Assembly (NCBI GenBank): GCA_021775895.1
Contig: JAJFGX010000028.1
Coordinates: 1 to 39,073 of the forward strand
Length of the DNA: 39,073 nt
Reading direction: 5' to 3'
Origin: Alphaproteobacteria bacterium
GTDB taxonomy: Bacteria > Pseudomonadota > Alphaproteobacteria > Micavibrionales > CSBR16-224
Positions 1-39,073 of the stretch are shown here, one piece after another. The translations under genes were made by a program, and so were the position numbers. Position 1 is the first letter of the stretch. Each line of letters begins with the position of its first letter. The notes beneath the pieces were generated by a model. The model saw only the letters and a list, made by a program, of their open reading frames with translations. It was not told the DNA's origin and ran no database searches.

Positions 1-186
1 TCAACAGCATTACAAACAATCAACAATCTTGCTGATAGCTCTGAACATGATGAAGTTAACCTATATATAGAAAATATCAAATCTATTATTAACAATAAAG
101 TTAGAGCTAAAAATAGAGATGATAGAAATGAAAAAGCTAGAGATTTTAGACAATATGCCAAAGCAAGATTTAAACCCAATGGATAA
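1..186 (+). CDS. C-terminus of an ankyrin-like/hypothetical protein (partial, 5' end outside window)
   Basis: Frame 1 is open from base 1 to TAA at 184-186 and ends ...DDRNEKARDFRQYAKARFKPNG, matching the C-terminus of the next gene (NDRNEKAKEFRKYAKARFKGKTH). Confidence 0.7.
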   Translation, partial: STALQTINNLADSSEHDEVNLYIENIKSIINNKVRAKNRDDRNEKARDFRQYAKARFKPNG

Positions 187-856
187 AAAATTTGATTTTG
201 ATTGGATACACGGTACTGTGGAGGAGCTTGAGAGCTTTGTTCAAGCCCATAGCCCCAATGTATATATAGCAAGGGGAATTATAACCGTAACCCCACTACT
301 GGAAACTATATTTCACGATCGTTTTGATTTAATGGAAGTACTGCTAGAGGCTAAAGCTGATCCCAATATGGACTTATATAATAATCCTGCAATTATTGTT
401 GCTCTTGAGCATAGGTTATCTCCAAAATATATTGAGAAACTTTTAGAGTTTGGGGCAACATTAGATGGACATAACTCTAAAAAACAAGGCGCAGTTGAAA
501 TAGCTATAAGCTTCATTCTACTCAATTTAGATATAAATCTTTCAAACAGAGAAATAGAAGACAATTTCGAATACGGAAAAAAGGACTATAATATGGCTTT
601 TGAGAAAATGAAGCTTGTATTAAAAAATAATGCGGATATACCAGCAAACACTATTGAAAAACTTGATAAGCTCATTCATAAAACTTCTGATTTTAGTCAA
701 GTTAATGAGTATGCTCAAAATATAAAAATAGAGATTGAAAATGAAATTAACAATCGATATAAAATAAAAAAACAACAACAATTAAATGATAGAAATGAAA
801 AAGCTAAAGAATTTAGAAAATATGCTAAAGCAAGATTTAAAGGTAAAACTCATTAA
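179..856 (+). CDS. ankyrin-repeat-like hypothetical protein, tandem paralog of the upstream gene
   Basis: ORF 119..856; start at 179 (ATGGATAA overlap with upstream stop) is more likely. Contains ankyrin-like stretches (TPLLETIFHDRFDLMEVLLEAKADPNMDLYNNPAIIVALEH...YIEKLLEFGATLDGHN). Confidence 0.65.
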   Translation: MDKKFDFDWIHGTVEELESFVQAHSPNVYIARGIITVTPLLETIFHDRFDLMEVLLEAKADPNMDLYNNPAIIVALEHRLSPKYIEKLLEFGATLDGHNSKKQGAVEIAISFILLNLDINLSNREIEDNFEYGKKDYNMAFEKMKLVLKNNADIPANTIEKLDKLIHKTSDFSQVNEYAQNIKIEIENEINNRYKIKKQQQLNDRNEKAKEFRKYAKARFKGKTH

Positions 857-896
857 ATATCTATTATAAATAATAAAATTGATATATATTAATAAA

Positions 897-1868
897 ATGA
901 AAAAGCAAAACACAAAAATATCGCAAAACAATACAATTCTGCTATCTGCTGGCGGAACGGGAGGACACTTATTTCCTGCAGAGGCGTTAGCCGTTGAATT
1001 CATATCTAGGGATAATAAAGTTATTTTTGCCACAGATGCTCGTGGAGAGAAATTTTACAATAAAAGCAGTCTAAAAAACGATAAAAATGTAAAAATGCAT
1101 GTTCTGCCATCTGCGACATGGGGTTCTGGTATAATAGGTAAGCTCTCAGCTATGATTACTATGGCTCTTGGTATTATCAAGGCTATGATATTATTAAAGA
1201 AAAACAAGGTTAACGCTGTTGTCGGTTTTGGTGGATACCCATCTTTTCCTGCTGTCTATGCCGCACAGATTTTAGGGGTGCCAACTATTCTGCATGAACA
1301 AAATGCAATTCTAGGCAAGGCAAACATAAGGCTGGCTATCAAAGCAAATCACATAGCAGTACCATTGCCAAATACTAAAGGGGTTGAGAAATATAAAGAT
1401 AAAACTACAGTAACAGGCAATCCTGTTCGTGGCGATATCCTTAATAAGCACAAAGCTAGTCCTGTAGCTTTAACTGAAAATGGAGAATTTAATATTTTTA
1501 TCATGGGTGGAAGCCAAGGCGCAAAAATTTTTGGAGATATAATCCCACAAGCCTTAGAGCTTTTACCACAACACTTACAGAAACGTATAAATTTAAACAT
1601 GCAGTGCCGTGCAGAACAAATTGAAGAAGTAAAAACAAAACTAGATGCTATTGGTATATCCGTAAATATACGTAGTTTCTTCACAGATGTTGCAGATAGG
1701 TTAGAGCAGTGTCACTTATTTATTGGCAGATCAGGAGCATCAACCGTAGCTGATGTAACAGTAATTGGAAGACCCGCTATTTTTGTACCAATGCAACATG
1801 CAGACCAACAACAAAAACTAAATGCCGATGTTATTGCAGATATTGGTGGTGCTTGGGTTATTACTTAA
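897..1868 (+). CDS. murG: UDP-N-acetylglucosamine--N-acetylmuramyl-(pentapeptide) transferase MurG, truncated by in-frame TAA
   Basis: LLSAGGTGGHLFPAEALA, GFGGYPSFPAVYAAQ, LHEQNAILGKAN, GGSQGAKIF, GRSGASTVADVTVIGRPAIFVPMQHADQQQKLNADV; stop at 1866-1868 lies where MurG normally continues (AWVI-Q-D-F). Confidence 0.9.
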   Translation: MKKQNTKISQNNTILLSAGGTGGHLFPAEALAVEFISRDNKVIFATDARGEKFYNKSSLKNDKNVKMHVLPSATWGSGIIGKLSAMITMALGIIKAMILLKKNKVNAVVGFGGYPSFPAVYAAQILGVPTILHEQNAILGKANIRLAIKANHIAVPLPNTKGVEKYKDKTTVTGNPVRGDILNKHKASPVALTENGEFNIFIMGGSQGAKIFGDIIPQALELLPQHLQKRINLNMQCRAEQIEEVKTKLDAIGISVNIRSFFTDVADRLEQCHLFIGRSGASTVADVTVIGRPAIFVPMQHADQQQKLNADVIADIGGAWVIT

Positions 1869-1889
1869 GATGGCTTCACTGCAGAGGCT

Positions 1890-2078
1890 TTGTCTATGCG
1901 TTTAGAGACTTTCTTTAATCTGCCAGAGACATTAGAAAAAGCGGCTCTATTAGCTGCAAGTTGTGGACGTATTAATGCAACTCAATATTTAGCTGATTGT
2001 GTTTATCATGTTTTAGGTTTAGAAACTACAAAGCAAAAAAACACTAAAGATAATGAAGATAAGGATATAGCAGCATGA
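1890..2078 (+). CDS. murG: C-terminal segment of MurG, same frame as the upstream ORF after the TAA
   Basis: Same frame as 897..1868. Sequence after the stop reads DGFTAEALSMRLETFFNLPETLEKAALLAASCGRINATQYLADCVYHVLGL, as expected for a MurG C-terminus; stop overlaps the murC ATG. Confidence 0.8.
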   Translation: MSMRLETFFNLPETLEKAALLAASCGRINATQYLADCVYHVLGLETTKQKNTKDNEDKDIAA

Positions 2079-3550
2079 AAAAATGGCCTCTTGAAACAGG
2101 AGTTCTACACTTTATCGGTATTGGTGGTATTGGAGTTAGCGGTATTGCTGAAATAATGCATAGATTCGGCTATCAAGTACAAGGCTCAGATTCTAAAGCC
2201 AGTGCAAATACCAAACGCCTAGAAGAAAAAAATATTAATATATTTATTGGTCACGATGCTGATAATCTTAAAAATACTAAAGATAACAAACCAATTGAAG
2301 TAGTTGTTTATTCATCAGCAGTTAAACAGGATAACCCAGAAATTGTAGCTGCTAAGAAAAATAATATTCCCGTAATACGTAGAGCAGAAATGCTTGCAGA
2401 ATTAATGAGATTTAAGAATTCTATAGCGATTGCAGGAACACATGGTAAAACAACAACGACTTCATTAATTGGTCATGTAATGGAAAAAACAGAGCTTGAT
2501 CCAACTATAATAAATGGCGGTATTGCTAACTCCTACGGGAGCAACGTTCGCATAGGCGAGAGTGACTGGATGGTAGTTGAGGTTGATGAAAGTGACGGGA
2601 GCTTTACATTACTGCCCTCAAGTATTGGGGTAATCACCAATATTGACCCAGAACATATGGATTTCTATGACTCATTTGATGAAGTAAAAGATGCTTATCG
2701 TAAGTTTATTTACAATATACCATTCTATGGCTTTGCTGTTGCCTGCACAGATGATGATAATGTTAAATCTTTAATATCAGATTTACCACGCAAAATTATT
2801 AGCTATGGCTTTAAAGAAGGTAGTGATGTTAGAGCAACAAACCTACGCAATACAGCCGAAGGTATGCGTTTTGATGTCTCTGTTAATATAGACAAAGAAA
2901 ACCAAATAATAAATGATGTGCTACTACCGATGTTTGGGGCTCATAATGTTTTAAATGCATTATCCTGTATTGCTATCTGTACAAAAATTGGGGTATCAGT
3001 TGAGAGCATAAAACAAGCATTTGTAAGCTTTAAAGGTGTTAGGCGAAGGTTCACTACAACTGGCGTTGTTAATGGTATACGAATTATTGATGACTATGCC
3101 CATCACCCAAAAGAGATTAAAGCCGTATTAGGAACTGCCAAAGACATTGTGCGGAGAGAGAGTAATGGCGGGCGTATCATTGCTGTAATGCAGCCCCATA
3201 GATACTCTAGATTATCTGGGTTATTTGATGAATTTTGTGAAAGCTTTAGCGCCGCAGATGCCGTAATAATTGCTGATGTTTATACCGCAGGTGAAGAACC
3301 GATAGCCAACATTAATAAAACAACTCTAGTACAAGGCATTATCAATACAGGGCATAAACTGGTTCACTCTTTAGATAATGTAGAACAGCTACCAGAATTA
3401 ATCAAAAACGTAGCTACGCCTCATGATATGGTTTTATTCTTAGGTGCTGGCGATATTACAAGTTGGGCGCAAGCTCTACCAAATCAATTATTGGAATTAA
3501 ATGATAATGACAGCACCATTACACAATACGCAAACGACCTCTCTGCTTAA
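2075..3550 (+). CDS. murC: UDP-N-acetylmuramate--L-alanine ligase MurC
   Basis: HFIGIGGIGVSGIAEIMHRFGYQVQGSD, IAGTHGKTTTTSL, VEVDESDGSF, NIDPEHMDFY, GVRRRFTTTG, DDYAHHPKEI, QPHRYSRL. Confidence 0.97.
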   Translation: MKKWPLETGVLHFIGIGGIGVSGIAEIMHRFGYQVQGSDSKASANTKRLEEKNINIFIGHDADNLKNTKDNKPIEVVVYSSAVKQDNPEIVAAKKNNIPVIRRAEMLAELMRFKNSIAIAGTHGKTTTTSLIGHVMEKTELDPTIINGGIANSYGSNVRIGESDWMVVEVDESDGSFTLLPSSIGVITNIDPEHMDFYDSFDEVKDAYRKFIYNIPFYGFAVACTDDDNVKSLISDLPRKIISYGFKEGSDVRATNLRNTAEGMRFDVSVNIDKENQIINDVLLPMFGAHNVLNALSCIAICTKIGVSVESIKQAFVSFKGVRRRFTTTGVVNGIRIIDDYAHHPKEIKAVLGTAKDIVRRESNGGRIIAVMQPHRYSRLSGLFDEFCESFSAADAVIIADVYTAGEEPIANINKTTLVQGIINTGHKLVHSLDNVEQLPELIKNVATPHDMVLFLGAGDITSWAQALPNQLLELNDNDSTITQYANDLSA

Positions 3551-4460
3551 GCGTCTACCAACAGTTAGAGGTAAATTGCGTGAGAATGTCCCTTTAGCAA
3601 ATCTAACATGGTTTCGTGTTGGTGGAGTGGCTGAAATAATGTTTCGTCCTTTAGACAAAGCAGACCTTGCTGATTTTCTAACAAATTGCCCCGAAGATAT
3701 TCCAATTACAGTATTGGGAGCAACTTCCAATATCTTAATACGTGATGGAGGAATATCTGGCGTTGTTATACGTATGTTAGCAAATTTTGGTGAAATTACA
3801 TTGCTAGAAGATAATGTAGTTTATGCAGGTTCAGCAGCTTTAGATGGAGCAGTAGCTAAATTTTGTGCCGAAAATGAATTAGGTGGTTTAGAATTCTTAT
3901 CTGGTATTCCAGGTTCAATTGGCGGTGGCTTAAAAATGAATGCTGGGGCATATGATGCAGAATTTAAAGATGTATTGTTATATGCAGATGCAATAGGTCG
4001 TGACGGCACATGTTATCGCTGGACTCCAGAGCAAATGGATATGCAGTATCGTAGCAACGAAGTTCCAGATGGCACTATATTTGTTGGTGCCGCTTTTAAG
4101 TCTAAACCAGATTCAAAAATAAACATCGAAAAGAAAATGTTGGAAATTAAAACGAAACGTGAGGCAAGCCAGCCTGTCAGGGAGAAAACAGGTGGCTCAA
4201 CATTTGCAAATCCCTGCAGAGACAATCCAAAAATTAGAAAACACGCATGGCAATTAATTGATGAGGCTGGTTGTCGTGGTTTAGTTATTGGTGGAGCTAA
4301 AATGTCAGAGAAACACTGTAATTTCATGATTAACACAGGCAATGCCACAGCGTATGACTTAGAAACTCTAGGTGAAACTGTCCGAATGCGTGTGCTTGAA
4401 ATCTCAGGAATTAACTTACGCTGGGAAATTAGACGTATTGGTGTTGACTTAGAAAAATAA
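3501..4460 (+). CDS. murB: UDP-N-acetylenolpyruvoylglucosamine reductase MurB (start 3501 or 3507)
   Basis: TWFRVGGVAEIMFRP, LGATSNILIRDGGI, LSGIPGSIGGGLKMNAGAY, YRSNEVP, GSTFANP, HCNFMINTGNAT. Confidence 0.96.
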   Translation: MIMTAPLHNTQTTSLLKRLPTVRGKLRENVPLANLTWFRVGGVAEIMFRPLDKADLADFLTNCPEDIPITVLGATSNILIRDGGISGVVIRMLANFGEITLLEDNVVYAGSAALDGAVAKFCAENELGGLEFLSGIPGSIGGGLKMNAGAYDAEFKDVLLYADAIGRDGTCYRWTPEQMDMQYRSNEVPDGTIFVGAAFKSKPDSKINIEKKMLEIKTKREASQPVREKTGGSTFANPCRDNPKIRKHAWQLIDEAGCRGLVIGGAKMSEKHCNFMINTGNATAYDLETLGETVRMRVLEISGINLRWEIRRIGVDLEK

Positions 4461-4476
4461 TATAAGGTTAGAAACT

Positions 4477-5715
4477 ATGCTTTCATTCGATGAATTAGTT
4501 GATGAAATAAAAAATGGTTGCAAGCCCAAGGAAGAATTCCGTATTGGGGTCGAACACGAACAATTTTCTTTTGATAAAACAACCAATGATCCCCTCACCT
4601 ATGATGGAAAAAAAGGCGTTGGCAATCTACTAAAAACTTTTGCAACTAAGTATAATTGGCAACAAGTCTTAGAAAACGGCAATCCAATTGCTTTAACTAA
4701 AGATAGAATGAGCCTGACCATTGAACCAGGGGGGCAAATTGAATATGCTGGCTCTCCTTTGTTATCTTTGCAAGATGTCAAAGATGAAATGACTGAATTT
4801 CAGAGTAACTTACATATAGTTGCAGATGAGCTTGGCATTGGTTTCCTACAAAAGGGCGTACACCCAAACTGGAAAATAAAAGATATTAATTTAATGCCCA
4901 AGGCAAGGTACAAAATCATGTCTGAATATATGCCTACTAAAGGTAAATATGGCTTGGATATGATGTTTAGAACCTGTGGAAGCCAGCTTAATCTTGATTA
5001 TAAAGATGAAGCAGACATGGTGATGAAATTTAGAGTTTGCCTTGCTGTGCAACCTATAATTATTGCATTAATGGCAAATTCCCAATATTTAGAGGGTAGC
5101 AACACTGGCTATGCTAGTTATAGAGCCCATATTTGGACTGATACAGATTCTGATAGGTGCGGTTTTCCTAGCTTTGTTTTTGATGATGATATGGGATTTG
5201 AAAAATATGTTGAATACGCTCTTGATGTGCCAATGTATTTTATTATCAGGGATAACAAATATATTAACATGGCAGGTAAATCTTTCCGTGAGTTTATGGC
5301 AGGGACACTTGCTGACTATGAAGGACAATATGCGACATTAAAAGACTGGCAAGACCATATAACTACGGTTTTTCCAGAGGTACGTTTAAAACAATATTTA
5401 GAGCTACGCAGTGCAGATAGTTGCTCCTATGAAATGGTGATGGCAATGACTGCCTTTTGGGTTGGAATTTTATACGATGATAACGCCTTAAATAAAACCT
5501 ATGATATTATAAAAAACTGGTCACCACAGGCAATTGAAGGATTATATATTAGTGCTTCAAAAGATGCGCTTGCTGGCGTGGTCGAGGCTCTGCCCTCAAT
5601 AAGAAGTTTAACCAAAGATTTGCTTGAAATTGCTAATGCTGGACTCAAAAATCAACCAGATAACAGTGAATTATTATATTTGTTAGAACCATTCTTCAAT
5701 CTAGCTAAAATCTAG
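4477..5715 (+). CDS. gshA: glutamate--cysteine ligase (plant/alphaproteobacterial-type)
   Basis: RIGVEHEQFSFD, TIEPGGQIEYAGSPL, DMMFRTCGSQLNLDYKDEADM, YASYRAHIWTDTDSDRCGF, LKQYLELRSADS match class III GCL motifs. Confidence 0.9.
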   Translation: MLSFDELVDEIKNGCKPKEEFRIGVEHEQFSFDKTTNDPLTYDGKKGVGNLLKTFATKYNWQQVLENGNPIALTKDRMSLTIEPGGQIEYAGSPLLSLQDVKDEMTEFQSNLHIVADELGIGFLQKGVHPNWKIKDINLMPKARYKIMSEYMPTKGKYGLDMMFRTCGSQLNLDYKDEADMVMKFRVCLAVQPIIIALMANSQYLEGSNTGYASYRAHIWTDTDSDRCGFPSFVFDDDMGFEKYVEYALDVPMYFIIRDNKYINMAGKSFREFMAGTLADYEGQYATLKDWQDHITTVFPEVRLKQYLELRSADSCSYEMVMAMTAFWVGILYDDNALNKTYDIIKNWSPQAIEGLYISASKDALAGVVEALPSIRSLTKDLLEIANAGLKNQPDNSELLYLLEPFFNLAKI

Positions 5716-5737
5716 CTAACAAATAATTATATAAAAA

Positions 5738-5771
5738 AAACACCCCGCCAAATTCCTAAGACGGGGTGTTT
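5738..5771. terminator. bidirectional rho-independent-like terminator between convergent gshA and pilin gene
   Basis: AAACACCCCG (5738-5747) pairs perfectly with CGGGGTGTTT (5762-5771), flanked by an A-run on the left and T-rich sequence on the right. Confidence 0.8.
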
Positions 5772-5802
5772 AATTATTAAGCTATAAAGCTTTTCTAGTC
5801 GA

Positions 5803-6645
5803 TTATCCTTGGATCTGAATAATTAAACCACAATCTTTAGATTTTGACTGTTCGTTATAAACAAATGGCGCTGCGGCTCCAAAACAAGTAGCTGTTGTAC
5901 CATATGCTTGTGTTGTTCCAGTATCTGGCTGGCCATCATCAATTTTACGATCAATTTGTGCTGCACGTAAAGGTGATAAAGGTTGAATACCAGCAGTAGT
6001 GTTAACAATTGCACCAGGTGTGTTACGCAGTATCAGAACTGTACCCACAGGTGCGACTTGACTAGCACCAGCAGGACGTCCTGGCATATTAGCTGTACCA
6101 GGTGCACCAGCATCAGTTGCTGCATTACCATCAGAGTGCCCTACAAAGAAACCACCACCAATTTTTGCTGCTGGGTGTGTCTCGCCCCATACTGATGCTC
6201 CACCAGTACCACCAAGACGAACCGCTTGGTCTGTAGTGCCACCAATTAAGTCAGCAAGTAACATATGTACCCAAAATAATGTAGTTTCACCACCTACAGC
6301 TGCTGGCAATGCCGCTGCAACTGTAACTCCATTACCACTACCTGCCATATCAGGGGCACCAACTACTTGGTTACCTGCAGTTGCTGCTGTAGGGGCACAA
6401 GTACCAGCACAATTAGGCAAACGTGTTATTGCATTAGCCATATCCCCAGGCATAGCATTGAACGTGTCACGAAATGTTGTAACTGCCGCTTCATAAGATT
6501 TAACTTGAGAAACTGTTGATGCAATCCTTGCATTTTCCATCAGTTCCTGACCTTTTAAAATACCACCGATTAACAGGCCAATAATGGCCATCACGATGGC
6601 AAGTTCCACAAGTGTGAAACCTTTTTCGTTTTTCATTCTTTTCAT
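5803..6645 (-). CDS. type IV pilin / type II pseudopilin-like protein, Gly/Ala-rich C-terminal domain
   Basis: Prepilin N-terminus MKRMKNEKG^FTLVELAIVMAIIGLLIGGILKGQEL; good SD (TAAAGGAGAAGT on the minus strand) upstream. Confidence 0.9.
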   Translation of the reverse strand: MKRMKNEKGFTLVELAIVMAIIGLLIGGILKGQELMENARIASTVSQVKSYEAAVTTFRDTFNAMPGDMANAITRLPNCAGTCAPTAATAGNQVVGAPDMAGSGNGVTVAAALPAAVGGETTLFWVHMLLADLIGGTTDQAVRLGGTGGASVWGETHPAAKIGGGFFVGHSDGNAATDAGAPGTANMPGRPAGASQVAPVGTVLILRNTPGAIVNTTAGIQPLSPLRAAQIDRKIDDGQPDTGTTQAYGTTATCFGAAAPFVYNEQSKSKDCGLIIQIQG

Positions 6646-6948
6646 ATTTACTTCTCCTTTAGTTTAGCTCATGTAAACCTATACATGATAATTCGTAGTT
6701 TTCCCTTAAAACTTCCCAGATTGATTAAAACATAAAAACTATTAAAAAAACTTTAATATGCATCAATACTAGATAGCTTTGATAAAAGAGCATTTATTTT
6801 AAAAATGCCTACTTCTATTTTGGAGCCTCTATCTTTCATTTTTCAACAAAAAAATAAACAAATTACTTTATTTCACGTACATTAACCCTCAATTTAACAA
6901 AATGAGGTGTGTTCTTATCATAATATATTGATTTAATGTGTTTTTAAA

Positions 6949-8052
6949 TCAAGCCTTTAACTTCTCACTTCGATAAATTGAGGGGGATTTTCCTGTGATA
7001 TTCTTAAATACTCTATTAAAAGAAGGCAAAGAATTAAAACCAACCTCAAAAGCAATGGTTTGAATCGGTATTTTTACGTCTTTTAACATACGTTTAGCAT
7101 CTTCTACCCTATTTTCATTCAAAATTTGAGGAAGAGTTTTACCAAAAGCTGTGTTAATAATTCCAGATAATGCACTTTCAGAGATATTTAGCTCTCTAGC
7201 TAGGTCTGCCCTACTAAAACTAGGTTCATGGTACAGCTTATCAAGCTCTATCAAATCTTGGATTTTTAATGCGATGCTATAGTCTTCCTCCGACAGGCTA
7301 TCTAAGTCCGCTATTTTTTTCTTTAATCCCCCCCCCTTTAAACTTAAGGCAGGCGGATAAATACGGAAAAACATAGTTGTGGTTACATAAACAAACCCCA
7401 ACCCCATCACCAATAATACAGCATCAGCAATATTTTGTGGAATATTAGCCTCGCTAGAACGTAGAATATTAACAGCAGCCCCACCCATGTTCATAATAAT
7501 TAAGCTAATAACCAACCAATAACGTTCATATCCACCTTTATTTTTATCTCGCATAACCTTAAAAAGGTCTTGATTGCTAAATAGAAACAATAAACTCATA
7601 GAACCTATAACACCGCTAGAAAGATGAAACCACTCAAACAAACGACTGCAATAATATGCATCATCTATTCCACATACATTACCAGACTTATTCATCATAA
7701 GAATAAATGAAAGCACTATAATTGGCAGAAATACAATCCAGTACTCCCGCCACCTAGGTGGTTTAGAATAACTTATTTGTAAAATCAGCAAATAGCTCAA
7801 TGGGGGTATTAAAGCCCAACAAGACCATAGAACAATACGCAAAATACCTTCTATATCTTCAAGTCTTAAAGCAAATTGTGTTAGAAAAGCTAAACCAAGC
7901 ACAGAAAAATAAAACATTGGCAACACAGCTTGTCGCCAGTTATACAACCTAACAATAATATAGGCTACTATCAAAATAGATTGAGTTAACCCCATAATGG
8001 CCAACCATTCTAAAAGGCTAAGCGATATATTTAAAAAAGCTGATAATTCCAA
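6949..8052 (-). CDS. AraC-family transcriptional regulator with multi-TM N-terminal domain
   Basis: Several hydrophobic TM segments, then C-terminal HTH pair: FSRADLARELNISESALSGIINTAFGKTLPQILNENRVEDAKRML...IAFEVGFNSLPSFNRVFKNITGKSPSIYR. Confidence 0.85.
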   Translation of the reverse strand: MELSAFLNISLSLLEWLAIMGLTQSILIVAYIIVRLYNWRQAVLPMFYFSVLGLAFLTQFALRLEDIEGILRIVLWSCWALIPPLSYLLILQISYSKPPRWREYWIVFLPIIVLSFILMMNKSGNVCGIDDAYYCSRLFEWFHLSSGVIGSMSLLFLFSNQDLFKVMRDKNKGGYERYWLVISLIIMNMGGAAVNILRSSEANIPQNIADAVLLVMGLGFVYVTTTMFFRIYPPALSLKGGGLKKKIADLDSLSEEDYSIALKIQDLIELDKLYHEPSFSRADLARELNISESALSGIINTAFGKTLPQILNENRVEDAKRMLKDVKIPIQTIAFEVGFNSLPSFNRVFKNITGKSPSIYRSEKLKA

Positions 8053-8067
8053 TTTATAACCTTAATA

Positions 8068-8799
8068 TTATTTTGAATCTGATACCAATGATGAACCTAT
8101 ATGCTCTTCTTCAACATAAAGCCTTTCGGTAAGGTAGCTACGAATAAAGTTCTTTTCTGTCTGAGGTAAATTAGATGCAGTCAATAAAACCCCCTCCATC
8201 AATGCAATCGCTGCTTCTTTCTCATCCATTGCCGTTAAAACAAATACAGGCATATGCCTTGCCCACATTGGCAAGCTATCCCCAACAGGATTCATAGATG
8301 ATAGTTTATAAGCCAGCTCTAATGCATAATCTATATCTTTTAAATTGTAACGAGCCAAGAAAACAGCATGGGCAAGCCAACGCCACCTATCACCATCCTC
8401 ATTTAAACCAACCTCAGCCAAATAATCAACAATAATCCGTGTCTTTTCTGGGTTTTTAGTTGCTCCAAAATAAAATGCTGCCGCCATTGGTATATGATTT
8501 GATTGTCCATCTAATTCATGCAATAACCAAAACCATGGCTTTAGGTCATTATAATCATATTTTGCAAAGCTCTGGTTTCTACCGCCTGTATCACCTACAT
8601 TTTGCAAAGTTAATGCTCCGAATCTATAAAAAAACTGTGCATCGCCTAAAGTCGTAGATAAAGCTCCATTTTTAGATGGTGCAGGTGGAATTCCTGGCCA
8701 TGGCATGCGAATATGATGCGAAGATAACCATAGTAAAACATTAAAGCTGAATATAACTAATAAGAAAATACGTGCGTAATTTTGTGCAGAAGTATCCAT
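8068..8799 (-). CDS. hypothetical membrane-anchored protein with helical/TPR-like repeats
   Basis: N-terminal TM (YARIFLLVIFSFNVLLWL), then helical-repeat-like sequence; tightly packed with the ABC permease gene. Confidence 0.55.
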   Translation of the reverse strand: MDTSAQNYARIFLLVIFSFNVLLWLSSHHIRMPWPGIPPAPSKNGALSTTLGDAQFFYRFGALTLQNVGDTGGRNQSFAKYDYNDLKPWFWLLHELDGQSNHIPMAAAFYFGATKNPEKTRIIVDYLAEVGLNEDGDRWRWLAHAVFLARYNLKDIDYALELAYKLSSMNPVGDSLPMWARHMPVFVLTAMDEKEAAIALMEGVLLTASNLPQTEKNFIRSYLTERLYVEEEHIGSSLVSDSK

Positions 8800-8814
8800 G
8801 TCTATATCCTATCA

Positions 8815-9660
8815 CTAAAATCTCTTTTTTAGTAAATCAACAGTGGCCGCACCTAACAACAATGATATAAATAATACACCTTGTAGCAAAATAAAGCCAT
8901 ATATGTGCAATACACCTAAAACACTTCTAGAAAAATCTGTAGCATTTCGCATGAATTCAATATTATTTAAATTATCAATACCATAAACTAGCCATTCTGT
9001 TTGTGCCATCAAATCTAGGCGAGGGATAATAATGGAAATAAATTCCATAACTTTACCAAGAATTTCAAAAACTTCACTATCAGTGCTACCGTTACTTATA
9101 CCTAATAAAGTACCAATCATACGAGATAAAACATAAACACCAAAACAAGCCAAAGCTGAACCTGCTGCACTAGATAAAGTCATTGAGAAAAATAATGCAA
9201 TAATAGCCACAATCATATATTCAACTGCGAGACTCCCTCCCCACAGAATCAAACCATAAAAATTAGGCTTACCAAAAACTGCCAAAGATAAACTCATCAC
9301 AAGTGCTATCACACAAGCTATCAACATAAATGCAATAGCATGGCTTAAAAGAAATGAGATACGAGATATTGGACGAGAAAGTAAAAATTCAACTTCTTTA
9401 TGCTCAAAAGACCTACGAATATGAAAACAGCTAAAGAGTATAACTCCTAATATCCCTAAAAAACGAATACCACCTGCTGCAAAAACAATAGAAGATTGAT
9501 CCTCTTCTATCATAGAGGCAGAGCCAAGAAACATCGCTGTACTAATACCAAGCAGTATCATTAAGAAAAGAGTTAAAACAATGCGATCACGTAAAGCCGC
9601 TGTCACAACATAACGCATAAGAGGAAAAGACACTAATGACATATTTAAAACCACTCTCAA
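8815..9660 (-). CDS. ABC-2-type transporter permease
   Basis: Multiple TM segments; FEHKEVEFLLSRPISRISFLLSHA resembles ABC-2 permease motifs. Confidence 0.7.
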   Translation of the reverse strand: MRVVLNMSLVSFPLMRYVVTAALRDRIVLTLFLMILLGISTAMFLGSASMIEEDQSSIVFAAGGIRFLGILGVILFSCFHIRRSFEHKEVEFLLSRPISRISFLLSHAIAFMLIACVIALVMSLSLAVFGKPNFYGLILWGGSLAVEYMIVAIIALFFSMTLSSAAGSALACFGVYVLSRMIGTLLGISNGSTDSEVFEILGKVMEFISIIIPRLDLMAQTEWLVYGIDNLNNIEFMRNATDFSRSVLGVLHIYGFILLQGVLFISLLLGAATVDLLKKRF

Positions 9661-9670
9661 CTATCTGATA

Positions 9671-11485
9671 TTACATTTTAAATGGACGCCTATCTAAACC
9701 AAAATCTTTATAGAGCTTTTTATCTTTGTCATCAATAACATTACTAGAAGGAACAATTGTTGCCTTTAAGAAAACTACCAATTCAGTTTTTCTAATACTA
9801 TCTTTATGATTACTAAACAACCTTCCGAAATAAGGTACTGATGATAAAACTGGTACACCAACATCTTCTACTATATTTTTATCAGTCATCAAACCACCCA
9901 TTACAATAACTTCTCCAGACTGAACTTTTACAACAGAATCTATCTCTTGCACTGATAATTCTGGAATAAAGTTTCTAAGGTCATCAAGGTTTAGTAAAGC
10001 GACAGTTGCTGGATCAGCCCCTGCAAGTACTAATGTCAGAGATGGATCTACGGCCTCATCGGCTAAACTACTAACTGTTGGACGTAGCATCATAGTTATT
10101 TCACCACTCTCGAAATCAATCGTAGGAATAACATTCAGCATTACACCAAGCGGCACTGAACGTATTTCTGTATCAATATCAACACTAGTTGTACGGCCAG
10201 TATCCGGATCATTATTAACTGTAGCCTCAAACTCAAAGAAAACTTTGTTTTCAACAACATTTAGCAAAGCGCTTTGATTATTCAGAACTGTTAATCTTGG
10301 ACTAGATAATGCTCTTACAGTACCAAAACGATTAAGAGCAGTTACGGTTGCGGATATATCGCTACCTGGATTTAAAGCGACTGAAAAGCCAGCTCCAGAA
10401 GGTGGACTAAGTGCTGTCGCGGGAAATGAACCACTCAAACTAGCAAGACCTGTAAGGTCTATAAGACTGCCACCGTCACCATTCCAATTGATTCCAGTAT
10501 TAAATTCATCACTCAAAGTTACTTCTAAAATTTTTGCTTCAATTAATATTTGTGTTGAAACAGACCTTTTTACAGTTTCTAAATATTGCTCAGCTAACTT
10601 GTGCTGACGTTCGGTTGCAAAAATTGAGATCATTCCTGTTTGCTTATTAATAGAGAAAGCCGATGGAGCGTTAGGCTCTTGTGGCTCTGAAGCTCTTGGG
10701 GGTGCTGTAATATTTAAAATAGGTGCTGGAATATCAGCTGGATTACTAACCAAGGCTGTTTGTTCTTCTGTCATTGTAGCTCGTGGTTGTGCTACAGGAT
10801 CTTCTAAAGTTGCCAAAGAGATATAATTTTCTGAAGAGGTTAAAATTTGCTCCAAGTTCTCATCAAGGTCCTCCCAGAAATCTGCCTCCATTTGCGTATC
10901 AATACTAGACCCAGAACCAACTGTAGTTTCATCACCAGAAATCACAGAAACATCAAGTTCTACCTTACTAGTAACAGAACGTGTGAAATTCAAATACTCC
11001 ATATTATAAGTTTTAACGTAAGGTCTATCTAGCTCAACACGTAGTAAATTATCCTCAAACCTATAAGTTAGCCCTGCCATTTCAGCTATACGATCAATCA
11101 CTTCATCAAAAGGACGCTCTCTAACTGTAAAAATCATAGATCCACGTATTTGTGGATCAAGCTCAAGGTCAATTTCAACTTGATCTGCAAGCTCGAACAA
11201 CAAATCACGTAAAGATACTGTTTGATTAACTGAAACAGAAACTAGTGGATATTCCGTTTTATTATAATTTTCCTGAGAAATATATGACTGCATATCTGGA
11301 ATAAATTCTTTTTCCTCACCGAACGTATCTTTATTCGGTGAAAGAGCCTTACGATAATCTTGTATCGTCTTCTCTCCACTGCGGTCATAGCTCATTTGAT
11401 TATTGGCAAGCTCACATGCTTGAAGCATAAAAATAGCCAAAATGAGAGTAAATATTTTTTGAAAAGAGTTATTTTTAAATATCAT
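9671..11485 (-). CDS. outer-membrane secretin, PilQ/MshL-like, with lipoprotein signal
   Basis: Lipobox-like MLQAC near N-terminus; short STN-like domain; C-terminal secretin: GTVRALSSPRLTVLNNQSALLNVVE, VPLGVMLNVIPTI, VKVQSGEVIVMGGLM, VPVLSSVPYFGRLFSN, ELVVFLKATIV. Confidence 0.92.
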   Translation of the reverse strand: MIFKNNSFQKIFTLILAIFMLQACELANNQMSYDRSGEKTIQDYRKALSPNKDTFGEEKEFIPDMQSYISQENYNKTEYPLVSVSVNQTVSLRDLLFELADQVEIDLELDPQIRGSMIFTVRERPFDEVIDRIAEMAGLTYRFEDNLLRVELDRPYVKTYNMEYLNFTRSVTSKVELDVSVISGDETTVGSGSSIDTQMEADFWEDLDENLEQILTSSENYISLATLEDPVAQPRATMTEEQTALVSNPADIPAPILNITAPPRASEPQEPNAPSAFSINKQTGMISIFATERQHKLAEQYLETVKRSVSTQILIEAKILEVTLSDEFNTGINWNGDGGSLIDLTGLASLSGSFPATALSPPSGAGFSVALNPGSDISATVTALNRFGTVRALSSPRLTVLNNQSALLNVVENKVFFEFEATVNNDPDTGRTTSVDIDTEIRSVPLGVMLNVIPTIDFESGEITMMLRPTVSSLADEAVDPSLTLVLAGADPATVALLNLDDLRNFIPELSVQEIDSVVKVQSGEVIVMGGLMTDKNIVEDVGVPVLSSVPYFGRLFSNHKDSIRKTELVVFLKATIVPSSNVIDDKDKKLYKDFGLDRRPFKM

Positions 11486-11582
11486 AAGTTAGGATCCATT
11501 TTTGAAATATTAACACCTATAAATTCTATATAGTTTTATAGAATAAGAGAAGAATAAAATATATTTTTATACCAGTCATTCA

Positions 11583-12731
11583 TCACAAAGAAAATTCAGA
11601 TGTATCAATTTTAGAGAAATCTTGTTGTTTTGCACCACCTGTACTACCACCGTTAGAACCAGAAATTTTGTGTTTCTGTATCTTCATTTTCATATCGTTC
11701 TGTATGTCTGCCTCAACTATAGCCGTGTCTTCCGTAATAGCTCCACTAGTGTAAAGATCAAACAAGGAATCATCAAATAGCAACATACCAGCAGCCCTAT
11801 TCTGTGCCATGACCTCTCTAATTTTATGTGTTTCTCCCTTTAAAATCAACTCTCTAACCAGTGCTTCATTCAATAAGATTTCTAAAACTGGGGCTAATTT
11901 ACCATCAATTGTAGTCACAAGCCGTTGACCTACAACTGCACTTAAATTCATGGAAAGAGCGACCCTCACCTGATTATGTCTATCCTCAGGAAATAAATTT
12001 ATTATACGCTCAATTGCTTGAATAGCATTATTTGTATGGATAGTAGACAAGCATAAATGTCCAGTTTCAGCTGCATTCAGAGCCATTTCCATTACTTCTG
12101 TATCACGTATTTCACCCACCATAATAACATCTGGTTTTTGACGTAGAGAATTTTTTAAAGCTATTTTATATGACTGCGTATCTATGCCAACCTCTCTTTG
12201 AGTAATAATACTTTTTTTATGAGTATGAGCATATTCCACGGGGTCTTCAATGGTTATAATATGTCCGTCTTCATTTTGATTACGATAATCTATCATCGCT
12301 GCTAAAGATGTAGATTTACCAGATGATGTAACACCAGAAACCAAAACTAGACCACGTTTTCTTAAAGAAAGCTTCTGAAAAATATCTGGCAAAGATAAAT
12401 CTGAAAAACTAGGTATATTTGAAGTAATACGCCTTATAACCAAGGCTGGATGCTGTTTTTGACGCAATACATTAACCCTAAAACGACCTTTTTCTCCCAT
12501 ATCTAAGGCAAGATTCAGCTCCATATTAGTTTCATACTCGCGCCTCTGACGACTGGTCAAAACTTCAGATAATATATCTTGCACCATATCTGCGGTCATT
12601 ACTTCACTGCTAATTTGTGATAAAATATTCTCTCGCCTTATAGTGGCTGGAACACCGACCGTCAAATATAAGTCGCTTGCCTCACTATTAACCATTTGTT
12701 CAAGATGATTATAAATAATAATCCCACTCAA
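11583..12731 (-). CDS. PilT/PilU-like retraction ATPase
   Basis: Walker A GVTSSGKST, Walker B KPDVIMVGEIRD, GHLCLSTIHTNN. Confidence 0.9.
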   Translation of the reverse strand: MSGIIIYNHLEQMVNSEASDLYLTVGVPATIRRENILSQISSEVMTADMVQDILSEVLTSRQRREYETNMELNLALDMGEKGRFRVNVLRQKQHPALVIRRITSNIPSFSDLSLPDIFQKLSLRKRGLVLVSGVTSSGKSTSLAAMIDYRNQNEDGHIITIEDPVEYAHTHKKSIITQREVGIDTQSYKIALKNSLRQKPDVIMVGEIRDTEVMEMALNAAETGHLCLSTIHTNNAIQAIERIINLFPEDRHNQVRVALSMNLSAVVGQRLVTTIDGKLAPVLEILLNEALVRELILKGETHKIREVMAQNRAAGMLLFDDSLFDLYTSGAITEDTAIVEADIQNDMKMKIQKHKISGSNGGSTGGAKQQDFSKIDTSEFSL

Positions 12732-13909
12732 AATGAATACCCTCCTTCTTCTTGTGGCGTACCACCTTCAACAGGAGGAGGAACTTTATTGCCAAATTCA
12801 TCTGTGACTGTTTCTGCTGTTTCATTAACATCAGTTTGGTCTTCTAACTCATCTTCAACTGCTTCATGATCATCTACTTCATCTGCCGCTTCTTTCAGAG
12901 CCTCATGTGCTGTTTCTTCAGAAATAGTGCCACTTTCTAATAAGTCATTCACACTATCTTCCATCGTCTGCATACCATACCTAGCACCAGTTTGTATCAT
13001 CGAATAAAGCTGAGCTAATTGGTTTTCCCTAACTAAATTACGCACGGCATTTGTTCCAATCATAATTTCATGTGCTGCACATCTTCCACCACCAACTCTT
13101 TTTAATAGTGTTTGAGCAATAATACCTTGAATAGAATTCGACAACATCGCACGCACCATAGCCTTCTCTGCTGATGGAAATACATCAATAATACGGTCAA
13201 TAGTTTTAGAGGCAGAGTTAGAGTGCAAAGTACCAAAAACAAGGTGGCCAGTTTCCGCCGCAGTTAAAGCAAGCGATATTGTTTCATGATCACGCATCTC
13301 CCCGACCAGAATAACATCAGGATCTTCCCTTAAAGCACTTCTTAACGCAGCCCCAAATGATTTAGTATCTGTTCCAACCTCACGGTGATTCACTAAGCAC
13401 TTTTTTGATTCATGATAAAACTCAACAGGATCTTCAATAGTCAAAATATGACTAGATTTAGTTGAATTAATATGATTAATCATTGCCGCCAAAGTAGTTG
13501 ATTTACCACTACCTGTAGGCCCTGTAACTAGAACTATTCCTTTTTCTAACTCAGCCAGTCGTCTAATCGCTGGAGGTAAACTTAACTCTTTCAAAGTTGG
13601 CATATCATGTGGAATAACACGAAAAACAGCAGCAGGCCCCTTTCTATTCGTAAATCCATTCACACGAAAACGAGCATCTTCACCAAAAGATATAGCAAAA
13701 TCCAGTTCTTGATTACGTTCGTACTCTGTACGTTGCTCATCTGTCATAATGGAATAAATCATAGTATGAATTTGTTCACTGGTTAAATCATCAGTTTTCA
13801 ACCGTTTCAATTCACCATCAACACGTACGATAGGTGGGTTTTCAGCGCTTAGGTGTAAGTCTGAAGCATCATTTTTTAAGGTAAAGGCTAAAAGTTCTGT
13901 AATATCCAC
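12728..13909 (-). CDS. pilT: PilT-like twitching motility ATPase with acidic C-terminal tail
   Basis: MDITELLAFTLKNDASDLHLSAENPPIVRVDGEL, GPTGSGKSTTLAAMI, EDPDVILVGEMRDHETISLALTAAETGHLVFGTLHSNSA. Confidence 0.93.
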   Translation of the reverse strand: MDITELLAFTLKNDASDLHLSAENPPIVRVDGELKRLKTDDLTSEQIHTMIYSIMTDEQRTEYERNQELDFAISFGEDARFRVNGFTNRKGPAAVFRVIPHDMPTLKELSLPPAIRRLAELEKGIVLVTGPTGSGKSTTLAAMINHINSTKSSHILTIEDPVEFYHESKKCLVNHREVGTDTKSFGAALRSALREDPDVILVGEMRDHETISLALTAAETGHLVFGTLHSNSASKTIDRIIDVFPSAEKAMVRAMLSNSIQGIIAQTLLKRVGGGRCAAHEIMIGTNAVRNLVRENQLAQLYSMIQTGARYGMQTMEDSVNDLLESGTISEETAHEALKEAADEVDDHEAVEDELEDQTDVNETAETVTDEFGNKVPPPVEGGTPQEEGGYSF

Positions 13910-13974
13910 TGAAAATCCCCCATGAATGTATAAATTTGCTCTATATATAGAGTACGCAATAGATAGTTAAAAAA

Positions 13975-14811
13975 CTATAAAAAAGACTGAAAAATATTTT
14001 CTGGCAAGCAAATCGAGACTATAAAAGCGAATACTAAAGCTGGGCCAAAAGGAAAAGCCTCTTCTCCAGTAATCTTCTTCCAAACAAGCCCCACAAGGAT
14101 TCCACCTAAACCAGATAAGAATAAAAATAAAGGTAACTGATTTAAGTTAAGCCAATATCCAATAGCAATAAAAAATTTAATATCACCCATTCCTAAAGGA
14201 TCTTTTTTCATCAAAACCATAAAAATCCACCTAATGGCTACAGCAAAGCCAGCGTAAATACATATATTAAATAAAGTTGTTTTAATTACATCAAATAAAT
14301 CAGCATGAGACACACTCATATTAGATGTAATTAAAAAAATTCCAAGCAAGCCTAAAGATATATTTAAAACATCAGGGATAATTTTATGCTCAAAATCAAT
14401 CACAACAATTGATGCCAAAATGACTGCTAAAGCCATAGAAATAAAAACATCTATCAAGATAGAATCAATATAACTTTTTGAAAGAAACCAATAAAACAGC
14501 AAAGCAAGACTGGCTGTAAAAATTTCTACAAGTGGATAACGTATAGAAATAGTCGCATTACAATGCCTACATTTCCCTCTAGTTAAAAGCCACGATAAAA
14601 CAGGGATTAAATCAATAATAGAAAGTATATTTTTACAATGCGGGCAAAATGACCTCATAGAAGAATCCGAAGATTCCACCTTATCCTTACTATGCCTGAA
14701 AATAGATATTCCACGAGGCAAACGCCAAGATAAGGCAGTTACAAAACTCCCAAACACTAGGCCAATTAAAACCACTAATAAACTTATTACCCACTGAGGA
14801 AGTAATTCCAT
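13975..14811 (-). CDS. pilD: prepilin peptidase (PilD/GspO)
   Basis: GSFVTALSWRLPRG; CPHC...CRHC zinc motif; catalytic-Asp regions VVIDFEHKIIPD and GMGDIKFF. Confidence 0.92.
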   Translation of the reverse strand: MELLPQWVISLLVVLIGLVFGSFVTALSWRLPRGISIFRHSKDKVESSDSSMRSFCPHCKNILSIIDLIPVLSWLLTRGKCRHCNATISIRYPLVEIFTASLALLFYWFLSKSYIDSILIDVFISMALAVILASIVVIDFEHKIIPDVLNISLGLLGIFLITSNMSVSHADLFDVIKTTLFNICIYAGFAVAIRWIFMVLMKKDPLGMGDIKFFIAIGYWLNLNQLPLFLFLSGLGGILVGLVWKKITGEEAFPFGPALVFAFIVSICLPENIFQSFL

Positions 14812-14823
14812 TAAGGAACCTCT

Positions 14824-16710
14824 TTAGTACACGATATGCAAACGCTTGCGAATAGCATCAATAGGAACAGGCTGCACACCAACATATCCTTTTCTATGCA
14901 TTTTTAATGCTTGCTTGTACATCTCAACAGCCTTACCTTTTTCTCCCATACGATCTAATATAACCGCCTTATTAAAGGAATAATAAGCATTTGGAGTATC
15001 TAAGCCAGCTGCAATTTCTAAATTATTCAAAGCATCTTTATAATTCCCAAGCTCACCATGAATAATCGCCAACTGCGCTGCAATACCTGAATTATCAGGA
15101 TAAATACCACGCAATTCATTAAGCTTAGATAAAGCCAATTTAGGCTTGCTCTTACGTAATACGCCCAGCATATTTGTTAAAGCATCTAAATCCTTAGGAT
15201 TCTGACGCAAAATAGTTTCATAAGCACGAATCGCCGAAGGTACATTGCCCATATGCTGATAAGCTATAGCCTGCTTCATTAAAATATTCTTATTACCTGG
15301 ATTCTGTTTATCCATTTGATTTAATATTCCAAGAGCCGCACCGCCATTACCTTTCGATAAAGCATTACTAGCACGTTTCATTTCAGACTTACTAGCTCTT
15401 GATTCATTACCACCGTGTTTCTTGATAATAAAATATTTTTTTGGTATAGGACGAATAAGAGCTTCACGAGCTGGCATTTCACGCATCTTTTCACGAATAT
15501 TAGCTGTGTCATCACCCGCAAGCAATCCTTTTGATGGAGTAGTTGATACCACAGGCAAAGCCTGTTTTACTGCCTCTGCTGGAACTACGGGTTCAACTAC
15601 AGGTTCAACACTTGGCATAGGCATAATTTCTGGATCCATTGGAATTATAGCTGGCGTTACTGGTGGGATAAGCGACGCATTTGCTGGTATCTGCTCTACA
15701 TTAGAAATCTCTGGAGTATCATCAAACTCATAAGATGCACCAATATCATTTTCTATTCCATCTACTTCTGAAACTTTAGCTATATCCTCAGCCATAGTTG
15801 AAACACTAGCTGGTGGAACATCATCAACTGGCTCTACAATATCAATACCAGTATCAGCAATACTTAGCCCTTTATTTGCCTCGGCAATAAACTCACTAGA
15901 ATCTATAGCATCAGCAATATCTGGCTCAAAAGTAACTACATTAGCTACAGGAACAGCTGTATCTTCAGTATCAACTGGCGGTTTAGACAAGCCAAACTCA
16001 TTTAAAACCTCTGTAGGCTCAGCAACAACAGTAGAATCCATTCCATCATCTATAGATGTAGGGATAGATGATAATTCATCTACCTTCGTTTCAAGACTGG
16101 GCGAAATTTCTAAACTAGGTGAAATATCTGGCTGTGGCGGAACATCTAAACTAAGGTCATATATATTATTCTCAGCATCTACCACGGGGCTATCCATAGA
16201 AGCAAAACCTGGTGCATCATCATGCATATCATCGATAAATGTATATTGTTCTGATGGTGCATTCTTATCATCACTAGGCATCATAAAAGCATAATAAGCA
16301 CCACCTAACAAACCCAGCACAACAACAGCTACTCCCACAATTATTGCCATTTTATTAGATTTCACATCTTCTACCGTAAAATCATCTTCTTCTATATAAT
16401 CTGACATGTTTTCTGGTGTAGCAACTAAAGTATCATCAATAGTATCATCAATCATTACCTCTTCTGGCTCAACTACGCTTGAAACACTACCTTCATTATT
16501 TCCAATCAAAGATTCATTCTCTAAAGAAAAACCTTCAGAACCACTTGGCTCATTTACAGTAGTTTCGTCCTCTAAAGAAAGGCCTTCATAACCACTTGGC
16601 TCACTTACTGTAGTTTCGTCCTCTAAAGAAAGACCAGAATTTTCTTTAAGCACTGGCTTATCTTCTATTCCTGGCGTTACTGGCGTTACGTGTTTATCAT
16701 CTTCATCCAT
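14824..16710 (-). CDS. TPR protein with single TM and long acidic/Pro-rich linker (MshN/FimV-like role possible)
   Basis: One TM (AIIVGVAVVVLGLLGGAYYAFMM), long low-complexity linker, C-terminal TPRs (NPGNKNILMKQAIAYQHMGNVPSAIRAYETILRQNPKDLDAL...). Confidence 0.7.
   Translation of the reverse strand: MDEDDKHVTPVTPGIEDKPVLKENSGLSLEDETTVSEPSGYEGLSLEDETTVNEPSGSEGFSLENESLIGNNEGSVSSVVEPEEVMIDDTIDDTLVATPENMSDYIEEDDFTVEDVKSNKMAIIVGVAVVVLGLLGGAYYAFMMPSDDKNAPSEQYTFIDDMHDDAPGFASMDSPVVDAENNIYDLSLDVPPQPDISPSLEISPSLETKVDELSSIPTSIDDGMDSTVVAEPTEVLNEFGLSKPPVDTEDTAVPVANVVTFEPDIADAIDSSEFIAEANKGLSIADTGIDIVEPVDDVPPASVSTMAEDIAKVSEVDGIENDIGASYEFDDTPEISNVEQIPANASLIPPVTPAIIPMDPEIMPMPSVEPVVEPVVPAEAVKQALPVVSTTPSKGLLAGDDTANIREKMREMPAREALIRPIPKKYFIIKKHGGNESRASKSEMKRASNALSKGNGGAALGILNQMDKQNPGNKNILMKQAIAYQHMGNVPSAIRAYETILRQNPKDLDALTNMLGVLRKSKPKLALSKLNELRGIYPDNSGIAAQLAIIHGELGNYKDALNNLEIAAGLDTPNAYYSFNKAVILDRMGEKGKAVEMYKQALKMHRKGYVGVQPVPIDAIRKRLHIVY
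16500..16641 (-). repeat. imperfect repeat encoding GLSLEDETTVxEPSGxE
   Basis: Protein SGLSLEDETTVSEPSGYEGLSLEDETTVNEPSGSEGFSLENES; DNA repeats actgtagtttcgtcctctaaagaaag. Confidence 0.85.
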
Positions 16711-16728
16711 TTTATACCCCTTAAAATA

Positions 16729-17508
16729 TTAAGCTGCTTTGTTATTTTTTGGTTTTGGCGTATCTATTTTTTTCAAAAATGCACGCTCTAAATAAGTTTC
16801 TTTCATTTCATTTTTTAGTGCTTTTGGTGTTCCTAAAAATTGCAGCTGAGTATCATTAATAATAGCCACACGATCACATATTTCATCCATATCAGCCAAA
16901 ATATGTGAACTTAGGAATATTGTCATTCCTTGCTTTTTACAAGAAACGATTTCATCTTTGATACAGGCTCTAGCCCTTGGGTCTAGACCACTCATCGGTT
17001 CATCAAGTATCATCAGCGGACACTTAGTTAATAAAGTGCCTAGAAGTCCCGTTTTTTGCTTCATGCCCTTGGAATACGTATGTACTCGCCTATATAAAGC
17101 TTTTCTTTCCAATGCAACCCTATCTGCGGCTTCAAGAACTTCATTCTCATCAAAAGTCGTGCCATATAAAGAAAGGGAGAAACGTATGAACTCCATGCCA
17201 CTCAGAAAATATGGTGGCTCGAAACGTTCTGGCAGATAAGCTAATTTTTTCTTACTATTCTTATCAAGAGTTTTTGCACCAAATATTTTAGCCTCACCAG
17301 CACTAGATGGCATCAACCCCAATAAAATTTTAATCAAAGTTGTCTTGCCAACACCATTCAACCCCATTAAACCAAATGTTTCACCAGATTCAACATTAAA
17401 AGTGATATCTTCAATCACATTTCCATGTCCGTAATCTGCAGCAAGCCCTAGAATTGATAAAGGGGCGTCCACTAACAAAGTTTTATCTTTCTTGCTTGTT
17501 TTTGACAT
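16729..17508 (-). CDS. ABC transporter ATP-binding protein
   Basis: Walker A GLNGVGKTTL, signature-like YSKGMKQKTGLLGTLL, Walker B PLMILDEPMSGLDP, SSHILADMDEICDRVAII. Confidence 0.93.
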   Translation of the reverse strand: MSKTSKKDKTLLVDAPLSILGLAADYGHGNVIEDITFNVESGETFGLMGLNGVGKTTLIKILLGLMPSSAGEAKIFGAKTLDKNSKKKLAYLPERFEPPYFLSGMEFIRFSLSLYGTTFDENEVLEAADRVALERKALYRRVHTYSKGMKQKTGLLGTLLTKCPLMILDEPMSGLDPRARACIKDEIVSCKKQGMTIFLSSHILADMDEICDRVAIINDTQLQFLGTPKALKNEMKETYLERAFLKKIDTPKPKNNKAA

Positions 17509-17520
17509 TTCACTCTCTAA

Positions 17521-18120
17521 TTACTTGCCTGTTCCTGTTAAAAGAATACCTGTTTCAATATCATATATTTGATGCGGTCTTAATGTAATAGAAATCGCAT
17601 CATTTATAACATAGTCAAACCATTTTAAATGCACCAAAGAGTCATCTACGGTAATATCCAGAATCTCAGGCAATAGGCGTTCTGGTGTTATACGGTTTCC
17701 ATTCAGCCATATCACCCAGTTATCTGGTGAATTATATAACATTCCAGACAGGCTTAAAACACGAGGTGCCTTTGGAGCTCCATCATCTTTAAGAGTGTCC
17801 ACTCCAAGTAAAGCTCTTTGAATTGCAGATATTTCTTCTCTAGAAAAAAACAAACTATCTGGAAATGCTATACCAGATGGAAGTTTTGATACATTTGTTG
17901 CATTAGCCATCTCTGCTTCTATCTTTGCTTTGATTGCAAGTGCCGTTGCTATCTCTGCTTTTACGGCTGCTATCTCTGCTTTGGTTGCCCGTACGGTTTG
18001 AGAAAAAGCATTTACACTTAATAAACTAGACATAAGAATAAAGGTCAAAGCAACCACAACCGTAAGCATTAACTTTCTTACGACCTCTCTTTGATAAAAA
18101 ATACTAATATTTGTGTACAA
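17521..18120 (-). CDS. MshK/GspB-like pilus biogenesis protein
   Basis: Short coiled-coil repeat (KAEIAAVKAEIATALAIKAKIEAEM), then LSLSGMLYNSPDNWVIWLNGNRITPE...ISITLRPHQIYDIETG. Confidence 0.6.
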   Translation of the reverse strand: MYTNISIFYQREVVRKLMLTVVVALTFILMSSLLSVNAFSQTVRATKAEIAAVKAEIATALAIKAKIEAEMANATNVSKLPSGIAFPDSLFFSREEISAIQRALLGVDTLKDDGAPKAPRVLSLSGMLYNSPDNWVIWLNGNRITPERLLPEILDITVDDSLVHLKWFDYVINDAISITLRPHQIYDIETGILLTGTGK

Positions 18121-18153
18121 TTGCTAAGTCCTTAATAATTACTTCTTAAAATA

Positions 18154-18810
18154 TTACCTAATAGGTGTTGTAGGTACATTTTCCACATCTGGTAGTTTTA
18201 CCAGAGCATACCAATCAATATCTATACTACCACTTATAAAACTTCCCTGCTTTCCCGATGATATTGTTTCTATTATACCCTCAAATTTACTTAATGGATC
18301 TCTACTAATATCAACCGAAACAACTCTGGTATGACCTGGAAATTCACTATTTAACGAATATATAAATTTATAGACATCTGTATCAAAAAATCCATTTATA
18401 TCTTTTAGCTCAATCCGCCTTTTAACCAATCTATGTTTTGCTTTTTCTGCCTTGTCATGTTCTAGCTCAGCCATATCTGAAATATCATATGATAACTTCT
18501 GAACATGGCTACTTTTTCGCATCTTCTCTAAAACTTCTGCTATGCTAAAACGACTCTGCTCTTTCATATACCCATCATCTACCAAGGATGCAAAATTATC
18601 TTTATTATCATCATAATACTTTAATTCATCTTTTATATCATAGATAGAAGATCTTAATTTTGATATCTCAGCATTAATTCCATTAAGGTTCATTTCAGCT
18701 TGTTCTTTCATTGGCGTTGACCAAAAAAACCAACTACCAAATAAAGAGGCATTGAAAAATAATAACAATAAAATAATTAAAATAAGTTTTGGCCCAATAA
18801 TTCTAATCAT
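18154..18810 (-). CDS. PilO/MshJ-like pilus inner-membrane protein
   Basis: Single N-terminal TM, coiled coil and position directly downstream of the PilN/MshI-like gene (ATGA-type overlap). Confidence 0.55.
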   Translation of the reverse strand: MIRIIGPKLILIILLLLFFNASLFGSWFFWSTPMKEQAEMNLNGINAEISKLRSSIYDIKDELKYYDDNKDNFASLVDDGYMKEQSRFSIAEVLEKMRKSSHVQKLSYDISDMAELEHDKAEKAKHRLVKRRIELKDINGFFDTDVYKFIYSLNSEFPGHTRVVSVDISRDPLSKFEGIIETISSGKQGSFISGSIDIDWYALVKLPDVENVPTTPIR

Positions 18811-20441
18811 AGATGCTCTCCCATAATAGAAATCTCGGCATAAGCCTCAGCCTCATTCACTTGCTGTGGTTCATTCGCAATATCATTGCCCCACAACTGA
18901 CCAGATAAAGCACCTACAGCCGTATTACTGTTGCCATATTGTTTCACTATACGTATCTTGCTTTTTGGAAAGGCCTTTTCAAAAGATATTTTCATTTCTT
19001 TTACCGTCTTGATTTTATCCTCAGCCAGCATGGCATCATCTAAAACAAACCTTAATGTCACTTGCAATTCTTTTATATTAGTTTTTTTATTATTCTGTGC
19101 TGAGTATGATGTATAAACTTTCTTTTTACTAAAGCTGTCTTCTGGATTACGGGCATCTAAATAAGAGAGTTTTATAAGACTAGCTCTATTACCTAGAACC
19201 GACTTAATTTTTTCTAATAACTCGTATGAATATAAGGATTCTTTTTCAAGAGCTTCTTTAGATTCCATAGCTGCATGAATTGTAATTGGCTTAATGGGTA
19301 AATTATCAAATATTTTTGATTCTTGTTCATATTCTTCGTTAAGAACCGTACGTTGGGTTTCCTTATACTCAATCTCCTCTTTAAGCTCATTAAACTGCTG
19401 AAAGGTCTCGAAGCTCAAAAACATTGCTCCAACCATTGTTAAAAACATTAAAAAACTAGCTACTCTGACTATCCGTCTAGGTATAGCAATACTTCTAATC
19501 CAATCAATCTTAAATGGCATCTTTATACTGCGTTGCCGTGCAATCCAACCAGCATGCAGCATATCTGCATATTGATGAACACTTGTTTGTGCAGACTTTT
19601 TAGATGATATAGAAAAATTAAATAGATTTGCCGCCTCTTCAACAGAATAACATTGCAAGTTTGCATCCTTAAAATCATAAGTTTTTAATAGTGCTTTATT
19701 TTGCTCATCACATATAACTATTACATCCAAGCCATCTGAAGGTGTAAAACCATAACGTGATATATAACTAAGTGTGGTTGTGAAGCCTTTATAAACCTCT
19801 TCAGACCAATGAGTTGCTTCCTTATTATCATCAGACAGTGGTGATAAACGAGTTAAAGCCAAAGCACCATCTTTAATAAAAATCTGCCGTATGCCGCCAG
19901 TTTCATGATGACTAATCATCAAAACCCACCTAGGCACCGCATTTTTGTGTGAAATTTTCTTAATAAAAGCATTAACAAAACCAGACGATTCAACTGGCAA
20001 CAATGCAAATCCAGAAATATCAACTTGTGCTTCACCTATAGAATAAGCTATACGTTCTATCTGTTCCGTATTAGGAACAGCGGCAATTAAATAAGATAAA
20101 TGAGTCTTTTTTTCCTTACTTTTTTTACCTTTAGTTTTTAGCTCAATATATGAATAAGCTAATATATTTGAAAACAAAGCTCCCAGCTTACGTTTTACTA
20201 ATTTTTTTTGATCAAGTATGTTGGTTTTAATAATGTCTTCTTTACGGTATTGTTGCTCTAATGCATCATAAAGAATAAAGACGGGAACTCCTTTATTTTG
20301 GCTCCTTAATAAATCTATTAACTCATCTTCAAAATTAGGTACAAGCCAAGGCAAAGAACCTTCACATTTTATTGCCTTTCCATTAGTAAGAAAGAGGGCG
20401 ACACCGTCATCACCTATTACTAAAACACGACGTTTTGACAT
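18807..20441 (-). CDS. MshI / PilM-PilN-like pilus assembly protein
   Basis: N-terminal actin-like-type region, one central TM (VASFLMFLTMVGAMFLSFE), then PilN-like domain; position in pilus cluster. Confidence 0.6.
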   Translation of the reverse strand: MSKRRVLVIGDDGVALFLTNGKAIKCEGSLPWLVPNFEDELIDLLRSQNKGVPVFILYDALEQQYRKEDIIKTNILDQKKLVKRKLGALFSNILAYSYIELKTKGKKSKEKKTHLSYLIAAVPNTEQIERIAYSIGEAQVDISGFALLPVESSGFVNAFIKKISHKNAVPRWVLMISHHETGGIRQIFIKDGALALTRLSPLSDDNKEATHWSEEVYKGFTTTLSYISRYGFTPSDGLDVIVICDEQNKALLKTYDFKDANLQCYSVEEAANLFNFSISSKKSAQTSVHQYADMLHAGWIARQRSIKMPFKIDWIRSIAIPRRIVRVASFLMFLTMVGAMFLSFETFQQFNELKEEIEYKETQRTVLNEEYEQESKIFDNLPIKPITIHAAMESKEALEKESLYSYELLEKIKSVLGNRASLIKLSYLDARNPEDSFSKKKVYTSYSAQNNKKTNIKELQVTLRFVLDDAMLAEDKIKTVKEMKISFEKAFPKSKIRIVKQYGNSNTAVGALSGQLWGNDIANEPQQVNEAEAYAEISIMGEHL

Positions 20442-20469
20442 TACTAACTACCTCAACACCATTTCTCTA

Positions 20470-21687
20470 TTAAATCCCCATATTAGCAGCAGAATCATAT
20501 ACAGGACCAAATACTGCCGCAAGAATCCATAATATGATTCCTCCCATAACCCCTGTTAAAGCTGGTTCAATCATTTGTATCATAGCATCAACAGCTTCAT
20601 TCACATCATTATTATAAAATTCAGCAACCTGATTAAGCACAACAGTTAAGTTACCAGATTCCTCACCAATTTTTAACATTCTAACAACCATTGATGGGAA
20701 TTCACCAGAATTTTCTAAAGCTGTCGATAATGGTGTTCCTTGCTGAACCTGCTCCCTAACATCTTGCAATGCTTTTGCAAGAACCTCATTACCTACTGTC
20801 AATTCAGCTGATTTCAAGCATTTCAAAACGTCTAAACCACTACTGAACAACACACCAAAAGTTTGCGCAAAACGAGACAGTCCAATCTTACGAATTAATG
20901 ACCCCATAACTGGAATACGCAAAGCTATTTTATCTGTATGATAACAAAAATCATAGGACAAGCTTCTAAGTATCTTAAATATAATATTTGTTACAACCAA
21001 CCCAATCACAACATATAAAATATAATCTTGAAAAAATTGAGAGGTTGAAATCAATGCCTTGGTAATCGGAGGAATTTCTTGACCAAGGTTCTTAAGAAAC
21101 TCAGTAATTTGCGGAATAACTTTCACCATCATCAGCCAAACAACACCAAATAATACCACAGTAACAATCTTAGGGTAACGAGTTGCTTTCTTAACCCTAG
21201 TAGACATTTCATCTGACCATTTCAAATGGTTAATTAACTGCTTAAATGAATTAGATAGGTTACCGGTTTCCTCACCCGCAGCAATTAAAGACACAAAAAT
21301 CTGTGTAAAAACCTTGGGGTGCGCAGATATTGCCTCTGAAAAAGACTGCCCTTCGGACACATCTCTATAGATATCAGTCATAATATCTCGTAAACGAGAT
21401 GATTCAGTTGTATCCCTAATATCTGCTAAACCGTCAAGCAACGGCACTCCAGCTCGTTGTAACTGCTCAAGATGTACAAAAAGCTGAATTAAATCACGTG
21501 TTTTAACTTTTTTAAGTAAAGCAACGCCTAACCCACCTTTTTTACCACCAATTTCTTTAGAGTCAATAAGCTCATAACCACGCTTATACAACTGTTGAGC
21601 AAGATCACTTTCATTTGCTGCAGAAATAACACCTCTTACAGGCTGACCTTTAGTGTTTAATGCTCTATAATTATATTTAAAAGTCAT
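20470..21687 (-). CDS. type IV pilus inner-membrane platform protein PilC/GspF (MshG-like)
   Basis: YRALNTKGQPVRGVISAANESDLAQQLYKRGYEL, LFVHLEQLQRAGVPLLDGL, LSRFAQTFGVLFSSGLDVLKCL, PSMVVRMLKIGEESGNL. Confidence 0.93.
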   Translation of the reverse strand: MTFKYNYRALNTKGQPVRGVISAANESDLAQQLYKRGYELIDSKEIGGKKGGLGVALLKKVKTRDLIQLFVHLEQLQRAGVPLLDGLADIRDTTESSRLRDIMTDIYRDVSEGQSFSEAISAHPKVFTQIFVSLIAAGEETGNLSNSFKQLINHLKWSDEMSTRVKKATRYPKIVTVVLFGVVWLMMVKVIPQITEFLKNLGQEIPPITKALISTSQFFQDYILYVVIGLVVTNIIFKILRSLSYDFCYHTDKIALRIPVMGSLIRKIGLSRFAQTFGVLFSSGLDVLKCLKSAELTVGNEVLAKALQDVREQVQQGTPLSTALENSGEFPSMVVRMLKIGEESGNLTVVLNQVAEFYNNDVNEAVDAMIQMIEPALTGVMGGIILWILAAVFGPVYDSAANMGI

Positions 21688-21805
21688 ACTTATTGTTTCT
21701 CAAGAATTGGAATTACACTAGATTAATGTAAGTTTTTACACCAACTAACAGAGTGACATTATGCTAGAAGAATCTCAAGCATTGTTTTTAAAAATAGTGT
21801 AATAA

Positions 21806-23740
21806 TTACATTCTATCTGAGAAATCAATGACTTTAGTAACAGCTTCAATAGATGTAACACCATCTAGTAATTTAATTATAGAATCATCTCGCATGCTTT
21901 TGAAACCCTTTTTAATTGCCAAATCCCTCAACTGTGTTTTATGACCATCTTCTGCGATAACATCATTAAGATCATCGTCCAAAAATAAAATCTCTACAAC
22001 TGCTGTACGCCCTTCATACCCAGTATTTCTACAAGCAGGACAGCCCTTAGCTGTAAAAAGTTCTGGTGGATTATCATTAGGAATCCCTAATAAATGACAT
22101 TCTTCCTCTGTCGCCACATGTGGCTCTTTACATTTACGACACAACACCCTAACCAAACGTTGAGCAAAAGAAGCAATAATAGCCCCTGCCAACATACCTG
22201 GCTTTAAATTTAAGTCACGCAATCTTGGAATTGCCCCAAAGCAGTCATTGGTATGTAGAGTGGTATAAACTTGGTGACCAGTCATAGCCGCCTTCAATGC
22301 TTGTTCTGCTGTAGTCTCATCTCTTACCTCACCAATAAATATAATGTCGGGATCTTGTCTTAAAAGTGATTTCACACCATCACCAAAACTAAGCCCTCCA
22401 CCTTCACGCACGCTGGCTTGGCGTATCATAGGCAAAGAGTATTCAACAGGATCTTCAAGTGTCATAATATTAACATCAACAGTATTCGCCTCATTTAACA
22501 TAGAATATAACGAAGTTGTTTTACCACTACCCGTAGGCCCTGTTACAATAATTATACCTTCAGGTCTTGACTGAGCTTTGCGTATTAAATCCAAGTTATG
22601 CGGACTAAAGCCAAGTTTCTCTAAAGGAACTATTCCTGCACTTTTATCCAGTACACGTAATACAATATTCTCTCCATGCACTGTAGGTAAGCATGAAACA
22701 CGAAAATCAGCCTCCCTACCCGCAACATTTATACCAAAACGTCCATCTTGGGGCATAAGCTTATCTGCTATATTCATACCTGAAATAATTTTCAAACGTT
22801 GAGCAATAGCCCCCCAATATTCTTTATGCAGAATATATGCTGAATGCAAAATACCATCATGACGGTAACGAACACGTATAAAATTCTCTTCTGGTTCAAA
22901 GTGTAAATCTGAAGCACCACTTTTCACGCCATTAAAAACCAAAGCATTAACTAAACGAACGATTGGGTGACTATAATCTGCCCCCTCGGCTAAACCTTCC
23001 ATGTCAATACTGCCACCAGCAAGCTCTTTAAGAATACCCTCAACTGATGTTGCATAACCATAGGCTGCATCAATAGCATTAGAAAGTACGACAGGCGTAC
23101 ATACCAGAGGTCTTACATTGACTCCCCTCGGCAAAAGCTGCTGTAGACTATCAATCGCCATAACATTGTATGGATCTGCCATCGCAACCAACACTTCAGT
23201 TTTATCTTTACTAAATGCCACGGGTAAAACCTGATGCTTAATGGCTATAGGTTTATCAATATATTCCAACATATCAGGATCAATGACTGTATTAGATGGA
23301 TCAAAACTTTCAAAACCAGAAGATTTAGCTAAAGCAGCAGATAATTGTTCAGCTGTAACAAATCCTAGATCAACCAGAATTTCCCCCATCATTTTACCAG
23401 GGTGTTGTTTTTTATCATACAAAGCAACATTCAACTGATCTTCATCAATTAAGCCAAGCTGTATTAAATGATCCCCAAGCCTAAGCGTCTTTTGTTCTGG
23501 TTTATCTATATTTTCATCAATACCAACATCCAAATCTTTTGCTGGCTCAGTGTCTTGTATACCATCAACATCTTCATCTAACAGCGCTTGTGGATTCATA
23601 TCAAATGATAAATCCTCTTTATGTGTGTCTTGTATGTTTTCTATTTCTGACATATCTATTTCATCCATAAAAAAATTCATCCCTACATTATTAACTAAAG
23701 AGCAAAATAACCACTCATACGCATTGTCGCATAAATACAT
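21806..23740 (-). CDS. type IV pilus/type II secretion extension ATPase PilB/GspE (MshE-like); start may be internal (~23668)
   Basis: N-terminal MshEN-like RLGDHLIQLGLIDEDQLNVAL..., GPTGSGKTTSLYSMLNE, LRQDPDIIFIGEVRDETTAEQALKAAMTGHQVYTTLHTND, CxxC...CxxC zinc region (CRKCKEP...CPACRNTGYEGR). Confidence 0.94.
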   Translation of the reverse strand: MYLCDNAYEWLFCSLVNNVGMNFFMDEIDMSEIENIQDTHKEDLSFDMNPQALLDEDVDGIQDTEPAKDLDVGIDENIDKPEQKTLRLGDHLIQLGLIDEDQLNVALYDKKQHPGKMMGEILVDLGFVTAEQLSAALAKSSGFESFDPSNTVIDPDMLEYIDKPIAIKHQVLPVAFSKDKTEVLVAMADPYNVMAIDSLQQLLPRGVNVRPLVCTPVVLSNAIDAAYGYATSVEGILKELAGGSIDMEGLAEGADYSHPIVRLVNALVFNGVKSGASDLHFEPEENFIRVRYRHDGILHSAYILHKEYWGAIAQRLKIISGMNIADKLMPQDGRFGINVAGREADFRVSCLPTVHGENIVLRVLDKSAGIVPLEKLGFSPHNLDLIRKAQSRPEGIIIVTGPTGSGKTTSLYSMLNEANTVDVNIMTLEDPVEYSLPMIRQASVREGGGLSFGDGVKSLLRQDPDIIFIGEVRDETTAEQALKAAMTGHQVYTTLHTNDCFGAIPRLRDLNLKPGMLAGAIIASFAQRLVRVLCRKCKEPHVATEEECHLLGIPNDNPPELFTAKGCPACRNTGYEGRTAVVEILFLDDDLNDVIAEDGHKTQLRDLAIKKGFKSMRDDSIIKLLDGVTSIEAVTKVIDFSDRM

Positions 23741-23758
23741 TAGAAATTAGTTAACAAC

Positions 23759-25942
23759 TTACTTAACCTCAAATAATTTTTGTGGCGGTAATAAATCGCC
23801 TGCATATGTACGAATAAATTGTAAAAACTCATTTTCAGGTATTGCCTTACTATATCTAAAGCCTTGCACTTCATCACAACCTTCATGTTTAAGGAAATTT
23901 TCATGCTCAAATGTTTCAACGCCTTCTGCAATAACACTTAAGCCTAAACTATGCCCTAAATTAATAATGGTTTTAGTAATAGCCATATCATCAGAATTTG
24001 ATAGTGCATTCCTGACAAAAGATTGATCAACCTTCAGCCTATCAATCGGGAATTGTCTCAAATAACTAAGGCTGGAATATCCAGTACCAAAATCATCGAT
24101 TGCTAGCTCTATTCCCTGTGCATGCAATTGGTTTAAAGTATTAATTGTTTTCTCCATATCATCCATAAATATACTTTCTGTGACTTCCAGCTCCAAATTT
24201 TTTGGATCAAGACCAGTCTCATTCAGTACATTTTCCACAATTGTATTAAGATCACTACGATGAAACTGAACACCAGAAATATTAACCGCAATACGCCCTG
24301 GATTAAGCCCTTGTGCATGCCATGATTGATTTGCTTTGCACGCAGTTCTTAATACCCATTCACCTAATGGAACAATTAAGCCTGATTGTTCAGCAATAGG
24401 AATGAAATCTACAGGAGATATAAATTGTCCTCCATTTTTACTATTATCAGGACGAAACCACCTCAACAAAGCCTCTGATCCTATCAATTCACCAGTTCTT
24501 AAATTAAATTGTGGTTGATAGTACATAATAAACTGATCTTCTTCTAAACCCGTCCTTAAATCACGCAACATCTGAAAACGTTTCTGTACCACCTTATCAA
24601 AATCTTCAGAATAATAACGAGCTGTATTACGCCCCTCTTCCTTAGCACGGTTTAAAGCTATATCTGAATTTTTCAATAATTTAGATGCCTCTACACCATC
24701 ATCAGGGCAGTGTGAAACACCTATAGATACACCAATTTGAAAGCTTTCTTGATAAACACTGATCGGCTCTTCTAAAGCTGTAAATATTTTATTAGTAAGA
24801 GTGTCTTGTTTATATTTATCTCCAACTGACACAATAATATTAAACTCGTCAGCACTGGCTCGTGAAATTATGGCATCTTCATCACTCATAGAATGAACAA
24901 AACGGCTAGCTACAGCCTCAAGAACTTTATCGCCCACTTCATGACCAAGCGTATCATTAACATCTTTGAAACGATCTAAATCAATAGACATTACAACGAG
25001 TGTTCCGCCATCCTTCATTACATGACCTCTTATATTATCCTCTAGTTTCTCTAAGAACATGCTTCTATTAGGTAAGCTTGTTAAACGATCAAAATATGCC
25101 AATTTATGGATACGATCCTCTGCTTGAGAACGCAATTGCAATAAATTCATAGAGTTTTGCTTTATCAAATCATTAGCGATCTTAAGTGCAACCCCCACTT
25201 CATCATTATTATTTCTTTTTGGGTATGTTATATTCGGTTCTTCTGGGTGCTTGGCTGCCTCTATCAAGTTATTCCTCAAAAGAATAATAGGCTCTAACAA
25301 CCACTGTCCCAATACAATTAATAAAACACTTGTTACAAAACCAGACAGTAAAAAGAATATAAGTAGATTTTCTTTAACATAGGCAAGGGTTGTGTTTTGT
25401 AAATCTGAAGAATTAAGATGTGCAACAATTATAAAAGGGTACCCTAACTCCAAAGAAGAATAAATTATTTCATAGTGTTTCTTGTCATGACTGAGCACCT
25501 CTGATTTATTATTAAATGTAGATTTATTTAACTGCATTAAAGGTGCTTCTCCATAAGAGCCAAGTAGATCATTATCTAAACTATAAACAGTGAAACCAGC
25601 TATTTTGGTATTAACCACTAAATTACGTGATGTACGTTTATCGATCGGCATTTTAAGCGATAAGCTTGTGACTTTTGCATCTACAGCCGCAGAAAAAGAC
25701 ACTCGTCCATTCTCTCTGATATCTTGCAGATATTTTTTCTCAAAATTTGGAACAGTAACAATTAAAATACATGTTTGAACCACTAAAAGCGTCAAAAATA
25801 CAGAAAGTGTAATTTTCCAACTGATTCGGCTACGCCATAACTGTGAAACAGATAAAACCCTATGCCCTTTAGCAGCAGGAATTATGTTTGCTTTCAAGCT
25901 GTTACCAGCTGAATTAAAACCACTTCCTTTTTTTAACATCAT
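23759..25942 (-). CDS. membrane GGDEF-EAL protein; degenerate GGDEF, intact EAL
   Basis: Two TMs around a periplasmic sensor; FDRLTSLPNRSMFLEKL, DLDRFKDVNDTLGHEVGD, ASADEF in place of GGDEF; EAL motifs SEALLRW, NISGVQF, EVTES, DDFGTGYSSLSYL, KVDQSFV, AEGVET. Confidence 0.93.
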   Translation of the reverse strand: MMLKKGSGFNSAGNSLKANIIPAAKGHRVLSVSQLWRSRISWKITLSVFLTLLVVQTCILIVTVPNFEKKYLQDIRENGRVSFSAAVDAKVTSLSLKMPIDKRTSRNLVVNTKIAGFTVYSLDNDLLGSYGEAPLMQLNKSTFNNKSEVLSHDKKHYEIIYSSLELGYPFIIVAHLNSSDLQNTTLAYVKENLLIFFLLSGFVTSVLLIVLGQWLLEPIILLRNNLIEAAKHPEEPNITYPKRNNNDEVGVALKIANDLIKQNSMNLLQLRSQAEDRIHKLAYFDRLTSLPNRSMFLEKLEDNIRGHVMKDGGTLVVMSIDLDRFKDVNDTLGHEVGDKVLEAVASRFVHSMSDEDAIISRASADEFNIIVSVGDKYKQDTLTNKIFTALEEPISVYQESFQIGVSIGVSHCPDDGVEASKLLKNSDIALNRAKEEGRNTARYYSEDFDKVVQKRFQMLRDLRTGLEEDQFIMYYQPQFNLRTGELIGSEALLRWFRPDNSKNGGQFISPVDFIPIAEQSGLIVPLGEWVLRTACKANQSWHAQGLNPGRIAVNISGVQFHRSDLNTIVENVLNETGLDPKNLELEVTESIFMDDMEKTINTLNQLHAQGIELAIDDFGTGYSSLSYLRQFPIDRLKVDQSFVRNALSNSDDMAITKTIINLGHSLGLSVIAEGVETFEHENFLKHEGCDEVQGFRYSKAIPENEFLQFIRTYAGDLLPPQKLFEVK

Positions 25943-26108
25943 TCCTCACTATAAAGCATTAAATATATTTCATTATTCACTCTTATATATATGATATCTG
26001 CTTTCTATTAAAAAACAGTATAAATTTTAAATAATTTAAACAAAACTCTTGATTTATGTATAAAAAAGATATACAACTAAGTATATAAACATATAAAATA
26101 TTAGGCAT

Positions 26109-27332
26109 ATGAAGCACAACGTATCAAAAAACACTATACGTCATTTAAGCGAACAAACCACTGGCTCTGTGGATAACGATGTTTGTCCACCATCAAATAA
26201 ATTCTTTATTAAAAAAATTGAACTTCGCTATGCAACACTAATTGCTCAAACCGAACTAGATATGATGAGAAATAGTAATAATGGCATAACCCATAAGCAT
26301 GAAAGACAAAAAGCAGAATATAAGTCACAACTATCTAAACTGAAACAAATTTTATCTAAAATACCTAGTGGTTTTTCTTTAGGTCAAACTATGTACACTA
26401 GAATATCTAAAGAACAAAACCAAAAAATTGCAGCAGAATTTTCTAATTACGTACGCCCTAGGTTTTTAATGCATCTTGCTGAAAACCAATCAAATTCTTT
26501 AAGGGAACTAGGGCTATGTGAGCACAGTATAAATAGAATGAAATCAGGGTTAGCCCCAGCGGACAAAAATAGAGCCTTCTATAATTTAACTGTTGACCAT
26601 ATAATAGAACGCTCTGGTAGTGGAGAACTTGGCTACAACAAAGATTATGATAAAAAAACTACAAAATATATGAAACCTACTTATAAGGTAAACCATTTTG
26701 CAAATTTGATTCTAATTCCTGATAGCATTCACAACGGTATAAAAAATGCGATAAATAAAACTCAAAATTTACCATCTTCAGAGCTTGGGCAATCACAATG
26801 GTATACTACCCTAATTCCAACAAATAACAATAAATCTAACGTATATAAATCTAACAAACAAAAAGATTACCAGAAATTTATACATAAGAACAATCGCAGA
26901 ATTGATACTGAAATTAGACAAATATTTTATTTATCTGAACAATTAAATGTAGAAATTGAATTATTTATAGACAGATCAAAACAAAAAAATAAAAGCCTTG
27001 CCAATAATTTCAACACCTCTGAACAAGCAAACTATATATACAAAAGTCGTATCATTCCAACTCTACAAGAGATGGTTGATACTATAGAAACTATAGAACA
27101 ACGTTTAGGGCAAAAAAAAGAGAACAGCAACAGCACTAACAATTTAACCTCGGAACTTAGCAGAATTCTTAATAACACTTTTATGAGTAACCTAGATAAG
27201 AATATCAAAAGAGCTGAAAAAGTTATTGGTTATGAATTTGCTAAAAACTTCAGACAGAAAAGAAATAGATTAATTGAGAAATACAGTAAAAATAATAAAC
27301 AAGTAACTAATAATAAAACATATAAACGATAA
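26109..27332 (+). CDS. putative HNH-like nuclease, otherwise uncharacterised
   Basis: GLCEHSINRMKSGLAPADKNRAFYNLTVDHIIERSGSG...VNHFANLILIPDSIHNGIKNAI resembles HNH/ENDO VII-type nuclease motifs (DH...N..NL.L....H...K). Confidence 0.5.
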   Translation: MKHNVSKNTIRHLSEQTTGSVDNDVCPPSNKFFIKKIELRYATLIAQTELDMMRNSNNGITHKHERQKAEYKSQLSKLKQILSKIPSGFSLGQTMYTRISKEQNQKIAAEFSNYVRPRFLMHLAENQSNSLRELGLCEHSINRMKSGLAPADKNRAFYNLTVDHIIERSGSGELGYNKDYDKKTTKYMKPTYKVNHFANLILIPDSIHNGIKNAINKTQNLPSSELGQSQWYTTLIPTNNNKSNVYKSNKQKDYQKFIHKNNRRIDTEIRQIFYLSEQLNVEIELFIDRSKQKNKSLANNFNTSEQANYIYKSRIIPTLQEMVDTIETIEQRLGQKKENSNSTNNLTSELSRILNNTFMSNLDKNIKRAEKVIGYEFAKNFRQKRNRLIEKYSKNNKQVTNNKTYKR

Positions 27333-27350
27333 GACAGGACTTATTAATTT

Positions 27351-28712
27351 TTAGAAGCCTAGCTTGAGACCATTTTTCTTTTTAACTTTTTTCTTTTTCT
27401 TATTATCCCCATTTTTCCTAGGTTTCCACCGTGCAACACTCTTTTTTGCCTCGAACATTTGCTGTTCACTCAAAGCGCTTGAAGCACGTATCCTACCAAT
27501 AATAGCCTCTTCTTTCATCTTACTGCCAGATGGTAGAACCATCGCAGCTAAGGCAAACCATTTATAAGCAATGGCATGATTCTTAGCCACACCAGCACCA
27601 TTAGAATAAATTCTACCAAGCTCAACTTGAGCCTCAGGGTAACCTATAGCGGCTGCTTTCTCATATAAAGAAATGGCTTTATACAAATTCTTCGCATTAC
27701 CATCAGAAAATAATACGTAGTATTTAGCTAGAGAAACCACTGCAGGCATATAATTTTGTTTTTCTGCTCTTTTATACCATGTCACAGCTTGTTTTATGTT
27801 GCGTCCTGTTCCAACACCCTTTTCATACATAGTCGCTAAACGAAATTGTGCACCAGCATGTCCTGTTTTAGCCGCTTTTAAATACCACATCACAGCATTA
27901 GATGGGCCATTTTCACCCCCATCAAGTTTCTCTTCATAGATCCTGCCTAATTGATATTGTGCTGAAACAAGATTTTTGTTAGCTGCTAACAGATACCAAG
28001 CAACGGCCTGCTTATAGTTTGTTGGAGTACCTAGACCTTTACGATAGATATAAGCCATAGCACTTTGTGCATAGGCATCGCCTTGCCTTGCCGCATATTC
28101 ATACCATCGTAAAGCCTCTTTATGATTCTGCTTAACTCCAGAACCTCGCAGATACATCGTAGCTACGTTATACTGAGCTCTAGAATTTCCTTGCAAAGCA
28201 GACTGCATATACCATTTAGCGGCTAAAACATCATCTTTTTTATAACCACGACCAGAACGAAGCATTGTTGCCAAATTATTTTGAGCTATGGCATCACCTC
28301 GTCGTGCAGCAATAGTGTACCATTTAAAGGCTTCCTTATCATCTTTATTAGTGCCTCTACCAAGGCTATAGGCATAACCAAGATAGCTTTGAGCTGGTAA
28401 ATAGTTTTGATCTGCTGACTTTCTATACCAACTAATTGCACCATATGGGTCTTTGCCAAGCCCCTGCCCTGTATCCAGTAAATATGCAACATAGTACTGA
28501 GAACGTGGATCACCATCGTGAGCCATAAGCAAGAAATGTTGTGCTGCAAGTTCATTGTCACCTTGCGAGAAAGCTCTTAGACCTGCGTTAAAGCTTGCTT
28601 TAAAGTTTGAGTTATACTGCGTTAAACCATCTTTAGGAAAGCTGATCATAAGCAAAGCAGTGACTATAAACAAAGCACTATAAGATAGATTTTTTTTAAA
28701 CTGTAGGGACAT
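27351..28712 (-). CDS. Sel1-like repeat protein, secreted/periplasmic
   Basis: N-terminal signal peptide and about ten ~36-aa repeats (A..WY..AA.QG.A.AQ..LA.MY..G.G...). Confidence 0.9.
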   Translation of the reverse strand: MSLQFKKNLSYSALFIVTALLMISFPKDGLTQYNSNFKASFNAGLRAFSQGDNELAAQHFLLMAHDGDPRSQYYVAYLLDTGQGLGKDPYGAISWYRKSADQNYLPAQSYLGYAYSLGRGTNKDDKEAFKWYTIAARRGDAIAQNNLATMLRSGRGYKKDDVLAAKWYMQSALQGNSRAQYNVATMYLRGSGVKQNHKEALRWYEYAARQGDAYAQSAMAYIYRKGLGTPTNYKQAVAWYLLAANKNLVSAQYQLGRIYEEKLDGGENGPSNAVMWYLKAAKTGHAGAQFRLATMYEKGVGTGRNIKQAVTWYKRAEKQNYMPAVVSLAKYYVLFSDGNAKNLYKAISLYEKAAAIGYPEAQVELGRIYSNGAGVAKNHAIAYKWFALAAMVLPSGSKMKEEAIIGRIRASSALSEQQMFEAKKSVARWKPRKNGDNKKKKKVKKKNGLKLGF

Positions 28713-28810
28713 TTATATCTTTTCTTGTTATATATTTTCCAGCATCTAATATAATTGAAAATAATTATACACAAAAAATATACTTATATGTAAGTAAAAA
28801 AACTAATAAA

Positions 28811-29059
28811 TTATTCTTGCATGCCAATTGCAGACATATACAACTCTAACAACTCCGATTCTTCTCGTCTTTTTTCTAACTCCATTTTGCGTATTGATAC
28901 CATTTTTCGTATGATTTTAGGTTCAAAACCAACAGATTTAGCTTCAGCATAAATATCCTTTATATCTTCCATTAGCGCTTTTTTTTCTTCTTCCATGCGT
29001 TCAATTCTCTCGATAAAGCTCTTTAAACGCTCTCCTGCAATTCCTCCAACATCTGACAT
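28811..29059 (-). CDS. gapR: DUF2312/GapR family nucleoid-associated protein
   Basis: Small basic/helical IAGERLKSFIERIERMEEEKKALMEDIKDIYAEAKSVGFEPKIIRKMVSIRKME is the DUF2312/GapR signature. Confidence 0.9.
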   Translation of the reverse strand: MSDVGGIAGERLKSFIERIERMEEEKKALMEDIKDIYAEAKSVGFEPKIIRKMVSIRKMELEKRREESELLELYMSAIGMQE

Positions 29060-29179
29060 TATTTTCTCCTTAGTTTAAATTACTTATAAAATACAAATAA
29101 AATATAGTTACTTATTTTATCTTTGTTTAATACAACTATGCCATAATAGAGATAGACAAGTATTTAACAACAATATAAA

Positions 29180-30607
29180 ATGAATTTTATGCTGTATTTT
29201 TTAATTCACACAGCTTTTTGGGGATCTATGTCAAGGAATCAACTGAAAATAAATAAATTTTATATAGCTGTTCGCAGGTTAAGCATCTTTATGTTTATTG
29301 CTAGCATTATGCTGTATAGCAACCATGCTTCTGCTGCTTACAATAATAAATATGCATCTATAGTTATTGATGCTACAAGTGGACAAGTCTTGAGTGAAAG
29401 GCATGCTAATAAAAAGCTACACCCAGCCTCCCTAACAAAAATCATGACAATTTACTTAGCTTTTGATGCCTTGCAATCTGGCAAATTGAAAAAATGGCAA
29501 AAGCTGCCTGTATCTAGGCATGCGACAAATATGGTTCCATCAAAGCTCGGGCTAAAAGCTGGTAGCAAAATTAGAGTAGATGATGCGATTTCTGTGCTTG
29601 TTACAAAATCAGCCAATGATGTTGCTGTTGTTCTAGCTGAAGCTATTGCTGGCAGTGAGGCTAACTTTGCCAAAATGATGACACGCAAAGCACGTATCCT
29701 AGGTATGCGTAGCACTACATTTAAAAATGCATCTGGTCTGCACCACCCAAGACAAATTAGCACTGCTAGGGACATGTCAATACTTGCACGTTCATTTTTA
29801 TTATATCACCCTGATAACTACCATTATTTCAGCATGAAAAGCTTTACTTATGCTGGAAAAACATACAGAAACCACAATAAATTAATGTCTTCTTATAGGG
29901 GAATGGACGGTATTAAAACGGGATATGTTAGGGCTTCTGGCTTTAATCTAGTAGCCTCAGTACTACGTGATGGAAGAAGATTAATAGGCGTAGTTTTTGG
30001 AGGTAGATCAGGGCATTCACGCAATAGACACATGGCGACACTATTAGATAAAGGCTACGCAAAGGCCACTCGTTATCAACTCGCTAAATGGCATAATCCG
30101 CCACCAATACCCACTCGCAGACCTGTAGAAGCAAGAATTAGAGTTGCATCTAATCATACAAACATACAGGATAATTTTGCTACTATTACCAGATACCCTA
30201 AACGAAAACAGGCAAAGCACCTTGATATGATGGGCTTAATAGTTGGAGAAGGTGACGCTGAAATTGCAGAGACTTTAAAAACAATGTCAAAAACTACGGC
30301 TGGAATAAGCAAAACAAAAAATCAAAATAATCGAAAAAAGAGTCATCCGAAAAATTGGCAAATTCAAATAGGTGCTTTTACCACTTTAAATGCCGCACAT
30401 AATGCTCTTAATAAAACAACAAAAATGCTACGTAAGAATAGCAGGCAAGCTATTAGCCCTCGTGTTATACCTCTTGCAACCCAGCGAGGCACAATATATA
30501 GAGCCAGAATAGCAGGGCTTAGTAAACCATACGCCATAAAAACATGCGCTGAATTAAATAGCTGTATTATCATGGCTAGCAATAGTACAAATTCTAGAGC
30601 AAGATAA
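29180..30607 (+). CDS. D-alanyl-D-alanine carboxypeptidase (PBP5/6-like) with C-terminal SPOR domain; start may be 29228
   Basis: SLTKIMTIYLAFDAL (SxxK), KSANDVAVVLAEAIAG (SxN), GMDGIKTGYVRASGFNLV (KTG); C-terminal WQIQIGAFTTLNAAHNAL SPOR-like. Confidence 0.92.
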   Translation: MNFMLYFLIHTAFWGSMSRNQLKINKFYIAVRRLSIFMFIASIMLYSNHASAAYNNKYASIVIDATSGQVLSERHANKKLHPASLTKIMTIYLAFDALQSGKLKKWQKLPVSRHATNMVPSKLGLKAGSKIRVDDAISVLVTKSANDVAVVLAEAIAGSEANFAKMMTRKARILGMRSTTFKNASGLHHPRQISTARDMSILARSFLLYHPDNYHYFSMKSFTYAGKTYRNHNKLMSSYRGMDGIKTGYVRASGFNLVASVLRDGRRLIGVVFGGRSGHSRNRHMATLLDKGYAKATRYQLAKWHNPPPIPTRRPVEARIRVASNHTNIQDNFATITRYPKRKQAKHLDMMGLIVGEGDAEIAETLKTMSKTTAGISKTKNQNNRKKSHPKNWQIQIGAFTTLNAAHNALNKTTKMLRKNSRQAISPRVIPLATQRGTIYRARIAGLSKPYAIKTCAELNSCIIMASNSTNSRAR

Positions 30608-30625
30608 TTTATTTAGAGTATTAAT

Positions 30626-31267
30626 ATGTCTCAAAGCTTTCCTAACAGCACCAAAATAATCATAAATACATTTATATTGTTAATATTATTTAGCTTTCCC
30701 AGCATTGCTATTGCTCAAAATTCAAGTGATGTCTCAAAAATAAAATCTGGCTACATACGTATCGGCAAAAAGAACCAAGAAGAAGTAAAGCCAGAGGTTA
30801 CAGATAATAAAGCTGATGCTACAAAGATAGTAAAAGAAGCCCCCGCTGAAGAAAAAGATTCTTCAACAATTATGCCATGGCGACATGATGATGGTCTACG
30901 TACAGCAGAAATACAACTAATGTCAGGAAAATATACACAAGCGATTAAAACCCTTGATAAAGTACTAAAACGCCACCCAGCTAATGCAGATGCTTATGTT
31001 TATATAGGCTTTTCCTATATGGAACTTGGTTTAATGGATAAAGCTAAAAAAAATCTTAAGCGAGGTCTTAAAATATCTTCCAATCATATGGGAGCACACC
31101 TTTACTTAGGTATTATAGCCTTAAAAGAAAACAAAACTAATATTGCGATGGAACGACTAAATGCATTAAAAGCTTTATGCAGGGGCATGATTTGTGCTGA
31201 AGAGGATTTTCTATCTAATGAAATAAATGCACACAAAAAGAAAAAGAAAAGTAAGAAAGATGAGTAA
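30626..31267 (+). CDS. secreted TPR protein
   Basis: Signal peptide; TPR motifs AEIQLMSGKYTQAIKTLDKVLKRHPANADAYVYIGFSYMELGLMDKAKKNLKRGL. Confidence 0.75.
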   Translation: MSQSFPNSTKIIINTFILLILFSFPSIAIAQNSSDVSKIKSGYIRIGKKNQEEVKPEVTDNKADATKIVKEAPAEEKDSSTIMPWRHDDGLRTAEIQLMSGKYTQAIKTLDKVLKRHPANADAYVYIGFSYMELGLMDKAKKNLKRGLKISSNHMGAHLYLGIIALKENKTNIAMERLNALKALCRGMICAEEDFLSNEINAHKKKKKSKKDE

Positions 31268-31625
31268 AACTAAAGCAATTAATATCTATGGTATTAAAAA
31301 CTGTGACACCATGAAGAAAGCTTTCAAATGGCTAGATAAACACAATATTATATATAAGTTTCATGACTATAAAAAAGAACCTATTGATATAAATATTATT
31401 ACCATGGCATTTAAGCAACAAGGTATAGAGAACACTATTAATCGCCGTGGTACAACATGGCGAAAACTACCTGATAATGTAAAAGTGGAAATCAATGAAG
31501 AAAAAGCCCTCAAAATAATTATAGAGAACCCTTCAATTGTTAAACGCCCCTTACTTGTTTATGAAGGCAATATAGTGCTTGGCTTCAAAGATGATGTTTA
31601 TAGCAAGATATTTAAGCATGAGTAA
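31260..31625 (+). CDS. ArsC/Spx (YffB-like) family protein
   Basis: IYGIKNCDTMKKAFKWLDKHNIIYKFHDYKKEPID...INRRGTTWRKLPD...NPSIVKRPLLVYEG; ATGA-type overlap with the upstream TPR gene. Confidence 0.85.
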   Translation: MSKTKAINIYGIKNCDTMKKAFKWLDKHNIIYKFHDYKKEPIDINIITMAFKQQGIENTINRRGTTWRKLPDNVKVEINEEKALKIIIENPSIVKRPLLVYEGNIVLGFKDDVYSKIFKHE

Positions 31626-32406
31626 CGATTTATATGGCATAGATATCAAGCAATCAATGCCAGAGTCCTTTAGGACAGACCATATAATATGGGATAAATA
31701 TATTTCTAGTATTTGGCTAAGTATTTTTAAATTCTGCAATATTCAAAAAAATGATTCAATAATAGAAATAGGGCCTGGGAATTCAATTAAAATTGGCTAC
31801 GCTCTATCGCAACTGAATTTTTGTGGAACACTATATATAATTGATGCCTTGCCTGAGGTAATAGATACACTAAAACCAAAATATGAAGAACTATTGCCTA
31901 ATGCTAAAATTATTTGGCTTGATAAACCAGTTATAGAAGCTATAAAAACACTACCAAAACATATAGATTATATCCTCGCTAACCATGTACTAGACGATAT
32001 GCTTATTTATGCGGCAAAACATAGCGATGCCCTTACTTGGTCTAAATCATATACTCACATTCCATCTAATGATCTGCAAGAATCTTGGCAGGAAATATCT
32101 AAAGATATTAATGAATTAAAACAAGCTCAATCTATGGTTAGCAAAGAAATAATAAACTTAATAAATCAAATTAATCCAACATCAATTATTCTAAATCAAT
32201 ACCCAAGTGCTACTCTAAATGACCATGGTATGATATCGTTGAATAATGCCGCAATTGATATATTAAATATGATAAAAGATGAAGCAGATCAAATAGAACA
32301 AGCAGAAGTGCAAAATATACTCAATCTGCACCCTCACTACAATAATCACCATATTGGACAACATGTCCTAAATGCAAAGTATTGGACGATATGCAAGAAA
32401 ATATAA
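31618..32406 (+). CDS. class I SAM-dependent methyltransferase, uncharacterised
   Basis: Motif I IIEIGPGNS, acidic strand end IIDALPEV, ILANHVLDDM; ATG at 31618 overlaps the ArsC-like stop. Confidence 0.65.
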   Translation: MSNDLYGIDIKQSMPESFRTDHIIWDKYISSIWLSIFKFCNIQKNDSIIEIGPGNSIKIGYALSQLNFCGTLYIIDALPEVIDTLKPKYEELLPNAKIIWLDKPVIEAIKTLPKHIDYILANHVLDDMLIYAAKHSDALTWSKSYTHIPSNDLQESWQEISKDINELKQAQSMVSKEIINLINQINPTSIILNQYPSATLNDHGMISLNNAAIDILNMIKDEADQIEQAEVQNILNLHPHYNNHHIGQHVLNAKYWTICKKI

Positions 32407-34298
32407 ATAAAATTATGCACTCTGTGCCTGATATTACTACAAGGTGGGATAAAACTATGTTTTGTACGACCCCACTATACAAATCAAAACAACGTCATAT
32501 TCCACTTTATATTAATCAAGAGCTGTTTTATAAGCTATTCGAAATTAAAGAAGAAATAAGCTTCCTAAAAATGGCAAAATTGCTAGAAGAGGTTTTTAGC
32601 ACCACGATTGAGCCAGAAGCTGCGTTGGGCGAGCCTATAGGAACTGCCTATATTGACTACCAAGCTGACCCTTTAGACTTATCATTATCTGGCAATCTTG
32701 GCTCTGGCAGAGCTTACTATATTGGTAAGTACTTTAATATTAAAGGCGAGAAAACTCCTTTGGCTATATCGACAAAGAAACAATATTCAGATGGCTACCT
32801 AGAAATAGAGCGAGCTATTTGGGAAGCTGTTATTAGTAATTCTCTACAAACATCAATCAGCACTGGTCTAAATAAAGTGCTGGCAATTTTTAACCTCCAA
32901 GAACTTTGTGAAGTCTCTTGGCGTGATGAACCTGTAAAACGTGGGAAAATTATTAGAGTTGATGAGGCAGGAGAGCTTGATAGAACCACTCATTATTTTT
33001 ATACAAGAAAGCCACTCAGACAAAAAGAACTGGAATATTGTGCAAAAAGCTATGGTGTTTTAGAAGCTGATAAATTTATGGAGAGAATTACTCATGGTAA
33101 TTGGTCACCAGGTAATATTTCAGTCAAAGGACATTTAATTGATTTTGATACTGTGGGTGCGGTCAAAGGTCGTGGACCTTGTTATAGCTCTACTAGATGG
33201 CATCATGAAAATCGCTTTGGATTTGAGCATATGGGGCAATTAAAAGTTTTAGAGGCTTTAACAGCTGATAAAGAAATAAATCACGATTCTGCTAATTTTC
33301 TTGAATTATCTGAACAGCTAGAAAAAGCCAGACAACGGCAAATTGCTCATAAATTTATTGAGTTTATGGGCTTTGATAAGATAGAGGCACTCTATACAAA
33401 ATATAAAAGTGAAATTGATAAAATATCTGCTTTATTTATAGAGTTATCTCAGAAGAATTATTTTCAATCAGGAAAATCCTCAACCAGAGATTTGCATGCG
33501 TCTCTATTGCATGTCTATGATTTCTCCGCTTTATTTCGTGTTTACCCAACTATGAAGAAACAAGGTAAATTCAATGAAAAAGATGCTTTGGCTATTTTAA
33601 TTAATAGTAATCTTTTGGGTAATAGATTTCCTGAAATAAAAGAAGAACTTTCAGACATCGCACAAGAGCATTTAGATAAGGTTTATGAAGTGATTGATGA
33701 TTGCTTTGTAAAATCAACAATACAGCTGAATATGCTGAATATTGCAGCTCTACATTTTATTAAAGAATACGATTTATTATTTGAACAAATCATAGCTGAA
33801 CAAAATATTGATATAAATGATGTGGAAGAAAGAGCCTATATAATCAATGAAGACAGAATTTATTTACTCCCGTATTTTACAATTTCATATGATATAGCAA
33901 TGAGTGTTAGTAGTCAGTCCACAGAATGCACTCAGCAAAAAATTGAAACTCTAATCAAAGCCAATAAGCGAGTTACAAATAAAAACCATATAACCGACAT
34001 ACGCCTCTATGATAAAGGTTATACTTATAAAGTATTGAATGGAAAAGGACAATTTCAGCTCTGTTTTTCTACTTTTACTAAAGAAGGGCAAAAGCAAAAT
34101 TGGTTCAAAGAAGCCGTTAAACTGAGCTTTGACGACAAAGAATATTCAATGTCACTACAAAAATTATTCGGAGAGACTATATTAATGTCTGATTTAATCG
34201 ATATGAATGACATTTTAACCAACTACAACAGAGAAACTTCTTTACAGAACAAACGAATCATGATATATACTCATAAAGAGCATATAGGGTTAAGTTAA
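32391..34298 (+). CDS. divergent SelO/YdiU-like pseudokinase (putative protein AMPylase)
   Basis: Ordered SelO-like motifs: GNLGSGRAYYIGK, FNIKGEKTP (cf. LKGAGxTP), SDGYLEIERAIWEAVISNSL (cf. DGRAVLRSSIREFLxSEAM), KIIRVDEAGELDRTTHYFYTR (cf. RVAxSxIRFGHFEYF), HGNWSPGNISVKGHLIDFDTVG (cf. [20 protein letters not shown]). ORF track uses TTG at 32382; ATG at 32391 is an alternative. Confidence 0.65.
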   Translation: MQENINKIMHSVPDITTRWDKTMFCTTPLYKSKQRHIPLYINQELFYKLFEIKEEISFLKMAKLLEEVFSTTIEPEAALGEPIGTAYIDYQADPLDLSLSGNLGSGRAYYIGKYFNIKGEKTPLAISTKKQYSDGYLEIERAIWEAVISNSLQTSISTGLNKVLAIFNLQELCEVSWRDEPVKRGKIIRVDEAGELDRTTHYFYTRKPLRQKELEYCAKSYGVLEADKFMERITHGNWSPGNISVKGHLIDFDTVGAVKGRGPCYSSTRWHHENRFGFEHMGQLKVLEALTADKEINHDSANFLELSEQLEKARQRQIAHKFIEFMGFDKIEALYTKYKSEIDKISALFIELSQKNYFQSGKSSTRDLHASLLHVYDFSALFRVYPTMKKQGKFNEKDALAILINSNLLGNRFPEIKEELSDIAQEHLDKVYEVIDDCFVKSTIQLNMLNIAALHFIKEYDLLFEQIIAEQNIDINDVEERAYIINEDRIYLLPYFTISYDIAMSVSSQSTECTQQKIETLIKANKRVTNKNHITDIRLYDKGYTYKVLNGKGQFQLCFSTFTKEGQKQNWFKEAVKLSFDDKEYSMSLQKLFGETILMSDLIDMNDILTNYNRETSLQNKRIMIYTHKEHIGLS

Positions 34299-34309
34299 GG
34301 AGTGATGCA

Positions 34310-34600
34310 ATGAAAGATTTTAATGAGCTGGTTAATAGTGAAATAGATAAGGCCGTTAATGATAGCCTTAGTGGTATCCAAAGCCCCATTTTGAAGAATG
34401 CGATTAAAGACACTATACGTGAGGCTGTTATTAAGCAAATGACCGAAGATATGTCAGACACTGTGCGTAGTGCTGTTTCTGACGCTATCGACAACCTGTC
34501 TGATGATCTATCAGGTGCAAAAAATAATGTCTTAAAAAGAAACTTCAGGACTTCTTCAAGCAGTTACGGTGGTAAAAGCAGTAGCTATGGTGGAAAATAA
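34310..34600 (+). CDS. 96-aa protein with helical N-terminal region and C-terminal (SSSYGGK)2 tail; candidate substrate/precursor
   Basis: SD TAAGGAG at 34296-34302; 11-nt gap from the SelO-like stop; protein ends RTSSSSYGGKSSSYGGK*. Confidence 0.75.
   Translation: MKDFNELVNSEIDKAVNDSLSGIQSPILKNAIKDTIREAVIKQMTEDMSDTVRSAVSDAIDNLSDDLSGAKNNVLKRNFRTSSSSYGGKSSSYGGK
34556..34597 (+). repeat. two 21-bp units encoding identical SSSYGGK heptapeptides
   Basis: tcaagcagttacggtggtaaa / agcagtagctatggtggaaaa: same peptide, 5 of 7 codons differ synonymously. Confidence 0.95.
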
Positions 34601-34654
34601 AATTAATAAGTCTTAACCCTAGCTATTTAAAGCAATAATCAATATTATGGGCTA

Positions 34655-37528
34655 ATGTCCATATCACAACCACAAACAACAGAGCAAACATCTAGTGCTT
34701 CAATAGAATCTGTACCTATACCAGCACAGAAAACGTCTATTCATGCACCTGTTCTAATTGCCCATAAACGCAAAGCCTATTGGCTTACGCTTGATGGAGA
34801 GATTCTAACTCCATCTAATATTGAGCTAACCAAACTTATTAGCCAACATATGCCTATTGTTTGTCATGCTCCATTTGTTGCTCAGCAACTATCAATGACT
34901 CCATTCATTGCATACGATATTTTAGAATTATTTGCATTTGTACACCCTGCAAGGTTCTGCCTACCTAGTATCGGTGGTGTAGTTGCTGAGTTGTCTTTGC
35001 ATGACTTGCCAATAAGTTCAGCCGAAGAACAATCAATCGCAACATTAGAAACCGTGCAAAGATTACTTGATGACTTGCAATCAGAACAAAGACAAGAACA
35101 ATCTGATCCTATCAGTATAGCATCTATGATGGGACTTGGCAGTGATGGGATTAAACACCAAATTGGCTGGGCTTGGTCTGGAATAATACTCCAGGCTTTA
35201 GGTAGCCCAAATGGGCATGGCGATGCTAAAACAGCAAAGAACGGTACAAAAGTTTGGAATCGCTTGCAAGAATGGGCAGAAGATGCTCCGCCTCCACCTG
35301 CGGGGCATGAACCTGTCTCCGAAGAAGAGGCTTTGATTTGTTTAAAAAATCTTCTTAATCAACGTGGCTTGAATACTCGTGAACGTCCAGAACAAGAAAC
35401 ATATACAAAAAACCTTATTAAGGCCTTTAGTCCTCGTGATCATGAAAATATTCCAAATACAGTTGTGGCAGAGGCTGGTACTGGTATTGGTAAAACTCTA
35501 GGCTATCTTGCACCTGCTAGTGTTTGGGCAGAGAAAAATCAAGGTGCTGTTTGGATCTCTACATACACAAAAAACCTGCAACGACAAGTGGATCAAGAGT
35601 TAGATAATCTTTATCAAGATGCTGATGAAAAAAAACGCAATGTTGTTGTACGTAAAGGTAGAGAGAATTACCTTTGCTTACTAAATTTAGAAGAAGCACT
35701 AAACAGTTTAGCTGCACAAAATAATCAACGCTATGCTATAGGCATTGGGCTTATGTTACGTTGGGCAGCAGCAAGCCGTGATGGTGATCTTTATGGCGGT
35801 GATTTACCGGGTTGGCTAATTGGGATTTTAGAGTGGAAATCAACTCTGGCACTAGCTGACCGTCGTGGCGAATGCATGTTTGCTGCATGTTCACACTACC
35901 ATCGTTGCTTTATAGAAAAAAGCCAACGGCTTTCACAAAGAGCAAAAATAGTTATTGCAAATCATGCTCTGGTTATGAATAGAACCGCTTTATCACACCC
36001 ACATGATTCACTACCAAATCGCTATATTTTTGATGAGGGTCATCATATTTTTGATGCAGCTGACAGTGCTTTTTCTCTCCATTTATCAGGGCAAGAAGCG
36101 GCTGACTTGCGTCATTGGTTGCTTGGCATCGAGACAACAAATAGTCGTTCGCCAAGTGGAGGACGCAACGGAGGTCGCAATCGTGGACTGCAACGTCGCC
36201 TAGAAGAATTAATTGCTAATGATGATGAGGCTAAACATGCTTTAGAAGATATAATTGAGGCTGCCCGTTCCCTGCCAAGCCATTCTTGGCAACAACGCTT
36301 GCAATCAGAACAACCAAAAGGATTAATGGAAGGCTTTCTATTTCTAGTTAGACAGCAAATATATGCCAGAAATAGCAATGGACATGATGTGGTCTACTCA
36401 CTGGAAACTGGCGTATTCCCAGCAATTGACGGCTTATTTGAATCATCTTACGCTTTATCATGCAGATTGCGTGATTTATCTAGGCCGATGCAAAAAATAA
36501 TTTCTATTCTACAGACTCAAATCGAAGAAAACTCCGAGACAATGGCAACAGATACAAAAAAACGTATTGAATCAATTTGCCATGGACTACATCAACGTAG
36601 TAATCAATTAATTGCTGGCTGGATTGATATGCTGGCTTGCTTGCAAAACCAAACTAAACATGAAGCATTCATAGACTGGTTTCAATTAGAACGCATTGAA
36701 GGACGTGAATATGATGTTGGCATGTATAGACATTGGATTGACCCAACCGTGCCATTTGCTAAAAACTTGCAACCGCATGCTCATGGAGTAATCGTGACCT
36801 CTGCGAGCCTGCTTGATAGCACTCAACAACCAGAAGAACAGTGGGATTATGTAGTAAAGCATACTGGCATATCGCATATGACAGCCGATAGCTCCTCTAC
36901 CCAGAAAATACAATTATCATCACCTTATGACTACGGCAAACAATCACGTATTTTAGTCCTAACAGATATTCCAAGGGATAATACAGGGCAGATAGCAATG
37001 GCATATGCCGCTCTATTCAAAGCCTCAGGTGGTGGAGCTTTAGGACTTTTTACAGCAATTCAACGTTTAAAAGCCGTACATAGTAGATTATTGCCAGAGC
37101 TTGAAAAAAATAACCTACAATTATATGCACAGCATTTAGATGGGCTTGACCCAACGACCATAACCGAGATGTTCCGTATGGACGAGGACAGCTGTATGCT
37201 TGGCACAGATGCAACACGAGACGGCATGGACGTACCAGGGAGAGCTTTACGTTTAATTGCTTTTGATAGAGTCCCATGGCCAAGACCAGATATTCTACAC
37301 AAAGCAAGGCGTGACTATTTTGGTAGAGGTTATGATGATCGTATAACAAGATTCCGCCTAAAACAGGCTTATGGCAGACTAATAAGACATGAAGATGATA
37401 AAGGTATTTTTGTTATGCTCGATAATCGCCTGCCAAGCCGTTTATGTTCTGCCTTTCCTAGTGATGTACAAATAGAGCGAGTTGAGCTTGCCAAGGCGAT
37501 AGATATTATTAAAGATTTCTCACAATAA
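34655..37528 (+). CDS. DinG-like (XPD-family) ATP-dependent DNA helicase
   Basis: EAGTGIGKTLGYLAPA, Fe-S-type cysteines (NYLC...ECMFAACSHYHRC), FDEGHH, TDATRDGMDVPGRALRLIAFDRVPWPRPD, KQAYGRLIRHEDDKG. Confidence 0.92.
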   Translation: MSISQPQTTEQTSSASIESVPIPAQKTSIHAPVLIAHKRKAYWLTLDGEILTPSNIELTKLISQHMPIVCHAPFVAQQLSMTPFIAYDILELFAFVHPARFCLPSIGGVVAELSLHDLPISSAEEQSIATLETVQRLLDDLQSEQRQEQSDPISIASMMGLGSDGIKHQIGWAWSGIILQALGSPNGHGDAKTAKNGTKVWNRLQEWAEDAPPPPAGHEPVSEEEALICLKNLLNQRGLNTRERPEQETYTKNLIKAFSPRDHENIPNTVVAEAGTGIGKTLGYLAPASVWAEKNQGAVWISTYTKNLQRQVDQELDNLYQDADEKKRNVVVRKGRENYLCLLNLEEALNSLAAQNNQRYAIGIGLMLRWAAASRDGDLYGGDLPGWLIGILEWKSTLALADRRGECMFAACSHYHRCFIEKSQRLSQRAKIVIANHALVMNRTALSHPHDSLPNRYIFDEGHHIFDAADSAFSLHLSGQEAADLRHWLLGIETTNSRSPSGGRNGGRNRGLQRRLEELIANDDEAKHALEDIIEAARSLPSHSWQQRLQSEQPKGLMEGFLFLVRQQIYARNSNGHDVVYSLETGVFPAIDGLFESSYALSCRLRDLSRPMQKIISILQTQIEENSETMATDTKKRIESICHGLHQRSNQLIAGWIDMLACLQNQTKHEAFIDWFQLERIEGREYDVGMYRHWIDPTVPFAKNLQPHAHGVIVTSASLLDSTQQPEEQWDYVVKHTGISHMTADSSSTQKIQLSSPYDYGKQSRILVLTDIPRDNTGQIAMAYAALFKASGGGALGLFTAIQRLKAVHSRLLPELEKNNLQLYAQHLDGLDPTTITEMFRMDEDSCMLGTDATRDGMDVPGRALRLIAFDRVPWPRPDILHKARRDYFGRGYDDRITRFRLKQAYGRLIRHEDDKGIFVMLDNRLPSRLCSAFPSDVQIERVELAKAIDIIKDFSQ

Positions 37529-37550
37529 AATTATTAATTGGCAATAAGTA

Positions 37551-38036
37551 ATGACAACAAAACTAAAAAAAGCACCAGAACTTCAAGTCGAAAAATGGCT
37601 TAACAATACTGATAACATTACTATTGAATCACTACAAGGGCAGGCCATTATGATCGTGGCCTTTCAAATGCTCTGTCTTGGTTGTGTTCAACTATTAATA
37701 CCTCAGGCAAAAAAAGTTTATGATATGTTCCCACCAAATGATTTGACTGTAATTGGAATACATACTGTTTTTGAACATCATGAAGCGATGAAAGAGCCTA
37801 GCTTGTCTGCGTTCCTACATGAATATAATATAAAATTTCCTGTAGCTATTGATCAACCAAGTGAAACAGGCAGGCTTCCAAAAACTATGTCTACATATAA
37901 TATGCAAGGTACGCCAACTATTCTACTTATAGACCATGAAGGCTATTTAAGAGCACACCATTTTGGACATATTTCTGATTTACAATTAGGTGCTGAACTT
38001 GCGACACTAATCATTGAAAAAAAAGACGCAAGGTAA
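37551..38036 (+). CDS. thioredoxin-fold (TlpA/AhpC-like) redox protein
   Basis: FQMLCLGCVQLLIPQAKKVY with CxxC, QGTPTILLIDHEGYLRAHHFG. Confidence 0.75.
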   Translation: MTTKLKKAPELQVEKWLNNTDNITIESLQGQAIMIVAFQMLCLGCVQLLIPQAKKVYDMFPPNDLTVIGIHTVFEHHEAMKEPSLSAFLHEYNIKFPVAIDQPSETGRLPKTMSTYNMQGTPTILLIDHEGYLRAHHFGHISDLQLGAELATLIIEKKDAR

Positions 38037-38062
38037 CAATGATCTATCCTCATATCATTGTT
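38035..38062 (+). terminator. putative stem-loop terminator overlapping the stop codon
   Basis: AACAATGAT (38035-38043) and ATCATTGTT (38054-38062), perfect 9-bp inverted repeat with 10-nt loop; low GC and no long U-tract. Confidence 0.45.
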
Positions 38063-38140
38063 CTTTACTAAATAAGCAACTTAAAGCAAGTGAGCGACAA
38101 ACATACTGCCCATAATATACAAAATTAACGTGTCCTGCCC

Positions 38141-39073
38141 CTAAGGAGCGATAACCTTCTTAACACTACGCTTAGGTGAATTATTAAGGTGCTCGAGATG
38201 ATGAGGTAAGGATTTTAGAAGTGGAGCTTCAAACTTGATTAACTCATAGGTCTGGAAAAAACAGTCGCTACCAATTACGGTAAGTAATGGCGCTTCAAAC
38301 TTTTTTAATACAGGGGCATAATGAATGGAGAAGTCACCCATCTTGGTAAGTCTAGAGGCTTTAAAATACTCTAAACTATACAAATTACAAAGACAGAAAA
38401 CACCCATAGTGGTAAGTGTTGGAGTTTCAAACTGCGTCAATACAGGAGCGCGATAAAGGCATCCATTACCCATATTCGTAAGCGCAGGAGCTTCACACTG
38501 CATCAATCTAGGAACATTATAAAGGCAGCGCTCACCCATATTGGTAAGTGCTGGAGCTTCAAACTGTGTCAATGCAGGAGTGTAATGAAGACAGCTATCG
38601 CTCATTGTGGTTAATTCTGGAAGATAGAGGGTTTTTATTTGTGATTGTTCCGCACCTATTAAAATATCACCATTTAAGGTTAAGTTTCCATTTTGAATGC
38701 TCAGCCCAGAGTTTCCACCATAACAGCGGTTAAAATCATCAGCAAAGCTATCTCTATATAAGGGATCAATTTTTTTAAGTGTTTTACTTTTGTTATCAAA
38801 TAAGAATTTATCGAATAATGCATCACCAGCAGATCTATTAACCGTGTGGATAGTACCATTTTCAGCCCATCTTTGATCGCCATAATAGATATTGTTGGTT
38901 TCTCTATGGTGTTTAAAAACCTGATTCCCAATTACAGTAAAACCCTCTGGCAAAGGGGATTCATTAACCGAAAAATCGACATTAAAGCGGTCTTTTAGAG
39001 CGGATGAAAGCCCATTAATAATATTATCTGGATTGCTTCCAAACGTATTGTCACAATTAGAAACTGTATGGTT
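38141..39073 (-). CDS. leucine-rich-repeat-like protein with 22-aa repeats (partial; N-terminus outside window)
   Basis: The reading frame stays open upstream of the listed TTG start to the window edge (...NHTVSNCDNTFGSNPDNIINGLSSALKDRFNVDFSVNESPLPEGF...). Repeats EAPALTNMGxxCLYxxPxLxQF. Confidence 0.8.
   Translation of the reverse strand, partial: NHTVSNCDNTFGSNPDNIINGLSSALKDRFNVDFSVNESPLPEGFTVIGNQVFKHHRETNNIYYGDQRWAENGTIHTVNRSAGDALFDKFLFDNKSKTLKKIDPLYRDSFADDFNRCYGGNSGLSIQNGNLTLNGDILIGAEQSQIKTLYLPELTTMSDSCLHYTPALTQFEAPALTNMGERCLYNVPRLMQCEAPALTNMGNGCLYRAPVLTQFETPTLTTMGVFCLCNLYSLEYFKASRLTKMGDFSIHYAPVLKKFEAPLLTVIGSDCFFQTYELIKFEAPLLKSLPHHLEHLNNSPKRSVKKVIAP
38197..38623 (-). repeat. about six 66-bp/22-aa LRR-like repeats
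   Basis: Units: EAPALTNMGERCLYNVPRLMQC, EAPALTNMGNGCLYRAPVLTQF, ETPTLTTMGVFCLCNLYSLEYF, KASRLTKMGDFSIHYAPVLKKF, EAPLLTVIGSDCFFQTYELIKF. Confidence 0.85.

Follow-up and report, generated by a model that had tools for sequence, protein, structure and literature searches.

A methyltransferase, a diverged SelO relative and a repeat-tailed small protein form a conserved gene unit in alphaproteobacteria, probably a protein-modification cassette

The stretch of DNA analysed here, referred to as the window, comprises the 39,073 nucleotides of contig JAJFGX010000028.1 from an alphaproteobacterium of the order Micavibrionales. It contains three neighbouring genes that encode a methyltransferase (MT1), a protein with a SelO-like pseudokinase fold and a small protein ending in a repeat, termed the tail protein (Table 1). 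The tight same-strand coupling of these genes proposed in the first-pass annotation was borne out by the sequence, as the MT1 stop codon is located inside the SelO-like reading frame (16-nt overlap) and a gap of only 11 nt, with the sequence TAAGGAG ahead of the tail-protein gene, follows the SelO-like stop codon. MT1 itself overlaps an upstream ArsC-like reading frame by 8 nt. Searches against Pfam and NCBIfam assigned none of the three genes to a family with confidence, and the same databases identified the flanking genes as ordinary ones encoding ArsC-like, TPR, DinG-type helicase and redoxin proteins. Elsewhere in the window, a run of genes resembling a type IV pilus or MSHA-like system (prepilin-like, PilT/PilB-like ATPases, secretin-like and PilC-like) was recognised by eye from the translations on the minus strand at 5803-25942.

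Table 1. Features of the three-gene unit in the window
Feature	Position	Strand	Basis
MT1 methyltransferase, 262 aa	31618-32406	+	Open reading frame; ATG at 31618, stop codon at 32404-32406
SelO-like pseudokinase-fold protein, 635 aa	32391-34298	+	Open reading frame; ATG at 32391, stop codon ends at 34298
Tail protein, 96 aa	34310-34600	+	Open reading frame with TAAGGAG Shine-Dalgarno sequence
Two SSSYGGK repeats, the second one C-terminal	34556-34597	+	Repeat comparison; G[GS]K end kept in four of four proteins

The functional connection suggested for the three genes implied that they should occur together, and all three were found side by side in four of four genomes. Besides the window genome (G000), the unit is carried by three alphaproteobacterial MAGs, in which MT1, the SelO-like gene and the tail-protein gene are arranged in the identical order (locus L007 of genome G029, L008 of G004 and L009 of G142, the last being JALHRI010000009.1). 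The sampling comprised approximately 1,000 genomes in total along with phage, plasmid and viral collections. An initial search detected the SelO-like gene in two further genomes among 55 relatives, and an alignment search detected it in 3 of the 142 genomes of the order; alignment searches of 385 genomes of the class, 131 relatives of G142 and 399 genomes of the phylum provided no additional copy. The G142 locus was recovered by an alignment scan of a genome contig collection that yielded three loci, and a query of the same collection with a single protein gave no match. The gene was absent from the viral contigs, plasmids and phages searched. Within the 142 genomes of the order, homologs of MT1 were present in exactly the three genomes that carry the SelO-like gene.

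In the three orthologous loci, the SelO-like proteins share 39-44% identity with the window protein and the MT1 proteins 33-42%, and the tail proteins share 31-34% in two genomes and 19% in G142, so that the kinship of the G142 tail protein rests mainly on its position and its C-terminus. Since the gene order and the tight coupling have been kept in four genomes at an enzyme identity of only 33-44%, the unit is maintained by selection. The trio is a recurrent conserved unit and more than a chance neighbourhood. Two additional weak matches to the tail-protein profile, in genomes G074 and G123, were rejected, as they correspond to the tail of an AccD-type protein and to an unrelated protein.

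The SelO-like identity of the middle gene, recognised in the first-pass annotation, was upheld by profile comparison. With hhalign, a profile of the four SelO-like proteins aligned with a profile of 16 canonical SelO proteins with a score of 48.3 (probability 71%, E 4e-5 for a single comparison), whereas the best of 100 column-shuffled alignments reached 26.2 and the reversed alignment 21.5; an earlier profile comparison with three SelO proteins agreed with this result. The match spans residues ~35-258, and the C-terminal ~375 residues have no known relative. Conventional searches did not reveal this relationship: the window protein had no match to PF02696 at E<=1, PF02696 likewise gave no match in genomes G000, G004 and G029, and searches of Pfam, NCBIfam and PDB sequences with this protein returned no SelO match. 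An AlphaFold2 model of the protein was poor (pLDDT 45). The profile evidence supports the view that the product of the middle gene is a genuine but very remote homolog of SelO that retains most of the nucleotide site.

This view was examined further with respect to the residues that contact the nucleotide in the SelO protein of P. syringae, in which Lys113, Glu136, Arg176 and Arg183 are located at the gamma-phosphate, while Asn253 and Asp262 bind the metal and Asp262, the DFG aspartate, also acts as base (PMC8097203). The counterparts of K113, E136, R176, N253 and D262 are K118, E145, R189, N242 and D251, all of which are invariant in the four proteins; the P. syringae numbers were transferred by inter-motif spacing, and K118 was assigned by the motif LKGSG/IKGEK at a position where hhalign left a gap. 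SelO R183 falls into an alignment gap, with R198 as a candidate counterpart at most. Additionally, the motifs GSGRA, NIKGEK, SDG and IDFDT are invariant in the four SelO-like proteins. The catalytic loop reads HG[NTGA]WS[PA]GN in all four proteins versus HGV[ML]NTDN in SelO, such that the aspartate of the NTDN motif, invariant in 16 of 16 SelO proteins, is replaced by glycine in four of four. This replacement means that AMP transfer has possibly been lost or changed, and activity should not be assumed. Because the role of the catalytic base is assigned to the equivalent of D262 (PMC8097203), which is conserved here, the interpretation as a dead enzyme is downgraded. The C-terminal cysteine or selenocysteine is absent from all four proteins, which end in IGLS, QSVK, QEYT and RIEL.

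For MT1, an AlphaFold2 model with a pLDDT of 82 showed a Rossmann methyltransferase fold, and comparison with the PDB retrieved methyltransferases at E 7e-5 and probability 1.00 with modest TM-scores. As the best matches are diverse methyltransferases with only 10-15% identity, the substrate of MT1 is not readable from the fold. The glycine-rich SAM loop E-[IV]-x-P-G-x-S-x-K is conserved among the orthologs, and judged from the modelled fold MT1 is a class I SAM-dependent methyltransferase of a family that has no Pfam or NCBIfam model. A role in anti-phage defence was considered and rejected, as the PADLOC models yielded nothing beyond weak matches, of mad2 to MT1 and of ZorA to the tail protein.

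The tail protein of the window is composed of an acidic, probably helical head of ~70 residues (pI 4.2) and a basic tail rich in serine, glycine and lysine (pI 10.7). The same architecture applies to all four proteins, with heads of pI 4.2-5.3 and cysteine-free tails of pI 10.7-12.0. The C-terminal (SSSYGGK)2 repeat described in the first-pass annotation was confirmed at the protein level: both copies are identical in protein sequence and differ at 7 of 21 nucleotides, all of them synonymous. This purely synonymous divergence indicates that the repeat is kept at the protein level and is not a fresh duplication. The strict heptad and its tyrosine are restricted to the window; common to all tail proteins is the shorter motif G[GS]K, usually with a serine just before it. 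Its copy number varies, amounting to two in the window, six in G029, four in G004 and two in G142, where shuffling of the tails predicts 0.25, 1.53, 0.36 and 0.15 copies, respectively (p <= 0.013 for every tail). All four proteins end in G[GS]K, and a six-frame scan of the loci examined revealed no other reading frame of 40-250 codons with this ending. Accordingly, the earlier idea of a Ser/Tyr-rich target core was retained in part: the serine near G[GS]K recurs and the tyrosine is not conserved, while the lysine, mostly kept as well, recurs in addition. Gly/Lys/Ser-rich tails are not specific to the cassette, since the AccD-type protein of locus L060 (G074:C27) carries a long low-complexity C-terminal extension with SGGK.

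The head and the variable tail, encoded beside two enzymes in four of four genomes, may correspond to the leader and core of a RiPP precursor. The label 'RiPP-like' given in the first-pass annotation is nevertheless no more than putative, as neither a protease nor a transporter nor a leader-cleavage motif was seen; in the ORF lists and Pfam/NCBIfam assignments of the immediate neighbours scanned (window, L007, L008 and L009), no protease, exporter or known RiPP class enzyme was present.

A new result of the present analysis is that a biosynthetic operon is present in all four cassette genomes. It encodes an MDR dehydrogenase, an AsnB-like protein and an NRPS-like A-PCP-reductase, accompanied in three genomes by a NadR-like protein. 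The operon directly adjoins the cassette in two of the four genomes. In G029, the cassette is followed by the genes for MDR, AsnB-like protein, a further methyltransferase and an A-PCP-reductase of 981 aa, while the NadR-like gene is located at its opposite end. In G142, MT1 is abutted by a divergent run that encodes MDR, AsnB, HAD, A-PCP-reductase and NadR-like proteins. Orthologs of the MDR protein (41-45% identity) far above the next matches also exist in the window genome, where the operon is located on another contig (L021; G000:C36, 602-7203), and in G004, where it is likewise found on another contig (G004:C18) that ends within the A-PCP-reductase gene, so that NadR is not seen. Within the order, the MDR gene was detected in 15 of 142 genomes, including all three with the cassette (3/3 versus 15/142; hypergeometric p = 0.001, with relatedness ignored); among the 131 relatives of G142 it was detected in two, one being G142 itself. 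The SelO-like gene is missing from the remaining 12 MDR-bearing genomes of the order, which mostly contain the same operon where the contig permits, often along with a NadR-type kinase domain and an oxygenase of the PhyH-like type. The cassette is therefore not needed for the pathway. The link to a biosynthetic operon makes a role in modification or biosynthesis more likely.

Several observations concern the surroundings of this operon. Its order-wide form encodes an MDR protein, an AsnB-like protein, a methyltransferase, a PhyH-like oxygenase, an A-PCP-thioester reductase, which in some cases forms a fusion with a kinase domain of the NadR type, and a NadR-like nucleotidyltransferase (L021 602-7203, L010 5214-11735, L023 7062-11613, L037, L039-L042 and L044-L046), and this operon is apparently undescribed. 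In genomes G140, G040 and G142 (L045 14112-17721; L046 14842-18472; L009 8516-12418 with L024 2029-7075), the vicinity of the operon or the cassette contains genes of the NAD-salvage type (NAMPT/NAPRT, PRPP synthase, NAD synthase), which suggests a link to NAD or a dinucleotide. A SelO-type NADase was considered in view of the NadR and NAD-salvage genes nearby and was rejected, since NAD hydrolysis by SelO reportedly depends on the C-terminal Sec/Cys (commentary, PMC13391479), which is missing here. Near the cassette of G004, a LuxI autoinducer synthase and a LuxR regulator are encoded (L008 2452-3945). Such LuxI/LuxR pairs often accompany secondary metabolism. Moreover, a small secreted-looking cysteine-containing protein followed by a DUF692-type-like protein is encoded beside the MDR operon (L042 10816-12928, L043 3248-4791), and by eye this arrangement resembles a bufferin-type pair.

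Comparison with known systems yielded only partial likenesses. Canonical SelO transfers AMP to Ser, Thr or Tyr (PMC8097203, PMC6858067), and the proteins described here share with SelO/YdiU (PF02696) a homologous N-lobe and catalytic loop and five ligand equivalents in four of four cases. They differ from it in escaping the Pfam model, in carrying Gly at the NTDN aspartate, in lacking a C-terminal Cys/Sec, in an unrelated C-terminal part of ~375 residues, and in the grouping of the gene with those of a methyltransferase and a tail protein. The pseudokinase SidJ, for which an acyl-adenylate on a glutamate carboxylate has been proposed (PMC6858067), likewise employs a kinase fold for adenylyl chemistry on a protein, which for the SelO-like protein is a prediction; no sequence match between the two was seen, and their partners differ. 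Systems with RiPP or carrier peptides resemble the cassette in combining a small two-part protein with adjacent modifying enzymes, here in genomes that also contain an operon of the NRPS/AsnB type, but no known RiPP class enzyme, protease or transporter was seen among the scanned neighbours of the cassette, its tail contains no cysteine, and no conserved cleavage site is present. Examples of such systems are the PEARL and LysW pathways. ApbE flavin transferases attach a nucleotide-linked group to a Ser or Thr that lies within a short motif, and some proteins are modified in this way at more than one site; this comparison refers to the mode of action only, as their fold is unrelated to that of the SelO-like protein. 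A search of the open-licence literature, which does not extend to many journals, revealed no paper that places a relative of SelO within a biosynthetic cassette.

The explanation favoured here, tentatively and with somewhat less than even confidence, is that the three genes constitute a protein-modification cassette serving or diversifying a small-molecule pathway, in which the SelO-like enzyme would nucleotidylate the tail. It is preferred because the co-inheritance of a SelO-type nucleotide site, a methyltransferase and repeated C-terminal motifs fits the relation of enzymes to their substrate best. The acidic head would dock the tail protein on the SelO-like enzyme and MT1, and the tail would thread into the active site of the SelO-like protein. 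There it would receive either the adenylyl group of ATP or a nucleotide-linked group provided by the NadR/A-PCP-reductase operon. The acceptor would most likely be the serine beside G[GS]K, the number of motifs would determine that of modified sites, and MT1 would then methylate the tail (at lysine or at the C-terminus) or the attached group. Counted in favour of this reading were the conserved unit, the SelO homology, the G[GS]K enrichment, the co-occurrence with the MDR gene, the operon adjacency and the LuxI/LuxR genes of G004. Counted against it were the loss of the NTDN aspartate, the missing clear counterpart of SelO R183, the restriction to four known genomes, the Gly/Lys/Ser-rich tails elsewhere in the order, the 12 MDR genomes without the cassette and the location of the window operon on another contig. 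That the SelO-like enzyme would install a nucleotide-linked small molecule made by the operon on the repeated Ser/G[GS]K sites, which would amount to a new ribosomal-peptide or protein-tail pathway, is considered quite unlikely.

Other roles can be assigned to the tail protein. It may be a regulatory or localising subunit with a basic nucleic-acid-binding or membrane-binding tail, with the SelO-like protein and MT1 acting elsewhere, for example on one of the operon's enzymes or on its carrier domain. The tail pI of 10.7-12, the low-complexity Ser/Gly/Lys composition and the similar tails on unrelated proteins, such as the AccD-type protein of L060, are in line with this reading, but the exact C-terminal motif in four of four proteins and the synonymous-only divergence of the repeat suggest a recognised sequence over bulk charge, and the subunit role is regarded as rather unlikely. 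It is unlikely, too, that the tail protein serves as a carrier or scaffold, in analogy to amino-group carrier proteins and PEARL scaffold peptides, on which a small molecule would be built by A-PCP-reductase, AsnB and MDR, either at the C-terminal carboxylate or at the lysine amines of G[GS]K, and later released, with the SelO-like protein forming an acyl-adenylate. The C-terminal G[GS]K in four of four proteins and the AsnB-like and NRPS-like enzymes adjoining the cassette in two genomes speak for such a carrier; the loss of the NTDN aspartate would moreover be less important for a carboxylate nucleophile, and SidJ offers a precedent with the proposed transfer of AMP to a glutamate carboxylate (PMC6858067). 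Several internal G[GS]K copies would be superfluous in a C-terminal carrier, however, no release protease was seen, and 12 genomes of the order contain the MDR gene and no detectable tail protein.

Two further explanations dispense with SelO-like catalysis or with the cassette altogether. The SelO-like protein may be a catalytically dead scaffold, with MT1 as the sole enzyme methylating the tail, as would be consistent with the loss of the catalytic-loop aspartate in all four proteins; since the equivalents of the Lys, Glu, Arg, Asn and DFG-Asp residues and the surrounding motifs are invariant at 39-44% identity, a degree of conservation that a dead fold would not usually show, this seems very unlikely. 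The three genes might also be unrelated and adjacent by accident, or the small reading frame might be spurious, which would accord with the small number of known genomes (four) and with the 19% identity between the small proteins of G142 and the window, but the order is kept in four of four genomes across several genera, the junctions are overlapping or close and the repeat has diverged only synonymously, so that a chance arrangement is highly improbable.

SelO enzymes are widespread, and their dedicated substrates and roles in pathways are poorly known. The genomes described here provide a diverged SelO relative with an obvious candidate substrate next door in every genome that carries the SelO-like gene, together with a methyltransferase. 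As the candidate substrate is encoded alongside, the question of SelO substrates becomes directly testable by co-expression. The trio is probably an undescribed protein-modification cassette, as far as the gene and protein sequences indicate. The operon encoding A-PCP-reductase, AsnB and NadR in turn represents a pathway that is apparently undescribed in the literature searched, and it could tie pseudokinase chemistry to natural-product biosynthesis.
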